Source: Pirellulales bacterium
GTDB lineage: Bacteria > Planctomycetota > Planctomycetia > Pirellulales > JAEUIK01
DNA: 64,000 nt
Assembly: GCA_019636335.1 (NCBI GenBank)
Contig: JAHBXR010000004.1
Location: 1-64,000 of the forward strand
Direction: 5' to 3'
Translations under genes and position numbers: made by a program
Notes under the pieces: generated by a model
What the model saw: only the letters and a program-made list of their open reading frames with translations
Told to the model about the DNA's origin: nothing
The model's database searches: none
Part shown: positions 1-64,000 of the stretch, piece after piece
How positions within the stretch are numbered: position 1 is the first letter of the stretch
How the letters are laid out: every line of letters begins with the position of its first letter

Positions 1-38
1 GGATGAGCAGCTCTTTTCTCGATAGGTAGGGACAGGCC

Positions 39-1172
39 ATGCGATTTGGAACCTTCTATTGGACGACGTGCCTAGTGGCATGTTTGGCCTGTTTCCCGGC
101 CAGCCGAACGGTGCATGGGGAGCCGTTGTACCGCGTGACCGATCTTGGCGATCTGCCTGGCGGTGATAATCGCAGCTATGCGTCTGCCATCAGTAACAGC
201 GGTTTTGTGGTGGGTTTCAGTTCGGTGGCAACGGGGAGTCACGCGTTTCTGTGGTCGAGTAGTGGCGGCATGCAGGATCTGGGTGAGTTGCCCGGCGGCG
301 ACGTTTTCAGTTCTGCCGCCGGAGTGAACGACGCCGGCGACGCTGTGGGTGGAAGTTACTCGGCCGTCGGGCAGCGCGCCGTGCTATGGTCGGCCGGAAG
401 CATGCAGGATCTCGGCCAACTGCCGGGCTCTTCGGGTAGTAACGTGGCCTTGAGCATCAACAATCTGGGCCAGGTAGTCGGCTATAGCGGCCAACGTGCG
501 TTTCTGTGGACGAGTGGGGCGGGCATGCAGTCGCTGGGCGATCTCACTGGCGGGCAAGGCTTTAGTGAAGCGGTCGCCATCAACGATGCCGGGCAGGTTG
601 CGGGTTACGCAGCAAGTGAAGAAGGCTTTCATGCGTTCCTATGGACAAGTGCTGGTGGTATGCAAGATCTGGGGGACTTGCCCGGCGGTGAAAACTTCAG
701 CCAGGCGTTGGATCTCAGTGCGCATGGTCACGTTGTGGGGTATAGCCATGGGGAGACGGGTTATCTGCCGTTTCTGTGGACTCCGGAGACGGGCATGCAG
801 AGTCTAGGCGATCTATCAGACGGCATCGGCTATAGCGTCGCTTGGGGCGTCAATGCGCTAGGCCAAGTTGTTGGTATCAGTGATGGCACCTCCGGTAGCC
901 GCCCTTTTCTCTGGACCAGCGCCGAGGGGATGTTGAATTTGAATGATCTGCTCGACGAATCGGGGGAGGGCTGGCAGATCTTTTTCGCCAACGACATCAA
1001 TGACCATGGTCAAATCGCGGTGTATGGCCTGAGTCCGGATGGATCGCCCCGTGGTGCATTGTTGACGCCTGTGCCGGAGCCATCGACGTTCGTGCTGGCT
1101 GCCGTTGGTCTGTGCGGCGTGTGGTTCGTCGCACGACGTCGAGCGCGGCATGCTTACCCCGCTGCGCGGTGA
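39..1172 (+). CDS. HAF-repeat secreted protein with PEP-CTERM tail
   Basis: A 377-residue exported protein. Residues 1-27 form a signal peptide. The body is about seven repeats of roughly 50 residues of the type DLGDLPGG...AFLWSSGGMQ with INDAGQVVGY-like linkers, the pattern known as the extracellular HAF repeat. The C-terminus VPEPSTFVLAAVGL followed by a short hydrophobic helix and RRRARH is a PEP-CTERM sorting signal, recognised in other bacteria by an exosortase. The start is supported by a purine-rich AGGGACA about 6 bases upstream. The protein is probably displayed or released at the cell surface; its ligand or activity is unknown. It has no obvious operon partner, since thymidylate kinase begins about 100 bases downstream. 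Confidence 0.9.
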   Translation: MRFGTFYWTTCLVACLACFPASRTVHGEPLYRVTDLGDLPGGDNRSYASAISNSGFVVGFSSVATGSHAFLWSSSGGMQDLGELPGGDVFSSAAGVNDAGDAVGGSYSAVGQRAVLWSAGSMQDLGQLPGSSGSNVALSINNLGQVVGYSGQRAFLWTSGAGMQSLGDLTGGQGFSEAVAINDAGQVAGYAASEEGFHAFLWTSAGGMQDLGDLPGGENFSQALDLSAHGHVVGYSHGETGYLPFLWTPETGMQSLGDLSDGIGYSVAWGVNALGQVVGISDGTSGSRPFLWTSAEGMLNLNDLLDESGEGWQIFFANDINDHGQIAVYGLSPDGSPRGALLTPVPEPSTFVLAAVGLCGVWFVARRRARHAYPAAR

Positions 1173-1267
1173 AAGCATGGCACCCCCGAGCTTGTGCTCG
1201 AGTTGGACGCGACACGCACGCTTGACGTCGTTGCCGGGGGTGGGTGGTGCCCTTATCATCAGGGCCT

Positions 1268-1951
1268 ATGAGCAAGCCGGATGAAGGGATACTGATTGCC
1301 GTCGAGGGGATCGATGGCGCTGGCAAAACGACGCAAGTCGAGCTGCTGCGCCAGGCGCTCGTGGCGGTGGGCGAGGTGGTCATCGCCTCGAAAGAGCCGA
1401 CCAACGGGCCCTGGGGGCGGAAGATTCGCGAATCGGCGCAGCAGGGGCGCATGTCGGCGGACGAAGAGCTGCACGCCTTTATCGAGGATCGCAAGGAGCA
1501 CGTGGCGCAGCTCGTGCAGCCGGCGCTCGAGCGGGGAGAGATTGTCATCCTCGACCGCTATTACTTTTCGACGATCGCCTATCAGGGTTCGCGGGGCATG
1601 GACGTGCCCGAGCTGCGGCAGCGGATGGAGTCGCTCTTTCCGCGGCCCGACGTCGTGTTGCTGTTCGACGCGCGGCCGGAGATTACGCTCGAGCGGATCG
1701 AGTCGCTGCGGGGCGAGGTACCGAACCATTTCGAGCGGCTCGATCTGCTAACGGCGATTCGCAGGGTGTTTCTCGATCTGGCGGCTCACGATGAGACGAT
1801 CTTGCGCGTCGACGCCGAGCAAGTCGTGCCGGCCGTGTTTCGTAAAGTGATCGGCCTGCTTGTCGATTCCGTACTGCGGACGAAGCGCGCGGAACGTGGC
1901 TATCGCGCCGAGAGTTTTGCCGAGACGATGCGCGTGGCGGAAGCGCGCTGA
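1268..1951 (+). CDS. tmk: Thymidylate kinase
   Basis: Phosphorylates dTMP to dTDP with ATP in the cytoplasmic dTTP pathway. The 227-residue product has the P-loop GIDGAGKTTQ near its N-terminus, the DRYYFSTIAYQG segment with the conserved DR motif, and a C-terminal LID/LDL region, at the usual family length of about 210-230. An in-frame ATG at 1244 would add eight residues, but the start at 1268 puts the P-loop at the normal distance from the N-terminus. The CYTH-domain gene follows 30 bases later on the same strand, so the two may be cotranscribed. Confidence 0.93.
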   Translation: MSKPDEGILIAVEGIDGAGKTTQVELLRQALVAVGEVVIASKEPTNGPWGRKIRESAQQGRMSADEELHAFIEDRKEHVAQLVQPALERGEIVILDRYYFSTIAYQGSRGMDVPELRQRMESLFPRPDVVLLFDARPEITLERIESLRGEVPNHFERLDLLTAIRRVFLDLAAHDETILRVDAEQVVPAVFRKVIGLLVDSVLRTKRAERGYRAESFAETMRVAEAR

Positions 1952-1980
1952 TGTTCGTTCCTGGGCGGTGAAGTGCGCCG

Positions 1981-2535
1981 ATGCTCGAAGTTGAAATCAA
2001 GTTCCGCGTGCCCGATCCAAACGCCGTCGAGCGTGGGCTGGTGCAGCTTGGCGCGCGGTTCGGCGCGTCGCACGAGCAGGTGGATCGTTATTTCGCCCAT
2101 CCGGCACGCGATTTTGCCCAGACCGACGAGGCGCTGCGGATGCGTTTGTCCGAAGGTTCGTGGTGCGTGACCTACAAGGGGCCGAAGCTCGACCGCCAGA
2201 CGAAGACGCGGCGCGAGATCGAATTGCCGCTGGCTGGCGGAGAGGCGGGCGCGGCGCAATTCGCCGAATTGCTCGAGGCCCTCGGCTTTCGGCCGGTGCT
2301 CGAGGTGCGCAAGCTACGCCGCGAGGCGCGCGTAACGTGGCAGGAAGCCGAAATCACCGCGGCGCTCGATCGGGTGGACCGTGTGGGCGAGTTCGTCGAG
2401 CTGGAGATTTTGTCGAGCGAGAGGGATCTCGACGCGAATCGGGCGCGGGTGATGTCGCTGGCGGCGCATCTGGGACTGACCGAGACGGAGCGTCGCAGCT
2501 ATCTCGAATTGCTGCTCGAGGCGGAAGAGGTTTAA
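1981..2535 (+). CDS. CYTH-domain protein (class IV adenylate cyclase / CyaB-like)
   Basis: A 184-residue protein of the CYTH (CyaB-thiamine triphosphatase) superfamily. The N-terminal EVEIKFRV contains the signature ExExK, which binds metal and triphosphate in the tunnel. Further charged strands such as YKGPK and RREIEL, and the late VELEIL, supply the alternating acidic and basic residues of the beta tunnel. Family members are class IV adenylate cyclases or inorganic tri/polyphosphatases. The GLVQLGARF segment and overall length favour the CyaB subgroup, but cyclase activity cannot be decided from sequence. It lies just downstream of tmk. Confidence 0.85.
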   Translation: MLEVEIKFRVPDPNAVERGLVQLGARFGASHEQVDRYFAHPARDFAQTDEALRMRLSEGSWCVTYKGPKLDRQTKTRREIELPLAGGEAGAAQFAELLEALGFRPVLEVRKLRREARVTWQEAEITAALDRVDRVGEFVELEILSSERDLDANRARVMSLAAHLGLTETERRSYLELLLEAEEV

Positions 2536-2725
2536 CGCAAAGACGCTAAGGCGCAAAGACGCAGGGATACACGCTAAGTGTACTAGCCGTGCGATGTCGT
2601 ACTATGGTGTTTCGCCGAATCACTAGTCCCCTTACGCTTCGGGTTGGGATGAAGGACGAGCTGATTCTCGAGCAGAATTTCTACCCCCTTCTTTGCGCCT
2701 TCGCGCCTTTGCGTCTTGGTGTTGA
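2536..2725. repeat. Imperfect terminal inverted repeats around ~190 bp of noncoding DNA
   Basis: The sequence right after the CYTH gene (CGCAAAGACGCTAAGGCGCA, about 2538-2557) is found in reverse complement near 2690-2720 as TTTGCGCCTTCGCGCCTTTG. Together the arms span about 28 nt with several mismatches. The interior has no convincing gene. The arrangement resembles a small non-autonomous mobile element or a large RNA hairpin; no transposase is present. Confidence 0.4.
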
Positions 2726-2734
2726 AAAAGTTGA

Positions 2735-2766
2735 GGTTTTGTCACGCACGGGGTACGTGGCCTACG
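2735..2766 (+). repeat. Dispersed repeat, copy 1 (GTCACGCACGGGGTACGTG)
   Basis: The segment GTTTTGTCACGCACGGGGTA followed by CGTGGCCTACG recurs with small changes at 25586-25613 (same strand) and at 36347-36372 (reverse strand). Here it covers the end of the GNAT gene, so the last residues of that protein (VGHVPRA and stop) are encoded by the repeat. The function is unknown. Confidence 0.5.
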
Positions 2767-3320
2767 CGCCTTGTGGCGCACTGCTCATGTTGGCGTTCGC
2801 GCCAGGTGGTGGCGGCGAGGCGGTAGAAGACGTGTGGTAGTCGGGCGTGGATGATGTCGCGCTCGTACTCGAGACCCGACTTTTCCATCACGCGGCGTGA
2901 GCCCCAGTTGTTCCACAGCGTCCAGGCGGCGATCTCTTCGAGACCGAGCTCCTCGAAGCCGACGCGCAGCACCTCGCGCGACATCTCGGTCGTGTAGCCG
3001 TGTCGCCAGAACTCGTGGCGGATGGCGTAGAGGAGCTCGACGTGCGGTTCCTCCTGAACCACGGCCGAGCGGAGTCCGCAGCGACCCACGACGTGGCGCG
3101 TGCCGGCCTCGCGCAGGAGCCACGAGCCGTAGCCGTGCGTCTGCCAGTGCTCGACATGGCTGGCCAGGCGCCGGGCGACGGTTTCGCGCGTGATGACCGG
3201 CTCGCCCAGCAGGATGCGGACGCCGCGGTCGGACTCGACGAAGAGCAGGTCGTCGAGGTGTTGAGGGCCGAGTCGCTCGGCGATGAGCCGCGCGGTGCGG
3301 AGTTGGTCGATCGTGGGCAT
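2742..3320 (-). CDS. GNAT-family N-acetyltransferase (RimJ/RimL-like)
   Basis: A 192-residue acetyltransferase of the RimJ/RimL-like GNAT group, which transfers acetyl from acetyl-CoA to an amine. The N-terminal TARLIAERL, the central ELLYAIRHEFWRHGYTTE region (acetyl-CoA-binding beta4/alpha3) and NNWGSRRVMEKSGLEYERD near the C-terminus follow the family pattern. The substrate is unknown. The final stretch after YRLAATTW reads through a dispersed repeat, so the C-terminal tail is probably acquired and non-essential. It is divergent from the sugar permease gene. Confidence 0.85.
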   Translation of the reverse strand: MPTIDQLRTARLIAERLGPQHLDDLLFVESDRGVRILLGEPVITRETVARRLASHVEHWQTHGYGSWLLREAGTRHVVGRCGLRSAVVQEEPHVELLYAIRHEFWRHGYTTEMSREVLRVGFEELGLEEIAAWTLWNNWGSRRVMEKSGLEYERDIIHARLPHVFYRLAATTWRERQHEQCATRRVGHVPRA

Positions 3321-3353
3321 GATTAAATAATACGGCAGCGGTTTGCCAGATTA

Positions 3354-3376
3354 CACTGCTGGGCATGCCAGCAGTG
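3354..3376. repeat. Perfect palindrome CACTGCTGG-N5-CCAGCAGTG, copy 1
   Basis: A perfect 9-bp stem with loop GCATG in the intergenic space between the GNAT gene and the permease gene. The same 9-bp arms, with a different loop (CTTGC), occur at 36318-36340. No T-tract follows on either strand, so it is a dispersed palindrome rather than a plain terminator. Confidence 0.5.
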
Positions 3377-3538
3377 CCACACCGTGCGCGACTCGTGACG
3401 TCGCGGGACGTGACGTGGGTGGCGCGGCTGTGTATCCTCGGTCTACTTCCATTCTAGTGAATCGGGCCGGCGAACGTGATGGGAGCGTTCGCCCCTCCTC
3501 GAACAAGTTGTGATGAAGCCCTTCGCAGGCAGGCTTTG

Positions 3539-4561
3539 ATGCGTCGTCAGCAGAGGATACCGTTCGAACTGCGCGATTTGGCGCCGGTGATCAGTCTGAT
3601 GATCATCGTGGTCTTCTTTCTGGCCACGAGCGACTCGTTCTGGAAGCTCGCCACGCTGCGGCAGGTGCTGCAGCAGGGATCGGTGCTGGCGATCGTGGCG
3701 GCCGGTCTGACGTTTGTCCTGTTGTGTGCCGAGATCGATCTTTCGGTCGGCATGGTCGCGCTGTGGACCGCCTGCTTGTGCGGCTGGATGTTTCAACACT
3801 GGGGCTGGATCGCCGAACGTGTGTTTCAACAGGGGGCGCCGGCCGCTGACGTGGCGATGCCCGGGTGGGTGATCCCGCTGGCGATCGGCGTGCCCCTGGT
3901 GACGGCGGTGCTGTTGGGCTTGCTCTCGGGCCTGCTGACGGCGTGGTCGCGCATGCCGAGCTTCATCATCACGCTGGCCATGATGTACGTGGCGCAGGGT
4001 TCGGCCCGGTATCTCACGCGGAGCGAAACGCTCGACGTGCCCCCGGTGCTGAAGATGATCGGCAACCGGGGCATCGACGTGACCGAGCGCTTGAATGTTC
4101 CCTACAGTGCGATGCTGGCACTGGCGATCATGGTTGTCGGGCACCTTGTGCTGGTGCATACGCGGTTCGGGCGCTATGTCTACATGGTGGGGGGCAATCG
4201 CGAGGCGGCGCGGCTGGCTGGCGTGCGCACGGGGTTGATCGTCGTGGCGTGCCTGGCGATCTGTGCCTTGACGGCGGGCATCGGCGGATTGGTGAACGCG
4301 GGGCGCTTGAACAGCGTGAGCCTCGATCAGAATGCCGACCTGTTGTTGAACGCCGTGGCGTGCGTGGTGCTCGGCGGGACGAGTCTCTTCGGGGGCGAAG
4401 GAAGCATGCCGAAGACGGTGATCGGCGTGCTCACGTTCACCGTGCTGAACCTGGGTCTGGCGCAGATCAACTGGATCGATGATCTCGCGCGGCAGTTGCT
4501 GATGGGAGTGGTCCTGCTCGTGGCACTGGTCATCAATGGCGTGTTGGCGAAACGGGAATAG
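3539..4561 (+). CDS. ABC-type sugar transporter permease (RbsC/BPD_transp_2 type)
   Basis: A 340-residue inner-membrane permease of the branched-chain/ribose (BPD_transp_2) type. It has about eight to ten hydrophobic segments and the family motif LLCAEIDLSVGM, equivalent to the GGIDLSVG of RbsC. Later landmarks are the MVGGNREAARLAGV loop (coupling helix) and VVLGGTSLFGGEGS. The start at 3539 removes a non-conserved 21-residue extension. No ATPase or binding-protein gene is adjacent; the nearest complete set is the operon at 17.2-20.8 kb. A glycerate kinase follows, so the transported compound may feed glycerate metabolism, but that is inference. Confidence 0.88.
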   Translation: MRRQQRIPFELRDLAPVISLMIIVVFFLATSDSFWKLATLRQVLQQGSVLAIVAAGLTFVLLCAEIDLSVGMVALWTACLCGWMFQHWGWIAERVFQQGAPAADVAMPGWVIPLAIGVPLVTAVLLGLLSGLLTAWSRMPSFIITLAMMYVAQGSARYLTRSETLDVPPVLKMIGNRGIDVTERLNVPYSAMLALAIMVVGHLVLVHTRFGRYVYMVGGNREAARLAGVRTGLIVVACLAICALTAGIGGLVNAGRLNSVSLDQNADLLLNAVACVVLGGTSLFGGEGSMPKTVIGVLTFTVLNLGLAQINWIDDLARQLLMGVVLLVALVINGVLAKRE

Positions 4562-4584
4562 GACTTCGAGTTCCACGGCAAAGT

Positions 4585-4607
4585 GGCACAGGCTGCCAGC
4601 CTGTGCC
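4585..4607. repeat. Palindrome with 10-bp stem after the permease gene
   Basis: GGCACAGGCT and its exact complement AGCCTGTGCC are separated by GCC, 23 bases after the permease stop. A related imperfect hairpin lies at about 4627-4645 and a degenerate one at 6069-6090 after the glycerate kinase gene. The 6069 copy is followed by ACTTTTCATTTTT and could end transcription. Confidence 0.5.
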
Positions 4608-4671
4608 TTGGAATCTTTTCCACACAAGGCCGGCGGCCTGTGTCCTTTTCTTGCTTTGCTCTCTGAATCGA

Positions 4672-6063
4672 ATGCCGCGACCTAGCGAACAACTCCGCGA
4701 AGATGCGCTAGCGATCTGGCGTGCCGGGCTGGCGGCCGTGGCGGCCGATCGTTTGGTACACGCGGCGGTCGAACGCGCGGGGGACTTGCTGTTCGTGGCC
4801 GATGAAGCGCCAATCGATCTGGCGCGTGTGCGCCGCATCGCGGTGGTGGGGGCGGGCAAGGCGGGGGCCGGCATGGCGGCCGCGGTCGAAGAGGTGCTGG
4901 GCCACGAGTTGCTCGCTGAAAAGGGGGTGACCGGTTGGATCAACGTGCCGGCCGATTGTGTTCGCCCGCTCGAACGTATCCACCTGCACGCCGCGCGGCC
5001 CGCGGGGCGCAACGAACCGACCGCTGAGGGGTTGGCAGGCTCGGAAGAGATTTTGCGCCTCGTGGGTGAAATGACGGAAGAGGATCTTTGCTTCGCGCTC
5101 ATCTCCGGTGGAGGATCGGCGCTGTTGCCGGCACCGGTGCCGGGGGTGTCGCTCGAAGACAAGTTAGCGGTGACGCGCTACTTGAGCGCCGCGGGGGCGA
5201 ACATCGTCGAGCTGAACACCGTGCGCAAGCAGTTGAGCCGCATCAAAGGGGGCGGGCTGGCACGAGCGTGCCGCGCGGGGCGGCTCGTCACGCTCGTGAT
5301 CTCCGACGTGCTGGGCGATCCGCTCGATCTGATCGGTTCGGGTCCGACCGTGGCCGATCGTGCGACACCGGACGAGGCGCTGACGATTCTCGAGCGCTTT
5401 GGCGCGCGTCGCGAGGCGCAGCTCGCCACGGTGGTGCAGTATTTGGAAGGCGCGGCCAAGGCAGGCAATCGTGCGAAATGTGATGCGCTGTCTGCGCGAA
5501 CGACGTGCAGCATCCACGTCATCGGCAACAACGCCACGGCGGTCGATGCAGCGGGGATCGAGGCCGTCGAGCGAGGATATTCGCCGGCGCTCGATGCGGC
5601 TCGGGCGCCTGAGGGTCAGGCCGAAGAAGTGGGCAGGCATCTGGCCGACATGGCTCGCGTGATGCGCGCGCAAGTGGGGCCCGATTGCCTGGTGAGTGGG
5701 GGCGAGCCCGTGGTGACGCTGGCGCCCGAGGGGGAGCGAGGTCGCGGTGGCCGCAATCAGCAGTTGGCACTGGCGGCGCTCGAACGCCTCGGTCGCGGTG
5801 GATTGGAAGGTGTCTCGCTCGTGTCGGGCGGGACCGATGGCGAAGATGGTCCCACCGATGCCGCGGGCGCGATGATCGACGGCGAGATCGCCCAGCGCGC
5901 AGTCGCGATGGCGCTCGACGTGGAAGATTTCTTGCGCCGCAATGATGCCTATACGTTTTTCAAACGGGCCGGCGGTCTGATCAAGACGGGGCCCACGCAC
6001 ACGAACGTGGGGGATCTGCGCGTGGTGGTGGTGGATCGCGTGGAGCTGGACGCTCGGCCGTAG
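4672..6063 (+). CDS. Glycerate kinase, GckA/TtuD (MOFRL) type
   Basis: Phosphorylates D-glycerate with ATP, giving 2-phosphoglycerate in this family. The 463-residue product shows the two-domain arrangement: an N-terminal DUF4147 domain with RRIAVVGAGKAGAGMA and ISGGGSALLPAP, and a C-terminal MOFRL domain with SGGEPVV, GRGGRNQQLALAA and VSGGTDGEDGPTDAAGA. The start at 4672 aligns with the family; an upstream ATG at 4603 would add 23 residues that overlap a palindromic repeat. It lies downstream of the sugar permease on the same strand, with about 110 bases of repeat-rich spacer. Confidence 0.9.
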   Translation: MPRPSEQLREDALAIWRAGLAAVAADRLVHAAVERAGDLLFVADEAPIDLARVRRIAVVGAGKAGAGMAAAVEEVLGHELLAEKGVTGWINVPADCVRPLERIHLHAARPAGRNEPTAEGLAGSEEILRLVGEMTEEDLCFALISGGGSALLPAPVPGVSLEDKLAVTRYLSAAGANIVELNTVRKQLSRIKGGGLARACRAGRLVTLVISDVLGDPLDLIGSGPTVADRATPDEALTILERFGARREAQLATVVQYLEGAAKAGNRAKCDALSARTTCSIHVIGNNATAVDAAGIEAVERGYSPALDAARAPEGQAEEVGRHLADMARVMRAQVGPDCLVSGGEPVVTLAPEGERGRGGRNQQLALAALERLGRGGLEGVSLVSGGTDGEDGPTDAAGAMIDGEIAQRAVAMALDVEDFLRRNDAYTFFKRAGGLIKTGPTHTNVGDLRVVVVDRVELDARP

Positions 6064-6116
6064 TTGCTGCACAGGCCGGCAGCCGGTGCCACTTTTCATT
6101 TTTAGAACCCCGCGTG

Positions 6117-7100
6117 CTACTTCTGCTCGAGCACGTCTTCGGCGGCGGGGGGGCTGGGGAGCGCGCCGGCGGCCATCTCGTTCTGCCGCTCTTTGTCCTG
6201 ATTCTTGTTGAACTGCAGTCGTTCGTTGCCGACGGCTTTGAGCGTGGCGAGCGAGGCGGCGAAGTTTTGCCAGGAGTCCATGCCGTGGCGCGTATTGACC
6301 CAGGAGCGCGAGCTGCGCTGATACGGCTTGGCGAGGCCCACCTTTTGGAGATGGTTCATCTCTTTCTGCGTGGGGAGGCCGAAGCTGGTGAAGATGCCGA
6401 ACTTCTTGTCTCCTTCCCAGTCGTAGTTGTCGACGGCCCACGATTTCCATTTCGTGACCGAGAAATCGAAGTTCACCGGTCCGTCGTCGAGTCCCTGGGG
6501 GATGCTCGTCTGTTTGACGCGGATGTGAATCTCGGACCGGATCATCGTACCGAAATAGGTGAGATTGTCGTCGGTGACGCCGCCGCTGGCGCTGCCCGAC
6601 TGCCAGATGAGCACCACCTCGACTTCGGCCGGGTGGAGCTTTCCGCCGGCGGTCGGAAAGCCATTGGCTTGAATCCACTTGCCCGCGGCCTCTTGCAGCG
6701 CGACGAGGCGCATCTTCTCGACGGCCTGCGCCATGTGCTTGACTTCGGACTCCGCGCGGACGCGTTTGACCTTCGATTCGGGGATCTCGACGAAGGTGTC
6801 GGTCTTGTCGAGATAGTGATCGATGGCGGCGACGGCGTTCGGAAACTGTCCGGTCCAACTGGCGACGTTGCGCCACTTCTTGATGCGCCGCAGGATGTCG
6901 TCGGCCACGAGCGCCGCGGAGGCGGTATCGGTCGACACGCCGAACGTGCCGATCGGAGCGCCGACGGGAGTGGTGGGGGCCGGCTTGGGATCGAAGACCG
7001 GCTTGTGCGTGCGATCCTTTTTGGGCGTCTGATCCTGGCGCTGGCCGGGACGCCGTTTTTCTTGCCGCTCTCGCAGATGATGATCCGGGACGTAGCTCAT
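6117..7100 (-). CDS. Unrecognised VgrG-linked protein (candidate T6SS cargo or adaptor)
   Basis: A 327-residue cytoplasmic-looking protein with no signal peptide or membrane segment. Residues 1-50 are basic and proline-rich (RERQEKRRPGQRQDQTPKK, then PAPTTPVGAP). The middle is helical and lysine-rich, and residues 165-290 contain predicted strands plus the aromatic segment VDNYDWEGDKKFGIF and the C-terminal SWVNTRHGMDSWQNF. The last 30 residues are acidic and low-complexity. It begins 84 bases downstream of vgrG on the same strand and is probably cotranscribed. The position is typical for a secreted effector, adaptor or structural partner, but I recognise no catalytic motif and no family. Confidence 0.75.
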   Translation of the reverse strand: MSYVPDHHLRERQEKRRPGQRQDQTPKKDRTHKPVFDPKPAPTTPVGAPIGTFGVSTDTASAALVADDILRRIKKWRNVASWTGQFPNAVAAIDHYLDKTDTFVEIPESKVKRVRAESEVKHMAQAVEKMRLVALQEAAGKWIQANGFPTAGGKLHPAEVEVVLIWQSGSASGGVTDDNLTYFGTMIRSEIHIRVKQTSIPQGLDDGPVNFDFSVTKWKSWAVDNYDWEGDKKFGIFTSFGLPTQKEMNHLQKVGLAKPYQRSSRSWVNTRHGMDSWQNFAASLATLKAVGNERLQFNKNQDKERQNEMAAGALPSPPAAEDVLEQK

Positions 7101-7184
7101 GGTGGATTCGCGATCGACGGGAATCTTTGCAGGTCTTCCATCATTTTCGACCGCGCCTGTCGAGGTTGCGGGGAGGCGGTTTGC

Positions 7185-9437
7185 TCAGAACGGCGTCGAC
7201 TTTTGACCGGAGGTGGCGTTGTCGGCCTCGGTGGGCTTCGTGGGATCGGCTTCTTTGGCCTGTTGGGGATCTTTGGGATCGGGCGCGGCGGGGATGCTGG
7301 GGACACCGGGGCCTTGGCCGGGGGAGCCACCACTGTTGATCTTGACCAGCATGCCTTGCACGGTGACGCCGCTGGGATCGATGCTGATGAAGCCGCCGGG
7401 ACCCTTGAGGGTCAGTCGCATGCCCGCCTCGATGACGACCTCCTGGCCGGCCAAGACGTGGAGCACCTTGCCCGCTTCGATAATGTGGTTGCCGCCCGAC
7501 TGTTCGACGCGGTCCTTGCCCGAGACGACGTAGGTGCTTTGCCCCACGGTGTGGACGTGGTCCTTGCTGATGGTTTCGTTGTGGGCGCCGCCGACGGTTT
7601 CGTTGAGATCCTGGCCGATCGTCAGGTCGCGCGCGTCGGCGATGCGAATCGTCTGAGCGCCGCCGATCGAGACGTCGTGATTCGAGCCGACCTGCTCGGT
7701 GTGGTTCTTGCCGACGATGTAGTCGTGGTTTTCGCCGATGGCCTCTTCGACGTTCTTGCCGATGGCCTCGATGAAGTTGCCGCCGACCTTGCGATCGTGG
7801 TTGCCGCCGATCTCTTCGAAGAGATTGGAGCCGATCGTGGTGTGGACTTCGTTCAGCACGATCTCGCGCTTGTCGTGCAGGATGCGCTGATCCATGTCGT
7901 ACTGGGCGTGAACGAAGAACTGTTCCTTGCCGGCGGTGTCGTCGAGCCGGATCTCGTTGAAGCCGTTGCCCCCGGGTGTGGAGTTGGTCTTGATGAGCGT
8001 TTTGTTTTTTTCTTGCGGCAGGTTGTAGGAGACCATTTGCTCGGGGTTGTAGACCACGCCCGTGATGAGGGGGCGGTCGGGATCCCCCTCGAGAAAGCTG
8101 ACGATCACCTCCTGGCCGATGCGAGGAATGGCCATGGTGCCCCAGCCCTTGCCGGCCGAGGGCTGCGCGACGCGCATCCAGCAGGAGGTCTTGTCGTCGC
8201 GTTTGCCGTAGCGATCCCAGAAGAACTGCACCTTGACGCGGCCGTATTGATCGCACCAGATCTCTTCGCCGTCGGGCCCGACGACGACGGCGCTCTGGAT
8301 GCCGTGGATCATCGGCTTCGGCGTGCCGCGCGTGGGCCGGAACGTATTGGCCGACGGAATGCAGGTGAAGTGGTTGATGTAGTCGATGCGGTGCAGGCCG
8401 CCGTCTCCCATGCCGTACCTGGTGGGCTCGCTGGCCGAATGCGAGATCGACGTGATGACGTACGACTTGCCGACTTCGCTTTCGCAGTCGTGCTTGTTGA
8501 TCGTGAATTTCTTGCCGACGCCGAGCGTGCGATAGGTGCTCGAGGCGACGGCGCCGTCGTGGCGCGTCTCTTCCGACCCGATGCGGGCCTTCGTGTCGGG
8601 GTCTCCTTCGGGTTTCTGCTCGTACTCGCCGGGGTAGTAGAAGACCTCGTACTTCTTGTTGCCGTCGAGCTGCACGACGCTGGGTTGTTCGGTCTGTAGC
8701 AGCTTCGAGGGGGTGCGCTCGGCCCGGGCGGGGTTCTCGAAGTAATAGTCGGTCTGGGCCCATTTGCCCGAGGTGAACTCGAACTGGTGGTTCCAGGCCG
8801 TGATGCGATCTTCGCGCAGGCGCGACGCATGCGTGTATTCGTAGACGAGATCGCTCTGGTCGGCGTTCTTGTAGGCGCTCTTCGAATCGGCCAGCACCAT
8901 AACGTGCTTGTCGCCATCGTGGCGAAAGAAGTAGAAGATGCCCTCCTGTTCCATGAGTCGGGAGACGAAGTTGAAGTCCGACTCGTTGTACTGGACGCAG
9001 TACTCCCACTTCGGATGCTGCTCGCGAATTTCGCCGATCTCGTAGTCCTTGAAGCCGTGCTTCTGGAAGATCTCTTCGATGATCTCGGGCACGGTCTTTT
9101 CCTGGTAGGCCTTGAAGTCGGTGTTCAAGGTGAGAAACCACAACCAGGGGACGGCCTCGGCGCGGTACATGCGCATGGCGGACTCGCGCTCGCCCGCGCC
9201 GAAGCGGCTGATGTAACCGCTGAACTTGCGCTTCGATTGGTCCTCGAGCATGACGGACCAGGAGACTTTTTTGCCGACGATCTCCTTGGCGTCGATCCAG
9301 TCTCGGGTCGAGTACATCTCGAGCTGGTAGGTGTAGAGGGTCGACATGTTCTCGGTGCCGGAGAACGAGTCGAGCAGGAGCACGTCCTTGCCCAGCGGCG
9401 TGGTGACCTCCAACAGACGTGACTCTTGCGTAATCAT
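7185..9437 (-). CDS. vgrG: VgrG-type spike protein (type VI secretion tip / Rhs element Vgr)
   Basis: A 750-residue trimeric spike that tips the Hcp tube of a type VI or related contractile injection system. The N-terminal half is gp27-like (VTTPLGKDVLLLDSFSGTE, then SRLMEQEGIFYFFRHDGD). The gp5-like OB-fold follows, with QYGRVKVQFFWDR, WMRVAQPSAGKGWG and PRIGQEVIVSFLEGDPDRP. After it comes a long beta-prism region of short repeats (IGENHDY, VGKNHTE, VGSNHDV, IGG). The C-terminus is a Pro/Ala/Lys-rich tail without an enzyme domain. I chose the ATG at 9437; the upstream in-frame extension lacks the family pattern. No other tss gene is in the window. Confidence 0.93.
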   Translation of the reverse strand: MITQESRLLEVTTPLGKDVLLLDSFSGTENMSTLYTYQLEMYSTRDWIDAKEIVGKKVSWSVMLEDQSKRKFSGYISRFGAGERESAMRMYRAEAVPWLWFLTLNTDFKAYQEKTVPEIIEEIFQKHGFKDYEIGEIREQHPKWEYCVQYNESDFNFVSRLMEQEGIFYFFRHDGDKHVMVLADSKSAYKNADQSDLVYEYTHASRLREDRITAWNHQFEFTSGKWAQTDYYFENPARAERTPSKLLQTEQPSVVQLDGNKKYEVFYYPGEYEQKPEGDPDTKARIGSEETRHDGAVASSTYRTLGVGKKFTINKHDCESEVGKSYVITSISHSASEPTRYGMGDGGLHRIDYINHFTCIPSANTFRPTRGTPKPMIHGIQSAVVVGPDGEEIWCDQYGRVKVQFFWDRYGKRDDKTSCWMRVAQPSAGKGWGTMAIPRIGQEVIVSFLEGDPDRPLITGVVYNPEQMVSYNLPQEKNKTLIKTNSTPGGNGFNEIRLDDTAGKEQFFVHAQYDMDQRILHDKREIVLNEVHTTIGSNLFEEIGGNHDRKVGGNFIEAIGKNVEEAIGENHDYIVGKNHTEQVGSNHDVSIGGAQTIRIADARDLTIGQDLNETVGGAHNETISKDHVHTVGQSTYVVSGKDRVEQSGGNHIIEAGKVLHVLAGQEVVIEAGMRLTLKGPGGFISIDPSGVTVQGMLVKINSGGSPGQGPGVPSIPAAPDPKDPQQAKEADPTKPTEADNATSGQKSTPF

Positions 9438-10042
9438 GGAAAGCTGCCGTGTTTGCGACCAACGTTGCCGTGGAGTTACCGAGTGCCTTGCAGGTAGGAG
9501 TCTGGCCCGACCGGACTTGCTCGCCAGGCTGGCACGCGTCGATCCGACCAACTAGGGTTATCGTGAGACGCCCCGCGTGCGTTAACCAGTTCCTGCCGGG
9601 AATCGTCAAAGTCGTCCGGGCAGGGGTGGTGCGATGCCCTCGCGTAGCGGCGATCTTACTGGTGCCGGGTACCCGCGGCAAAACAGTTGACGACCGCATC
9701 GCGCGGCGCCGCCGCGAACCGTTCGTCGCTCTCCCTCGAAGGACGATTGGGGACGCTCTGGCCGAAGGCCGAACTTGGCATGGAGAGCAAGCGGGTAGCC
9801 ATGAAATGGCGGCAAAGCGCAAAGATATCTTTACGATTTTTCGCTTGACTCAACGGCTGTAAAGATTATTAAACACTGCATGCGGTTCGTCTGAGAGGTC
9901 TGTGTAATCTTTGCCGGTCAGCGAGGACCGAGAGGTGACACGCGAACGGCCTCCGCGGATCGATTCTTGAACGTCGCGTCGGGACCGGCATGGCGGCCTT
10001 GTCTGCGATCGACTACTCGCATCGCCTGTGGAGGAGTCGAGG
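9438..10042. other. Divergent intergenic region between vgrG and the sigma-54 activator
   Basis: About 600 bases without a convincing gene. The stretch around 9820-9915 is clearly AT-richer than its surroundings and could hold promoters for both directions. I searched by eye for a -24/-12 sigma-54 promoter (TGGCAC-N5-TTGC) and found only partial matches, such as TGGCAC at 9530 without the -12 element. Confidence 0.5.
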
Positions 10043-11302
10043 ATGATGCCGTCTTCGGTTTGTGCCGGTGTGTCGCCAGAGAGAGGGCTGGCGCGCGGTC
10101 CCAGCCTGTTCGAGCAGGGTTGGGGGTACGTGCTCCGGCTGCTGCGTCAGCTATTCTCGCTGCCACTTCCTGCCCCCTGCGAACTGCAGCCGACGTTTGG
10201 CTTTGCCCGGCATATTGGTGGGCGGGCGTGGGAAGCGAAGGCAAGAGGAGTGCCGAATGGGGCAGACAGCGCCGCGCCCCGTGTGGTCGAGATGCCGGTG
10301 GGTTGCTCGCGCTGGGCGGCCGAGATGCGCGAGCGGACCACCCTGCTGGCGCCTTATCATTCGAGCGTGCTCATCACCGGACCCAGCGGCACGGGCAAGG
10401 AGCTGCTCGCGCGGCGCGTGCATGAGTTGAGCGCTTGCGCCGAGCGGGTCTTCGTACCGGTCGACTGTGCCGCGATCGGTGGCGAGCTGTTCGCCAGTCA
10501 GCTTTTTGGCCATGTGAAGGGGGCCTTCACGGGGGCCGACCATCCGGCGCTGGGGGCATTTCGGGCGGCGGACGGAGGGACGTTATTTCTCGACGAGATC
10601 GGCGAGCTCGACGCCACGCTGCAGGCCAAGTTGTTGCGCGTGCTGCAGGAACGCGTGGTCGTACCGGTCGGCAGCCACGAGGGGGTGCCGGTGAACGTGC
10701 GCCTCGTGGCGGCGACGAACCGCGATCTGGTCGATGAAGTGCGACGCGGTCGCTTTCGGCTCGACCTGTACTATCGGCTGGCAGTGCTCAAGCTCGAGAC
10801 GGCACCGTTGGCCGCCCGGCCCGAGGATATCGAGCCCATCGCCGAGCAGTTTCTCGCGCGGCTGTCGGTCGAGCATGGCGTGCCCGGCAAGCGGCTCTCG
10901 CGCGACGCGCTGGCCAGACTCGAGTCGTACGCCTGGCCGGGAAACGTGCGCGAGCTGTTGAACGCGTTGGAACGGGCGTTCGTCTTCACGCCGGGCAGCA
11001 CGATCGGGGCCTCGTCGATCGAGCTGCCGCAAGATCCAGCGCTCGACGCCGTAGCGACGTTCGCGCCGGCGCTTGCCGAGGTGCGCGGTGAGCATGCAGA
11101 TGCGGTTCGCGAGAGGAGAGTCGCTTGGCCCGCGCTCGCCGAGATCGAGTGCCAGCACATTCGTCGTACCCTGGAGCGGACGCGGCACAATCGCAGTGCG
11201 GCCGCGCGGTTGTTGGGGGTCGACCGCCGGCGATTGATGCGTCTTCTGTCCAAGTACGGGCTGACCCATTTGCGTCCGTTGTGCCCCTCGGGCGAAGCGT
11301 GA
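10043..11302 (+). CDS. Sigma-54-dependent transcriptional activator without receiver domain
   Basis: An enhancer-binding protein of about 419 residues that remodels sigma-54 RNA polymerase using ATP. The AAA+ domain carries Walker A GPSGTGKE, the sigma-54 contact loop GAFTGA, Walker [13 protein letters not shown], and arginine-finger region [10 protein letters not shown]. The C-terminal HTH of the Fis type is [22 protein letters not shown]. The first ~90 residues hold no receiver, GAF or PAS domain. ATG 10043 (or 10046) is preferred over the GTG at 10028 because GGAGGA lies 8 bases upstream of it. It is divergent from vgrG; sigma-54 activators are known T6SS regulators elsewhere, so control of vgrG is a reasonable guess only. 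Confidence 0.88.
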
Positions 11303-11338
11303 GCAGGCAGACGTGACAAATGTATGCGGCGAGCGCGG

Positions 11339-13285
11339 TTAATGCCCGACCCGGGCGGGCCGGCCTTCGCGGAAGAGCCGCAAGCGTTGGCTGATGAGCG
11401 CGGCGAGCTTGGTATTGCCTTCGAGGTTCGCGCGTTCGAGGGCCAGGGTCGCCGTGCGGCGGGCCTCGTCGAAGCGGCCCACCTCGGCATAGGCCGTCGC
11501 CAACGCGTGGAGATGAGATGCGGGGGGCGAAGGGGAGAGTGCGCAAAGCTGCTCGCCGATCGAGACGGCGGCCGGACCATTGCGCAGGGCTGAATCGGCG
11601 ATCGTGGCCAGCGTGAGCGTCAGCAATTCTACCGAGCGGAGATCGCCGGGGAACTGCTGGACGTTGTGCTTCATTTGCTCGATAGCCGAGGCGCTTTGGC
11701 CCGACTCGAGCAACGCCACAGCGAGAAAGAAGTTCGGATCCGAGCGGAGCGGATCGAGTTCGACGGAACGGCGCAACACCGGCACCGCTTCGGCGTGGCG
11801 GTTCAGCATGATGTACTGCAGCCCAAGATTGCTGGCCGACAGGGCGTGCTCGGGATTGAGTTGCAGCGATTCGAGGAACAATTGGGCCGCGCGGTGGTGA
11901 TCGCCCCGGTTGGCGTAGACGCGCGCCAGTTCGTGATGGCCCAGCCAGCTATCGGGGCTTTGCTCGAGCACGCCCAGCCAGAGTTGTTCGCTGTCGGGGG
12001 CGCCGTAGACGGCAGCGTAGGGAATGCTCAAAGCGATCAAGTAGACGAGCACCAGCGCGGCGGCAACTTTGCCATGCGTGGGCGCTATTTGGAAGTGGCG
12101 CAACAAAGCCGCCGAGCCACCGATGACGAGGGCGACGATGCCCGGCAGCGCGATGTACTGCCAGTGGTCGGAGACCAGCGAAAAGCGCATGAAGTAGATG
12201 TTCACCAGGCCGAGCGAGGGGGCTAGATTGATCACGACGTAAGCCCCCGCGGCCAGCACGGCGGCGCCCCAGGTGGCGCGCCAGTACCATGCGGCGCCGG
12301 CGATGACCAGGAGCGCGGCATCGGGCACGAAGGTCCAGATCGATTGCACGCCGAGCGGAAAGCGGGGATAGACGAGCGCCAGGCGAATCGGCAGCAGATC
12401 TTTGCCGATGTAGAACCAGATCACGCGCCCGGCGAGCACCACGCGCGACAGCAGCCCATCGTCGCGAATCAGGGAGGCGTCGGAGCCGATCGAGACGTTG
12501 ACCTGAAACCAGCGGGCAATCATCCCGCAGGCGGCGGCGATCAGCAGGAACGGTATCGTGCTCGCCACGTCGACCCAGGTGATCTTCCGGTGTTGCCACC
12601 AGCGCACCACCAGCAGGATCAGGGGCCACATCACGACCGACGATTTGGAGAGCATCGCGAGCAGAAACAGAAACGCGGCTGCCGCGTACCAACGATTCAG
12701 CAACAGGCGAAACTTGCCCGGACCGGTTTGCGCGTCGGGGATCTCGACGGCGCGGAGGTAGCAAGCCAGCGAGGCGAGCGCGAAGAAGACGGCAAAGATC
12801 GTCTTCGACTGCGTACACCAGGCGACGCTTTCGACCGTGGTCGGGTGAACGGCGAAGACGGCGCCGCAAAGCCACGGGGCCGGGACCTTGAGCCGCTTGA
12901 GCAGGTACCAGAGCAGGACGGCGCTGCCGACGTGGCCGGCCAGGTTCACGATCCGGTAGCCGGTGGCCCAAGGCCCCCACACGCGATACTGCAGCCACAA
13001 GATCGTGTAGTCGACGGGCCAATAATCGGGCTGATCGGTGGCCGTCCAGATGCCGACGATGCCCTCCGGCGTGTTGACGTGCCGGTTCTGCGCGATGAGC
13101 TCGTGATCTTCCCAGATCAATCCGCCGGGAAACGCGGCCGCATGCGCGATGATCGCCAGCACCAGGATGGCCAGCGCCCCCAACCTGCCGTGCCAGTGCG
13201 GTGGCACAAACGACCAGGTTTCGGCGGTCGCCGGAGCGACGCCGAGGCGTTTGTCGCGCGTGCGTGCGGAATTCTTCGCGCTCAT
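11339..13285 (-). CDS. GT-C-fold membrane protein with C-terminal TPR repeats (second paralogue)
   Basis: A 648-residue polytopic protein. Residues 40-450 hold about ten membrane helices with the GT-C signature WEDHELIAQNRHV in the first external loop. Conserved stretches CGAVFAVHPTTVESVAW and MLSKSSVVMWP resemble TMTC-type and bacterial PMT/ArnT-like proteins. Residues about 460-640 form TPR repeats (SWLGHHELARVYANRGDHHRA and later units). It probably acts as a lipid-linked sugar transferase or a related envelope protein; the donor and acceptor are unknown. The ATG overlaps the stop of the upstream paralogue (ATGA), indicating translational coupling. Confidence 0.85.
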   Translation of the reverse strand: MSAKNSARTRDKRLGVAPATAETWSFVPPHWHGRLGALAILVLAIIAHAAAFPGGLIWEDHELIAQNRHVNTPEGIVGIWTATDQPDYWPVDYTILWLQYRVWGPWATGYRIVNLAGHVGSAVLLWYLLKRLKVPAPWLCGAVFAVHPTTVESVAWCTQSKTIFAVFFALASLACYLRAVEIPDAQTGPGKFRLLLNRWYAAAAFLFLLAMLSKSSVVMWPLILLVVRWWQHRKITWVDVASTIPFLLIAAACGMIARWFQVNVSIGSDASLIRDDGLLSRVVLAGRVIWFYIGKDLLPIRLALVYPRFPLGVQSIWTFVPDAALLVIAGAAWYWRATWGAAVLAAGAYVVINLAPSLGLVNIYFMRFSLVSDHWQYIALPGIVALVIGGSAALLRHFQIAPTHGKVAAALVLVYLIALSIPYAAVYGAPDSEQLWLGVLEQSPDSWLGHHELARVYANRGDHHRAAQLFLESLQLNPEHALSASNLGLQYIMLNRHAEAVPVLRRSVELDPLRSDPNFFLAVALLESGQSASAIEQMKHNVQQFPGDLRSVELLTLTLATIADSALRNGPAAVSIGEQLCALSPSPPASHLHALATAYAEVGRFDEARRTATLALERANLEGNTKLAALISQRLRLFREGRPARVGH

Positions 13286-15204
13286 GGCGACACGTAGGGT
13301 CGTTGGATTCGATAGAGTTGCAGACGCGATTGGATAGCAGTTGCCAATTCGGCCTGCTGGTGCGATCGAGCCAGTGCCAGCGCCTCGGCGGCAGTGCGCT
13401 CGGCGTCGTCGAAGCGCCCGGCGGCTGCGTAGGCGGCCGCGAGAACGTCGAGTTCGGCGGCGTTGCGATGCTGTTCGCGGGCCACGAATTTTTCGGCCAG
13501 CGCAAGGGCGGTGGTGGGATCGCGCCGTGGTGGGTCGGGGTGCGTGGCGAGCGCCCAGGCGAGCGCGGCGGCCAGGGCGTGGGCCTCGGGCAGACGGGCA
13601 TTTCCCCGACGCCAGGCGTCGAGCGCCTCTTGCGGCCTTCCCACGCGGAAATACTGCCGTCCGAGTTCCAGGTAGGCGAGCTCGGCATCGGGATCGATCT
13701 CGACGGCGTGCTCGAAGTGGAGCAAGGCTTCGGCCTGTCGACCGCGACGCGCGGCATCGCCGCCGGCGGCCAGTTCGGCCCTCAGGTAGACGGGCCGTTG
13801 CGCCGGGTCGAGACGCAAGGCCTCGCGCAGGTGTTGCATGGCCTGGGGGTAATCGCCGCGGTCGCTGTAATAGCGGGCAAGATTGTTGTGGGCGAGCCAG
13901 CAGTCGGGGTTCTTCTCGAGCGTGTCGAGCCAGAGAGGAATGTTGTCGGGCGCGCCATAGACGCGGGCCTGATCGAAGCTGGCGACCGCGAGCAGACCGA
14001 CGACCAGGGTAGCGGCCAGGCGACTTGCCACGTGCAGGCCCGGCCGCTGTGTGGCGAACTGCGTGGCGCCGCCGATCACCAGCGCGATGATGCCCGGCAG
14101 CGCCAGGTATTGCCAGTGATCGGCCACGTACGAGAAACGCATGAAGTAGATCGAGATGAAGCCGAGGACGGGAAAGAGATTCAAAAGATAGTAGCCAAGC
14201 GCAACGCCGGGGGCTGCCCCGAAGCCGCGCCGCTGCCGCCAGCAGAGGGCCAGCAGGATCAAGATCGCCACACCGGGCAGGTAGGCCAGCAGCGAAGGCG
14301 CCGCCAATTCCCAACGCGGATAGACGAACGCCAAGTTGATGGGAAGCAGCGCTTTGTACAGATAGAACCAGGCGGCCCAGCCGGCGATGGCCGTGCGAGC
14401 CCAGAGGGGATCGTTGCGCACGATCTCGGCATGCGCGCCGATCGACTTGTGCGTTTGAAACCACATGCCGATCAGGCCAAGCACGAGCGAAACGGCGAAG
14501 AAAGGGGCCGCGCGCAGGAGGTCTTGCCGGGTCAGGGATCGCCGCTGCCACCAGGCCAACAGCAAGAGTACGAAGGGCCACATGACGACCGCCGACTTGG
14601 CGAGCATCGCCAGCGTGAAGAGGACCAGCGCGGCCACGTAGCTCGTGGCGCGGCGATCGACTTCGTTTTTCAGATAGCAGGCCAACGAGGCGAAGACGAG
14701 CGCCGTCGAGAGGACCGTTTTGCGTTGGAAGGTCCAGGCGACGGCCTCGAGGGCGATGGGGTGGACGGCAAACACGGCGCCGCAGAGCCAAGCGCCTGGG
14801 ATGCGCAAGCGCGCCGAGAGTCGCCACACGAGCACCGAGCACGCGATGTGCAGCAGCAGGTTCACCAGGCGATAGCCGGGCGCCCAATCGCCCCACAGCC
14901 GGTACTCGAACCAGTGGGTCGAGTAGCTCAGTGGCCAGTAGTCCGATTGCTCGGTGGTGAACCAGAAGCGATAGAGTCCATCGGCGGCGTGGATGCGCTC
15001 GTTGTCGAAGATCATGATCTGGTCGTCCCAGATCCCGGCGCCGCCCAGCGAAGGCCACTGTGCCACGAGTGCCAGCAGGGCGATCGCGAGCACGCCCCAC
15101 ACGATTCGTTGGCCGTCGTTGGCCGTCGTTGGAACCGGTTTCAGCGCCGCCACGCTCGAGGCGGGCGAGGAGGCCGTTCGCTGGGAACCAGACTTGCGGT
15201 GCAT
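13282..15204 (-). CDS. GT-C-fold membrane protein with C-terminal TPR repeats (first paralogue)
   Basis: A 640-residue paralogue of the gene that follows it. It shares the first-loop acidic motif (WDDQIMIFDNERI), THWFEYRLWGDWAPGYRLVN, CGAVFAVHPIALEAVAW and MLAKSAVVMWPFVLL, with about ten membrane helices up to residue 420. A TPR-rich C-terminal half follows (LAHNNLARYYSDRGDYPQAM, AYLELGRQYFRVGRPQEAL). The pair evidently arose by tandem duplication and then diverged. It lies 84 bases downstream of a small membrane protein and a GT39-type gene, making a four-gene minus-strand cluster for surface glycosylation or glycolipid modification (inference). Confidence 0.85.
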   Translation of the reverse strand: MHRKSGSQRTASSPASSVAALKPVPTTANDGQRIVWGVLAIALLALVAQWPSLGGAGIWDDQIMIFDNERIHAADGLYRFWFTTEQSDYWPLSYSTHWFEYRLWGDWAPGYRLVNLLLHIACSVLVWRLSARLRIPGAWLCGAVFAVHPIALEAVAWTFQRKTVLSTALVFASLACYLKNEVDRRATSYVAALVLFTLAMLAKSAVVMWPFVLLLLAWWQRRSLTRQDLLRAAPFFAVSLVLGLIGMWFQTHKSIGAHAEIVRNDPLWARTAIAGWAAWFYLYKALLPINLAFVYPRWELAAPSLLAYLPGVAILILLALCWRQRRGFGAAPGVALGYYLLNLFPVLGFISIYFMRFSYVADHWQYLALPGIIALVIGGATQFATQRPGLHVASRLAATLVVGLLAVASFDQARVYGAPDNIPLWLDTLEKNPDCWLAHNNLARYYSDRGDYPQAMQHLREALRLDPAQRPVYLRAELAAGGDAARRGRQAEALLHFEHAVEIDPDAELAYLELGRQYFRVGRPQEALDAWRRGNARLPEAHALAAALAWALATHPDPPRRDPTTALALAEKFVAREQHRNAAELDVLAAAYAAAGRFDDAERTAAEALALARSHQQAELATAIQSRLQLYRIQRPYVSP

Positions 15205-15288
15205 GGGGCGGTTGAGCTACGGGACGAGGTGGCGTCGTGCGATTGCCGGAAGACGAGGAGAGACGCGACGTTGCTACAAGCGTAGCAC

Positions 15289-15669
15289 CTAAGGGCCATC
15301 GGCCGGATGCCAGGGAGCAGGACGTCTCGCGCGCCACCACACGAAAAACGCAGCGCCCGAGAAGCCAACGAGCAGCACCAGCGCGATCGGCGCCAGCGAC
15401 GAGCTGGCGCGGGCATCGCCCATGCGCGTGGGTGCTTCGGTGGAGGGGGTGTTCCCATCATCGCGCGCGGCGGCACGGCGTTGTTCCTCGATGCGGAGAC
15501 GATTTTCGTAGCGTTGTTCGAGACGCCCCTGGCGGCGGGCGTACTTCGGTGCGACTACCAGGAGGGCGAAGATGCCCATGGCCGCGAAGAGCCCGAACCA
15601 CAGCCAGGGAGATTCGAGCCAGCCGGCAGGTAGATTGGACGAAGGCTGTTCGGCCGGCGGTTGAGACAT
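15289..15669 (-). CDS. Small two-TM hypothetical protein
   Basis: A 126-residue protein with a membrane helix at about 20-42 (WLWFGLFAAMGIFALLVV), a basic and acidic helical linker (RRQGRLEQRYENRLRIEEQR) that could form a coiled coil, and a second membrane helix at about 93-112 (LAPIALVLLVGFSGAAFFVW). No known domain is recognised. It starts only 4 bases after the stop of the GT39-type gene, so it is translated from the same message and may be an accessory subunit of that transferase or of the GT-C/TPR proteins downstream. Confidence 0.7.
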   Translation of the reverse strand: MSQPPAEQPSSNLPAGWLESPWLWFGLFAAMGIFALLVVAPKYARRQGRLEQRYENRLRIEEQRRAAARDDGNTPSTEAPTRMGDARASSSLAPIALVLLVGFSGAAFFVWWRARRPAPWHPADGP

Positions 15670-15673
15670 GGAA

Positions 15674-17071
15674 TTACTCGCGTCGCGCGCGGCGACGTTC
15701 GACGATGGCTTTCACGTGGCAAAGCCCTGCCGCGGCAAAGGTCGAGATCAACGGCATGATGGGCACGCGCATGCGGTGCGAGCCGAACGGTCCTCCACTG
15801 ACGAGCAGCAGATAGAGGGCGGCGGCCAGCAAGAGGAGAGCTTCCCAGCGTCCGTGGTTGCGATTCGCCACCAGGCCCCACACCGCAAATCCAATATAAC
15901 CGAGCAGGATCGCCTGGAGCATGGCGTAAATCAGCACGAAGGCCGGCCGGCGCACGAGGGCACGCCCGACGCGCCCCAAGTGGCCGAGCGGGGCCTTGGC
16001 CGCCGCATCGTCGTCGTGCGGGAGCAGAGGGCCGGCCAGCCCCTGCACGATCGTCATGCCGTTGTCGGTCATGGTGGCCGCGACGCCTTGGAGGTAGACC
16101 CTGAACGTCGAGCCAGGCGCCGCGCGGAACGCGGGCCAGGCGGCCTCTTCTTGAGCGGCGAAACGTTGGGCTGGTGTCCAGGGGGCCTGCTCGGGATGGG
16201 CCTCGCGGAACTCGACGTCGTCGAGGAAGCGGGCCCGCGACATGGCCGCGATGAGCGAATCGCCCGGCTCTCGCTGCCGCACAATCGAGCTGTAGTAGGT
16301 CAGGGCGTTCACGGGCCAGGACGAGAAACCGGCGTATCCCGTTTGCTGGTGATTGCGCACTTGCCACGGCACGATCAGCGCGACGACGAGCAGCAGATAG
16401 GCAAACGCTGGAAGGCTGCGTCGCGAGAAAAGCTCGCGTTCGAGGAAGAGCCGCGCGAGAAGCAGCAGCGCGACGAAGAGAGCGAAATAATATCCGACCG
16501 GCCTGGTATAGGTGGCCGCGGCGAAGCACACGCCCGCCGCGAGTAGTGTTCGCGCGCGTCCGCCTTGCAGGTAACACACGACTAGGTAAAGGCCGGCCAG
16601 GAAGAGAAAGGTGAAGAGCGTCTCCGTCAGCAGCTTCGAGGCGTAGAGAATGGCCGATGGTTCGCAGGCGGCGAACCAGGCGGCTGCCGAGGCAATGTCG
16701 CGCCGCTGGTACAGTGCCCAGGCGAGCCGATACGCCAGCAGCACGGTGCCGATGCTCAAGGCGATCTGCAGGGCGATCGTCACGATCTCGACTCGATCGA
16801 GCGCTACGGCCGTCAGCAGCAGCACGGGGTAGCCGGGCGTGCGAAAGACCTCGGGTTCTCCGGCGCGCTCGAAGCGACCCGACTCGAGCAGGCTTTGAGA
16901 GATGAGCAGGTAGGCCTTCGTGTCGGGCTCGTGGAAGAATGTGGGAGCAGTTCCGCAGACCCAGGCGATGAGCGGCACGGCCAGGCGCAGTGCGATCGCG
17001 ACCGCGAGTGCGATGCGCGGCACTGGTGGAAGATTGTTCGTCGGTGGTTGATGGTGGTGTGAGTCAGTCAC
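15674..17071 (-). CDS. Glycosyltransferase family 39 / ArnT-like membrane protein
   Basis: A 465-residue inner-membrane protein with roughly ten hydrophobic helices. The first periplasmic loop contains FFHEPDTKAYLLISQSLLESG and FRTPGYPVLL, the acidic-plus-RTPGYP signature of PMT_2/GT39-type GT-C transferases, which use polyprenyl-phosphate sugars. The internal segment AACEPSAILYASKLLTETLF matches the second conserved block. A long soluble loop at about 230-320 separates the N- and C-terminal helices. It is the first gene of the minus-strand cluster and is divergent from the sugar-binding lipoprotein gene. The substrate is not predictable. Confidence 0.82.
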   Translation of the reverse strand: MTDSHHHQPPTNNLPPVPRIALAVAIALRLAVPLIAWVCGTAPTFFHEPDTKAYLLISQSLLESGRFERAGEPEVFRTPGYPVLLLTAVALDRVEIVTIALQIALSIGTVLLAYRLAWALYQRRDIASAAAWFAACEPSAILYASKLLTETLFTFLFLAGLYLVVCYLQGGRARTLLAAGVCFAAATYTRPVGYYFALFVALLLLARLFLERELFSRRSLPAFAYLLLVVALIVPWQVRNHQQTGYAGFSSWPVNALTYYSSIVRQREPGDSLIAAMSRARFLDDVEFREAHPEQAPWTPAQRFAAQEEAAWPAFRAAPGSTFRVYLQGVAATMTDNGMTIVQGLAGPLLPHDDDAAAKAPLGHLGRVGRALVRRPAFVLIYAMLQAILLGYIGFAVWGLVANRNHGRWEALLLLAAALYLLLVSGGPFGSHRMRVPIMPLISTFAAAGLCHVKAIVERRRARRE

Positions 17072-17208
17072 TACCCGCTCTCCGCCGCAGCTTGTTGCGG
17101 CTACGGTCCGTTAGTATGCTCAAAGGCTCGCCGTTCGCCGAGGGTGGTGGCTCGCGCGGCGGTACCTGTCGAGTGGATTCCGTTCGCCTTGCAAGTTGGG
17201 GGAAGCAC

Positions 17209-18222
17209 ATGCCCGCGCGACGCTCGCTGGCCGCGCTCTTGGCGCTCTCGTTCGTGGTGTCGATGGTTTCCTGGGTGGGTTGTGGCGGCGCTGCGAGCAA
17301 CGCTCCGGCCGGTGGCACCGCGAAGAAGCTCCGCATCGCGGTCATTCCCAAGGGGACCAGCCACGACTTTTGGTACTCGGTGCGTGCCGGCGTCGAAAAG
17401 GCCGACGCCGAGCTCGACGACGTCGAGGTGACCTGGAAGGGCCCCGTCAGCGAGGGGGACACGAGCGACCAGATCAAGATCATCGAGAGTTTTGTGGCCG
17501 ACGGGTACGACGGCATCTGCCTGGCGCCGCTCGACGCGCGGGCGCTGCGGCAACCGGTCGATGCGGCGATCGCCGAGAACGTGCCGGTGCTGATCTTCGA
17601 TTCGGCGCTCGAGGGGGACTCGGGCATCGTCAGCTATGTGGCGACGAACAATTACCGCGGAGGTCAGGTGGCGGCGAAGCGACTGGCCGAATTGCTGGGT
17701 GGGCAGGGCAAAGTGATTCTCATGCGCTATGCGATCAACTCGCAGAGTACCGAGGAGCGCGAGCAGGGCTTTCTCGATGAGATCAAGAATTCGCCCGGCA
17801 TCGAGATCCTCTCGGCCGACAAGTACGCGGGCCCCGACGAGCGTGGCGCGATCGAGTTATCGGAAAACCTGCTGGCGAATTTCGGCGACCAGGTGAACGG
17901 CATCTTCTGTCCGAATCAATCGACCGCCTCGGGGATGCTCACCGCGCTGCGGCGCGATGCACGCGGCCTGGCCGGCAAGGTGAAGTTTGTTGGCTTCGAC
18001 GCGGGGGACAATATCGTCGACGGGTTGCACAAAAAGGAGATGCAGGGGGCCGTGCTACAGGACCCGGTGCAAATGGGATACGAGTCGGTGCAGACGATGG
18101 TGAAGCATCTCCGTGGCGAAGAGGTACCGAAGCGGATCGAGACCCGCGAGGTGCTGGCCACGGACGAGAACGTGGATGACGCGGAAATTCAGTCGCTGGT
18201 GCATCCCGAGTCGGTGGACTGA
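17209..18222 (+). CDS. Sugar ABC transporter substrate-binding lipoprotein (RbsB type)
   Basis: A 337-residue periplasmic-binding-protein type 1 fold. The start at 17209 (GGGGGAAG upstream) gives a lipoprotein signal MPARRSLAALLALSFVVS with cysteine in SWVGCGG. Mature landmarks are RIAVIPKGTSHDFWYSV (ligand-binding aromatic), DGYDGICLAPLDA, VPVLIFDSAL, QSTEEREQGFLDE and KFVGFDAGDNIVDGL, all in RbsB/YtfQ order. It delivers a sugar-like ligand to the ATPase and permease encoded directly downstream. The ATPase gene begins 8 bases after the stop, so the three genes form one operon. Confidence 0.92.
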   Translation: MPARRSLAALLALSFVVSMVSWVGCGGAASNAPAGGTAKKLRIAVIPKGTSHDFWYSVRAGVEKADAELDDVEVTWKGPVSEGDTSDQIKIIESFVADGYDGICLAPLDARALRQPVDAAIAENVPVLIFDSALEGDSGIVSYVATNNYRGGQVAAKRLAELLGGQGKVILMRYAINSQSTEEREQGFLDEIKNSPGIEILSADKYAGPDERGAIELSENLLANFGDQVNGIFCPNQSTASGMLTALRRDARGLAGKVKFVGFDAGDNIVDGLHKKEMQGAVLQDPVQMGYESVQTMVKHLRGEEVPKRIETREVLATDENVDDAEIQSLVHPESVD

Positions 18223-18230
18223 AAGACCTG

Positions 18231-19751
18231 ATGCCGCGCATGAACAGACCGCTGTTGACGATGTCGGACGTGTCGAAGCGGTTCGGGGCGACGCAGGCGC
18301 TTGCGGGCGTTTCGCTCGAGGTGGAAGCGGGCCAGGTCCGCGCGCTGATCGGCGAGAATGGCGCGGGCAAATCCACGCTGATGAAAATCCTGGCCGGCGC
18401 GATTCGCGCCGACGCCGGGCGCATGACGGTGGCGGGAGAAGATTACGCGCCGACGGGTCCGGCCGATGCACGCCGTCGCGGCGTGGCGATGATCTTTCAG
18501 GAGTTGAATCTCGCGCCGCATCTTTCGGTCGAGGCGAATATCCTGCTCGGCCAGGAACGCAGCCGTTGTGGCCTGTTGAGGGGGCGCGAGAGTCGACAGA
18601 TCGCGCGACGGGCGCTGGCGCGATTGGCGCAGGCCGAGCTGCCGCTCGACGTTCCCGTGGGAACGCTTTCGATCGGCGCGCAACAACTGGTCGAGATTGC
18701 GCGGGCGCTGGCCTCGGACGCGCGGGTACTCGTCTTCGACGAACCGACCAGCTCGCTGACCGAAGAAGACACGGCCTGCCTGTTCCAGGTGATTCGCGAG
18801 CTGCGCGCCGCGGGTCTGGGCATCATCTACATCAGTCACTTCCTGGAAGAGGTGGCCGAGATCAGCGACACGTACACCGTGTTGCGCGACGGGCGCACCG
18901 TGGCGAGTGGGCGGATCGAAGAGACAACGCTCGACGCCATCGTCAGGCAGATGGTGGGGCGCGATCTCGACGAGCTGTTTCCGCACGTGCCGCACGAAGC
19001 GGGTGAAGTGGTGCTGCGGGTCAAAAATTTCTCGGGGGTGAAGTCGCCGCGCGGCGTGGGGCTCGAATTGCATCGCGGCGAGATCTTCGGGCTGGCCGGC
19101 TTGATCGGCGCGGGACGCAGCGAGCTGGTGCGGGCGATCTTCGGTCTGGAACGCGTCGCCTCGGGTGAAGTGGCGATCGTCGACGGCGCGCGCGTGGCGC
19201 CGGTGGGGCGCTCGCCGCGGCGAAGCATCGAGCGTGGACTGGGGCTGGTGAGCGAAGACCGCAAGGAGGAGGGGCTCGCCGTCGAACTTTCGATCGCCGA
19301 CAACCTGACCTACACGCGACTCTCGAAGTATGGTCGGGGCGGGGTGCTCAATCTACGCCGGCGCGACGCGGCGGTGCGCGAGTATATCGAGCGGGTGCGC
19401 TGCAAGACGACAGGACCAGGTCAGGCCATCGCCGAGCTTTCTGGCGGCAATCAGCAGAAGATCGCCATTGCGCGGCTGCTGCACCAGGAGGCCGAGGTGT
19501 TTTTGCTCGACGAGCCGACGCGCGGTATCGACGTGGGGACGAAGGCCGAGATCTATCGTCTGATTGGAGAACTGGCGCGTGTGGGCAAGACGATCGTGCT
19601 GGTGAGCAGTTACCTGCCCGAGTTGCTCGGCGTGTGCGATCGCATCGGCGTGATGTGCCGCGGCGAGCTGCGCGAGGTGCGCCCCACGCGCGAGTGGAAC
19701 GAGGAGTCGATCATGCACTGTGCCACGGGCCGGGAGCAGGTGGCATGCTGA
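18231..19751 (+). CDS. Sugar ABC transporter double ATPase (RbsA type)
   Basis: A 506-residue fused ATPase with two nucleotide-binding domains. The first has Walker A GENGAGKST and Walker B VLVFDEPTSSL; in the second, GLIGAGRSE replaces a standard P-loop, as usual in RbsA, followed by LSGGNQQK and VFLLDEPTRGIDVGTK. It energises import by the binding protein upstream and the permease downstream. Either 18231 or the ATG at 18240 could be the start. Its stop overlaps the start of the permease by 7 bases, consistent with coupled translation and stoichiometric complex assembly. Confidence 0.93.
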   Translation: MPRMNRPLLTMSDVSKRFGATQALAGVSLEVEAGQVRALIGENGAGKSTLMKILAGAIRADAGRMTVAGEDYAPTGPADARRRGVAMIFQELNLAPHLSVEANILLGQERSRCGLLRGRESRQIARRALARLAQAELPLDVPVGTLSIGAQQLVEIARALASDARVLVFDEPTSSLTEEDTACLFQVIRELRAAGLGIIYISHFLEEVAEISDTYTVLRDGRTVASGRIEETTLDAIVRQMVGRDLDELFPHVPHEAGEVVLRVKNFSGVKSPRGVGLELHRGEIFGLAGLIGAGRSELVRAIFGLERVASGEVAIVDGARVAPVGRSPRRSIERGLGLVSEDRKEEGLAVELSIADNLTYTRLSKYGRGGVLNLRRRDAAVREYIERVRCKTTGPGQAIAELSGGNQQKIAIARLLHQEAEVFLLDEPTRGIDVGTKAEIYRLIGELARVGKTIVLVSSYLPELLGVCDRIGVMCRGELREVRPTREWNEESIMHCATGREQVAC

Positions 19752-20773
19752 GCCGTGGAGAGCTTGCCGCGAACACTGCCCGAGTGGCGACGCGCGCCAC
19801 GTGGCGCACGATCTGGTCAGCGGTGGCGCCGTTCGTGGGACTGCTGGTCGTGATCGCCATCTTTGGCATCTACCAGGAGCTTTACAAACCGGACAATCCG
19901 TTTCTGGCAGAGCGGTGGTTCAAGCTGATTGCCAAGCAGAGCACGATCGTCGGCATGGGCGCGCTGGGGATGACGGTGATCATCATCAGCGGGGGCATCG
20001 ATCTTTCTGCCGGATCGATTCTCGCGCTCTGTTCCGTGTCGCTGGCCATCCTCTTGAAGAATGGCCACGGCGCGATGGAATCGCTGGCGCTCGCGCTGGG
20101 GCTGGGACTGTTGTGCGGCGCGGCGAACGGGTTGCTCGTGACCGGGTTGCGGCTGGTCCCCTTCATCGTGACGCTGGGCACGATGCTCGTGTTTCGCGGA
20201 CTGGCCGAATGGGTCTCGGATCAGAAGAAGATTCAAGCCCCCGACGCGCCCGACTGGATGTCGACGCTGTTGAACACGCCGCCACCGGGGAGTTGGCAGT
20301 TGGTGCCCACTGGGGCGTGGATCGTCGTGGCGCTGGGCCTCGTGCTGGCCTTTGTGTTGCGCTATACCGTCTTTGGGCGGTACGTGTTCGCGCTCGGTTC
20401 GAACGAGGCGACCGCGCGGTTGTGCGGCATCAACGTGCCGGCGGTGAAGGTCGCCGTGTATGCGCTGGGGGGCCTGTTCATGGGGGCGGCCGGCGTGTTC
20501 GACTTCAACGATCTCTACAAGCAGGGGAGCCCGACGAGCGGACTGGGGCTCGAGTTGCAGATGATCGCTGCCGTGGTGATCGGCGGTGGCAGTCTCAATG
20601 GCGGACGCGGGAGCGTGCTGGGATCGATCGTTGGGGCGCTCACGATGACGACGCTCCGCAATGGCTGCGTCTATGCCGGCGTGAGCGATCCACTGCAGAA
20701 GGTGGTGGTCGGCGGCATTATCATCGCCGCCGTGGCGATCGATCAGGTGCTGCACCGCGGACAGCGCGGGTGA
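19745..20773 (+). CDS. Sugar ABC transporter permease (RbsC type)
   Basis: A 342-residue membrane permease of the BPD_transp_2 family, with eight or more helices. It has the signature IIISGGIDLSAGS, the coupling-loop ALGSNEATARLCGIN and the closing VVIGGGSLNGGRGSVLGSIVG. It completes the importer with the lipoprotein and double ATPase upstream. The ATG lies inside the ATPase stop region. It resembles the permease at 3.5 kb in family but not closely in sequence. Confidence 0.92.
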   Translation: MLSRGELAANTARVATRATWRTIWSAVAPFVGLLVVIAIFGIYQELYKPDNPFLAERWFKLIAKQSTIVGMGALGMTVIIISGGIDLSAGSILALCSVSLAILLKNGHGAMESLALALGLGLLCGAANGLLVTGLRLVPFIVTLGTMLVFRGLAEWVSDQKKIQAPDAPDWMSTLLNTPPPGSWQLVPTGAWIVVALGLVLAFVLRYTVFGRYVFALGSNEATARLCGINVPAVKVAVYALGGLFMGAAGVFDFNDLYKQGSPTSGLGLELQMIAAVVIGGGSLNGGRGSVLGSIVGALTMTTLRNGCVYAGVSDPLQKVVVGGIIIAAVAIDQVLHRGQRG

Positions 20774-20861
20774 GTGAAAAGGAAGAGCCGGGAGTGCCAG
20801 TGATTTCAACTTGCCCGCTGCGTCGCTGCGTCTACTTTCTTTTCTCCACTGCTCCCCGTTC

Positions 20862-22082
20862 TTACTGACGCATGGCCTGCATGATGGGGACGGCGTAGGG
20901 GCTGGGGCGCTGTTGGCTACCGGCCAGCTTGGCGGCCTGTTCGAACTTGGCGTACGACTGTTCGTTCGAGAAGAGATAGAGCCGACCGTCGTAGACGCCA
21001 CCGCACTCGCGGCGACCCGGCACGCGCACGCCTTGCTCGCGGAGCACGACGGCGTCGTCGCCCGCTTCGACCGGGGCGTACTTATGCGGATTTTCGAGGA
21101 ACAACTGTCGTTCGCGGGGACCTGCGAATAAGTAGGTGCGACCTTCGTGAATGGCGCCCCATTGGCGATCTCCCACGACCCAGGTCCAGTTTTCGATCAA
21201 TTGCACGGGACAGTAGCCGTCGAGACCGAGGGGCGGACTGCCCGGGGGCAGTCCGGTGGCCGTCTGCCCGGCGACTTGATTTTGTTGCGGCTGCATCTGC
21301 GGAGCCGTCGGCTGCTGCATCGGCGCCATCGGAGGAGCCTGCTGCGGAGTGCCCGCGGCGGCCGCCCAGGGGGGAGGCGAAGGCATGCTGTTTCCCGGCA
21401 ACTGCGGCTGCTGATACTGCTCGATCGCGGGCGCGGTGGGAGCCGGCGAAGCAGGAAGGGGTTGGTTCATCGGCACCTGGTTCGCCGCGACGTCCGTGGC
21501 TGGCGGCGCCTGGTAGCTCGGCGTGCTTGAGGCGGCGGGGGGGGAATTCGGATCCATGCCCTGCTCGCGATAGTAGCCGGCGTAGCGATCTTCTTTCTGT
21601 GGCCGCCCAGGAGTTGCCGCCGGCGCCGGCGGAGTGGTGGGCGCGGCGACGACATCAGCGGCCGGCATCGCGCTCGCGGCGATTTGATTCAAACGCCCCA
21701 GGTAGTGATGCGGCAACTGCGGGCTGGGGGTCGTGCCGACGACCGAACCATCGGGCTTGATGATCACGTCGGTCGGAATCGAGCGCACGCCGTATTGGGC
21801 CGCGATGGGACGATTCTGATCGACGTTCAATTTCACTGGCACGAACTTGGCCTCGAGTTGCTCGGCCATGCCGGGCTGGTTGAACACCGATTGCTCGAGC
21901 GCCATGCAGGGATCGCACCAGGGCGCCCAAAAGTGGACGACCACCAGGCGGTTGGTTTCGGCGGCAAGGCGCTTGGCCGCTTCGAGATCCTGCTGCCACG
22001 CGATCGGCTGTTGAGCCTCGGCGGCCGCGACGTAGTGCAGAGCCAGCAGCACGACGACAGAATGCCAGATGAATTGACGCAT
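20862..22082 (-). CDS. Secreted thioredoxin-fold protein with tandem YHS-like C-terminal domains
   Basis: A 406-residue exported protein. The signal peptide ends near AAAEAQ. Residues 30-135 are a thioredoxin domain with the active site APWCDPC and cis-proline SIPTDV. A long Pro/Gln/Ala-rich linker covers about 150-275. The C-terminal part has two short metal-binding-like YHS-type units: LDGYCPVQL with W-GAIHEGRTYLFAG and PHKYAPV, then ECGGVYDGRLYLF. This architecture recurs in planctomycetes. It probably handles thiols or metal-linked redox work outside the cytoplasm. It stands alone, convergent with the sugar importer operon. Confidence 0.85.
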   Translation of the reverse strand: MRQFIWHSVVVLLALHYVAAAEAQQPIAWQQDLEAAKRLAAETNRLVVVHFWAPWCDPCMALEQSVFNQPGMAEQLEAKFVPVKLNVDQNRPIAAQYGVRSIPTDVIIKPDGSVVGTTPSPQLPHHYLGRLNQIAASAMPAADVVAAPTTPPAPAATPGRPQKEDRYAGYYREQGMDPNSPPAASSTPSYQAPPATDVAANQVPMNQPLPASPAPTAPAIEQYQQPQLPGNSMPSPPPWAAAAGTPQQAPPMAPMQQPTAPQMQPQQNQVAGQTATGLPPGSPPLGLDGYCPVQLIENWTWVVGDRQWGAIHEGRTYLFAGPRERQLFLENPHKYAPVEAGDDAVVLREQGVRVPGRRECGGVYDGRLYLFSNEQSYAKFEQAAKLAGSQQRPSPYAVPIMQAMRQ

Positions 22083-22365
22083 CGACCTTGAGCCTCGTAA
22101 GCGCGTGTATGCATGCCAACGGCGAACGAATCGACGATGCCCGCGCGCCGCGATCTTCGCGACGCCGCAGGCGATCTGCCCGGTTCCACCGACAGGGGAA
22201 CGTCGATCCGCGCAGCAGAGTTTGGGCTGCCGTGGGTGTTTATCGGACGCTACCTCGCGCCGAATGGCGTGAAAATGTAACGGCTCTGCTGCTTTCTCGG
22301 GTGTTTTCGATCGCGACGCGCTGCTAGCAGGATGCTGCTATCGTCGAGCGGAGAAGATGCGAAAG

Positions 22366-23205
22366 CTAGCTCGGCGGTCCGAGCTGATCGATTTCGTAAC
22401 CGCGCGGATAACTGCGCCGCTGGACCTGGGTGAGCAGGCGCGGGTGACGTCGCGGAGGCAACCAGCGCACGGCGCCAGCGCGCAGACGAAGCAGGCCGTG
22501 GAGTAGCGGGCGTAGCCCAGGCAGGGGGGCACGATACGAAAGCGCCTCGCGCATGACGTCGTCGACCAGCGCGTCGACCATGGCGCCGGCGACGGGATGC
22601 GCGTAGCGCGGAAACCAGCTCAGGAAGAGGGCCCGCGTGGCGGCGCCGACGCGGCGATTGGTTTCGCAAGGCCGGATGCGATCGCGTTCGTAGCCGCGGT
22701 TGAAGCGATCGAAGGTGTCGAAGTCGGCCGGGATGTCGCGGATGCCCATGCGAGTGCCGATCTCGTACCAGAACCAGAAGCTGCCCAGGCGCTCCTGCTC
22801 GGTGAGAGGGCGCCAACCAAAGCGAGCGATCCAGCGTATAGGTTCGTAGATGAACGTGCTCAAGACGTAGAGATAATCGTCGTTCTGAATTTTGAAGCGG
22901 CCGTGGATTTCGTTCATCCTGCGGAGGGCCGCTCCGCCGCGCGGGCTGTCGTACCCGTGCTCGACGATTTCCGCCAGGATCAATTCGGTGTCGTCGTAAC
23001 GTTTGGCGGCGCGCTGGGCGAACTCGCCCGAGCAATCGAGGATGGCCGAGATCGTGGGGACGCAAAACGTCCGCAGCAGGGCCAACTCGAGCGAGCGTTC
23101 GAAGTCCCAAGGGAATTCGTAGGCGCTGCTCAGAAAGACAATTTCCTGATGATCTCGGCGCGGGTCGAGCGTGAGGATCTTGGCCAGAGCGGGCGAACGA
23201 ACCAT
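22366..23205 (-). CDS. DUF2236 / MpaB-type oxygenase family protein
   Basis: A 279-residue protein of the latex-clearing-protein/MpaB (DUF2236) family, haem-dependent oxygenases of uncertain substrate. Landmarks are SPRGGAALRRMNEIHGRF (conserved RMxxIHG) with NDDYLYVLSTFIYEPIRWI and GFWPLTEQE-like WRPLTEQERL. The start at 23205 removes a Pro/Arg-rich upstream extension that is not family-like. No signal peptide is visible. It is separated from the thioredoxin gene by about 280 bases and is divergent from rho. Confidence 0.75.
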   Translation of the reverse strand: MVRSPALAKILTLDPRRDHQEIVFLSSAYEFPWDFERSLELALLRTFCVPTISAILDCSGEFAQRAAKRYDDTELILAEIVEHGYDSPRGGAALRRMNEIHGRFKIQNDDYLYVLSTFIYEPIRWIARFGWRPLTEQERLGSFWFWYEIGTRMGIRDIPADFDTFDRFNRGYERDRIRPCETNRRVGAATRALFLSWFPRYAHPVAGAMVDALVDDVMREALSYRAPLPGLRPLLHGLLRLRAGAVRWLPPRRHPRLLTQVQRRSYPRGYEIDQLGPPS

Positions 23206-23425
23206 GGAGGGGCGGTCGCCCGGCTGGCGACTCGAGAGCGGGAGAAAAAACGTCGGACGAAACTCCGGACGACAAGGTTCAGGATAGCCGCGGCGGCGCC
23301 CGGTACCGAGGGGTGCTGGCGGGTGGGGGACCGCCCACCGATCGGGTGATCGGCACAACGCTTGCTGGCGGATCTGGGCGAGGCGGGCAGGGCTTGTTTT
23401 TCCCAATTCCCACTCGATTTCGTGC
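23206..23425. other. Intergenic DNA between the oxygenase gene and the rho promoter
   Basis: About 220 bases, GC-rich, with no gene or RNA structure that I can support. It should contain the promoter for the minus-strand oxygenase gene. Confidence 0.4.
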
Positions 23426-23453
23426 TTGACACGTTCCGAAACTTAACTAGGAT
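23426..23453 (+). promoter_or_regulatory. Sigma-70-type promoter for rho
   Basis: A perfect -35 TTGACA (23426-23431), a 16-base spacer and TAGGAT as -10 (23448-23453). Initiation near 23460 would give a leader of about 577 nt before the rho ATG at 24037. No other equally good promoter is seen closer to the gene. Confidence 0.65.
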
Positions 23454-23459
23454 TATCGT

Positions 23460-24036
23460 AGTTTTGATTCTGCCTACACGAGTTAGGCGCTACGGGGTCG
23501 CAAAGTAATCTTTGGCCCCGTCTCCCTGTCAGGAAGTGAGTTACAGGGGGAACAAGCATGGCGCCTTTGGGCACCGGCCTTCCCGGATTTGTGTTTCCGA
23601 CAGCCTCACGGTGAGTGGCTGTTGTTCGTGGGACAGGCCTGCCGTAGGTGGTTAATCTGCCCTCGTTGGCCTCAGTGCTTGGCGAGCTTGGCGTGACCCT
23701 TGTGTATTGGGTTGCGTGAGAGAGCCGCCGGCTTGTTGCCGCTTGGCAGCCATAAAATCCCGCGCGAAACCGCGCTGGGGTTCGTTCGATCCGTGCCAGT
23801 CGCCTTTGGTTGCGGCACGGCCACTCTGTCCTCGATTGCCAAGTCGTGGATGAGCTTTGATCTCTGAGCGAACAGGAATCGGACTCGCTCCGATTCCTCC
23901 ATCCTGCATGTTTGATGCAACGGCCGCCCCGGCGGTCGTTCCGACCCTCACGCGGGGCGTGCGCACCGCCCGTGTGGTTTGCCAACCAAGTTGCGCCAGA
24001 GTTATAGGGCCGGATTTTCTCCGCTGGTGATTCAAG
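23460..24036 (+). promoter_or_regulatory. Long structured 5' leader of rho
   Basis: From the predicted start point to the rho ATG there are about 577 nt without a long ORF. A strong hairpin at 23492-23521 pairs ACGGGG with CCCCGT and, inside it, AAAG with CTTT. A short RBS-equipped ORF follows at 23558-23614, ending inside a second imperfect hairpin. A third GC-rich stem lies near 23921-23945. Escherichia coli rho also has a leader with a leader peptide and autogenous attenuation, so a similar role here is plausible but inferred. Confidence 0.5.
23558..23614 (+). CDS. Putative 18-residue rho leader peptide
   Basis: The ORF reads MAPLGTGLPGFVFPTASR. AGGGGGA at 23545-23551 sits 6 bases before the ATG, a stronger ribosome binding site than that of rho itself. 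It directly follows the strong hairpin at 23492-23521. Its stop lies in a dyad (CTCACGGTGAG). It is too short to judge by composition, but the combination of position, RBS and structure is what a regulatory leader ORF would show. Confidence 0.4.
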   Translation: MAPLGTGLPGFVFPTASR

Positions 24037-25353
<1,317 letters not shown>

Positions 25354-25412
25354 TTTCACGCCCCGGGCGCAGTCCATGCCGACGGTGCAGGACGTATCCA
25401 GCAAATCAAGAA

Positions 25413-25452
25413 GCCCGGTCGTTCCCTTATGCGGGGGCGGCTGGGCCTTTTT
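25413..25452 (+). terminator. Intrinsic terminator of rho
   Basis: GCCCGGTCG (25413-25421) pairs with CGGCTGGGC (25438-25446), nine pairs including two G-U, and is followed by CTTTTT. It lies 60 bases after the rho stop codon. Confidence 0.6.
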
Positions 25453-25585
25453 GCTGGTGCTCGATTCTTCGTCGTGTCGTTGGGGCGGCTGAACCAGACC
25501 TTGCGCGGCTGGCAGGCGTCCTTTCGCCACGTACATCCCAACCGCGTGTTCCATCGACTCGACGGGTAGAATGACGGGCAGAATA

Positions 25586-25613
25586 TTGTCACGCACGGGG
25601 TGCGTGACCTACG
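25586..25613 (+). repeat. Dispersed repeat, copy 2 (GTCACGCACGGGGTGCGTG)
   Basis: Second copy of the sequence also seen at 2735-2766 and, inverted, at 36347-36372. It lies just downstream of the sialidase gene, again at the 3' end of a minus-strand gene. Confidence 0.5.
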
Positions 25614-25635
25614 GTGCTCCGCGCGAGCCGTATTC

Positions 25636-26733
25636 CTATCCAGGCCACTTGCCGTCGACGATCGGCTTCGTGTCGAGTTTGGCCGGATCGATCTCGGCGT
25701 AGCGGATCTTCTTCCGCTTCCAGGTGTACGTGATGTGCGCGTGGCCGTCGGGGGTGCAGATTACCGCCGGATAAGAAAACTCGCCTGGCTCGGTTTCGAG
25801 CGGTAGGGCAGCTTCCCACATCTGGCCATCTTTGCTGAGGGCCACGTTGAGCGGGCTGCGGCCGCGGCGCGTGTGGTTGTAGACCAATAGCATCCGCCCA
25901 TCCTTCAGGTTCACCGCGTCGATGCCGCTGTCGGGATGGGGCAAGTCGATGCCCGTCAGGGGAGACCACGTCTGCCCGTCGTCCTCTGACCAGGACTGGG
26001 CGATTTTTCCCTTGCCGCTGCGGCAGAGGATCTGCAACTTGCCTTCGGGATGGAAGAGGATCGTCGGCTGGATGGTGCGAAACTGCTTGGGATCGGCCAC
26101 CGAGTCGGTCTTCGTCCAGGTGCGGCCCAGGTCGGGCGTGCGCTCGAGATGCACGCGCCAGTCGCGCCCCTTCCGCTCCGTGCTCGAGGGGCAGAGTAGC
26201 GCGTCTTTGACGGGCACCGGCTTGTTCTTGATCGGGCCGAGGATGCCGTCGGGCAGCCGCTCGGGCGCGGACCACGTCTGGCCGTAGTCTTCCGAGCGAA
26301 TGAGCATGCCCCACCATTCGATCGGGTTTGGCCCCACCTTGTAGAAGAGCAACAGCGGACCGTCGTGTACCTGGTAGAGCACCGGGTTCCAACAGGGATA
26401 GCGCTTCTCGGCCGACTCGACGCCATTGGCCACCATGACACCGTTAGCCACCTCGACCGGCGCCGACCATGTCGAGCCGTCGTGCCGGCAGACCCAGATG
26501 CCGACGTCGTCGTTCCCTTCGTCCGATCCGCCGAAGAAGGCCGTCACCAGCCCCTTGGGCGTCTGCTCGATCGTCGAGGCGTGGCACGAAGGGAACGGGG
26601 CTTTGTCGTAGAGGAATTCGTGGACCAGGACGCCCGGCTTATCGGCGGCTTGGGTGTATAGCGTCGACAACAGAGTCGATCCAATGAAGGGAAGGATCAT
26701 AGCAACCGAGAGCAATTTAAAGCGATGAGTCAT
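25636..26733 (-). CDS. Secreted sialidase-like (BNR/Asp-box) glycoside hydrolase
   Basis: A 365-residue protein with a signal peptide (LLSVAMILPFIGSTLLSTLYTQAA, cleavage near residue 30). The six-bladed propeller of the sialidase/neuraminidase family is indicated by Asp-box repeats: HDGSTWSAP, DYGQTWSAP, DLGRTWTKT and EDDGQTWSPL. N-terminal FPSCHASTIEQTPKGLVTAFFGG and the later SHPTILFHPEG-like segment match the planctomycete exo-alpha-sialidase group. It probably cleaves sialic acid or a related sugar outside the cell. It is followed upstream on the strand by a pentapeptide protein and a DUF1080 hydrolase. Confidence 0.87.
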   Translation of the reverse strand: MTHRFKLLSVAMILPFIGSTLLSTLYTQAADKPGVLVHEFLYDKAPFPSCHASTIEQTPKGLVTAFFGGSDEGNDDVGIWVCRHDGSTWSAPVEVANGVMVANGVESAEKRYPCWNPVLYQVHDGPLLLFYKVGPNPIEWWGMLIRSEDYGQTWSAPERLPDGILGPIKNKPVPVKDALLCPSSTERKGRDWRVHLERTPDLGRTWTKTDSVADPKQFRTIQPTILFHPEGKLQILCRSGKGKIAQSWSEDDGQTWSPLTGIDLPHPDSGIDAVNLKDGRMLLVYNHTRRGRSPLNVALSKDGQMWEAALPLETEPGEFSYPAVICTPDGHAHITYTWKRKKIRYAEIDPAKLDTKPIVDGKWPG

Positions 26734-26855
26734 GGAGCATTCTCGACAATGCGTGCTAGGCAGGAATATGAGGCGAGCAATTCTGTGGTGCCATTGTAGC
26801 GATGACGAGAGAAGTCTGCCTGACCCGTAGGTTCGCGTGGAAGTACGTCTTTCCG

Positions 26856-27392
26856 TTAGCCTCCTGGCGGTTCCGGTCCTTCGTCGTTACTCCAGGCGAC
26901 GACTCGTCGCTGCAGGTCGTCCAAGAGCAGGCAGGTTCCTTGCCCTCTTGTCAGCACTGCGCCATCCATCAGTGCATCGTCAAATGTGCAGGTCTCGAAC
27001 TTACTGCGTCTCAAGTCAGCATGCCGTAAGTCCGCGAATTTGAAATTGACGCGCTCGTAGATCGATGCGCGCATGTCGGATCGAGTCAGAACCGCACCCG
27101 TGAAATCGACATCAATAAAATCGTTCCAACAGAGATTCGACTCCGACAGGTCGGTGTTACGGAACGATGTGTCACGAATCTCGGATCGACCGAAGAAGGT
27201 CCGCGGGATCGTCAAGTTCGATAGATCGTCCCCTTCGCCGACACGTGTGCGAAAGAACGTCAGACCCAGCGGCTCGTCATCGTCGTATTGAGGCAGGTGA
27301 TCGGGCAGCGGAGGTTGTTCATCCGATCCGAGATATCCCAACTCCTGAATACGACGAATCGATTCCTCGTAACTAGCTCGCGATTCGGCCAT
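26856..27392 (-). CDS. Pentapeptide-repeat protein
   Basis: A 178-residue soluble protein. The start at 27392 has AGAGGGG upstream. After an acidic N-terminal third, residues 80-165 consist of A(D/N)LXX pentapeptides: TSFRNTDLSESNLCWNDFID, VDFTGAVLTRSDMRASIYER and FKFADLRHADLRRSKFETC. Such repeats fold as a right-handed quadrilateral beta-helix. Some members mimic DNA or act as immunity factors, but nothing here indicates a partner or function. The neighbouring hydrolases are unlikely to be functionally linked. Confidence 0.8.
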   Translation of the reverse strand: MAESRASYEESIRRIQELGYLGSDEQPPLPDHLPQYDDDEPLGLTFFRTRVGEGDDLSNLTIPRTFFGRSEIRDTSFRNTDLSESNLCWNDFIDVDFTGAVLTRSDMRASIYERVNFKFADLRHADLRRSKFETCTFDDALMDGAVLTRGQGTCLLLDDLQRRVVAWSNDEGPEPPGG

Positions 27393-27554
27393 GGTTTGCC
27401 CCTCTGTTGATTCAAATTCTGCACGGACCTCTTGTTGCTGCGCAACACCGACGATTTTGCGAGGGATATTCTCAAAGCAAAGAAAACCACTCCGCAAAAT
27501 CGTCGGTGCCACCCGCCCGTTGGTCTGTGCGCGCCCATGCGCGGCAATCTGCTG

Positions 27555-28187
27555 CTACTTCGCCGGCAGTTCCATCACTTCGACCTTGCGGATCGAAACC
27601 TTGCTGCCTGGATCGTGTTGCTGGAAGGCAAAGTGCCCCTCTTTGAACGTTTGGTCGAAGTCGAAGTATTCGTACAGTTCGTCGCCGTTGACGGTGATCT
27701 TGATCTTGGTGACCTTGCGGCCGCGCCACACGTCGTCCTTCACTTCGAGCTCGTAGGTGAACCATTCGTCCGGCTTGACGAGCGGCTTGTAGACGTGGCA
27801 CATACCGTAGAGCGAGCCGGTGCGGATCGGATCGCTATGCGTGCTATCGATCTGCGCCTCGTAGCCGTCGGTGAAGCCGGGGCGGCGCTTCGTGCGGAAG
27901 TAGAGGCCCGAGTTCCCGCCGTCGTTGATCTTCACCTCGGCGCGGTACTTGAAGTTCTTATAGGGGCCGGTCGTGTTGACGAGCATCGAGGCCGCGCCCG
28001 AGCCTGCCAGGGCGCCGTCCTTGACCTCCCAGACGCTCTTGTCGCCGCCGACTTTTTCCCAGCCCTCCATCGTCTTGCCGTCGAACAAGGAAACCCATTC
28101 GCCATCGGCCGCGCGGCAATCGGCGATCCACACCGCCCCGATCATCAGGGCCAGCGCGAGCGAAAGTAAACGAAGAGACAATTTCAT
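27555..28187 (-). CDS. DUF1080 (3-keto-disaccharide hydrolase family) secreted protein
   Basis: A 210-residue exported protein. The signal peptide MKLSLRLLSLALALMIGAVW ends before CRAADGEW. The single jelly-roll DUF1080 domain has WVSLFDGKTMEGWEKVGG, LAGSGAASMLVN, the central DGGNSGLYFRTK and a closing FQQHDPGSKVSIRKVEVMEL. The family is expanded in planctomycetes and several members hydrolyse 3-keto-glycosides. The start at 28187 gives the correct signal peptide; the longer upstream frame does not. Confidence 0.9.
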   Translation of the reverse strand: MKLSLRLLSLALALMIGAVWIADCRAADGEWVSLFDGKTMEGWEKVGGDKSVWEVKDGALAGSGAASMLVNTTGPYKNFKYRAEVKINDGGNSGLYFRTKRRPGFTDGYEAQIDSTHSDPIRTGSLYGMCHVYKPLVKPDEWFTYELEVKDDVWRGRKVTKIKITVNGDELYEYFDFDQTFKEGHFAFQQHDPGSKVSIRKVEVMELPAK

Positions 28188-28372
28188 CGGTGCATCCTCG
28201 GAGTCAGGTTCGTAGCGAATGAATCTCGATGGTCTACCGCAGTGGTAGAGATTGTGCCGGTCGGGCGGCATCCCCTGCGAGGGCCTTCGACCATGTGTCA
28301 TGGCACGGGCCGATTATCGGTGGTCGAACGACCGCCGGCAAGCGGCTTCCAGAACCTTGGGGAGAGCTGGAA

Positions 28373-29389
28373 TCAGGCCTCTTGAGTCACCGTTTCGGGC
28401 TTTACGTTGCCACGATAGATCCGCTCGATGCGGTCGCGGTTCAGCCCCAGCACGCGGTCGAAGCGGCTGAGCTTCATCCCTTCGAGCGCGGGGCTCTTGT
28501 CGGCCAACTGCTCGAGCATCTTCACGTCGCAATTCACTTCGAGATTCACCAGGGCCCGCAGCGCCGGCTTCGTCAGCGCAATGAACGCGCGGCGGCCGGC
28601 GCTCGGCGCGCGCAAGAAGGCGAACGTCACGAGCTGGGTGCGTTCGTCGTCGAGCGGATTGAAGAAGACCCAGACCCGCCAGCGGTCGCGACGCTCCTCG
28701 CCCGACTGAGGATCGATCCAGTACTGGTTGTAGATCGTGTGGACCGGCGAAAAGTAGGTGGTCCAATCGTCGACGAAATGATCGCCGCGGTGCAGGCCCG
28801 AGATGGCCGATACGAGCCAGGGGGTTTTCTTTTGCGGACCGGAGTTCACGACGCGGATGCTCGAGTCTTCCGGCTCGACGCGCGTCTCGACCTCGCTCAT
28901 CCGCGACAGGTCGTAGCCGAAATTGGCATGCGTCGTGGGCGTGTGCTCGACCTCGGTGAAGTTGTCGAGTACCACTTCCAGCGGCGCCTGGATCACATGC
29001 TCGAGCGTGCCGATGTGCGCGAAGCTTTCTATTGCCGTGAACTGCGGCATTTCTGCTACGGCGCCGGCCCGCTTGATCCAGATATAGTCGCGTGCGACGG
29101 CGGTGTCGTAGCTGTTCGTCTTGGCGTGCAACTTGGGGGTGCCGGGGCTCTCGCCGTTCCCCTCGCAATCGTAGGTCCAACCGTGGTAGGTGCATTGCAG
29201 CCGGCCATCGATCACGCAGCCGCGAGAGAGATCCATGCGGCGATGGACGCACATATTATCGAGCGCCCCGATCTGGCCGTTCTGGCCGCGAAAGAGGACG
29301 ATATCGCGTCCGCCCAGCCGCACCCGCGCCGGCTGAGTCCCGAGCTTGGACATGGCAAGCATCGGATGCCAGTGATCGAAGATCGCCAT
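28373..29389 (-). CDS. Rieske [2Fe-2S] aromatic-ring-hydroxylating-type oxygenase
   Basis: A 338-residue oxygenase alpha-subunit-like protein. The Rieske cluster ligands are CVH (residues 47-49) and CTYHGW (66-71). The catalytic domain has the mononuclear iron site in DNFTEVEHTPTTHANFG, with two histidines, and an acidic residue expected further on. It would use an external ferredoxin or reductase, and none is encoded nearby. Aromatic compounds, sterols or quaternary amines are all possible substrates. It stands alone upstream of the DUF1080 gene. Confidence 0.88.
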   Translation of the reverse strand: MAIFDHWHPMLAMSKLGTQPARVRLGGRDIVLFRGQNGQIGALDNMCVHRRMDLSRGCVIDGRLQCTYHGWTYDCEGNGESPGTPKLHAKTNSYDTAVARDYIWIKRAGAVAEMPQFTAIESFAHIGTLEHVIQAPLEVVLDNFTEVEHTPTTHANFGYDLSRMSEVETRVEPEDSSIRVVNSGPQKKTPWLVSAISGLHRGDHFVDDWTTYFSPVHTIYNQYWIDPQSGEERRDRWRVWVFFNPLDDERTQLVTFAFLRAPSAGRRAFIALTKPALRALVNLEVNCDVKMLEQLADKSPALEGMKLSRFDRVLGLNRDRIERIYRGNVKPETVTQEA

Positions 29390-29570
29390 CAGCCTCGACC
29401 GATCTGCTGGAGCAAGGATTCGCTGCGCCTGTCACGAATGGACGACGTCGGCGAAGGAATGGGAAGAATGTGTGGCGTTCATCTTACAGCGTCTATAGCA
29501 CTGAGCAAAATCTTGCGCGGTTAGCATTTAGGTTTGCTTTGCCGGGCAGGTCTCAGAATCCAGCGTCTGG

Positions 29571-29795
29571 CTAATCACCTGGTTTGCTTGCAGTCCACCC
29601 GCACTTGTCGCATCGAAAATCGGTCTCTGCCCGAATCTCATTGCCGGATATGCTTTGTCGGGCACCCCACACCAATGAACCGCCACACTGTGGACATGGC
29701 TGGGGATGGCGGATAACTGGCTTTGGTCCGAAGCGAAACCGTACCTGTCGTTTCAACCGGTGCCATGTGCGCCGAAACCAAATTCGAGGTTTCAT
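29571..29795 (-). CDS. Small zinc-ribbon protein
   Basis: A 74-residue basic protein with an N-terminal Arg/Trp-rich segment (WFRRTWHRLKRQVRFRFG) and a zinc ribbon formed by CPQCGG at 34-39 and CDKCGW at 61-66. It begins 7 bases after the epimerase stop and is probably cotranscribed with the ManC-RuvX-epimerase run. The function is unknown. The metal site and the tight spacing indicate a real gene. Confidence 0.65.
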   Translation of the reverse strand: MKPRIWFRRTWHRLKRQVRFRFGPKPVIRHPQPCPQCGGSLVWGARQSISGNEIRAETDFRCDKCGWTASKPGD

Positions 29796-29802
29796 TGTCG
29801 TA

Positions 29803-30669
29803 CTATTCCCCCTCAGCCAAGATCGCCGCTAATCCCTCGCGGTAACTCGGACAAGAGAGCACCGGCCGAAGTTCGGCCAGTAGGCGGGCATTGCAGATGC
29901 GTTTGTCGGTCGTGGCGCGGGCCGCGGCCGGTGCATCGGCGGGCGGCGGGGTGAACCGTGGTGCCGGGGCCCCGAGCTGACGGGCTAGCTCTTTGTAATA
30001 TTCGCGCCGCAACACCGGCTGCCCATCGGCGACGACGTATAAACTCGGCAAGCGTGCGTTGGTCTCCGCCGCCAGCACGACATTGGCCGCATCATCGACG
30101 TGGATCAAGTTTAAAAAGCCTTCGGCGGCCGCGGCGATCGGTTCGCCCGCCAGTAGCGTCTCGCGACGTGGGATGCGGCCCGGTCCGTAAAGGCCCGCCA
30201 GGCGCAGGATCACGGCCCGGGCGCCGCTGCGGTGCTTCATCAAGGTTTGTTCGGCGGCCAGGCAGTCGATGCCGTTCTGGCGCGTCGGCTCGGTGGGAGA
30301 AGATTCATCGACCCACTCGCCATCCCGCTGCGCGTAGACGCTGGTCGAGCTGATGTAGATCAGTCGTCCGCTGGCGTCGGGAATCGCGTCGAGCGCCGCG
30401 CGCAGTCCGCCGACGTAGACCTCGTGCATCGTACGGCCCGAGCTGCGGTCGAAGCCGATCGCGTAGAGGATTGTGTCAGCGACGGGCAGTCCGTCGAGCG
30501 AGCCGGGCTGCGTCACGTCGGCCACGAAGGGGCGAATGCCTTTCTCACGCAGTCGTTCGGCCCGGGCCATGCTGCGCGTGACGGCGTACACTTCGTGCCC
30601 TGCCTCGCGCCAACGTCGGGCGACGCGGAGGCCCAGGTATCCGCAACCGAAGATGAGTTTCGTGCTCAC
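29803..30669 (-). CDS. NAD-dependent epimerase/dehydratase family protein (SDR)
   Basis: A 288-residue extended-SDR protein. The N-terminal Rossmann motif is IFGCGYLGLRVARRW (GxxGxxG type with Cys in place of Gly). The sequence YISSTSVYAQRDG supplies the Ser/Tyr region, although the usual YxxxK appears altered. RLAGLYGPGR and FLNLIHVDDAANVV follow in family order, resembling the YeeZ subgroup. The start is GTG, overlapping the RuvX stop as GTGA, so translation is coupled. The substrate is probably a nucleotide sugar or another small metabolite. Confidence 0.82.
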   Translation of the reverse strand: MSTKLIFGCGYLGLRVARRWREAGHEVYAVTRSMARAERLREKGIRPFVADVTQPGSLDGLPVADTILYAIGFDRSSGRTMHEVYVGGLRAALDAIPDASGRLIYISSTSVYAQRDGEWVDESSPTEPTRQNGIDCLAAEQTLMKHRSGARAVILRLAGLYGPGRIPRRETLLAGEPIAAAAEGFLNLIHVDDAANVVLAAETNARLPSLYVVADGQPVLRREYYKELARQLGAPAPRFTPPPADAPAAARATTDKRICNARLLAELRPVLSCPSYREGLAAILAEGE

Positions 30670-31169
30670 GTGCGCCGATCTTCGAGCGGACCCGGTTCGC
30701 CTCGGTGTCCGCCCGACTCGAGATAAGAGGAAAGGATGATCTGCGCGGCCAGCATGTCTCGTCGCGCCTTGCGGCGCTTGCTCGTCAGCTCGGCGGCCTG
30801 GAGCATCTGCTCCGCCTCGGCGCTGGTATAGCGTTCGTCGAAAAACTCGACTGGCACGCCCGTCGTCTCCGTGAGCCAGGCGCCGTACTGGCGAGCTTCG
30901 TACGATTTTGCACTTTCATCGCCGCTCGGATAGAGGGGCAGCCCCACCACGAACAACACGACCCGCTCTTCCTTCACGAACTGCTGGAACCAACGGGCAT
31001 CGGCCCCCTTGTCGCGGCGCGTGTAATTCTCGTAAGGGCTGGCCAGCCGGCGCTCGGCGTCGGAAATGGCCACGCCGATCCGCACGGTGCCGTAGTCGAT
31101 GCCCGCCACGCGGCCCGGTGGCTGCGGTTGCGGCGGCGGAGGAGGTGGTGGCGTGCTAGAGGTACTCAT
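30666..31169 (-). CDS. ruvX: Putative pre-16S rRNA nuclease / Holliday junction resolvase-like RuvX (YqgF)
   Basis: An RNase H-fold nuclease of about 167 residues, linked in bacteria to 16S rRNA 5'-end processing. Landmarks are the N-terminal GIDYGTVRIGVAISD (catalytic Asp), VVGLPLYPSGDES, FFDERYTSAEAEQ (Glu) and KARRDMLAAQIILSSYL. A run of eight prolines with Gln/Pro follows the first residues, an unusual extension. The ATG at 31169 is preferred; another at 31178 is possible. The gene overlaps the end of manC by 14 bases and the epimerase start by 4. Confidence 0.88.
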   Translation of the reverse strand: MSTSSTPPPPPPPQPQPPGRVAGIDYGTVRIGVAISDAERRLASPYENYTRRDKGADARWFQQFVKEERVVLFVVGLPLYPSGDESAKSYEARQYGAWLTETTGVPVEFFDERYTSAEAEQMLQAAELTSKRRKARRDMLAAQIILSSYLESGGHRGEPGPLEDRRT

Positions 31170-32232
31170 GCCAGCCATGCTCCTCGATCAGGCGGACCAG
31201 CTCGCGAATCGCCTCCTCGTCGTGGCGATTGGCCACCAGCGTGGCATCGGGCGTATGCACGATGAGCAAATCCTGCACGCCCAGCGTCGCGACCAAGTGC
31301 TTCTCATCGGTGCGCACGATCGTGTTTGCCGTGCGCACGCCCAGGTGCCTGCCGGAGATCGTGTTGCCGGCATCATCCGCACCGCGCAAGCGCGCGAACG
31401 ATTGCCAACCGCCGACGTCGTCCCAATCGAAGGGGGCCTCGATCACCACGACCTCGTCCGCCTTCTCCATCACGGCATAGTCGATCGAAATCGGCTTGAT
31501 CGCCGCGAACTCGCGCCGCAGGACCTCGTCGCGCGCGGGCGTGTCCCAGGCGGCGGCGATTGTCTTGAGGTGGGCGAACATCTCCGGCTGGTGCCGTTCG
31601 AGCGCGTCGAGAATCGTCTTCGCCTGCCAGATGAATATCCCCGAGTTCCAATAGAAGTTGCCCGAGGCGAGATACTCGCGCGCTGCTTCTGCTTTCGGCT
31701 TCTCGCGAAAGCGCGTCACGCGGAAAACGTTTTGATATTTCGCATCGAGTGGCGCGCCCCGTTCGATGTAGCCGAACGTCTCGGCCGGATACGTCGGGCG
31801 AATGCCGAAGGTGACGATCCGCCGCGGCGACTCGTCGACCAATTGCTCGGCGAGTTCGAGCGCGTCTTGAAAGGCCTCGTCGGTGACGATCACGTGGTCC
31901 GACGGCATGACCGCTAGCGTGGCGTCGGGATCGTGCCGCGAGATGCAGATGGCTGCCAGCCCAATGCAAGGGGCGGTGTCACGCTTGCATGGCTCGGCCA
32001 ACACGGCGTCGGAGGGCAAAGCTGGCAACTCCGCGACGATGCCAGGCCGCTGCACGTCGTTCGTCACCACCAGCACGCGCTCGGCCGGCACGAGATCGCC
32101 GAGCCGCGCGACGGTCGCCGCGATCATCGAACGCTCGTCCGCGAGACGCAACAGTTGCTTGGGGCGCGCCGTGCGACTCTCCGGCCAGAACCGTGTGCCG
32201 GATCCCCCCGCCATAATCACCGCATGCAGCAT
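31156..32232 (-). CDS. manC: Mannose-1-phosphate guanylyltransferase
   Basis: Makes GDP-mannose from mannose-1-phosphate and GTP. The 358-residue product has the nucleotide-binding VIMAGGSGTRFWPESR and PKQLL, MPSDHVI, FGYIERG, REKPK, NSGIFIW and FDWDDVGGW, in the order of monofunctional GMP enzymes without the PMI domain. The start at 32232 is the standard position, since the 17 upstream residues are not conserved. It is preceded on the strand by a UDP-sugar pyrophosphorylase, so two activated sugars are made from adjacent genes. Confidence 0.92.
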   Translation of the reverse strand: MLHAVIMAGGSGTRFWPESRTARPKQLLRLADERSMIAATVARLGDLVPAERVLVVTNDVQRPGIVAELPALPSDAVLAEPCKRDTAPCIGLAAICISRHDPDATLAVMPSDHVIVTDEAFQDALELAEQLVDESPRRIVTFGIRPTYPAETFGYIERGAPLDAKYQNVFRVTRFREKPKAEAAREYLASGNFYWNSGIFIWQAKTILDALERHQPEMFAHLKTIAAAWDTPARDEVLRREFAAIKPISIDYAVMEKADEVVVIEAPFDWDDVGGWQSFARLRGADDAGNTISGRHLGVRTANTIVRTDEKHLVATLGVQDLLIVHTPDATLVANRHDEEAIRELVRLIEEHGWHEYL

Positions 32233-32298
32233 GACTTCTCCGCGAAAGCACGCGGTGCATCGCCCACGCCAGGCGATCGGCACCGCATGATCGCGAGT

Positions 32299-33708
32299 CT
32301 AGCAGAAATAGCGCGGTTCGGTCACTTGCAGTCCCGGCTCGATCTTGGTCGCCAATTCCGCAGCGTCGAGCGCAAAAGAGGGGCTGATCTCGACCGCCAC
32401 GTCGGGCGCCACGCGGGCGCCGGCCGCCGTCAGCCACTCGCGATGCAGGGCGATCATCTGTGATTGCACCCTCTCCGGCGAATCGGTCGCCGAGCCGGGA
32501 GCATTCTTCACCGGCGCGAACTCGCGCGCCGCGTCAATCTCGACCACGATCGCCCGCTGCGCCGCGGGCAACAGATCGAAGATAAACCGCTCGAACTTGA
32601 TGGCGTTCGGCTCGTCGGGCTCTACCATGCGCCCCGCCGCGTCGAGATAGGGGACCTTCTTCTTGGCCAGGTGGAAGGGCAAGGCGTCGGCCGAACGGGC
32701 GGCTCGCGCCAAAAAGTCGACGTCGAAGACATGGACCGCCGTATTGCCCGCCCAGAAGCGCAGCGATCCATCGCGCTCGCGAACCTCGGCCACGTCGTCG
32801 GGCAGGTCGCTGTACTCGATGATCTGTACCTGGCCATCGACCGACACGACATTGCCCACGCGATCGCGCGGGGCCCGCTTGGCGATCACCTGCGTCGACA
32901 TCTCGGACTGTTCGAGCAGGTGCAGACCGATGAACTCGGGATCGCAGACCGAGACCAGCGGGTTGTCGATCTGCATGTAATACAACTGGCGGATGCCGCG
33001 CTCGCGCATCGCGGCGAGCAGCCCGCTACGGTCGAGCGCGCGGAGCGTGCCGCCGTGGCCATCGGGGCTGAGCTGCAACTGCCCGCGCTCGGCCAGTAGC
33101 ACCTTGCCCGTGGCCATGTCGAGGGCCGGCATCGTCCCCTGGCAAAAGACCGCGAGGTCCCCCGAGGCGAAGCCGAACTCGCCACGAGCGCCGAGATAGG
33201 CCACCGTCTCGGCATGCGTCGCGGGGCTCGTCATGAGATACAGCGGCGCCGCGCGACCATAGCGTCGGGCCACGGCCTGCGTCTTGGCCAACAGGATCTC
33301 GAACAGCGAGGCCTGCGAGATCGGACCGATCGGGTAGATGCCTTTCGGCCGCTCGAATCCGAGCCGCGTCCCCTGCCCCCCCGCCACCAGCACGACGCCA
33401 ATCTCGCCGGCCGCCAGCGCCGCGGCGCCACGTTCGCGGGCTGTCTGGCGCCGTGCGGGGGCGTCTTGCAGACGAAACGCCGGCGGCGGCACGGCGCGTC
33501 GGGCGCGGGCCGCCGCGTCGTTCGTCGCCACCTGGTGCGCGAACAGGTCAGCCAGTTCGGCGAAATCGACGGTGTCGATCTGGACGCCCAATTCGTCCTG
33601 CTCGACCGCCGAGAGCCCGTCCCAATAGCGCAGCAAATGCTCCTGACCAAACGCCGCGAGACGCTCGAGCAAGGCACGCTTCACGGGTACGGAATCCATG
33701 GTCGCCAT
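32299..33708 (-). CDS. UDPGP-family UDP-sugar pyrophosphorylase
   Basis: A 469-residue uridylyltransferase of the eukaryote-like UAP1/UDPGP family. The signature VLVAGGQGTRLGFERPKGIYPIG is split by the catalytic lysine. Also present are LYLMTSPATHAETVAYL, SPDGHGGTLRAL and YMQIDNPLVSVCDP; these match UDP-N-acetylglucosamine or UDP-glucose pyrophosphorylases rather than GalU. A start at 33708 or 33699 is possible. It heads the minus-strand run that ends with the zinc ribbon. Confidence 0.88.
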   Translation of the reverse strand: MATMDSVPVKRALLERLAAFGQEHLLRYWDGLSAVEQDELGVQIDTVDFAELADLFAHQVATNDAAARARRAVPPPAFRLQDAPARRQTARERGAAALAAGEIGVVLVAGGQGTRLGFERPKGIYPIGPISQASLFEILLAKTQAVARRYGRAAPLYLMTSPATHAETVAYLGARGEFGFASGDLAVFCQGTMPALDMATGKVLLAERGQLQLSPDGHGGTLRALDRSGLLAAMRERGIRQLYYMQIDNPLVSVCDPEFIGLHLLEQSEMSTQVIAKRAPRDRVGNVVSVDGQVQIIEYSDLPDDVAEVRERDGSLRFWAGNTAVHVFDVDFLARAARSADALPFHLAKKKVPYLDAAGRMVEPDEPNAIKFERFIFDLLPAAQRAIVVEIDAAREFAPVKNAPGSATDSPERVQSQMIALHREWLTAAGARVAPDVAVEISPSFALDAAELATKIEPGLQVTEPRYFC

Positions 33709-33958
33709 GATGGGGGCGATTCGCCGGGAATCTGACTTCTTACATTCGACAATTCTAGCTCAAGCCAAGCGTTTGGCGTTAGGCGATTCGCGCCCTCTGA
33801 GAGCGTCGGACGCTCGATCGCCGGTAACAACGCAACGCCCGACACGCTTGGGCAAGTAGACGCCCCAGACCGGGCGTGCTAGCCTCTGGGCGCTGGCTGG
33901 CGTCCGAAAGCTCACCTCCACCGGCCAAGAAACGCTCGGCCACCCGGCCTACCTGTCT

Positions 33959-35185
33959 ATGACGAACTGTCTCGCCCTGGTCGCACTGGTGCTTGCGGTC
34001 GTGCAGCCGCAGGATCTGACCAAGCGCGTCCACGACTATTCCGCGGTCTTGCCTGCCGCCGAGGCGGCCGAGCTCGAAACACTTTGCCAAAGGCTCGAAG
34101 CGGACACCACGGCGCAGTTCGCCATCGTCACGGTCCCCTCGCTCGATGGCCTCACGGTCGAAGAGTACGCCAACGAACTATTCAACGACTGGGGCATCGG
34201 CCGGCGCGATCTCGATAACGGCGTGCTGCTGCTCATCGCGCCGAACGAGCGTCGCATGCGCATCGAGGTCGGACGGGGAATCGAGCCCTTGCTGACCGAT
34301 AGCCTGTGCGGCGAGATCCGCGACGATTTCATCATTCCCGCCTTCAAACGGGACGAGCTCGCCGTGGGCATTCGCGATGGGGCACGAGAGATCGATCGTA
34401 TCCTGCGCGAGAATCGCGAGGCGGCCCGCGGCGTGCCGAACTCCGCACCCCAGTTCGTACACATGCCGCGTCGCGAAGCGCGGCTCGCCACCTGGGTCAC
34501 GATCGGCGCGGCCGTCGTGCTGTTCGCCCTCAGCCTTTGGGCCGCCTACCATCGCGCCTTCTCGTCGTGGTACTTCTTCATCGCGGCGCTCGTCATGGTG
34601 ACGATCCTCGGCGTCGCGATCGCGTTCGTCCTGAATCTACCCCAGCGCCAGCAGCCTTGGGGTTGGCTGGGAGGAGCCATCGCCGCTAGCGGCGCGGCGC
34701 TGTGGAGCCATTGGCGCAAGTACGCCCGGTACGGCCCCCGCGGTTGCTCGAAATGCGGTACCGCGCTCGAGCGCCTCGGCGAAGAGCAAGACGACGAATA
34801 TCTCAGCGACGCGCAAAAGCTCGAAGAGAAGATCGGTTCGGTCGACTACGATGTCTGGTACTGCCCGGCCTGCCTGCACGCCGACACCGAGCGCTACGTC
34901 AGCTACTTCTCGGGCTACGGCGATTGCCCCTCGTGCAAGAGCCGCACGTTCAAGGAAGGCCCGCAGCAGACGATCCAGATGGCCACGACCTACTCGACGG
35001 GCGTCGCCCGGGTCGAAGGACGCTGCGTCCGCTGCAACAAGAAGACGGTGCGCACCGTGATCTTGCCGCGCATCTCGACCTCGTCGAGCAGCTCGGGCAG
35101 TAGCTTTGGCGGCGGGGGTGGGGGGGGTGGAAGTAGCTTCGGCGGTGGTTCGAGCGGGGGCGGAGGCGCCTCGGGAGGCTGGTGA
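33959..35185 (+). CDS. TPM-domain membrane protein with cysteine-rich and Gly/Ser-rich C-terminus
   Basis: A 408-residue YgcG/TPM-type protein. After a short signal sequence, residues 20-165 form a TPM domain (DYSAVLPAAEAAELE, VEEYANELFNDWGIGRRD, NGVLLLIAPNERRMRIEVG). Two membrane helices follow (178-197 and 206-225). The cytoplasmic part has CSKCG, CPAC, CPSC and CVRCNKK pairs, likely two zinc ribbons. The tail GGGGGGSSFGGGSSGGGG is the low-complexity end common in this family. It is followed at one base by lemA, a partnership seen in many bacteria. Confidence 0.85.
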   Translation: MTNCLALVALVLAVVQPQDLTKRVHDYSAVLPAAEAAELETLCQRLEADTTAQFAIVTVPSLDGLTVEEYANELFNDWGIGRRDLDNGVLLLIAPNERRMRIEVGRGIEPLLTDSLCGEIRDDFIIPAFKRDELAVGIRDGAREIDRILRENREAARGVPNSAPQFVHMPRREARLATWVTIGAAVVLFALSLWAAYHRAFSSWYFFIAALVMVTILGVAIAFVLNLPQRQQPWGWLGGAIAASGAALWSHWRKYARYGPRGCSKCGTALERLGEEQDDEYLSDAQKLEEKIGSVDYDVWYCPACLHADTERYVSYFSGYGDCPSCKSRTFKEGPQQTIQMATTYSTGVARVEGRCVRCNKKTVRTVILPRISTSSSSSGSSFGGGGGGGGSSFGGGSSGGGGASGGW

Positions 35186-35186
35186 C

Positions 35187-35741
35187 ATGTACGCGACTTT
35201 TGCAGCCATCGTTCTCTGCGGCGCCGTTGTGCTGTGGTACCTCTTCGCGTTCAACCAACTGGTCCGCGCGCGGAACGCCGTCGATCAGACCTGGTCGAAC
35301 ATCGAAGTCGAGCTCCAGCGGCGCTTTGACCTGATTCAAAGCCTTGTGGAGACCGCCAAGGGTTACGCCAAACACGAATCGGAAACCTTTCGCGAGGTGG
35401 CGCGGCTGCGCACGCGGGAACGCCCCTTTGCCGATGCGGGCACCGCCAACACCGCCCAGCACGATCTGAGCGGCGCCGTGGCGCGGATCATGCTGCTGGC
35501 CGAGAGTTATCCCGAGCTACGGGCCGACAAGAACTTTCTGCAATTGCAAAACGAGCTGACCGAGACCGAGAATCGCATCGCCACGCGGCGCAACGCCTAC
35601 AACCAGACGGTCAATTACTACCAGAACCTCTGCCAGGCGATTCCCACGAACCTGGTGGCCGCCATCCAGGAAATGCCCCCCAAGGCCTTCTTCGACGCGC
35701 CCGATGAGCTTGCCCAGGCGCCGGAGATCCGACTGTCGTGA
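35187..35741 (+). CDS. lemA: LemA family protein
   Basis: A 184-residue membrane-anchored helical protein with one N-terminal membrane helix (FAAIVLCGAVVLWYLFAFNQ). The family core is LVRARNAVDQTWSNIEVELQ, followed by RRFDLIQSLVETAKGYAKHE, ending with FFDAPDEL. The ATG lies one base after the TPM gene stop. Its own stop overlaps the GTG of the next gene. LemA proteins often pair with TPM proteins; the biochemical role is not known. Confidence 0.9.
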   Translation: MYATFAAIVLCGAVVLWYLFAFNQLVRARNAVDQTWSNIEVELQRRFDLIQSLVETAKGYAKHESETFREVARLRTRERPFADAGTANTAQHDLSGAVARIMLLAESYPELRADKNFLQLQNELTETENRIATRRNAYNQTVNYYQNLCQAIPTNLVAAIQEMPPKAFFDAPDELAQAPEIRLS

Positions 35742-36202
35742 AATACATCATCCTCCCCCTGTCGGTCGTCGTGATGAGCGGGCTTATCGCCAGCGCCTTC
35801 GTCTGGGACTGCGTGCGCCTCGATCGGCGGTATGCGGCCCAACTGAGCGCGGTGGACGGCGAGCTGCTCAAGCACGAGACGCGCCTCATTACGGCCGTGC
35901 AAGGCATGCCTCGGGTGCCCGACGACGTGAACGCCGCGATCGAACAATACCGGGCCGCCGGGGGGCGCAAGGATCGCCACGCCGCGTACGCCACGCTCAA
36001 GTCCACCACCGAACGCTCGCTCAACACGTCGCTCGACCCGACCAACCCGCTGGCACGCCGCGTGATGGATGACGTCGCCGGAGCGATCAACCGCCGCTCG
36101 CTGGCCGAAAAGCCCTATGGCGACGCACAAGGCCAATACCAGGCCTGGCAGAACTCCTTCCGCGGCCGAGTCGCAGGCAATTTTGTTGGCGTCTCGAATT
36201 AA
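35738..36202 (+). CDS. Small membrane-anchored hypothetical protein in the lemA operon
   Basis: A 154-residue protein, GTG start, with the start and the lemA stop fused as GTGA. The N-terminal helix is IILPLSVVVMSGLIASAFVW, followed by a mostly helical, charged domain with no recognised motif. The coupling to lemA and the similar anchor-plus-helix layout suggest a third partner of the TPM/LemA complex, which is inference. Confidence 0.75.
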   Translation: MKYIILPLSVVVMSGLIASAFVWDCVRLDRRYAAQLSAVDGELLKHETRLITAVQGMPRVPDDVNAAIEQYRAAGGRKDRHAAYATLKSTTERSLNTSLDPTNPLARRVMDDVAGAINRRSLAEKPYGDAQGQYQAWQNSFRGRVAGNFVGVSN

Positions 36203-36317
36203 GGCATGCCCACAACATCACAACCCGACGCGTCAGCGAGGGAATGAAAAATTCAGCGAGACGCCAAGTCGCAAGACAGAGAGTTCAACGGAGACGCGAA
36301 AGAAATGAGACGTAGGG

Positions 36318-36340
36318 CACTGCTGGCTTGCCCAGCAGTG
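36318..36340. repeat. Perfect palindrome CACTGCTGG-N5-CCAGCAGTG, copy 2
   Basis: The nine-base arms are identical to those at 3354-3376; the loop here is CTTGC. Different loops between identical arms suggest that the stem is conserved. Confidence 0.5.
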
Positions 36341-36346
36341 CGCGGT

Positions 36347-36372
36347 TCACACACCCCGTACGTGACAAAACC
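36347..36372 (-). repeat. Dispersed repeat, copy 3 (inverted)
   Basis: ACACACCCCGTACGTGACAA is the reverse complement of the repeats at 2735-2766 and 25586-25613 apart from few changes. It lies at the 3' side of another minus-strand gene, as do the other two. Confidence 0.5.
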
Positions 36373-36498
36373 GAAGCTTCAGCGAGGAAGCTACCCCCTC
36401 GTGTCGTTGTGGTGAGCAATCGATCGTAACGAAGGACCACGACGTCACCACGACACGACGCAAAGTAGAACGAGGAAGAACCACCGCGACGCGACGAA

Positions 36499-37008
36499 TC
36501 AGCCCGCCTTGGCAGTCTGCTTCCGCGCGATGTTTTGCCGAATGCTGTGGGCGTAGCGGGCGACATCCTCGGGGGACCAGACCAGGTTCCACGACTTGTG
36601 CCAGTCGGCGTACTTGTCGCCCCCCCCTTTCTTCAGCGCGATTGCGGCCACCGTCGAGCAGTTGCGATCGAGCGTCGACCACGATTGCAGCGGGCCGTAC
36701 AATTCGACCCCGTCGCGCACCAGGCCGAACGACGCCCACCAGTCCTTCACCGCCGCTTCGTCAAGGCCATTGATATAGATGATGTCATCCGCTCGCTGCC
36801 CTTCGTCGCGCTCGTCGTCGAGCAACGAGCGATTGCGGAAGGGCGAAGACGCATAGATGTTGGGGTGCAGGCCCGAGGGAACCTGGCCCGGGTTGGCCGG
36901 CCACCAGCTCATGTAGGTCGTGTCGACCTGCACCGAGGCGTGTCCGAAGGCGGCGGGCTTCTGATCGCCCCCCTTCATGCGAAAACGCCACACATAGACG
37001 ATGACCAT
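36499..37008 (-). CDS. Putative permuted papain-fold (NlpC/P60-like) protein
   Basis: A 169-residue protein with an excellent RBS (AGGAGGG about 8 bases before the ATG). Residues 21-36 read AFGHASVQVDTTYMSWWP, and residues 115-122 read DRNCSTVA. A His in a GHxS strand ahead of a later NC(S/T) helix is the order of permuted papain-like NlpC/P60 enzymes, which cleave amide or ester bonds. The motif AxFGHxSV...ISWWP also occurs in effector-like proteins near VgrG or PAAR genes. No signal peptide is seen. The family assignment is by motif only and should be treated as tentative. Confidence 0.55.
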   Translation of the reverse strand: MVIVYVWRFRMKGGDQKPAAFGHASVQVDTTYMSWWPANPGQVPSGLHPNIYASSPFRNRSLLDDERDEGQRADDIIYINGLDEAAVKDWWASFGLVRDGVELYGPLQSWSTLDRNCSTVAAIALKKGGGDKYADWHKSWNLVWSPEDVARYAHSIRQNIARKQTAKAG

Positions 37009-37183
37009 CGCGTTGCCCTCCTGGATGAATCCACGGCGTTATTGCTGTCCGCGCGGCCAATGAGCCCCTTTGAAGAACGGTGCTCTCACGCATTCCGGGC
37101 TTCCGTTGGGCGCCCTAGGCTCATGGGCTGCACTGAGTGGAATAAGCCACACCAATGGACCGCGCGTCGCCAGCCGAATCAAG

Positions 37184-37256
<73 letters not shown>

Positions 37257-37402
37257 AATGCTTAAAAATAGGCATTATTAGTGACATTCACGGCGCTGGT
37301 GTCAAATTTGACTCCCGATTTGACACTTGACACCACTGTCGACGCCTCAGTAGTCTTTGTTGGGCCAAAGTTGACATCCGTGAAGCTACAACGTTCGGGT
37401 GC

Positions 37403-38836
37403 ATGGCGCAAACCCTAGAGGAAGTCGACGCCGTGACAAAGTCTACCCTTCCGCCACCGCCCGGCAAAGTACACTTAAAGTACGAGAAGCCGAGCCCAAA
37501 CTTCCCGCTCTTTCCTCATGCCACAGGCCGTTGGGCCAAGAAGATTCGCGGCAAGCTGGTCTACTTCGGACGCATGGCGGACGATCCAACCGGCATTGCG
37601 GCAATCGCTGCATGGCAGAAGTACAACTCCGAATTGCTTGCTGGACGCGGGCTCGATAAAGCAAAGCCAAGGCGGCGTGCCGGCCATCCTGAAAAGCCAT
37701 ACCCTGAGTTCCCGCTGTTCGCGCACGCCACGAAGCGCTGGGCCAAGAAGATTCGCGGAAAGCTGGTCTACTTCGGCCCGTGGGATGACCCCGAAGGCGC
37801 ACTCGCGAAGTACCTAGAGCAGAAGGATGATCTGCACGCCGGCCGCGTGCCGCGCGTTATAGACGGTACGACGATCAAGGATGCGGTCAATGCCTTCCTC
37901 GACGTGAAGGAAGCCAGGCTTACGAATGGCGAACTGTCTCCGCGCTCATTCCGCGACTATCACGCGACGTGTGCGCGGTTGGTTGAATTCTTCGGGCGCA
38001 ATCGACTCGTCGATGACATTCGGTCGGATGACTTTGGACGACTGCGGATCAAGTTGTCTAAGACGCTTGGGGCCGTCTCGCTGGGGAATGAGATCCAGCG
38101 CGTTCGCACCGTGTTCAAGTTCGCCTATGACGACGGCCTGATTGAACGGCCGTTACGCTTCGGCCAGTCGTTTGCCAAGCCGGCTCGGAGTGTGATCCGC
38201 AAGGCCCGCGCCTCAAGTGGCGCGAGAATGTTCGAGGCCGAGGAGATACGCAAGTTGATCGACGAGGCGGGCACACCATTGAAGGCGATGGTCCTGCTAG
38301 CCATCAACTGCGGGTTCGGCCAGTCCGACATAGCCGAGCTTCCGCTGTCGGCCGTCGATTTGACAACCGGCTGGATCGACTTTCCACGCCCAAAGACGGG
38401 TGTACCCCGGCGGTGCCCACTGTGGCCGGAGACAGTTAAGGCACTCAAATCGGCGATCAAGAACCGGCCGGAACCGGCGGATAATGCCGATGGCAACTTC
38501 GTGTTCCTGACGACGTTCGGCCGGCGTTGGGTGCGGACGAAACTAAATGCGAAGGGGGGTATTATCAGCGTCGATTCGGTACTCCTGGAGTTCAAGAAGA
38601 TCATCGTTGCTGCCGACGTCACGCCGCACGGATTTTACGCGTTGCGGCACTCGTTCCGCACCGCGGCCGACGGCGCACGCGACCAGATTGCGGTGGGGCT
38701 CATCATGGGCCATCACGACGAAAGCATGGCAGGGGTCTACCGTGAGCGCGTCGAAGAGGCGCGGCTCAAAGCAGTCACGGACCACGTGCGGCGTTGGCTC
38801 TGGCCCCGCGGTGTCAGGAAGGCGAAAGCGAAGTAG
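37403..38836 (+). CDS. Tyrosine recombinase / integrase with altered active site
   Basis: A 477-residue phage-type integrase. Residues 34-81 and 103-148 are a tandem duplication built around HATxRWAKKIRGKLVYFG, probably a duplicated arm-binding module. The core-binding domain covers about 155-265. In the catalytic domain, Lys331 (PRPKTG), His409, Arg415 (YALRHSF), His437/438 (MGHHDE) and Tyr446 (VYRER) are present. The first Arg, normally in TGLR, is replaced by Gly306 in CGFGQSDIAELP. Related planctomycete integrases appear to share CGFG at this site. It lies next to tRNA-Arg and is the likely recombinase of the element. Confidence 0.9.
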   Translation: MAQTLEEVDAVTKSTLPPPPGKVHLKYEKPSPNFPLFPHATGRWAKKIRGKLVYFGRMADDPTGIAAIAAWQKYNSELLAGRGLDKAKPRRRAGHPEKPYPEFPLFAHATKRWAKKIRGKLVYFGPWDDPEGALAKYLEQKDDLHAGRVPRVIDGTTIKDAVNAFLDVKEARLTNGELSPRSFRDYHATCARLVEFFGRNRLVDDIRSDDFGRLRIKLSKTLGAVSLGNEIQRVRTVFKFAYDDGLIERPLRFGQSFAKPARSVIRKARASSGARMFEAEEIRKLIDEAGTPLKAMVLLAINCGFGQSDIAELPLSAVDLTTGWIDFPRPKTGVPRRCPLWPETVKALKSAIKNRPEPADNADGNFVFLTTFGRRWVRTKLNAKGGIISVDSVLLEFKKIIVAADVTPHGFYALRHSFRTAADGARDQIAVGLIMGHHDESMAGVYRERVEEARLKAVTDHVRRWLWPRGVRKAKAK

Positions 38837-39005
38837 CATCAGGTCGGCGGGATGGCGATAACTTCTGACCGTCGGAAGGCCTGTTTCCGACCGACAAGTA
38901 ATACTCACCCGCTCTACCGCCTTACCGATTCACGGGACCCGGCAGAACGTGGCAGTCAAGTCGGCCGGCGCTACGATAGACTCATTACGGCAACTTGCGC
39001 GGAAG

Positions 39006-39365
39006 CTATCGCCGACGCCGTGAACCAGTCGCATGCTCCATCCGTGCTTCTGCTTTGTCCAACGCCCGCAGCTTCATTAGCGCCTTCCAGGCTGCTGTCT
39101 CTTTGACAGTCGATGCGGCGCACCCAAGTTCCTCGGCGTTTTTCTCGCCGACATACTCGGATCTCCTCATCCACAGGTCGGTTAGTCGTGCGTTCACTCC
39201 CGGTCGCTGAGCCCTCTTGGCTTCTGGTACCACTGCGGGCCGCATTTTCACCAGGTTCGCCGCGCCGGCTACTGCGGGGGCCTGCATCCCAGATTTTGCA
39301 GGTTGCTGCCCGGTAGCAATCGACCTGTCGACCCAGTCGAGCAACGCCAGGGCCGCGCGGCGCAT
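39006..39365 (-). CDS. Small hypothetical, possible helix-turn-helix protein
   Basis: A 119-residue ORF inside the integrated element. The C-terminal half (ARLTDLWMRRSEYVGEKNAEELGCAASTVKETAAWKAL is split here in reading) contains EELGCAASTVKETAAWKAL, a helix-turn-helix-like pattern known from small planctomycete proteins next to integrases. The N-terminal half is Ala/Pro-rich with no signal. The start is uncertain. No catalytic motif is present, so it may be a regulatory or excision-type protein, or a decayed gene. Confidence 0.4.
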   Translation of the reverse strand: MRRAALALLDWVDRSIATGQQPAKSGMQAPAVAGAANLVKMRPAVVPEAKRAQRPGVNARLTDLWMRRSEYVGEKNAEELGCAASTVKETAAWKALMKLRALDKAEARMEHATGSRRRR

Positions 39366-39438
39366 AAGAACGTCGTTTCAATGACTGATCGAATCGCTCC
39401 GAATCGCGCTTCGAGCCCATACGCAAGACGAGGCGCCA

Positions 39439-42400
39439 TTACGGCATCACGAATCCTGCCGTATTGACCTCTTCTTCGTTGGCTTCGTGGTCGCCCAGGA
39501 TGTCCTGGAACAGGTTGTAGAGGAACCAGTCCAGATCGGTGGCGCCGCCCGTGAGGTTGTCGACTGCCTCATCGTCGAAGACGGTCATGCCGGGAACGAG
39601 GTACGTCGTGCCGTTCGCGCCACCGGGGGCGCCGGTGAGATGCGCCACGCGATCCTCGTAGCTGCCCGCCGAGCTCCACTCGGCGTGGAGGGCCAATAGC
39701 GCCGCGGCATTGAGATCGAAGTTCGTCTTGTCGGCCAGCAAGAGATCCTCGCCGGCCTCTCCCCGGAGCGTGTCGCGGCCAAAGCCGCCCAAAAGGACAT
39801 CGTTGCCCGCGCCGCCGCTGACGCTGTCGTTGCCCGAGCCGCCGCTGAGCACGTCGTTGCCGGCGCCGCCGAGGAGGGTGTCGTTCGACTCGCCGCCATC
39901 GCCGCCGGTGATGAGATCGTGATCGTTTCCGCCGTCGATGAAGTCGTTGCCGTGATGGCCGAAGATCTGGTCGTTGCCGTCGTCGCCGAAGAGACTGTCA
40001 GCGCGTCCTTCGGCGCCGTCGCTGCCGTCGCCCAGGATGGTGTCGTTGCCGCTGCCGCCACGGATGGTGTCCTTGCCCCCTTCCAGGCCATCCCCTTCGA
40101 TCAGGTCATTGCCCGGGCCGCCTGTGATCGAGTCATTCCCTTCGGCGCCATCCCCTTTTGCGCCGACGAACTCGCCGCGGAGGATGTCATCGGCCGCGCC
40201 GCCGATGAGCGTGTCGTGGTGGCGGCCCCCTTCGAGCGTGGCGGAAATGGTCGTCAGCGCGCCGGCATCGAGCCGGTCGTGGCCGGCGTGCCCTCGGCCG
40301 ATGACGCGGCCGGTGACGCCGGAATAGGTTTCAACAACGTTCGTCGCGAAGCCGCCGACCTTCGTCGTGCGGACCTCGACCGCGTGGGCGCCGGTTTGAA
40401 TGAACTCGACGGCGTCGTCGCCGCCGGAGCCTTCCCACTCGAGGTTCGCGCTGACCTGCGCGAGACGCCAGAGGTGGATCGTATGCACGGCGTTCTCGCT
40501 GGCGCCACCATCCTTGTCGGTGGCGCGGACCTGTACACGGAACGAGCCGGCCGTCGTGAACGTGTGACTCACCAGCGTGCCGCTGGGGCCGACGACCGTC
40601 TGGTCGAACGTGCCATTGCCGTCCCAGTCGATCTGGAAGGTAAAGCCGGCGCTCTGATCGACGGACGAGGGATCGGCGGCCGTGAGCACAAAATCCTCGC
40701 TGATGCCCGTCCTCGTCGTCATCGGGCCCGACACGCCCGCGATCGGTGGTGCGTTTACCACGGTGATCTCGACGAACGCGGACGAGGAAAGCGTTCCGAT
40801 GCCATTGTCGGTGACGATGATTTCGATCGAGAACGGATTGGGGCTCACCGACAAGTTTTCGGGCGCTATCCAGGAGATCGTGGCCTGCCGCGCGCCGGGT
40901 CCCGGCGCAATCGTCATGCCGGCCGGAGCCCCGGGGCCCAGGCTGAACGTCAACGTATCGCCCGCGTCGAGGTCGGTCGCCGACACGATCAGGCTCCAAG
41001 GCCCTTCGCCTACCGTCTGCTGGTCGATCGGGTCGAACTGGGGCGCGTCGTTGGGATCGAACTTCCAGATCTCGCGGCCGGTCGTGCCGTCGTTGGCGGC
41101 AAAGTAGAGCGTCCCGCTCACGTTCGTCAGGTACTGCGGATCGGAGCTATTTGAGTTAATAAAAATATCCTTGACGCGGATGGTGCCGGCCGCTGTGCCG
41201 TCGCTCCTCCATAACTCGCGGCCGCTCGTCCCGTCGTCGGCGCTAAAATAGAGCATCCCCCCCACGTTCGTCAGGTGCCGCGGATAGGAGCTACCTACGC
41301 CGGCGCGAATATCCTCGATGCGGATGGTCCCCAGCACCGTGCCGTCGCTCTTCCACAACTCGTGGCCGTTCGCCCCGTCGTCGGCGCTAAAATAGAGGGC
41401 CCCACCCATGTTCGTCAGGTACCGCGGATAGGAACTAGCTGCGCCGGCGCGGATGTCTTTGATCCGTACGGTGCCGGCTTCGGTCCCGTCACTCTTCCAC
41501 AGTTCGCGGCCGTTCAGCCCATCGTCGGCGCTAAAGTAGAGTGCCCCCTCCACATTCGTCAGGTACCGCGGATAGGAATCGCCCGAGCCTGTGTGGATAT
41601 CTTTGACGCGCACGGTGCCGGCCTCGGTCCCGTCGCTCTTCCATAACTCGCGGCCGTTCGTGCCATCGGTGGCGCTGAAGTAGAGTGTCCCCCCGACGTT
41701 TGTCAGGTACCGCGGAAAGGAGTTGCCTGATCCAATGAAGATGTCTTTGATACGTACGGTGCCGGCCTCGGTTCCATCACTCTTCCACAACTCGAAGCCG
41801 TTCGTGCCATCGGTGGCGCTGAAGTAGAGAGTTCCTCCCACGTTCGTCAGGTACCGCGGATAGGAACTACCAGAGCCGGCGTGGATGTCCTTGATGCGTA
41901 CAGTGCCGGCCTCGGTCCCGTCGCTCTTCCAGAGCTCAGAGTTGTTCGCCTCGGCTGTGGCGCTGAAGTAGAGGGTTCCCCCCACATTCGTCAGGTTACC
42001 CGGATAGGAGCTACCTGAACCGGCGTGGATATCCTTGACGCGCACGGTGCCGGCCTCGGTCCCGTCACTCTTCCACAGTTCGCGGCCGTTTGTGCCATCG
42101 TTGGCGCTGAAGTAAAGGATTCCCCCCACGTTCGTCAGGTTACCCGGATAGGAGCTACCTGAACCGGCGTGGATATCCTTGACGCGCACGGTGCCGGCCT
42201 CGGTCCCGTCGCTCTTCCATAACTCGCGGCCGTTCGTGCCATCGTGGGCGCTGAAGTAAAGGGCTCCCCCCACGTTCGTCAGGTTATTCGGATAGGAGTT
42301 GCTTGCGCCGGCGTGGATATCTTTGACGCGGACAGTATCGACCTCGATCCCGTGGAGCTTCCACAACTCCACGCCACGCATCCCGTCGTCGGCGCTGAAG

Positions 42401-44922
42401 TAGAGGGTTCCTCCCACGCTCGTCAGGTCCCATGGAGAGGAGCTACCTGGTCCGACGAAGATATCCTTGACGAGAACGGTTCCGGCTTCGGTCCCATCGC
42501 TCCTCCACAACTCGATGCCGTTCGTACCGTCACCTGCGCGGAAGTAGAGCGTTCCTCCCACGTTCGTCAGGGTATTCGGAGAAGAACCAGCAGAACCGGG
42601 GTAGATATCCTTGACACGGACGGTGCCGGCCTCGGTCCCGTCGCTCTTCCACACTTCGATGCCGTGCGTGCCATCGTCGGCGGTAAAGTAGAGCGTCCCC
42701 CCCACGTCTGTCAGGTCCCACGGAGAGGAATTATTGGGTCCGGCGTAGATATCTTTGACGCGGAGGGTTCCGGCCTCGGTGCCGTCGCTCTTCCACAACT
42801 CGACGCCGTTCGTGCCATCGATGGCAACAAAGTAGAGCGTCCCCCCCACGTTCGTCAGGAAGCGAGGATTGGAGCCATCCGGTCCGGCGAAGATATCCTT
42901 GACGCGCACGGTGCCGGCCTCGGTGCCGTTGCTCTCCCACAGCTCGATGCCATTCGTGCCATTGGTGGCGCTGAAATAGAGTGTACCTCCCACGTTCGTG
43001 AGGTACCTCGGAAAGGAGCTATTTGAACCGGCGAAGATATCCTTGACGCGCACGGTGCCGGTCGCGGTCCCATTGCTCTTCCACAACTCGCGGCCGTTCG
43101 TGCCATCGTGGGCGCTGAAGTAGAGCGTCCCCCCCACGTTCATGAAGTTACTTGGATCGGAGCCACCCGATCCGGCGAGGATATCCTTGACGCGCACGGT
43201 CCCAGACTCGGTGCCGTCGCTCTTCCACAACTCGGTGCCGCTCGTCCCGTCGTTGGCGGTGAAGTAGAGGGTCCCCCCCACGTTCGTCAGGTTACCCGGA
43301 TTGGAGCTATTTGAGCCGGCGAAGATATCCTTGACGCGCACGGTGCCGGCCTCGGTCCCGTCGCTCTTCCATAACTCGCGGCCGTTCGTGCCATCGTGGG
43401 CGCTGAAGTAAAGGGTTCCCCCCACGTTCGTCAGGTTATTCGGAAAGGAGCCATCTGATCCGGCGACGATATCCTTGACACGGACGGTGCCGGCCTCGGT
43501 CCCATCGCTCTTCCACAACTCGGTGCCGCTCGTCCCGTCGTTGGCGCGGAAGTAGAGCGTCCCCCCCACGTTCGTCAGGTACCGCGGATCGGAGCTATTT
43601 GAGCCGGCGAAGATATCCTTGACGCGGACGGTGCCGGCCTCGGTCCCGTCGCTTCTCCACAACTCGAAGCCATTCGTGCCATCGAAGGCGCGGAAGTAGA
43701 GCGTTCCTCCCACGTTCGTCAGGTTACTCGACCCGGAGGAATTACCAAATCCGGCGAAGATATCCTTGACGCGCATGGTGCCGGACTCGGTGCCGTTGCT
43801 CTTCCACAACTCGACGCCAGCCGCCTCGTCAAGAGCGGTGAAGTAGAGCGTTCCCCCCACATTCGTCAGGTTCGACGGGTAGGAGCTACCTTGTCCGGTG
43901 ACGATGTCCTTGACGATTACGGTGCTGGCTACGGTCCCGTTGGTCCTTAACAACTCAATGCCCAGCCCGGTAAGCGCGGTGAAGTAGAGCGTTCCCCCCA
44001 TGTCCGTCAGGTTACCCGGAGAGGAGCTCATTGAGTCGCCGGTGAAATCGATGAAGATGACCGTGCCGGCCTCGGTCCCATCGCTCTTCCACAACTCGCG
44101 GCCGAACGTGCTATGAAAGGCGGTGAAGTAGAGGGTCCCCCCCGCGTTCGTCAAGTTATCCGGAAGGGAGCCACCTGATCCAGCGACGATATCCTTGACA
44201 CGGACGGTGCCGGCCTCGGTCCCATCGCTCTTCCACAACTCGCGGTTACCCACGAGAAGCAGTTCATCCGCTACATCCCCGGCGGTGAAGTAGAGAGTCC
44301 CGCTCACATTCGTCAGTTTACTCGGAAGGGAGTTATTTATTCCGGGGAAGATATCCTTGACACGGACGGTGCCGGCCTCGGTCCCATCGCTCTTCCACAA
44401 CTCGGTACCGTGCGTCTCATCAAAGGCGGTGAAGTAGAGCGTCCCCCCCACGTTCGTCAAGTTACTCGGACCGGAGCCACCTGATCCGGCGACGATATCC
44501 TTGACACGGACGGTGCCGGCCTCGGTCCCGTCGCTCTTCCACAGCTCAACGCCGCTCGTGCCATCGTCGGCGCTGAAGTAGAGCGTCCCCCCTAGGTTCG
44601 TCAGGTATCGCGGATCGGAATGATCTGATCCAGCGCGGATATCCTTGACGCGGACGGTGCCGGCCTCGGTCCCGTCGCTCTTCCACAACTCAAAGCCGCT
44701 TGCGCCATCGTAGGCGGTGAAGTAGAGCGTGCCTCCGACTTCGACGAACCGTAATGGGCTCGAACCAAGTCCTACTGCATTGATGTCTCTCACCATCTCG
44801 GGCGTGGCGGATAAGAGCCGGCGATCTTCAAGGGGTTCGAGCCCTGACTGACGCGAGATAGTCGATAGAGTCGCGCGGCAAAAACCCCCAGAGCGCCGCT
44901 GAGCATGCCTTCGATACCGCAT
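39439..44922 (-). CDS. Giant surface protein: LEPR-XLL, 26 ELWKSDGT repeats, cadherin/PKD and RTX repeats
   Basis: About 1827 residues. The ATG at 44922 (AAAGGTG upstream) is preferred to the GTG at 44931. GLEPLEDRRLLSA near residue 27 is the planctomycete LEPR-XLL-type N-terminus. Residues 55-1285 hold 26 units of about 48 residues, each GGTLYFSADDGTNGRELWKS followed by DGTEAGTVRVKDI and a variable Ser/Asn loop. Then come a cadherin-like domain (DAGDTLTFSLGPGAPAGMTI), a PKD-like domain (FQIDWDGNGTFD) and RTX calcium-binding nonapeptides (GGAGNDVLSGGSGNDSVSGG). It is probably a secreted adhesive or structural protein that folds with calcium. It is the main cargo of the element between the tRNA copies. 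Confidence 0.93.
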   Translation of the reverse strand: MRYRRHAQRRSGGFCRATLSTISRQSGLEPLEDRRLLSATPEMVRDINAVGLGSSPLRFVEVGGTLYFTAYDGASGFELWKSDGTEAGTVRVKDIRAGSDHSDPRYLTNLGGTLYFSADDGTSGVELWKSDGTEAGTVRVKDIVAGSGGSGPSNLTNVGGTLYFTAFDETHGTELWKSDGTEAGTVRVKDIFPGINNSLPSKLTNVSGTLYFTAGDVADELLLVGNRELWKSDGTEAGTVRVKDIVAGSGGSLPDNLTNAGGTLYFTAFHSTFGRELWKSDGTEAGTVIFIDFTGDSMSSSPGNLTDMGGTLYFTALTGLGIELLRTNGTVASTVIVKDIVTGQGSSYPSNLTNVGGTLYFTALDEAAGVELWKSNGTESGTMRVKDIFAGFGNSSGSSNLTNVGGTLYFRAFDGTNGFELWRSDGTEAGTVRVKDIFAGSNSSDPRYLTNVGGTLYFRANDGTSGTELWKSDGTEAGTVRVKDIVAGSDGSFPNNLTNVGGTLYFSAHDGTNGRELWKSDGTEAGTVRVKDIFAGSNSSNPGNLTNVGGTLYFTANDGTSGTELWKSDGTESGTVRVKDILAGSGGSDPSNFMNVGGTLYFSAHDGTNGRELWKSNGTATGTVRVKDIFAGSNSSFPRYLTNVGGTLYFSATNGTNGIELWESNGTEAGTVRVKDIFAGPDGSNPRFLTNVGGTLYFVAIDGTNGVELWKSDGTEAGTLRVKDIYAGPNNSSPWDLTDVGGTLYFTADDGTHGIEVWKSDGTEAGTVRVKDIYPGSAGSSPNTLTNVGGTLYFRAGDGTNGIELWRSDGTEAGTVLVKDIFVGPGSSSPWDLTSVGGTLYFSADDGMRGVELWKLHGIEVDTVRVKDIHAGASNSYPNNLTNVGGALYFSAHDGTNGRELWKSDGTEAGTVRVKDIHAGSGSSYPGNLTNVGGILYFSANDGTNGRELWKSDGTEAGTVRVKDIHAGSGSSYPGNLTNVGGTLYFSATAEANNSELWKSDGTEAGTVRIKDIHAGSGSSYPRYLTNVGGTLYFSATDGTNGFELWKSDGTEAGTVRIKDIFIGSGNSFPRYLTNVGGTLYFSATDGTNGRELWKSDGTEAGTVRVKDIHTGSGDSYPRYLTNVEGALYFSADDGLNGRELWKSDGTEAGTVRIKDIRAGAASSYPRYLTNMGGALYFSADDGANGHELWKSDGTVLGTIRIEDIRAGVGSSYPRHLTNVGGMLYFSADDGTSGRELWRSDGTAAGTIRVKDIFINSNSSDPQYLTNVSGTLYFAANDGTTGREIWKFDPNDAPQFDPIDQQTVGEGPWSLIVSATDLDAGDTLTFSLGPGAPAGMTIAPGPGARQATISWIAPENLSVSPNPFSIEIIVTDNGIGTLSSSAFVEITVVNAPPIAGVSGPMTTRTGISEDFVLTAADPSSVDQSAGFTFQIDWDGNGTFDQTVVGPSGTLVSHTFTTAGSFRVQVRATDKDGGASENAVHTIHLWRLAQVSANLEWEGSGGDDAVEFIQTGAHAVEVRTTKVGGFATNVVETYSGVTGRVIGRGHAGHDRLDAGALTTISATLEGGRHHDTLIGGAADDILRGEFVGAKGDGAEGNDSITGGPGNDLIEGDGLEGGKDTIRGGSGNDTILGDGSDGAEGRADSLFGDDGNDQIFGHHGNDFIDGGNDHDLITGGDGGESNDTLLGGAGNDVLSGGSGNDSVSGGAGNDVLLGGFGRDTLRGEAGEDLLLADKTNFDLNAAALLALHAEWSSAGSYEDRVAHLTGAPGGANGTTYLVPGMTVFDDEAVDNLTGGATDLDWFLYNLFQDILGDHEANEEEVNTAGFVMP
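41060..44750 (-). repeat. Tandem 144-bp repeats in the giant protein gene
   Basis: About 25 full and one partial unit of roughly 144 bp. Many units share near-identical blocks, for example TCGGTCCCGTCGCTCTTCCA and TTCCCCCCACGTTCGTCAGG with little change. The variable zone encodes the Ser/Asn-rich loop after KDI. This much nucleotide identity points to recent duplication or gene conversion between units rather than to protein selection alone. Confidence 0.9.
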
Positions 44923-45462
44923 TGGAAACACCTTTGTTGGTCAATGGTGTAGCGCTATGCGACGCCGACTCGTGCGTCGCCCGACCGCATGGAGAATACT
45001 GATACTGCGCAGATGACTGCCCCAACCCGGGCGGCAGGGCAACGGCGCCACGCCGCGGTCAGGCTCCCTCGCGCTCCAGACGCCTCGCCCTGCCGCGCCG
45101 ACACTGGCTAATGCTTAATCCGGAAGAATCTCCCCGCCATCCACCGCGGAACGAACATTTTGAGGCAAAAAAGCCTCGTCCGTAGAATCCGTGGGGGGAA
45201 TACCAGATGTACGTGGGCTTCCTGCGCTGCGGAGGCCAGGGCTTGCGAGCCGTGGAGCTACTGGGAGACGGTGTGTGACGCGGCCTGAAACAGGCGCCGT
45301 CTCGTCCCACATTCGGCCTTCGGCCGACTGGGCTGCATCCGTGCGACGGGCAAGTAATGCGGCGGTCACACCGGCGAAATGCGCCACATCCGCTCGTTCT
45401 TGATGGATTGCGCCTCGCGCAGCAGAGCAAATCTCTGTAGCACCTGCTTGAACTTCTCTCCC
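44923..45462. other. Distal noncoding end of the element
   Basis: About 540 bases with no convincing gene. The minus-strand promoter of the giant protein should be here. A short GAGGC/GCCTC hairpin lies at 45162-45177. A minus-strand frame ending at 45366 carries a protein-like tail (KFKQVLQRFALLREAQSIKN), which could be a decayed gene end, but nothing recognisable precedes it. Confidence 0.4.
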
Positions 45463-45475
45463 GAGCTACAGGCGC
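45463..45475 (+). repeat. Putative attachment site attR (copy of the tRNA-Arg 5' end)
   Basis: GAGCTACAGGCGC, identical to 37244-37256 and in direct orientation, lies 27 bases before the end of the acyl-CoA dehydrogenase gene. The sequence on its left does not form the rest of a tRNA. The spacing of the two copies is 8.2 kb. Confidence 0.5.
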
Positions 45476-45502
45476 GTGACTCTATTCTTATCCGTCCCGC
45501 CG

Positions 45503-46624
45503 TCAAGCGTCGATCAACTGTCGCGCCAGCAGTTCTCGGTGATAGATTGCGTCGCCGAAGTAGATTTCCGCGGCCTTGGCGCGCTTGTAGTACAGTTGCA
45601 GATCGTGTTCCCAGGTGAAGCCGATGCCGCCGTGAACCTGGATGGCGCGGTTGCCCACTTCCCGCGCGGCGTCGGATAGATAGGCCTTGGCGATCGAGAC
45701 GGCGCTTTCCGCCGCGGGATCGTTCTCCGAGAGCGCCCAGGCGACGTAATACGCGGCCGAGCGGCCGCTTTCGAGCCAGAGCAGTACGTCGGCCAGTTGG
45801 TGTTGCACCGCCTGGAACGAACCGACCGGTTTGCCGAATTGCTCGCGCGTCTGCACGTAGGCCGTCGCCGTCTCGAGCATCCACTGCATGCCCCCCACTA
45901 GCTCGGCGCACACGACGACGGTGGCCGTCTGCACGCCGCGCGCGAGCGCCTGCTCGGCGGCAGCCCCCTCGGCCAGCACCGCGCTCTTGGCAACCTCGAC
46001 GTTCTTGAACGTCACCTCGTAGAGCTTGCGCGTGGCGTCGATGGCCGGCGTGGCGCGCACGTCGAGTCCCGCAGAATTCCGCTCGATCGCCACGATCGCC
46101 CGCTCGCCGTCGAGCTGCGCGACGACGAGTAGCAGGTCGGCCACCGCGGCATCGAGCACGAGGAGTTTCTGGCCGTTCAATCGCACGCGGTCGCTTTGCA
46201 CGGTGGCGGTCAATTCGCTCGCCGCACCGGTCCAGTCGAAGCTTGACTCGAGCAGCGCCACGGTGGCGCGCAGCTCCCCCGTGGCAAGGTTGGACAAGTA
46301 CTGCCGTATGCTCGTGGACGAGGGGATCGCCTGCAGCGTCGCCGAGGCCCAGAGATTCGACAGAAAGGGTCCTGGCAGGCAGGCGCGCCCCATCTCTTCG
46401 GCCACGACGGCCAGCTCGACCAGGCCCAGGCCCAGCCCGCCGTCACTTTCGGCGACGATCATGCCCAGCCAGCCCTGTTCGGCCATGCCGCTCCACAGCT
46501 CGGGATCGTACGCCGTGTCGCTATCCATCAAGCGCCGCACGCGTGACGTGGGGCACTCGCCGGCAAGAAACGTCCGGGCCGTCTGCTGCATCAATCGCTG
46601 CGTATCGGAAAGATCGAATTCCAT
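45503..46624 (-). CDS. Acyl-CoA dehydrogenase, second subunit-like
   Basis: A 373-residue flavoprotein-family member. The N-terminal helical domain begins FDLSDTQRLMQQTARTFLAG. The middle beta domain is degenerate compared with its neighbour and lacks a clear FAD-binding WIT/S motif. The C-terminal helical domain keeps QFGKPVGSFQAVQHQLAD and HGGIGFTWEHDLQLYYKRAK, where the Glu is at the position used by some catalytic bases. It lies 27 bases downstream of a full-length paralogue on the same strand. Such adjacent pairs form alpha2-beta2 dehydrogenases for bulky acyl-CoAs in actinobacteria, so a similar heterocomplex is likely. Confidence 0.88.
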   Translation of the reverse strand: MEFDLSDTQRLMQQTARTFLAGECPTSRVRRLMDSDTAYDPELWSGMAEQGWLGMIVAESDGGLGLGLVELAVVAEEMGRACLPGPFLSNLWASATLQAIPSSTSIRQYLSNLATGELRATVALLESSFDWTGAASELTATVQSDRVRLNGQKLLVLDAAVADLLLVVAQLDGERAIVAIERNSAGLDVRATPAIDATRKLYEVTFKNVEVAKSAVLAEGAAAEQALARGVQTATVVVCAELVGGMQWMLETATAYVQTREQFGKPVGSFQAVQHQLADVLLWLESGRSAAYYVAWALSENDPAAESAVSIAKAYLSDAAREVGNRAIQVHGGIGFTWEHDLQLYYKRAKAAEIYFGDAIYHRELLARQLIDA

Positions 46625-46651
46625 GGCTGCCGAATCTTTAAAGGTCGTGTG

Positions 46652-47830
46652 CTAGTAACTCTTGCCCAGGCCGAGGACGCGCTGCGCCACGATATTGCGT
46701 TGCACTTCACTCGTGCCGGCTTCGATCGTATTGCCGCGCGAACGCAGGTAGTGGTAGATCCACTGCCCACCGTCGAACTCCTCGAGTTGCGCCGCCGGCC
46801 CCAGGATCTCGAAGGCGGCCTGCGTCATCCGCTGGTTGTATTCGCTCCAGAAGAGTTTCTGAATCGAGCCCTCGGGCCCGGGCATGCCGGTCTTCATCAA
46901 CTTGGTCAGAGCGCGGCTCGTATTGAGGCGGAAGATCTCCAGCTCCAGATACAACTGCGCCAACTTCTGCCGCGTCAAGGGGCAATCGGCTGCCGGCGCT
47001 TGGCCGGCGCGCGGCTGCCGCGCGTGTGCGATCAAGGCCTCGAGATTGCGTTTGAACATGGCATACAGGCCCGAGCCCAGGTTTGCCCGTTCGTTGGCCA
47101 GCGCCGTGATGGCCACCGGCCAGCCCTGGTTCTCCTGGCCCAGCATCTCGCTCACTGGCACGCGGACATCGGTCAAGAAGACTTCGTTAAACGCGCTGTC
47201 TCCCGACATCATTTTCAACGGACGCACCTCGATGCCTGGCGAGTGCATGTCGACCAGCAGGCAGGTAATGCCACGATGCTTGGGCGCGGCTGGATCGGTC
47301 CTGGTCAGCAGCAGGCAGCGATGCGCGAGATGGGCGAAGCTGGTCCAGATCTTCTGGCCGTTGACGACATAGTGGTCGCCCTCGCGCACGGCCCGCGTGC
47401 CGAGCGAGGCAAGATCGCTGCCGGCGTTCGGTTCCGAAAAGCCCTGGCACCAGATCTCCTCGCCCGAGAGGATTTTGGCGAGATAGCAGTTCTTTTGCTC
47501 CTGCGTTCCCACCGAGATGATCGTCGGACCGACGAGCGACAGCCCGATCACGCCGATCGGCTCGGGCGCGTTGGCGGCGGCCATTTCTTCCTGGAAGATG
47601 GCCTGCTCGATGAACGAGGCGCCCCGCCCGCCATACTCCTTGGGCCACGCAATGCCGGCCCAGCCACCATCGAACAGCGTGCGCTGCCACGCCTGGAGAT
47701 AATCGGTATAGGCCCCGCTCGATTCCGCTTCGTGCGCGGCGCCGCTCCAAGGGGCGGGCTGGTTCACCTCGAGCCACGCCCGCAGTTCGTCGCGAAACGC
47801 CAGTTCGCTCGCTGTCAGCTTCAAATCCAT
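46652..47830 (-). CDS. Acyl-CoA dehydrogenase
   Basis: A 392-residue FAD-dependent dehydrogenase that introduces a 2,3-double bond into acyl-CoA. Landmarks are WPKEYGGRGASFIEQAIFQE, CQGFSEPNAGSDLASLGTRA, VNGQKIWTSFAHLAHRCLLL and the C-terminal EAGTSEVQRNIVAQRVLGL. It has the complete FAD-binding set, unlike the next gene. It is divergent from a sulfatase gene. The substrate is unknown; steroid or other bulky acyl-CoA is possible by analogy with paired enzymes. Confidence 0.92.
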   Translation of the reverse strand: MDLKLTASELAFRDELRAWLEVNQPAPWSGAAHEAESSGAYTDYLQAWQRTLFDGGWAGIAWPKEYGGRGASFIEQAIFQEEMAAANAPEPIGVIGLSLVGPTIISVGTQEQKNCYLAKILSGEEIWCQGFSEPNAGSDLASLGTRAVREGDHYVVNGQKIWTSFAHLAHRCLLLTRTDPAAPKHRGITCLLVDMHSPGIEVRPLKMMSGDSAFNEVFLTDVRVPVSEMLGQENQGWPVAITALANERANLGSGLYAMFKRNLEALIAHARQPRAGQAPAADCPLTRQKLAQLYLELEIFRLNTSRALTKLMKTGMPGPEGSIQKLFWSEYNQRMTQAAFEILGPAAQLEEFDGGQWIYHYLRSRGNTIEAGTSEVQRNIVAQRVLGLGKSY

Positions 47831-48045
47831 CGATCGTACTCGTGTCGAATGTTACTTCCGCAAAAAAGGCGCGCCACGGCGAAATACTCGTCACGGCGAA
47901 TTCGGACGATGATAGCCGAGCGGACTCCAGGCGACTACTCACCGGGAACGCGAGAATCGCCCCCGGCGGCAACTCGACGCGGCAGGGTCCGGCAGCGATA
48001 ATCGACAGCGCGGTTCACACGCGTAGGCCCAGGAGAGTTCCGGTG

Positions 48046-49407
48046 ATGAAAATGTTGCTTGCGATCGCGAGCCTGCTACTCGCGTTGCCCCTTTCATCGC
48101 GAGCTGCGGACCAGGCACGCCCCAATATCCTGTTGATCGTGGCCGACGATCTCGGCTGGAGCGATGTCGGCTGGCACGGCGGTTATGCCAAGACGCCCCA
48201 TCTCGATCGACTGGTCGAAACGGGCGTCGAGTTCGACCAGCACTACGTGCAGCCGGTCTGCACGCCGACGCGTACCGCCCTGATGAGTGGCCGCTACCCT
48301 GGCCGGTTCGGACCGCACGCCCTGGCGCCGAGCAATCTCCGGGCGATGCCCCTCGGTACCGTGACGCTGGCGGCGGCGCTTCGCTCGCTGGGTTACCGCA
48401 CCTACCAGTCGGGCAAGTGGCACCTGGGCGCACGGCCCGAGTGGGGCCCCAATCAGTTCGGCTTCGATCATGGCTACGGCACTCTCACCGGCGCCGCCGA
48501 TCCCTGGAATCACAAGTATCGGCCCGGTCCCTACGAAGAGACCTGGCACCGCGATGGAGTTCTGGGGCCTGAGCCGGGCAACGCCACCGAACTGGTAGCC
48601 GCCGAGGCCGTCCGCCGCATCGAAGAGCGCCACACGCCCTGGTTCATCTACGTCCCCTTCCACGCGGTCCATACGCCGGTCGATGCGCCGGATGAGTACA
48701 AGCGACTCTACGACGGCGTGACGTTTCACGCCGATCCCGAGAAGCACGATTCGCGCTTGCGCATGGCGGCCATGATCTCGCAGCTCGATGCGAAGGTGGG
48801 CGAGCTCGTTGCGGCCCTCGAGCGCACCGGACAGCGCGACAACACCTTGATCGTCTTTACCAGCGACAACGGCGGCATCGAGTCGCTGAAGAACGCCTAC
48901 GTGAGCGACGTCGGGCATTCGCCACTCAACAGCGAGAACGATCCGCTGCGCGGACAGAAGAACACGCTTTACGAGGGAGGAATCCGCGTCTGCGCCTTCG
49001 CCAACTGGCCCGGCCAGCTCCGTCCGCGCAAGCACACCGAGCCGCTGCACGCCGTCGACTGGTTTCCCACGCTGGCGAGCGTGACGGGCTACGCGCCTCC
49101 GTGGGATCTCGCCTGGGATGGGGTCAACCAATGGCAAGCGATCGCCGGCGAGCAGACGCCGAGCGAGCCGCGCACGATTTACATCGCCATGAAGAAAGGT
49201 CACGCCCTGCGGCACGGCGACTGGAAGTTGATCGTCGCCGGCAAGAACGCTCCGGAGCTATTCAATTTGGCCAACGATCCCTACGAAAAGTACGACCTCG
49301 CCGGCGACGAGCCCGAACGAGTCGCCGAGCTGCAACAATTGCTCGCCCAGCAGAAGGCGCTCGATGTGGCCGAGTTGCCTGAGGATCTCGTCGGGTTTCC
49401 TCCCTAA
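48046..49407 (+). CDS. Secreted sulfatase (arylsulfatase type)
   Basis: A 453-residue sulfatase. The start at 48046 (AGGAGAG upstream) gives signal peptide MKMLLAIASLLLALPLSSRA. The metal-binding NILLIVADDLGWSDVGWHGG opens the mature enzyme, and CTPTRTALMSGRYPGR contains the CxPxR motif whose Cys is converted to formylglycine. TFKSGKWHLG-like YQSGKWHLG, FTSDNGGIE and a closing LFNLANDPYEKYDLA complete the pattern. It probably removes sulfate from marine polysaccharides outside the cytoplasm. It is divergent from the acyl-CoA dehydrogenases and followed by a protease. Confidence 0.93.
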   Translation: MKMLLAIASLLLALPLSSRAADQARPNILLIVADDLGWSDVGWHGGYAKTPHLDRLVETGVEFDQHYVQPVCTPTRTALMSGRYPGRFGPHALAPSNLRAMPLGTVTLAAALRSLGYRTYQSGKWHLGARPEWGPNQFGFDHGYGTLTGAADPWNHKYRPGPYEETWHRDGVLGPEPGNATELVAAEAVRRIEERHTPWFIYVPFHAVHTPVDAPDEYKRLYDGVTFHADPEKHDSRLRMAAMISQLDAKVGELVAALERTGQRDNTLIVFTSDNGGIESLKNAYVSDVGHSPLNSENDPLRGQKNTLYEGGIRVCAFANWPGQLRPRKHTEPLHAVDWFPTLASVTGYAPPWDLAWDGVNQWQAIAGEQTPSEPRTIYIAMKKGHALRHGDWKLIVAGKNAPELFNLANDPYEKYDLAGDEPERVAELQQLLAQQKALDVAELPEDLVGFPP

Positions 49408-49534
49408 GCGTTGCGGACCGTGCGCGAAATTACCAGCCGCGAATTGCAGTACCCAACAGGTTGCCGAGGGGGAGGAACGCAATCAAAGTGGAGGGATCAG
49501 ACTTTCACTTCCGGCCTTGAATCGTGGGTGGTAC

Positions 49535-50302
49535 ATGTCCGAATTACACGCTGCACCTAGCTCCTGTGTCATGCGGACATCCTTGTCCGCCCTCGTGTTG
49601 TTGTTCGTCAGCCATGCAGTGCTCGCCGAGCAACCCTTGCCGCGACAAGTACGAGATTCTGTCGTGCGCATCGTGTACCAACAGTCGGAGCACGCCTGTC
49701 TCGGCACGGGCACTTTCGTCGGCCACGACGAGGGACTAGGTCTCGTGGTCACGTGTGCGCATCTCTTCACCGAAGGAGTCGGCGAACCGTTCATCATCGG
49801 TCCCAACGGTCTGCAACGCGCTCATCTGGTGGCCATCGACGAAAAGAACGATCTCGCTTGCCTGCTCGTCGTCAGCAAGACTACGGCGGCCGTGGCCGTC
49901 GCTGCCGAGCGACCGCGGCGCGGCACGACACTTACCTGGTGTGGCTACGGAGAAGTTGGCGACTTTGTCGCCATGCGTGGCACGCTCGAGGAATATGCCA
50001 CGCTCCAAGGTGGCAAGGCAAACGGCGTGCTCGAAGTCACCGGCGCCGCGCGGCATGGCGATTCCGGCGGCCCGATCTTCAACGCGCGTGGCGAACTGGT
50101 GGCGGTCATCATGGGCACCGATGGCTCGCTCGTCGACGGCACGCACGGCGCGATCATCCGCGACTTTCTGGCGCAGCATCCCGTGACCGAGGAACTGCGC
50201 GCGAAGATGCTGGCCCGGCAGTCCCACCCGGTGCCCGACCGACTCCACGCGCTAGCACGACTGTCAGAAGAGGCGGGCGACATTATCAAGGCTTCCGAAT
50301 AG
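49535..50302 (+). CDS. Trypsin-like serine protease (secreted)
   Basis: A protease of the S1/HtrA-like fold, about 255 residues. An ATG at 49571 (MRTSLSALVLLFVSHAVLA) gives the cleanest signal peptide; 49535 is the longer alternative. The catalytic triad is His in VTCAHLFTEG, Asp in DEKNDLACLL and Ser in HGDSGGPIFN. GTGTFVGHDE and VIMGTDGS are consistent with the fold. There is no PDZ domain, so it is a single-domain enzyme. It lies 130 bases after the sulfatase. Confidence 0.87.
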   Translation: MSELHAAPSSCVMRTSLSALVLLFVSHAVLAEQPLPRQVRDSVVRIVYQQSEHACLGTGTFVGHDEGLGLVVTCAHLFTEGVGEPFIIGPNGLQRAHLVAIDEKNDLACLLVVSKTTAAVAVAAERPRRGTTLTWCGYGEVGDFVAMRGTLEEYATLQGGKANGVLEVTGAARHGDSGGPIFNARGELVAVIMGTDGSLVDGTHGAIIRDFLAQHPVTEELRAKMLARQSHPVPDRLHALARLSEEAGDIIKASE

Positions 50303-50776
50303 GGGCCGAGGCTCGATCGTCCACGGTGCGCCGCGACCTTGTCCGTTTCTCTTTACCGCATTTTCATTGACCCGCCTGTAACGGCGCGATACTTCTACAA
50401 GTGGTCGTTCGACCATTCTCTTTTATGTTCGCGCCGCACCGACGAGAGGAGGTGCCATTGAGGGAACGCGTCACTTCGCTGTGTTGTCGCGCGTAATGCC
50501 GTGCGTGGAACGGAAGAGCAGAGGCTGGCAAGGCATTCGTTCGCTGCTATTCATTCCGATTCTCCTCAGGCCATTCTGACGGCCTCTTCTTACGTTCTGC
50601 GGAATCCGTGCGCTTGGCGTTCGATGGTAGCGCCGGCAGGTAGACGGCCTCGCGCGCAGTTGGCCCGCATTCTTGCCGTCGGTCGACGCCCTGTCGGCTC
50701 GCGAGAGCTCGTTGTCTCCTCGCGTGCTGAGGTCGTCTCACCCCGCGCACCCACCGGAACCAGGAGGGAACGAGGC
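50303..50776. other. Intergenic region before the polytopic membrane protein
   Basis: About 470 bases without a gene. A palindrome TGGTCGTTCGACCA near 50402-50415, followed by TTCTCTTTT, could end transcription of the protease gene or serve as a regulator site. Nothing else is recognisable. Confidence 0.4.
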
Positions 50777-52447
50777 ATGGAACCCGCGCTATCTCGCCAC
50801 CCATGGTCATTCTGGAATCTCATCTATACGCACAACCCGTTCTATTTATTGAGTGCCCTGCTGATCCTCTACGGCTTGAGACTGAGCTTCGACTCGCCCG
50901 TTACCGTGCGCACCTCTTGCGTTTTGGCGATCTCGTTGGCGGCCTATGCCGCGATACTGACCGCCATGGGTTGGCTGGTCGTGCGTTATGGCATCTGGGA
51001 CGATGCCCGCACGATTCTGCTTGCCGTGCTGATCGTGCTCCTGTCGCTGGGCAACAGTTTCGACCTGCTGGCCATCCGGCATGTCGAGGCGGGAAGACTG
51101 ATTCTGTTCCTCAGCTTTGTGTATGCGATCGCTCTGGGCGAATTGCTACTGGCGGCACTGAGGATTCGCCTGCCACTTGCGTTGCGCGCGCCTTGCCATC
51201 TGATGCTGGCGCTGATCTATCTCTATCCGCTCTATCTTGCTCGCGTGGTCGACACGTCGAACACCTGGCCCCCCGTGGCCTGGGCTATGTTGCTCCTCTC
51301 TCCGTTGGCGGCGTTCTCGATCTTGCTGTTCTTGCCAGCGACTCGCTTGCCGCGCGAGCGGTTCTTCCTCGCCGGTACGCCTTGGGAGTGGCCCTGGTTT
51401 CCCTGGGTGTTGCCCGCCGTGTTGGTGCTGGGTCTGTTTGGACGATGCTACATGCTCAGCTACTCGTTTGTGCCGGTGCAGGGCAATGCCGCTGCCATGG
51501 AGCCCTACTTTTTCGTGCTTCCCTTGTTGGCACTGGCGGTGGTCGCGATCGAATTGGCGCGCGCGAACGGTTGCCGTCGCGTGGAGCACGTGCTGACGAT
51601 CTTGGGAGGGCTCGTCGTGCTTTTGCCTGTAACCAGCGCGCAGCATGCTTATCAGGATCGCTTTCTGCCACTCATCGTCGCACAACTAGGCTCGCCCTTG
51701 TTCCTCACGTTCGTCACGCTGGCAGTGTTCTATGGGTATGTTTGGCTGCGAGGCAATCGGCTGGCGGAACTGGGACTCTACGCGGCGCTTGCGAGCCTGG
51801 TTTTCGTCGCACCTCAGACGGTGCATCTGCGAGCTGCCGTGGCGGCGCAGTGGCTTCCTCTCGTGTTGGCGACCCTGGTGGCCGGATATCAGGCACTACG
51901 TTGGCGCACTTCGTATCGCTGGGTGTGGGGGGCCGGAATGCTGCTTCTGATGGGCTCCGCGGCCCTGCGCGAGACAGCGTTCGTCGCACACGAAGGTTTC
52001 CTTCCGCGCCACCTCGCCTTGTTATTGCTACTCCTCATCGCTCACTTCTGTCACGATGCCTTTACTTTCGTGGTGCGTGGCGCCGCGGCGCTGCTGCTCG
52101 CGGCGACGTGTATCGCCGGCGCGGTCCATGCGGACACCATGCTCCCCGCTTGGGGTGATCTCGACACGCTGATCTACGAGATTGCCTTGCTATCGCTGGG
52201 GGTTTGGTTTGCCTGGCGCATGACCAGTTACTTTTTGCTGGCCACGGTGGCGTTCGCCGTCGCGGGTACGCTCTCGGTCGCACTCTGGCCCTTGATCGAA
52301 GATCTCCGGCGCGTGTACTTGCGCGAAGGCTTTGAACCAATCGTGGGAGGCGTTGCCTGCATGTTGCTCGCCATAGCAATCAGTCTGGCCAAGATGGGCG
52401 CCTGCCGACGATGGCCCTTGCCCGTGCGGCGCTGGCGGTTGATCTAA
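50777..52447 (+). CDS. Polytopic membrane protein of unknown function
   Basis: A 556-residue protein with about 14-16 hydrophobic helices (for example NPFYLLSALLILYGLRLSF, ILLAVLIVLLSLGNSFDLLA, FYGYVWLRGNRLAELGLYAA and MLLAIAISLAKMGACRRW near the end). The start at 50777 has AGGAGGGAACGAGG upstream. There is no recognised transporter or transferase motif; acidic loops are few. The upstream in-frame extension is Arg/Pro-rich and unlikely to be translated. It is followed, about 190 bases on, by a VWA protein. Confidence 0.8.
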   Translation: MEPALSRHPWSFWNLIYTHNPFYLLSALLILYGLRLSFDSPVTVRTSCVLAISLAAYAAILTAMGWLVVRYGIWDDARTILLAVLIVLLSLGNSFDLLAIRHVEAGRLILFLSFVYAIALGELLLAALRIRLPLALRAPCHLMLALIYLYPLYLARVVDTSNTWPPVAWAMLLLSPLAAFSILLFLPATRLPRERFFLAGTPWEWPWFPWVLPAVLVLGLFGRCYMLSYSFVPVQGNAAAMEPYFFVLPLLALAVVAIELARANGCRRVEHVLTILGGLVVLLPVTSAQHAYQDRFLPLIVAQLGSPLFLTFVTLAVFYGYVWLRGNRLAELGLYAALASLVFVAPQTVHLRAAVAAQWLPLVLATLVAGYQALRWRTSYRWVWGAGMLLLMGSAALRETAFVAHEGFLPRHLALLLLLLIAHFCHDAFTFVVRGAAALLLAATCIAGAVHADTMLPAWGDLDTLIYEIALLSLGVWFAWRMTSYFLLATVAFAVAGTLSVALWPLIEDLRRVYLREGFEPIVGGVACMLLAIAISLAKMGACRRWPLPVRRWRLI

Positions 52448-52633
52448 GTTGGGCCACAGTCGCCAGGCAGATGCCCCTATTCCGCTCCGCGCCGTCAGTA
52501 ATCAAAGCAACACGCGAGTTTTTGCCTCTTGGCGGCGTAACAATCGCCCCGCTTCTGCGCCTACATGAACATCTCAGGTCGTGCCCGTGGTGGGCGCGCT
52601 GGTGGTTCTATCGTCGCAAGGAGCACAACCTCC

Positions 52634-54058
52634 ATGACTATTCGTCACTTCGCTCGTCTCGCGGTGGCCGTCGTTCTGGCGGTCGCCCTGGGCAATCTGC
52701 CCTCGGCGGTCTTCGCCCAGCAAGGGCGCGCCGTCATGTTCGATCAATTGCTCGAGTATGTGGAACTGCAGGTTCCCGAGACCAAGATCGAGCAACTCGT
52801 GGCCACCTCGCCGACCCGCTTCATCCTGGGCAGCGAGCAACTCGATCGCTTGCGCGCCGCCGGCGCCTCGGAGCAACTGCTGCAAACGCTCGCCGCGCGC
52901 AGCCCGGCGGTCGCTGCCGGCTCCGATGTGACCGACCTGGTCTTGATCCTCGACTGCTCGGGCAGCATGAACGACAGGCTCGTCGACGGTGGCAGCAAGT
53001 GGCAGGCCGCGCGACAGGCCGCCCTACAACTGATCGACAGCATTCCGGAAGGGCGCCATCTGAGCGTCATCGTCTATGGAACCGACCTGGCGCGCAAATG
53101 TCATTCGGTCGATCTCGTGCGCGGCCTACAGCCCCTGACGTCTGGCGATAAGGAGGAACTGGCAAGCTACCTTGGACGCCTGAAGGCCGTCGGCCACACC
53201 CCCATCGCCAACTCGCTGGAACTGGCCGGCACGCAACTCGAAAACGCGTCGGGCATGTCGAGCATCGTCCTCATCACCGATGGCATGGAAAGCTGCCACG
53301 GAGATCCGGCCGCGATGGCCGGCAAGCTCGTCGAACGTTTTCCCCATCTGCGCGGCGGCATCAACGTCGTCGGCTTCTGCCTGGGTGAGGCGGAATCGCG
53401 GCAGGTGGCTCGCATTGCCGAAGCCGGCCAGGGACAGTTCTACGACGCCCGCAATGCCGAGCAGTTGTTGACCAGCATGCGCAAGATCGAAACGAGCGTC
53501 GTCCAGCCCGCCCCGCCGCTCGAGGTCAATCTGGCAGGACTCTCGGCCCTCGACCGACTATTGATCGAACAACTGCGCGACGCCGACATCGACGTGCGGA
53601 CCCAGGCCGCCAAGACTTTGGGAGAGCGCCAGGTGCAAGCCGCCGTGCCGGCGCTGCGCAACTTGCTCCTGCAGGCTCCCTACGGCTCGGGCATCTTCGG
53701 CGATGTGGATCGCGATGCGGCGCTCGATGCGATCCTGGCCATCGACGCCGAGCAGGCCGGCGCCGCATTAACGGCCGCGCTGACTTCCGCCGAGCGCAAG
53801 GTGCGTCTCTGGGCCGCCGAAGAAGTGGGCGATCACCGGGTCGTCGCGGCGGTCGACGCCGTGGTTCGCCGCCTGCTGGCCATGAACGACCAGGACTTGC
53901 CCACCTCGGCCATCAACGGCACGGATGAAGCCGATGCGTTGTTCAAGGCCCTGCAAAACACCTCGCCCGAGCGGCTCGAAGAGACCGTGCTGCAATTGCT
54001 CCGCGGCCGAAGTGCCAACGTCAAGGCCTGGGCCTCGAGCAAGGCACGCCAGTTGTAA
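52634..54058 (+). CDS. Secreted VWA-domain protein with HEAT repeats
   Basis: A 474-residue exported protein. The signal peptide ends near AVFAQQ (residue 30). A von Willebrand factor A domain covers about 98-270 with the MIDAS DCSGSMND at residue 105, later GHTPIANSLE and SIVLITDGMESC. Residues 300-470 are HEAT-type repeats (RDADIDVRTQAAKTLGERQV, LWAAEEVGDHRVVAAVDAVV). The combination suggests metal-dependent protein binding rather than catalysis. It is separated by about 150 bases from the next gene, with a hairpin in between. Confidence 0.87.
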   Translation: MTIRHFARLAVAVVLAVALGNLPSAVFAQQGRAVMFDQLLEYVELQVPETKIEQLVATSPTRFILGSEQLDRLRAAGASEQLLQTLAARSPAVAAGSDVTDLVLILDCSGSMNDRLVDGGSKWQAARQAALQLIDSIPEGRHLSVIVYGTDLARKCHSVDLVRGLQPLTSGDKEELASYLGRLKAVGHTPIANSLELAGTQLENASGMSSIVLITDGMESCHGDPAAMAGKLVERFPHLRGGINVVGFCLGEAESRQVARIAEAGQGQFYDARNAEQLLTSMRKIETSVVQPAPPLEVNLAGLSALDRLLIEQLRDADIDVRTQAAKTLGERQVQAAVPALRNLLLQAPYGSGIFGDVDRDAALDAILAIDAEQAGAALTAALTSAERKVRLWAAEEVGDHRVVAAVDAVVRRLLAMNDQDLPTSAINGTDEADALFKALQNTSPERLEETVLQLLRGRSANVKAWASSKARQL

Positions 54059-54103
54059 ACGACCATTACGCTTGCTCATCAAGCAAACTCAGGAGCGCCC
54101 CAG

Positions 54104-54132
54104 CAGCCGACCGGCTTCCAACCGGTCGGCTG
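54104..54132. terminator. Hairpin with 11-bp stem after the VWA gene
   Basis: CAGCCGACCGG pairs perfectly with CCGGTCGGCTG around a 7-base loop, 45 bases after the VWA gene stop. No T-tract follows, so it may be a Rho-type or bidirectional terminator, or a dispersed palindrome. Confidence 0.4.
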
Positions 54133-54207
54133 GCGGCGTTTCGACCGGCCACTTTCTCGGTTACAGTGGTGGCACTTGTCGCAACGCTGCTCCGGGAGTG
54201 CGAGATC

Positions 54208-55212
54208 ATGTCCGTACGCGTATGTGTCTGGCGTCCGTTCGTCATGCTGAGTCTCGTGCTGGTCGTGTGTGCCACGGCCGTGGCCGACGATCTGCGTTTG
54301 AACCAGATCCAGGTCATCGCCACGCACAACAGCTATCACGTGCGGCCGCCAGAAAAGGCCCTCAAGGCGGCCATCGCGGCCAACAAGGAAGCCGGTACTT
54401 GGGACTACACGCGGCAACCGCTCGATCGCCAGTTGGATGAGGGCGTGCGCAGCTTCGAGCTCGATCTGCACGTGGCCAAGGATGGCACCTGGCGAGTGAT
54501 GCACGTGCCGATGCTCGACGCCGGCACCACGGTCGAGACGTTCGCCGAGGCCCTGCAAGTGATCCGCGCCTGGTCCGACGCACACCCGCGGCACGTGCCG
54601 ATCTCGCTCCTCTTGGAGCTCAAGGAAGAAGGTTTTGGACTGAGCCGCGCTTACCGTCGCCCCGAGGCCGCGGATCTCGACCAGCTCGACGAGCTGATTC
54701 GATCGGCCTTCTCCGCGGATCGCCTGTTGACGCCCGACGATGTGCGCGGCGATCACACGTCGCTCTATGAAGCCGTTCACACCACGGGCTGGCCCAAGCT
54801 ATCGGACGTCGCCGGACAGGTGTTCGTCATCTTGCACGAACAAGGTCCCCATCGCGCGGCCTATCTGAAAGGCCGCGAGGCCTTGGAAGGACGAGCCATG
54901 TTCGTCGAGTCGGAGCTGGGACAGCCTCATTCGGCCGTGCTGATTCGCAACAATCCGCAAGATCGCCAGACCGATGACCTTGCCCGCGAAGGTTATCTGG
55001 TGCGGACGCGCGTCGATTCGCAGGGGAGCATCCGCCCCGCGCAGCGCGAGCGTGCCCTGGCCAGCGGCGCCCACATCCTCACGACCGACTATCCGCGCGG
55101 TGAAGAGCACGGGCAGGAGCCCTTCACCTTTCCGCAAGACGCCCCCGCGCGTGTGAATCCGATCACGGGCAAGGAACGGGCGCCAGGGACGCTCGCCGAG
55201 CCGATTCCCTGA
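54208..55212 (+). CDS. Calcium-dependent PI-PLC-type phosphodiesterase
   Basis: A 334-residue exported enzyme of the PLC-like phosphodiesterase TIM-barrel fold. The signal peptide ends near TAVADDL. NQIQVIATHNSYH carries the first catalytic histidine, RSFELDLHVAKDG supplies acidic metal ligands, and VMHVPMLD the second histidine. TLAEPIP closes the C-terminus. It probably hydrolyses a phosphoinositide-like or glycerophosphodiester substrate. The start at 54208 follows GGGAGTGCGAG. Confidence 0.85.
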   Translation: MSVRVCVWRPFVMLSLVLVVCATAVADDLRLNQIQVIATHNSYHVRPPEKALKAAIAANKEAGTWDYTRQPLDRQLDEGVRSFELDLHVAKDGTWRVMHVPMLDAGTTVETFAEALQVIRAWSDAHPRHVPISLLLELKEEGFGLSRAYRRPEAADLDQLDELIRSAFSADRLLTPDDVRGDHTSLYEAVHTTGWPKLSDVAGQVFVILHEQGPHRAAYLKGREALEGRAMFVESELGQPHSAVLIRNNPQDRQTDDLAREGYLVRTRVDSQGSIRPAQRERALASGAHILTTDYPRGEEHGQEPFTFPQDAPARVNPITGKERAPGTLAEPIP

Positions 55213-55220
55213 TTCTTCGA

Positions 55221-55445
55221 TCAACTCTGTCGCATCCCGCCGGTGTCGCAGAGGTGGGCGAAGGTTCGTTCACAACGCTCGCTCCGCCAACGTTGAAATT
55301 GGCGGCTCTTGGCCCTCTTCAAGCGGCGCCGATTGGCATACACGACTCGCTGGAACTCGGACGGTTTGTCGGTCCAGCGTGAACGGTAGGGCTGCATCCG
55401 CTCGGGGATATAGGTCCGCAACGCCATGGCATCGGCCAATTCCAA
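55221..55445 (-). pseudogene. Truncated transposase remnant
   Basis: About 74 residues corresponding to the C-terminal part of a DDE transposase common in planctomycetes. RTYIPERMQPYRSRWTDKP is followed by VVYANRRRLKRAKSRQFQ and RSERCERTFAHLCDTGGM. The frame is closed by a stop at its 5' side and ends just after GGMRQS, before the usual C-terminal block. There are no intact terminal repeats, so it is a dead fragment in the 350-base gap between the PI-PLC gene and the sigma factor gene. Confidence 0.65.
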
Positions 55446-55570
55446 GGTGGCTGCCGCAGTTGCACCTTGACACGGGCATGTGATTTACGATCCTGGGAGT
55501 TTTCCAAGCATCTGCCAATGGCGAGATCCAGGCGATCGACGCGGGGGCACGGTTCGAGGGAGCTAAGGCC

Positions 55571-56188
55571 GTGGAGCAACTTCCGTCTCGGATTACCGTG
55601 GAGAATGTTCCGTTGTTCGTCGAGGCTGCGCGAACGGGGGCGGATGACGCCCTTTCGCGATTGCTGGAGTCGTATCGCACCTATCTACGACGTGTGGCAC
55701 GTCGCGAGTTGGCTGGCGATCTGCGAGGGAAGATCGATCCATCTGACCTGGCGCAAATCACTCTGATCGAAGCGCATCGCGATTTCGTGCAGTTCACATC
55801 CTCGACGCACTCTCGACTACGAACGTGGCTCGGGCAGTTGATGATTAACAATGTTGCGGATGCCAAACGATGGTTCCGTAGCACGGCGAAACGCGACATT
55901 TCTCGCGAAGTACCTCTTGATTCGAGTCTCAAGGAGGTATCCGCCTACGAGGACGTTCCTCGAGAGGCAGTGTACTCGCTGTCGGGCCAGTTTCAGGTGG
56001 CGCTCGAAAGGCTGCCGCAGACGTACCGAGAGATCATTCTTCTGCGACACTTCGAGCGCCTATCATTTCCAGAAATTGGACAGCGGATGAACAAGACCAC
56101 CGACGCCGCGCGGATGTTCTACAGTCGCGCGATGTCGGCTCTGAAATCCGAGTGTGAGCATGACGATCAACCCGACGCAAAGCGATAA
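55571..56188 (+). CDS. ECF-type RNA polymerase sigma factor (planctomycete kinase-linked type)
   Basis: A 205-residue sigma-70 family factor. Region 2 includes LRGKIDPSDLAQITLIEAHR and FRTWLGQLMINNVADAKRWFR-like sequence. Region 4 is ALERLPQTYREIILLRHFER followed by LSFPEIGQRMNKTTDAARM. The start is GTG with GAGGGAGC upstream. Its 3' end overlaps the kinase gene by about 29 bases; such overlapping ECF/kinase pairs suggest that phosphorylation controls the sigma factor. There is no anti-sigma factor gene nearby. Confidence 0.92.
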   Translation: MEQLPSRITVENVPLFVEAARTGADDALSRLLESYRTYLRRVARRELAGDLRGKIDPSDLAQITLIEAHRDFVQFTSSTHSRLRTWLGQLMINNVADAKRWFRSTAKRDISREVPLDSSLKEVSAYEDVPREAVYSLSGQFQVALERLPQTYREIILLRHFERLSFPEIGQRMNKTTDAARMFYSRAMSALKSECEHDDQPDAKR

Positions 56189-58769
56189 CCGTAGTTCCGA
56201 TGGCCATGAAGTAAACAACGCCCAGCATCATGCTCGTGCGTCCTCTTCCCACGGGTCACGCCTATCGCGTCATCCCGAGTTGGCGCACCTGCAAGATTTC
56301 ATCGATGCGTTTGACGCGGTGCTGCATGCGTCTTCCGTGACTACGGAGCGGGCCGATGCTCAAAAGACGAACCAAGGAGATTTCTTCGGCCGATTCGCGC
56401 TCGACCGTATGTTGGGTTCCGGTGGCTTCGGAACGGTCTTTCTCGCCTTCGATCCCATGCTCGGCCGGCAGGTTGCGCTGAAGCTTCCTCGCGTGGAAGT
56501 GTGGCAGTCGCAGGAATTGCACGATCGATTCTTGCGAGAAGGACGAGCTGCGGCAGGACTCGATCATCCCAACATACTTCCCGTCTACGAATCGGGGGAA
56601 CTCGCCGGACTCGGCTTCATCGTCAGCGCCTACTGTGCGGGACCAACCCTGGGCCAGTGGATGGAGCAGGAACAGCCGCCACGTTCGCCAAAGCTTGCGG
56701 CCCGGCTCGTCATGCAACTCGCCAGGGGCGTCCATCATGCGCACGAGCGTGGTGTGCTGCACCGCGATATCAAACCGTCGAACGTGTTGCTTGAGCCATG
56801 TGCCGATTCACGTGCCGCAGATTCGTTCATGCCACGCCTGACCGATTTCGGTTTGGCGAAGCAACTGAACGAAGTCTCGGTCGACACCGCTCCAGGCATC
56901 CAGGCTGGAACACCGCGTTACATGGCCCCCGAACAGTTGGCCAGCGACGGCAAGCGGGACATCGGCGTGTTCACCGATGTCTATGCTTTGGGGGTCGTGC
57001 TCTACGAGGTGCTCGCGGACAAGCCCCCTTTCGATGACGCTAATCCGTTTGCCCTGGCCCGTGCGATTCAAGAGGATGAACCAACCTCGATACGATCGGT
57101 GCGTCCCGATATCCCCCGTGACTTGGAAACGATCTGCCTCAAATGCCTGGAAAAAGACAAGACGAGACGCTACGGGACGGCACGCGAGTTGGCTGACGAC
57201 CTGGAACGATTTCTTGATGGCCATGAGGTAACAGCACGACCCTTGGGCTTCGGTACGCGATTTCTACGCCGATGTCGACAGCACCGGCTCGTTACGGCTT
57301 TGGTTAGTCTGCTGGTTGTCGGTTCGATCGTTGGGCTTGGCAGCATCTTCCATCAGTGGCGGAGTGCCAACCGCTATGCCGCCGCCGTCGAAGCGAGTCT
57401 GATTCAGGCCGAGCAAGGGCTCGTCAACATGTCCTGGGTAATCGAGGAGATGCACCTGTGGACGATGAGTGGCGATCCTTTCTTCACCGGCAATAGCGAC
57501 CAGTTGCGAAGCTATTACGAACGCATGCTGGCACGGCCGGCCCCGCTTCGTCCTTCGCTCGCCTACGAAGCCACGATGCAGTCGTTTCATGCCCGCGTTG
57601 CAGAATTGGCCAATCACCCTGAAGAAGCCCGACGACACTTTCGAGAGAGCATCGACTCTTGGGTAGAATTGATCCGCAGAGAGCCTACCAACCAGGATTA
57701 TCGGCAAGCACTGGCCGCGAACCTGTTCTCTTACGGCGCGCACCTTCGTCGGCACAACGAGTTGGACAATCCGTTGGCGCAACCCTACGAGTATCTGGTT
57801 CTCTATCGGTATCTCCTCGGCATGGAACCTGCACAGGGATCCATCATCGCCGACTTCGCTGGGTATCTCTTGGAGCGAGGCAAAGCGCTGTCCCGTGCAG
57901 GAGAAACGCCAGCCGCTCACGAGCAGTTCCACTTGGCGGTGGTACTTGTTGTCAATGCACGTGGCAAGTTTCCCCGCGACGAGCGCTTCACTTGGATTCA
58001 CGCGGTATCCAGCTTCTACCTCGCTTGCAGTTCGAGGCAGCTCGGATTGAAAAGCCAGGCCATTCAGCATTTCACCGGCTGCAACAACCTGCTGGACGAA
58101 ATGGCACCGCAACGCGGCGAAAATGCCGAGTGGCTGTTCTACCGTGCGGAGGCCAGCCGGCTTCAAGCTGCCTGTATGCGTGATTCCGGGAATACCGACG
58201 AAGCGATCTCGATGTTTGAGACGGCACTTCACTTCTTCGAGCGAATGAAGAACGAAGAGGGAGAATCCCAGCGAGCGCTCAACTTGCTGGCGTCGACCTC
58301 GCTGAATCTTGCCGAACTCTACAAGCAGAAAAACAAACCCGAGTATGGCATCCTGAACTACGAACGATTCTGCGACTATGCCGGTCAGGCCATTCTCCGG
58401 CGCAGTGTCGCGAAACGTTATGCCGAGAGATTGCCCAAGGTTTTACTGGAGTTGGCTCGCAACGACCTGGCCAACGGACGTGACGAGGACGCCAACCGTC
58501 GCTTGATCTTTGCTTGCGAAGCCCTGGCGTATATCGATCCGCCGCGCGACGCGCATGCCGCGCCACGGCTGGTGTGGGCAGAGTGCCTGGGCCTACGGGC
58601 GGAGCTTGCCAAGAACCAGGGCCGCATCGACGAGGCGCTCAATCTCCACCGCAGCGCCCTCGAAGTACTCGACATCGACTTCCGCGACCTCAGCCGTCGC
58701 CAACGCGTCCAAGAACAGGTCGAACATCACCGGGCCGCCATCCAGGCGATCAATGCGGCCGCCGGATGA
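56160..58769 (+). CDS. Serine/threonine protein kinase with TM helix and TPR-like C-terminus
   Basis: An 869-residue bacterial Hanks-type kinase. After about 70 variable residues, the kinase domain has the Gly loop LGSGGFGTVFLAFD, ALKLPR (Lys), GVLHRDIKPSNVLL, DFGLAK and GTPRYMAPEQL. A membrane helix lies at about 377-397 (VTALVSLLVVGSIVGLGSIF). The extracytoplasmic or C-terminal half is helical and repeat-like (SIDSWVELIRREPTNQDY, DEAISMFETALHFFERMKN). It overlaps the sigma factor gene, so the two are translationally linked. An alternative GTG start lies at 56154. Confidence 0.92.
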   Translation: MTINPTQSDNRSSDGHEVNNAQHHARASSSHGSRLSRHPELAHLQDFIDAFDAVLHASSVTTERADAQKTNQGDFFGRFALDRMLGSGGFGTVFLAFDPMLGRQVALKLPRVEVWQSQELHDRFLREGRAAAGLDHPNILPVYESGELAGLGFIVSAYCAGPTLGQWMEQEQPPRSPKLAARLVMQLARGVHHAHERGVLHRDIKPSNVLLEPCADSRAADSFMPRLTDFGLAKQLNEVSVDTAPGIQAGTPRYMAPEQLASDGKRDIGVFTDVYALGVVLYEVLADKPPFDDANPFALARAIQEDEPTSIRSVRPDIPRDLETICLKCLEKDKTRRYGTARELADDLERFLDGHEVTARPLGFGTRFLRRCRQHRLVTALVSLLVVGSIVGLGSIFHQWRSANRYAAAVEASLIQAEQGLVNMSWVIEEMHLWTMSGDPFFTGNSDQLRSYYERMLARPAPLRPSLAYEATMQSFHARVAELANHPEEARRHFRESIDSWVELIRREPTNQDYRQALAANLFSYGAHLRRHNELDNPLAQPYEYLVLYRYLLGMEPAQGSIIADFAGYLLERGKALSRAGETPAAHEQFHLAVVLVVNARGKFPRDERFTWIHAVSSFYLACSSRQLGLKSQAIQHFTGCNNLLDEMAPQRGENAEWLFYRAEASRLQAACMRDSGNTDEAISMFETALHFFERMKNEEGESQRALNLLASTSLNLAELYKQKNKPEYGILNYERFCDYAGQAILRRSVAKRYAERLPKVLLELARNDLANGRDEDANRRLIFACEALAYIDPPRDAHAAPRLVWAECLGLRAELAKNQGRIDEALNLHRSALEVLDIDFRDLSRRQRVQEQVEHHRAAIQAINAAAG

Positions 58770-58777
58770 ATCGCAGT

Positions 58778-58800
58778 AACTCATTGTCTACCAATGAGTT
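58778..58800 (+). terminator. Hairpin after the kinase gene
   Basis: AACTCATTG (58778-58786) pairs exactly with CAATGAGTT (58792-58800), loop TCTAC, 9 bases after the kinase stop. Only short T runs follow. It is a probable end of the ECF/kinase transcription unit. Confidence 0.45.
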
Positions 58801-58951
58801 TAGCCTCTCGACCTGGGCCGCTCCGCGAAAAATACTGAATTTTATGTTCGGTTTTTGGCTTGATTCCTCGCTTACGTAAGTAGGGGCGCAATCGGCGCTC
58901 GGCCGCTGCCCTCTTTACTTTATTTGGCTTCGAGCGAGGAGAATTTCCACG

Positions 58952-61157
58952 ATGGGCCCCTGTCCGTTCATGGTCTGGCTGCGACGTGTCGTAGTCGTCG
59001 TCGCATTGCAAGGGGCCGCCGTCTGCCAGGCCAGCGTCGTGGTCACGGGCGACGTTTCTCCCGACCCCACCACCACCACTTTGTTCGACAATCTCTACAT
59101 CGGCTTCACGGGCCACGGCACCCTGACGATCGACGACGGTAGCACGGTCCAAAGTGCAAACGGTTATCTTGGCTATTGGTCTGACTCGACGGGCCACGTC
59201 ACGGTCGATGGAGTCGGTTCGACATGGATCAACAATACGGAGTTGTTTTTGGGTGGTTTTGGCGATGGCACTCTTGTGGTCACTGGTGGCGGGGCGGTTG
59301 GTAGTACTCTGGGATTTATCGGTGTTGGCTCGACGGGGCGAGTGACCGTCGACGGTCACGGTTCCTCATGGACGAATACATGGGATTTGCTTGTGGGTGA
59401 CGGTGCTGGGGGCGAGGGCACTCTGGAGATCACCTCTGGCGGGGAAGTCAGCAATAGCGGCGAGGGATTTGTAGCGTACGGCCCCGATTCAATCGGTGTC
59501 GTGACCATCGACGGCGTCGGTTCGACATGGACAAACGACGGGGCAGTGTTTATTGGCCGCCGCGGCGATGGCACGCTGGAGATCACAGGCGGCGGGAAGC
59601 TCAGTAACCGGGAAGCTCAGTAACACTGACGCTCATATCGGATACTTGTCCGGCTCGATGGGGCGCGTGACCGTCAACGGTGCCGGTTCGACATGGACAA
59701 ACGACGGGGATCTGGTTGTAGGCAGCTTCGGAGGCGAAGGCTTGTTGGAGATCACTGGTGGCGGCGCGGTGAGCAGTATTTCGGGTTCCATCCAGCCGAC
59801 TGGTCATGTCATTGCCGATGGCGCCGGTTCGGCGTGGTCGAACAATGGAGATCTGTTTGTAGGCGGTGGCGGCAAGCTGGAGATCACCGGTGGCGGCGCG
59901 GTGAGCAGTATTTCAAGTTTTCTGTGGGAAGACCACGCAACCGCCGCTGTTGACGGCGTCGGCTCAACGTGGACGAATGAATTCCTGGGTGTGCTCGGCG
60001 GTACGTTGGAAATCACCGGCGGTGGGGAGGTCAGTAATACTTGGGCTCATATTGGCAACGGCTCGACAGCACGTGTCACGGTCGCCGGCGCCGGTTCGAG
60101 ATGGACGAACGACAACGCACTGCTTGTAGGCGAAAGCAACGGCGATGGCACGCTGGAGATCACGGGCGGTGGCGCGGTTAGCAGTTATCTCAGCCATATC
60201 GGACTTACCGCCTCCTCGACGGGCCGCGTCACCATCAATGGTCCTGGTTCCGAGTGGACCAACACTAGCGAACTGTTTGTGGGCAGTTCAGGAGAGGGCG
60301 CGCTAGAGATCACCGGCGGCGGCACGGTCAACAATCAGTCGGCCTCGGTGGCGTATTCTCCCAATTCGGTCGGAGTCGTGACCGTCGACGGCGCCGGTTC
60401 GACCTGGACGAACGAAGGAAATCTGGTCGTAGGCGAACGCGGCCACGGCTCGCTGGAGATCACTGGCGGCGGAGCGGTGGCCGTAGAGAACGAGTTGTAC
60501 ATCAGCCATTTCTCCGGCGGCGCCGGCTCCGTCCAGGTGGACGAAGATTCTCGACTGAACGTCGGTCAACGGATCCACCTGCACCAGGGCGGCACGCTTC
60601 AACTAACCGATGGTGGCGTCGCCGTCGTGGGAGCCCTTCCTCTCACTCTGCTCGACAACACCCTCCATGTCGGAATTGATGGCACCCTGTCCGGCAGCGG
60701 CACGATCCTGGGCGACGTGCTCGTCGATGGGGGTGTTGTTTCCCCTGGTTTTTCGCCCGGCAAGTTGGACGTGGTGGGGAATTACCTGCAAGGTTCGTTC
60801 GGCTCGCTCGATCTGGAGATCGGCGGTCTGCTGCCGGGGCAGTACGACCAGCTTTCAGTGACCGGCAATCTCTCGCTAGCCGGGACGGTGAACATCGCTT
60901 TCATCGATGGCTTTCTGCCCTCGGTGGGGGATCAATTCGATTTCTTCCAGGTGGGAGGAACCTTCGATCTAAGCGAGGCCACCCTTCAATGGAACAACGC
61001 TCCGGCCGGCTTCCAATACAACTCGGCGTTCCAAGATGGCCTCTATTCGGTCCACATCACGGCCGTCCCCGAGCCAAGTTCGCTGGTGTTGGCCCTGGCG
61101 GGGGCGGCACTGACAGCCTGGACGCTTCGCCAACGAAAGCAGCGAACGGCGGTTTAA
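58952..61157 (+). pseudogene. T5SS/PEP-CTERM repeat protein, frameshifted by a 16-bp duplication (array copy 1)
   Basis: With copy 2 of the 16-base duplication removed, a single 729-residue frame results (2190 bases, ending at 61157). It has a signal peptide (VVVVVALQGAAVCQ), about eleven beta-helix-like repeats of about 45 residues (GRVTVDGAGSTWTNDGDLVV, then GGGAVS), and a C-terminal PEP-CTERM tail VPEPSSLVLALAGAALTAWT. As read, translation stops at 59621-59623; the rest is in the +1 frame from the start. RBS AGGAG is at 58938. If the shift is real, the copy is off or phase-variable. It may also be a sequencing or assembly error. Confidence 0.9.
59593..59624 (+). repeat. Exact 16-bp tandem duplication causing a frameshift
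   Basis: CGGGAAGCTCAGTAAC is present twice, back to back (59593-59608 and 59609-59624). Removing one copy restores the reading frame GGGKLSNTDAHIG across the join. Sixteen is not a multiple of three, so the duplication gives a frame shift and a stop at 59621. Confidence 0.95.
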
Positions 61158-61467
61158 AGACGACCTGCTCAGGACGTGCGATCGACTCGGAACCTCTAGG
61201 ACTGCTAGTGAACAAGTACCACACCCTGGTTGATCTCAACTGGTTTGGCATTTTGTTCTCTTGTCCTGTGAGGTTCCGACCCCATGAATTGCGTATCTGT
61301 TCGCCCGTTTTTCCTAGCTGCTGCCGCTGTTCTGGCGACATTTCGTCTGTTTGCGACAGTTGGATTGGTGCAGGCCGACGATATTCGCTGGACCGGCAAT
61401 CAATCACCCGGCGCCTATCCCGTTGCTCAAGGATCATTTCACGATGGAGCTAATTGGCAGTACTTTG
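60699..61467 (+). repeat. Near-identical ~770-bp block, copy A (period 2283 bp)
   Basis: This block covers the C-terminal coding part of array copy 1, the spacer and the N-terminal coding part of array copy 2. It matches 62982-63750 at a constant offset of 2283 bases with only about ten substitutions seen by eye. Confidence 0.9.
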
Positions 61468-63440
61468 CTCCGCCAGGCCCCAATGATCGGGCGATTCTTG
61501 GGTCAGGTCTGGTTACTGACGTGAATCCCACGACCTCGCCACGAAACGTCTACTTCGGCGACTCCATTTTTATTTACCCGAACACACCTAACGAGAGCTT
61601 TGTGCCGGGCGGAACGGCCACTGTGGGCTCTCTGGTCGCGCAAAGTGGATCGTGGACCTTCAACTTCGGCACCTTCGGAAGCTTTCCGCCAAGTTGGGAA
61701 GCCGTCTATGGAAATCTGCACGCGTCCGATGCTTTGGTCGTCGGCGCGGACATGCAGGATTTTGGGAATGCTCCCGGCAATGCGGAGTTGGTCATGCGCG
61801 GAGCCGGGCAAGCATCGACCCGTTCGTTTGCCATTGGCTACTCAGCAGACTCGACGGGGCGATTGGTCCTGCGTGATGGCGCGGAGCTCGAAAACTCTGG
61901 TCTCTTCGGCGTGGGGGGGATTATTGGCGACTTCGGAAATGGCACGCTCGTCCTCGATGGTCCCGGTGTCAGTCTCACCACTCCGATTCCCGACACCGGT
62001 CAGTTGGCGATCGGCAAGAACCCGGGAGCTGTCGGACGGCTTGAAGTATTAAACGGCGCCACGGCGGAAACGGGATACATCGGCTACTTAGGTGCCGGTG
62101 GCCACGGCACGGCGCTGATCAACGGTCCAGGCTCGCGTTGGGATGTAACGTGGGGCTTGTGGCTCGGTTCGGGCGGGAGTGGAACGGGGGAGGTGACGAT
62201 TTCGAACGGTGGCGTGGTTTCCCTGGTCGGGGGCGGTGCGTTGGGAATCTTTTCGCCCGATACCTATGGTGAAATGACCATTACCGGCAGTGGTTCGCAG
62301 TTCATTGCCACCGGTGGCATGCATGTTGGACTCGATGGGCAGGGACAGTTGACCATTGCGAACGGCGGCTTCGCGAGCTTTGTGGGCAGCAACATTGGCG
62401 CTGGCGCAGACGCCGAGGGAACCGTTGAAGTAAGAGGCAATGGCTCGCGAATCGAAACGCAAGGCATCGGCGTTGGTGAAAATGGTCGCGGTACGTTGCT
62501 CGTCCGACAGGCCGGTCAGATCGATATCGACGGACACCTGACGGCCGGCATCGCCAGTACGGGAACCGGTGAAATCGACGTTCGTGCTGGCGCCTCCATC
62601 AACATGACGGGGGGCATCGATATCGGACAGGCGGGCACTGCTACGATGAATGTTTCTAGCGGGGCACAAGTCTCGAGTAGATGGGGCCAAATCGGCATGC
62701 ACCAAGGATCCTCTGGCGAGGTGGCCATCAGTGGCGCCGATTCACAATGGAACCTGTCAGAATTCCTGTCTGTTGGTTCATCCAATAACAATAACGGTGG
62801 TGTCGGCTGGCTGACACTGGACGATCAGTCCACGATGCAGATTGCAAACCAGGTGCTCCTAGGTTCGCAGGGTACGCTTCAGTTGATCACGGGGGGACGC
62901 ATGAATGTCGGGCAAGGCGATGTCGGCGACGTGCCTGCTAACACGCTCCGCGTCGGCCCTGGCGGCAGGCTGGGTGGAACAGGCACGATCCTGGGCGACG
63001 TGCTCGTCGACGGGGGTGTTGTTTCCCCTGGCTTTTCGCCCGGCAAGTTGGACGTGGTGGGGAATTACCTGCAAGGTTCGTTCGGCTCGCTCGATCTGGA
63101 GATCGGCGGTCTGCTGCCGGGGCAGTACGACCAGCTTTCGGTGACCGGCAATCTCTCGCTAGCCGGGACGGTGAACATCGCTTTCATCGATGGCTTTCTG
63201 CCCTCGGTGGGGGATCAATTCGATTTCTTCCAGGTGGGAGGAACCTTCGATCTAAGCGAGGCCACCCTTCAATGGAACAACGTTCCGGCCGGCTTCCAAT
63301 ACAACTCGGCGTTCCAAGATGGCCTCTATTCGGTCCACATCACGGCCGTCCCCGAGCCAAGTTCGCTGGTGTTGGCCCTGGCGGGGGCGGCACTGACAGC
63401 CTGGACGCTTCGCCAACGAAAGCAGCGAACGGCGGTTTAA
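61284..63440 (+). CDS. T5SS/PEP-CTERM repeat protein (array copy 2)
   Basis: A 718-residue exported protein. The signal peptide MNCVSVRPFFLAAAAVLATF is followed by TVGLVQADDIRWTGNQSPGA. A unique N-terminal domain of about 130 residues leads into degenerate beta-solenoid repeats (SADSTGRLVLRDGAELENSG, GGHGTALINGPGSRWDVTWG, GTGEVTISNGG). The C-terminal 170 residues are nearly identical to those of copy 1, ending in PEP-CTERM with tail RKQRTAV. RBS GTGAGG is upstream. The middle differs strongly from copy 1, so the two proteins present different surfaces on a shared anchor. Confidence 0.9.
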   Translation: MNCVSVRPFFLAAAAVLATFRLFATVGLVQADDIRWTGNQSPGAYPVAQGSFHDGANWQYFAPPGPNDRAILGSGLVTDVNPTTSPRNVYFGDSIFIYPNTPNESFVPGGTATVGSLVAQSGSWTFNFGTFGSFPPSWEAVYGNLHASDALVVGADMQDFGNAPGNAELVMRGAGQASTRSFAIGYSADSTGRLVLRDGAELENSGLFGVGGIIGDFGNGTLVLDGPGVSLTTPIPDTGQLAIGKNPGAVGRLEVLNGATAETGYIGYLGAGGHGTALINGPGSRWDVTWGLWLGSGGSGTGEVTISNGGVVSLVGGGALGIFSPDTYGEMTITGSGSQFIATGGMHVGLDGQGQLTIANGGFASFVGSNIGAGADAEGTVEVRGNGSRIETQGIGVGENGRGTLLVRQAGQIDIDGHLTAGIASTGTGEIDVRAGASINMTGGIDIGQAGTATMNVSSGAQVSSRWGQIGMHQGSSGEVAISGADSQWNLSEFLSVGSSNNNNGGVGWLTLDDQSTMQIANQVLLGSQGTLQLITGGRMNVGQGDVGDVPANTLRVGPGGRLGGTGTILGDVLVDGGVVSPGFSPGKLDVVGNYLQGSFGSLDLEIGGLLPGQYDQLSVTGNLSLAGTVNIAFIDGFLPSVGDQFDFFQVGGTFDLSEATLQWNNVPAGFQYNSAFQDGLYSVHITAVPEPSSLVLALAGAALTAWTLRQRKQRTAV

Positions 63441-63750
63441 AGACGACCTGCTCAGGACGTGCAACCGACTCGGAACCTCTAGGACTGCTAGTGAACAAGT
63501 ACCACACCCTGGTTGATCTCAACTGGTTTGGCATTTTGTTCTCTTGTCCTGTGAGGTTCCGCCCCCATGAATTGCGTATCTGTTCGCCCGTTTTTCCTAG
63601 CTGCTGCCACTGTTCTGGCGACATTTCGTCTGTTTGCGACAGTTGGATTGGTGCAGGCCGACGATATTCGCTGGACCGGCAATCAATCACCCGGCGCCTA
63701 TCCCGTTGCTCAAGGATCATTTCACGATGGAGCTAATTGGCAGTACTTCG
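62982..63750 (+). repeat. Near-identical ~770-bp block, copy B
   Basis: Second copy of the block at 60699-61467. The similarity drops sharply beyond 63750 (coding divergence), although related sequence continues in the N-terminal domain of array copy 3. Confidence 0.9.
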
Positions 63751-64000
63751 CTCCTCCTGGAGTACTCGACCGGGCGGTGCTTGGGTCGGGCCTGGTTACC
63801 GAAGTGAATCCCACGACCTCGCCACGCTATGTCTACTTCGGCGACTCCACTTTTATCTACCCAAACACACCCAATCAAATGTTCATTCCGGGCGGAACCG
63901 CCACGGTCGAGGCGCTAGCGGTCCAAAGTGGAGCCTGGACATTCGACTTTAATACTTTTGGCGATCTGAGCATCTTTAATCTTTCCGAGATACGATACGG
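63567..64000 (+). CDS. T5SS/PEP-CTERM repeat protein (array copy 3, partial)
   Basis: Third array member, open at the window end. The first 55 residues match copy 2 with one visible substitution (LAAATVLATF instead of LAAAAVLATF). It then diverges gradually (FAPPGVLDRAVLGSGLVTEV) but keeps the N-terminal domain pattern PTTSPRYVYFGDSTFIYPN. It has the same RBS and upstream region as copy 2. The array may continue beyond the window. Confidence 0.9.
   Translation, partial: MNCVSVRPFFLAAATVLATFRLFATVGLVQADDIRWTGNQSPGAYPVAQGSFHDGANWQYFAPPGVLDRAVLGSGLVTEVNPTTSPRYVYFGDSTFIYPNTPNQMFIPGGTATVEALAVQSGAWTFDFNTFGDLSIFNLSEIRY

Follow-up and report, generated by a model that had tools for sequence, protein, structure and literature searches.

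What does the long region between promoter and start codon of a planctomycete rho gene do, and is it translated, folded, or acted upon by Rho itself? We examined such a region in a 64-kb stretch of DNA, here called the window, whose source was judged from the relatives matched to be a Pirellulales-like genome. The gene starts at position 24037, with a divergent upstream neighbor encoding an MpaB-type oxygenase. In the first-pass annotation it was called rho; its product is indeed a Rho, but a divergent second one rather than the canonical protein, since it scores 487 bits against TIGR00767, below the cut-off of 509, and shares 50% identity with the genome's canonical Rho, which scores 608 bits. 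This protein (Rho2) is without the N-terminal Rho_N-like segment that canonical Rho has. We take its ATPase motifs to be intact, as judged by eye against the E. coli Rho sequence. The parts of the transcription unit are as follows.

23426 to 23453, + strand: promoter TTGACA-16-TAGGAT, a sole sigma-70-type match, conserved in relatives
23454 to 24036, + strand: long untranslated leader of rho2, taken as the distance from the conserved promoter to the start codon
24026 to 24030, + strand: Shine-Dalgarno sequence GGTGA of rho2; a GGTGA-type site lies directly before the ATG in many relatives
24037 to 25353, + strand: rho2 coding region (PF07497 and PF00006), for a protein of 438 amino acids with an N-terminal KKKK and an RG-rich tail

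The canonical rho gene of the window genome lies at G000:C4:238526-239620 on the minus strand (locus G000:C4:237026-241120), some 190 nt downstream of a gene resembling coaE by eye. Matches to both canonical Rho and the RG-tailed Rho, about 50% identical to each other, were found in 54 of the 57 relatives searched. By these matches, two Rho genes are present in nearly every Pirellulales genome.

The good promoter and the leader of about 577 nt that had been proposed for this gene were both borne out. On both strands of 22900 to 24300, the promoter is the single sigma-70-type match, where shuffling leads to an expectation of 0.2. A TTGACA-N16/17-(-10) promoter was found in 147 of the 159 distinct Pirellulales rho2 loci versus 1 of 159 shuffled regions, the loci being distinct upstream regions of at least 1000 nt from two collections, scored for TTGACA/G with a fitting -10 element at 16 to 17 nt. 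Most families have TAAGAT as the -10 element, with AGTT about 8 nt further on; the element is TAATAT or AATACT in family f6 and GATACT in family f7. A similar distal promoter also precedes some rho genes of a sister order. The comparison across loci thus showed a conserved sigma-70 promoter at which transcription of rho2 is predicted to begin. This promoter always lies more than 280 nt from the rho2 start codon and none was nearer in the 147 loci, which gives no comparative backing to a start site much nearer 24037. Family f7 combines its promoter (TTGACA-17-GATACT) with a different leader, carrying a GTCGTC.. stem and CCGGAA..TTCCGG, yet has the same rho2 gene; the N-terminal tail of its Rho2 is longer.

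From the end of the -10 element to the ATG, the rho2 leader of the window measures 583 nt (or about 577 nt when counted from a plausible start site), and the leaders of relatives range from 281 to 1215 nt with a median of 566. Because the promoter is conserved and always distal, the long rho2 leader is judged ancestral in Pirellulales. The leader in the window is also poor in A (15% A, 25% T, and 31% G), as are those of relatives (mean, 18% A), perhaps from strand bias.

Direct DNA similarity gave no match between the window leader and six relatives of its family, and the comparison therefore relied on promoter anchoring and on structure. Three hairpins are predicted in the first ~100 nt of the leader, and a further one near its 3′ end.

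23456 to 23573, + strand: conserved 5′ structured element, matching models R1 and R3 (see below)
23472 to 23488, + strand: hairpin 1, GCCTA-(CACGAGT)-TAGGC; the homologous stem covaries in alignment A3 and in family f6
23492 to 23521, + strand: hairpin 2, ACGGGG-TCG-CAAAG-TAAT-CTTTG-G-CCCCGT, predicted to be stable; the homologous stem covaries in A3
23522 to 23550, + strand: hairpin 3, CTCCCTGT/ACAGGGGG, from the predicted fold and inspection
23874 to 23898, + strand: predicted 10-bp hairpin near the leader 3′ end, at the place of the CGATTTTCGTC..GACGAAAATTGACTTCT hairpin of relatives, with uncertain homology

Hairpin 2 had been described as perfect-armed. It is present and predicted to be stable, but a TCG/G internal loop breaks its arms into ACGGGG/CCCCGT (6 bp) and CAAAG/CTTTG (5 bp); hairpins 1 and 3, which flank it, were absent from the first-pass annotation. 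The fold energy of the window leader is only mildly unusual (z, −1.8), and single-sequence fold z-scores of leader segments did not set the 5′ part clearly apart from the rest.

For a two-stem covariance model, R1, we used 14 leaders picked once the motif had been seen, from families f17 and f13 together with close relatives unassigned to a family. The family of the window was left out of it, which makes the window an independent test. The best R1 match in the 64 kb is the window leader itself at 23456 to 23573 (18.5 bits; E, 0.0055), and R1 also has matches at the equivalent position in families f2, f4, f8, f14, f16, f18, and f19. When the structure was removed from that alignment to give a sequence-only model, R2, the leaders of the window and of families f18, f14, and f4 went unreported at an E value of ≤5, with other leaders reported down to 10.5 bits. 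Detection of the window by R1 and not by R2 indicated that base pairing is shared and not the letters alone. With the broader model R3, the window leader is the only match in its own genome; its score of 46.5 bits is not independent, because R3 contains the window sequence.

Compensatory change was then read from the alignments. In A3, which comprises 51 leaders aligned by R3 and, like A2, is fitted to the structure, changes on both sides were seen in 9 of 11 pairs, with 23 such cells versus 6.6 in shuffles; pairing was seen in 88% of cells, compared with 28 to 48% when one arm is slid. All 6 modelled pairs of the hairpin 2 stem show changes on both sides. A sequence-only alignment of 19 leaders of family f6 gave both-side changes in 5 of the 6 pairs of hairpin 1, which is 90% paired there versus 22 to 48% after sliding. 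Most relatives have GGCCC/GGGCC where hairpin 2 of the window has GGGG/CCCC, which is a compensatory change. RNAalifold yielded no consensus on the gappy A2 alignment. Across divergent relatives, the comparison shows stems 1 and 2 to be kept by compensatory change, and the covariance of the 23492-23521 stem, suggested earlier as a check, holds up in both the held-out R1 match and the both-side changes in A3.

Hairpin 3 is recognized by inspection. Many relatives have, after stem 2, a hairpin whose arms are unrelated in sequence; its single-sequence fold z averages only −0.7, and its alignment is too poor for covariation counts. Toward the other end of the leader, a second conserved hairpin, CGATTTTCGTC..GACGAAAATTGACTTCT, is common to families f4, f13, f17, and f19 about 120 to 190 nt before the rho2 ATG; the 10-bp hairpin of the window at that place is a different one. 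Its CTTCT reappears downstream of hairpin 3 in the 5′ element, within GCTTCTCGACC.

The free variation of the hairpin 3 arms and the variable leader length (281 to 1215 nt) would suit a passive array of protective 5′ hairpins followed by a long spacer, which stabilizes or insulates a constitutive mRNA and regulates nothing. We regard such an array as unlikely, as the conserved loop and linker letters and the 3′ element exceed the needs of a stability hairpin. Letters that are conserved and unpaired occur beside and inside the stems (GAGTTCTGCC, GAATCTT, and GCTTCTCGACC). They look like a recognition surface, and one could picture the 5′ hairpins binding a partner other than Rho, such as a small RNA, metabolite, or ribosomal protein, so that the leader would control rho2 in the manner of a riboswitch or in response to a protein; no C-rich stretch would be needed for this. 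On the coding strand of the window leader, however, no convincing intrinsic terminator was seen, nor was clear sequestration of the ribosome site in the rho2 leader.

The distribution of the element also bears on this question. When 246 Pirellulales genomes were searched with R3, there was one match per genome, and all 34 matches with E values of <0.03 lie upstream of rho2; for 3 of them rho2 was not at once evident on the contig and was confirmed by checking. Matches with E values of >0.1 were treated as chance, and the two weak ones inspected have no rho gene beside them. The element was sought elsewhere in the phylum, outside Pirellulales, and was not found. A search of Rfam gave no match at gathering for the window, with one chance-level match (E, 4), and no match at an E value of ≤0.5 for 15 related loci. 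Among the genomes compared, the 5′ element was thus found only in front of rho2, in a consistent genomic context. Most metabolite riboswitches differ from this element in not being confined to one gene per genome, and together with the missing terminator and sequestration this leaves a non-Rho ligand somewhat unlikely in our estimation.

Could the leader instead be translated? A candidate leader peptide, an 18-codon open reading frame (ORF) with a strong ribosome-binding site, had been proposed downstream of the hairpins.

23558 to 23614, + strand: ORF of 18 codons plus stop from the ATG at 23558 (MAPLGTGLPGFVFPTASR), judged not functional

Both the ORF and the purine-rich AGGGGG preceding its ATG are present, as control of read-through into rho by translation of the ORF would demand. 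But AGGGGG makes up the 3′ arm of hairpin 3 and would for that reason be hidden in the folded RNA. The ORF was absent from all 151 other leaders and so is not conserved among them, and ATG ORFs with a ribosome site in the first 300 nt are rarer in leaders than in shuffles (8.6% versus 16.9%). A leader-peptide attenuator, which calls for a conserved, translated short ORF, was rejected on the count of 0 of 151. On this sequence comparison, leader-peptide control is already refuted as a conserved mechanism, and we consider it highly improbable; the ORF has no conserved role.

The first-pass annotation had also drawn a comparison with the autoregulated rho of E. coli, and this needs correcting, as the E. 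coli-type Rho and the C-rich leader are found elsewhere in the genome. In the window genome, the sequence immediately preceding the canonical rho start codon is rich in C and poor in G, and the leader of this gene looks like a classical rut-type leader. By composition only, the best 78-nt C/G skew has a median of 0.40 in 13 canonical rho leaders versus 0.11 in 96 rho2 leaders (p = 2e-8), a comparison that is indicative because the start codons of canonical genes were assigned by a rule, and only genes for which it succeeded, the 13, were counted. The window leader has a C/G skew of −0.05, and its best 78-nt stretch reaches +0.24. With C exceeding G in canonical leaders, the rut-like signature was assigned to the canonical gene. 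An ordinary rut-based attenuator is accordingly disfavored for the window leader, which is not C-rich, unlike canonical rho leaders. An autoregulated leader of the E. coli type is likewise disfavored: the gene behind it is not canonical rho (50% identity; TIGR00767, 487 < 509), and the C-rich, G-poor rut stretch is missing (rho2 median, 0.11; window, 0.24).

Taken together, these comparisons indicated that the stretch is probably a conserved structured 5′ leader of the rho2 mRNA in Pirellulales, whatever part Rho plays. Since its hairpins are kept by compensatory change and occur only before rho2, we infer a cis-acting regulatory element, and the locus is best read as encoding a new RNA that regulates rho2 in cis. 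As for how it might act, transcription would start at the conserved sigma-70 promoter, and the first ~100 nt would fold into the hairpin chain. Rho2, whose RG-rich tail would suit structured RNA, or canonical Rho could then act on the long untranslated leader and limit rho2 transcription or mRNA survival, while the 5′ hairpins would set access as an entry or a protection site. Of the mechanisms considered, Rho-protein feedback of this kind is the most likely, although we put forward the Rho step itself only tentatively; autoregulation of rho2 is possible.

Feedback of Rho through the rho leader is known in E. coli and Salmonella (PMC6582626), and, as cited there, rho of Bacillus subtilis is under autogenous feedback through its leader. 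The rho2 leader resembles those of E. coli and Salmonella (attenuation; SraL sRNA) in being untranslated and in placing a control element ahead of a rho gene; it differs in belonging to a second, divergent Rho and in being structured rather than C-rich, the C-rich leader in the window genome belonging to canonical rho. The likeness to B. subtilis would be feedback through the rho leader, which for rho2 is a proposal; that bacterium has a single Rho, unlike the two-Rho Pirellulales, and no homologous element is known. Like riboswitches and ribosomal protein leaders, the element has covarying stems that are conserved and directly follow the promoter of a single gene, and it differs from them in having no detected terminator, sequestration switch, or Rfam match. 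Nothing on planctomycete rho leaders or the second Rho was found in the open literature searched. Control through a rho leader is already known; no description of an order-wide structured RNA apparently reserved for a second Rho turned up in the openly available papers covered by the search.

Termination of transcription has hardly been studied in planctomycetes. The element, being absent from Rfam, could be proposed as a family, and the rho2 leader implies a control circuit that is directly testable. More speculatively, and with considerable doubt on our part, the two Rho systems of Pirellulales may be wired differently: a C-rich leader would serve canonical rho, and the mRNA of the RG-tailed Rho would carry a dedicated structured RNA receptor, through which a Rho protein would recognize structure and not a C-rich rut site. 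A second Rho in nearly every Pirellulales genome, together with its own conserved RNA leader, suggests a division of labor between two terminators.

Follow-up and report, generated by a model that had tools for sequence, protein, structure and literature searches.

Whether a tyrosine integrase that lacks its first catalytic arginine (RI) is a damaged gene or an enzyme with a rebuilt active site is the question raised by a protein encoded in the window, a 64,000-nucleotide stretch of a Pirellulales bacterium contig. RI is usually treated as indispensable in integrase annotation. The protein matched PF00589 (E = 2.1e-12; 47.6 bits compared with a curated cut-off of 27.1), the sole family detected in the Pfam scan, and its AlphaFold2 model had a mean pLDDT of 90.8. 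Comparison of structures using VIA-align revealed matches to the integrases of lambda (1z1g_B; Z 17.9, rmsd 7.7, 299 aligned) and Tn1549 (6emz_A; Z 17.2, rmsd 3.2, 260 aligned), with which it shares the fold and the arm-binding, core-binding and catalytic layout. Unlike the proteins described here, lambda integrase carries RI and the first His of the active site. The Tn1549 integrase likewise keeps both, as R225 and H344 in an excerpt of PMC5871717. The window protein is a lambda-like tyrosine integrase and a member of a planctomycete family; its source genome contained 18 PF00589 matches in all and no second relative of the integrase at E <= 0.001. The positions of the gene, its residues and the neighbouring features are given in Table 1.

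Table 1. Features of the integrase locus and their positions in the window
Feature	Position	Strand	Basis or detail
Tyrosine integrase gene, 477 aa	37403-38836	+	core-binding and catalytic domains preceded by two N-terminal modules
First N-terminal module, residues 30-82	37490-37648	+	profile match 1e-22
Second N-terminal module, residues 99-148; matches the module adjoining the core-binding domain in single-module relatives	37697-37846	+	profile match 5.6e-31
Gly306 codon, RI position	38318-38320	+	alignments
Arg329 codon, two residues N-terminal of Lys331; proposed RI substitute	38387-38389	+	conservation
Lys331 codon, catalytic Lys, beta2-beta3 hairpin	38393-38395	+	aligns with Xer Lys
Tyr412 codon, first His (HxxR) position	38636-38638	+	aligns with His of XerD/XerA
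Codons of Arg415 (38645-38647), His437 (38711-38713) and nucleophile Tyr446 (38738-38740)	38645-38740	+	conservation in relatives
Candidate arm-type sites	37298-37378	.	GGTGTCA 37298-37304, TGACTCC 37309-37315, TGACACT 37321-37327, TGACACC 37328-37334, TGACATC 37372-37378
tRNA-Arg(CCT), 5' end toward the integrase gene	37183-37256	-	ARAGORN
Putative attL core, tRNA nt 1-40 (reaching from the 5' end to shortly beyond the anticodon loop)	37217-37256	-	analogy with repeats at other loci
Candidate decayed attR, a 13-bp exact match to tRNA nt 1-13	45463-45475	-	downstream repeat search
Gene for an 1830-aa protein (ELWKSDGTEAGT repeats, PKD, RTX repeats), probably the inferred element's cargo	39439-44931	-	between integrase gene and candidate attR

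Profile alignment with XerA and XerD placed Gly306 opposite the Arg of the 'TGVR'/'TGLR' motif, and alignment with other recombinases from the same genome placed it in their RI column as well, in agreement with the initial annotation. The Xer alignment also matched Lys331 with the hairpin Lys, and Arg415, His437 and Tyr446 with the usual partners. The initial annotation had listed the Lys, both His, the Arg and the Tyr as kept; this held for Lys331, Arg415, His437 and Tyr446 and failed for the first His, since its column, three residues before Arg415, is occupied by Tyr412 (His409 lies six residues before Arg415). Two of the six canonical active-site positions therefore differ (Gly306 and Tyr412), and a check of the PF00589 hallmarks gave the same result, with the other four present and RI and the first His absent.

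The family search covered 392 genomes of the phylum, 40 relatives, a genome_contigs scan (80 of 202 relatives retained) and a viral_contigs scan (24 loci), with viral locus L153 omitted as it had no qualifying ORF. Ten rows were left out before counting, namely proteins that duplicated another exactly and the copy from the window. The family set consisted of 143 distinct sequences including the window (142 relatives), some of them fragmentary and not independent, and conservation was counted over relatives with a letter in the column, leaving out the window. Alignment of the planctomycete integrases, a check envisaged in the initial annotation, revealed Gly at the RI column in 118/134 relatives and Arg in none of the 134. 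Lys331 was present in 135/135 relatives, Arg415 in 130/133, and His437 and Tyr446 in 126/130 each, while position 412 was Tyr in 116/135. A control alignment of 43 recombinases, drawn from the same genome and related ones, showed RI in 41, the remaining two being incomplete ORFs. Judged from these alignments, the missing RI is a family trait and no defect of a single gene.

The alignments also point to a residue that could take the place of RI. Arg329, which lies between strands 324-326 and 337-339 of the AlphaFold2 model, was Arg in 135/135 relatives, and distant RI-less members (18-26% identity) had Thr, Asn, Gly or other residues at the RI position and Arg-x-Lys in every case. An Arg two residues before the Lys was also present in 12 of the 39 controls bearing RI and Lys, mostly Xer-like enzymes, and is thus non-diagnostic. 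The main argument for Arg329 is an association only: this Arg is variable among enzymes with RI and fixed among those without it. On conservation, Arg329 is the best candidate for an RI substitute. Arg336 or Arg337, suggested in the initial annotation, are less likely, because Arg336 aligns with the ordinary KxR Arg of the RI-bearing XerD and XerA, and position 337 is Arg in 109/137 sequences.

The loss of RI is a likeness to the IntCTnDOT subgroup of integrases, and the invariant Arg329 downstream may correspond to the substitute Arg of the CTnDOT integrase. The equivalence in position is our assumption: we take that substitute to be R285, two residues before K287 and at the same spacing as Arg329 and Lys331. 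The experiment behind functional Arg substitution in the CTnDOT integrase is reportedly that of Kim et al. in 2010. An excerpt of PMC8138268 describes the CTnDOT, ERL and Tn5520 integrases as lacking RI, with a downstream Arg substituting in the CTnDOT enzyme. Unlike this subgroup, the window family also lacks the first His, and the half of the tRNA gene used by its elements is the 5' one. PF17293 (Arm-DNA-bind_5, the IntCTnDOT arm domain) was absent from the N-terminus of the window integrase and from all 294 planctomycete genomes scanned; a Bacteroides control was positive. Section 14 of PMC8138268 describes the IntDes subgroup, with the first Arg 'shifted' and the first His changed to Tyr, as confined to Desulfovibrio and without an assigned function. 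By that published description, the window family resembles IntDes in the Tyr at the first His and probably in the displaced first Arg.

We also examined the N-terminal modules, which the initial annotation had attributed to a recent internal duplication. The repeat on which this was based was reproduced (37535-37569 recurs at 37742-37776, 34/35 identical with one mismatch), and the two-module architecture is real, occurring in 7 of 132 module-bearing proteins, the window counted. The recent date was rejected. The window's modules were 63% identical overall and used the same codon in 19/36 identical residues, and module mates (42-63% identical) were never nearest neighbours in the tree, with tree-distance ranks of 18 to 119 among 138; modules of different proteins shared a median identity of 53%. 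A 42-bp block matched at 39/42 positions between the window's modules, at 39/42 to relative L074 and at 38/42 to L109 and L082. The near-identical block is thus explained by conservation of protein and codons and not by a recent copy, and short gene conversion between the window's modules may also have occurred.

The tally of neighbouring tRNA genes took in the genome_contigs loci with 400 bp or more of sequence upstream of the integrase gene (n = 77; shorter loci left out). A tRNA gene was located within 1.5 kb in 69 of these, pointing its 5' end at the integrase gene in 67 and oriented the other way in 2, and no tRNA gene was found within this distance in the remaining 8. Many isotypes were represented. 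Among loci other than the window's, 14 were searched for 80 kb, and every one had a copy of approximately tRNA nt 1-40 (attR) downstream on the same strand, so that each displayed a restored tRNA and a displaced fragment in the same orientation, the fragment being the 5' half. The repeats were exact over 39-48 bp (with a single mismatch at L006) and were positioned 5.6-70 kb downstream. A 5'-half repeat was likewise present at L129 (26.6 kb searched), and L103 carried a 42-bp repeat 3.6 kb downstream, the sole case among 109 short-flank loci examined. No attR was found at L076, L022, L031, L114, L025 and L104 within the 13.0-25.3 kb searched.

Four viral contigs (L132, L133, L135 and L138) carried a tRNA 5' half without a 3' half adjoining the integrase gene, with 34-38/40 matches at nt 1-40 and 8-12 of 33-34 beyond, an arrangement that appears attP-like; genome locus L059 displayed the same pattern. 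At L083, L147, L013 and L021, a tRNA 3' half starting from about nt 29-33 was found beside the integrase gene with no recognisable 5' half, and these loci may be integrations that left the tRNA unrestored. In combination with the 5'-half repeats, these 3' halves bracket the exchange to the anticodon loop. The initial annotation had proposed that the arginine function is supplied elsewhere in the clade or that the enzyme is impaired. The former fits a family in which no relative has Arg at RI and attR copies accompany all 14 loci searched for 80 kb. Impairment does not fit the family, because most relatives share the Gly and attachment-site footprints were present at every one of these loci; on such footprints the family looks active.

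The polarity of this arrangement is apparently unusual, in that the element brings along the front half of the tRNA gene and not its back half. The Islander figures available to us give 3760 islands with 3' fragments and 159 with 5' fragments (total 3919), and an excerpt of PMC8371274 describes the 5' arrangement as confined, among archaea, to pTN3-like integrases and as seldom seen in bacteria. The excerpt gives the pTN3-like attB as the tRNA 5' half, with expression of the restored tRNA coming from the side of the integrase. The window family is like these integrases in its 5'-half attB, by description only, and unlike them in that pTN3-like integrases are an archaeal plasmid family. Because of the reversed polarity, it is the element, rather than its host, that provides the upstream region of an essential tRNA gene, and such elements could control host tRNA expression. 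Examination of the gap between tRNA and integrase gene identified no promoter-like sites within 37100-37480 of the window, and TATAAT-like boxes were at shuffle level (25/102 gaps compared with 26 in shuffles). A tRNA promoter inside the gap is unsupported, and with no promoter motif there, that the element controls the tRNA is something we can only infer. The gaps were rich in a short repeat: exact TGACACC was present in 43/102, at 1.15 per gap compared with 0.023 in shuffles, and 27 pairs were spaced 12 bp. Variant repeats were found in the gap at other loci. TGACACC-type repeats are probably bound by the N-terminal modules.

A 13-bp match such as the window's candidate attR, within 8 kb downstream, was obtained for 338 of 43,750 contig positions (0.8%), and as a 40-nt local alignment the candidate attR scored no better than chance, with 58/200 random 40-mers scoring equally high. 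By analogy with the family, it is a probable attR given the shared pattern and its exact anchoring at tRNA nt 1. We infer an old, decayed element of about 8.2 kb (37.2-45.5 kb) carrying one giant repeat protein. The neighbourhood of the flanking acyl-CoA dehydrogenase gene was also considered as an empty site; it matched in three relatives, in each without a nearby tRNA, and no empty site was found among them. To the left of the tRNA, 37042-37146 is a short dispersed repeat with an 83% match at C4:142054-142136, the neighbourhood of which recurs elsewhere in the genome as some 15 more partial copies. This match was rejected as an att site, being a dispersed repeat with many partial genomic copies.

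We propose, with a probability of roughly 0.7, the following account of these features. The active site would have been rebuilt, Gly taking the place of RI and Tyr that of the first His, and Arg329 would give the scissile phosphate the positive charge that normally comes from RI. The N-terminal modules would bind the TGACACC-type short direct repeats between the tRNA gene and the integrase gene, and the catalytic domain would recombine within the anticodon-loop part of the tRNA gene. It is unlikely that RI is simply dispensable, with Arg415, Lys331 and His437 sufficing or with Asn302, Trp341 or another Arg such as Arg336 compensating. Arg329 is not the sole family-wide residue, as Asn302 (133/134), Trp341 (136/137) and Arg336 (130/136) are also conserved; however, RI-bearing Xer enzymes share the aligned Arg336, and there is a precedent in the CTnDOT integrase, where, as excerpted above, an Arg further downstream substitutes.

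Catalytically dead regulators with a recombinase fold, such as the phage repressors SroF or MrpR, would also explain the lost RI, and entries for both were among the structural matches of the integrase. We regard this as very improbable for the family, since the nucleophile Tyr and its Lys, Arg and His partners are retained in >96% of relatives with a letter and the gene is placed at the attL/attP-like sites of elements. A more serious concern, which we still consider the lesser prospect, is that the window integrase is a relic, a non-working member of a working family. Its candidate attR is down to 13 bp and a single large protein gene takes up most of the remaining inferred element, but the ORF is intact and all family-conserved catalytic positions are present. 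We favour a rebuilt active site with Arg329 in place of RI, and the window enzyme may be active at present.

The scanned ORFs of small elements carried by relatives included DnaB helicases, a D5-type primase, capsid proteins (one with an S49 peptidase fusion) and a terminase, so at least some of the elements are prophage- or satellite-like. No recombinase family other than the query-type integrase was identified in the scanned ORFs of three elements. It is quite probable that the family is a new integrase subfamily serving prophages, satellites and islands; the parts of the literature covered by our searches contained no description of it. Searches of named phage (50,697) and plasmid (72,556) records yielded zero relatives at E 1e-5, so named collections teach little about this family. 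A large RI-less family with recombination footprints throughout means that genes of this kind should not be annotated as dead, and provides a natural experiment on ways of holding the scissile phosphate. It also gives a search rule for planctomycete prophages and satellites, namely a 40-nt 5' tRNA fragment downstream of a divergent integrase. Capsid proteins, one of them S49 peptidase-fused, were encoded at L259:13028-15484 and L215:12607-14646, within tRNA-bounded elements of 8-10 kb, which suggests that these two elements are planctomycete phage satellites. Relatives were also present in contigs titled Nitrospira (L069), Nealsonbacteria (L074), Verrucomicrobia (L101) and Robiginitomaculum (L128), reflecting either transfer or misbinned contigs.
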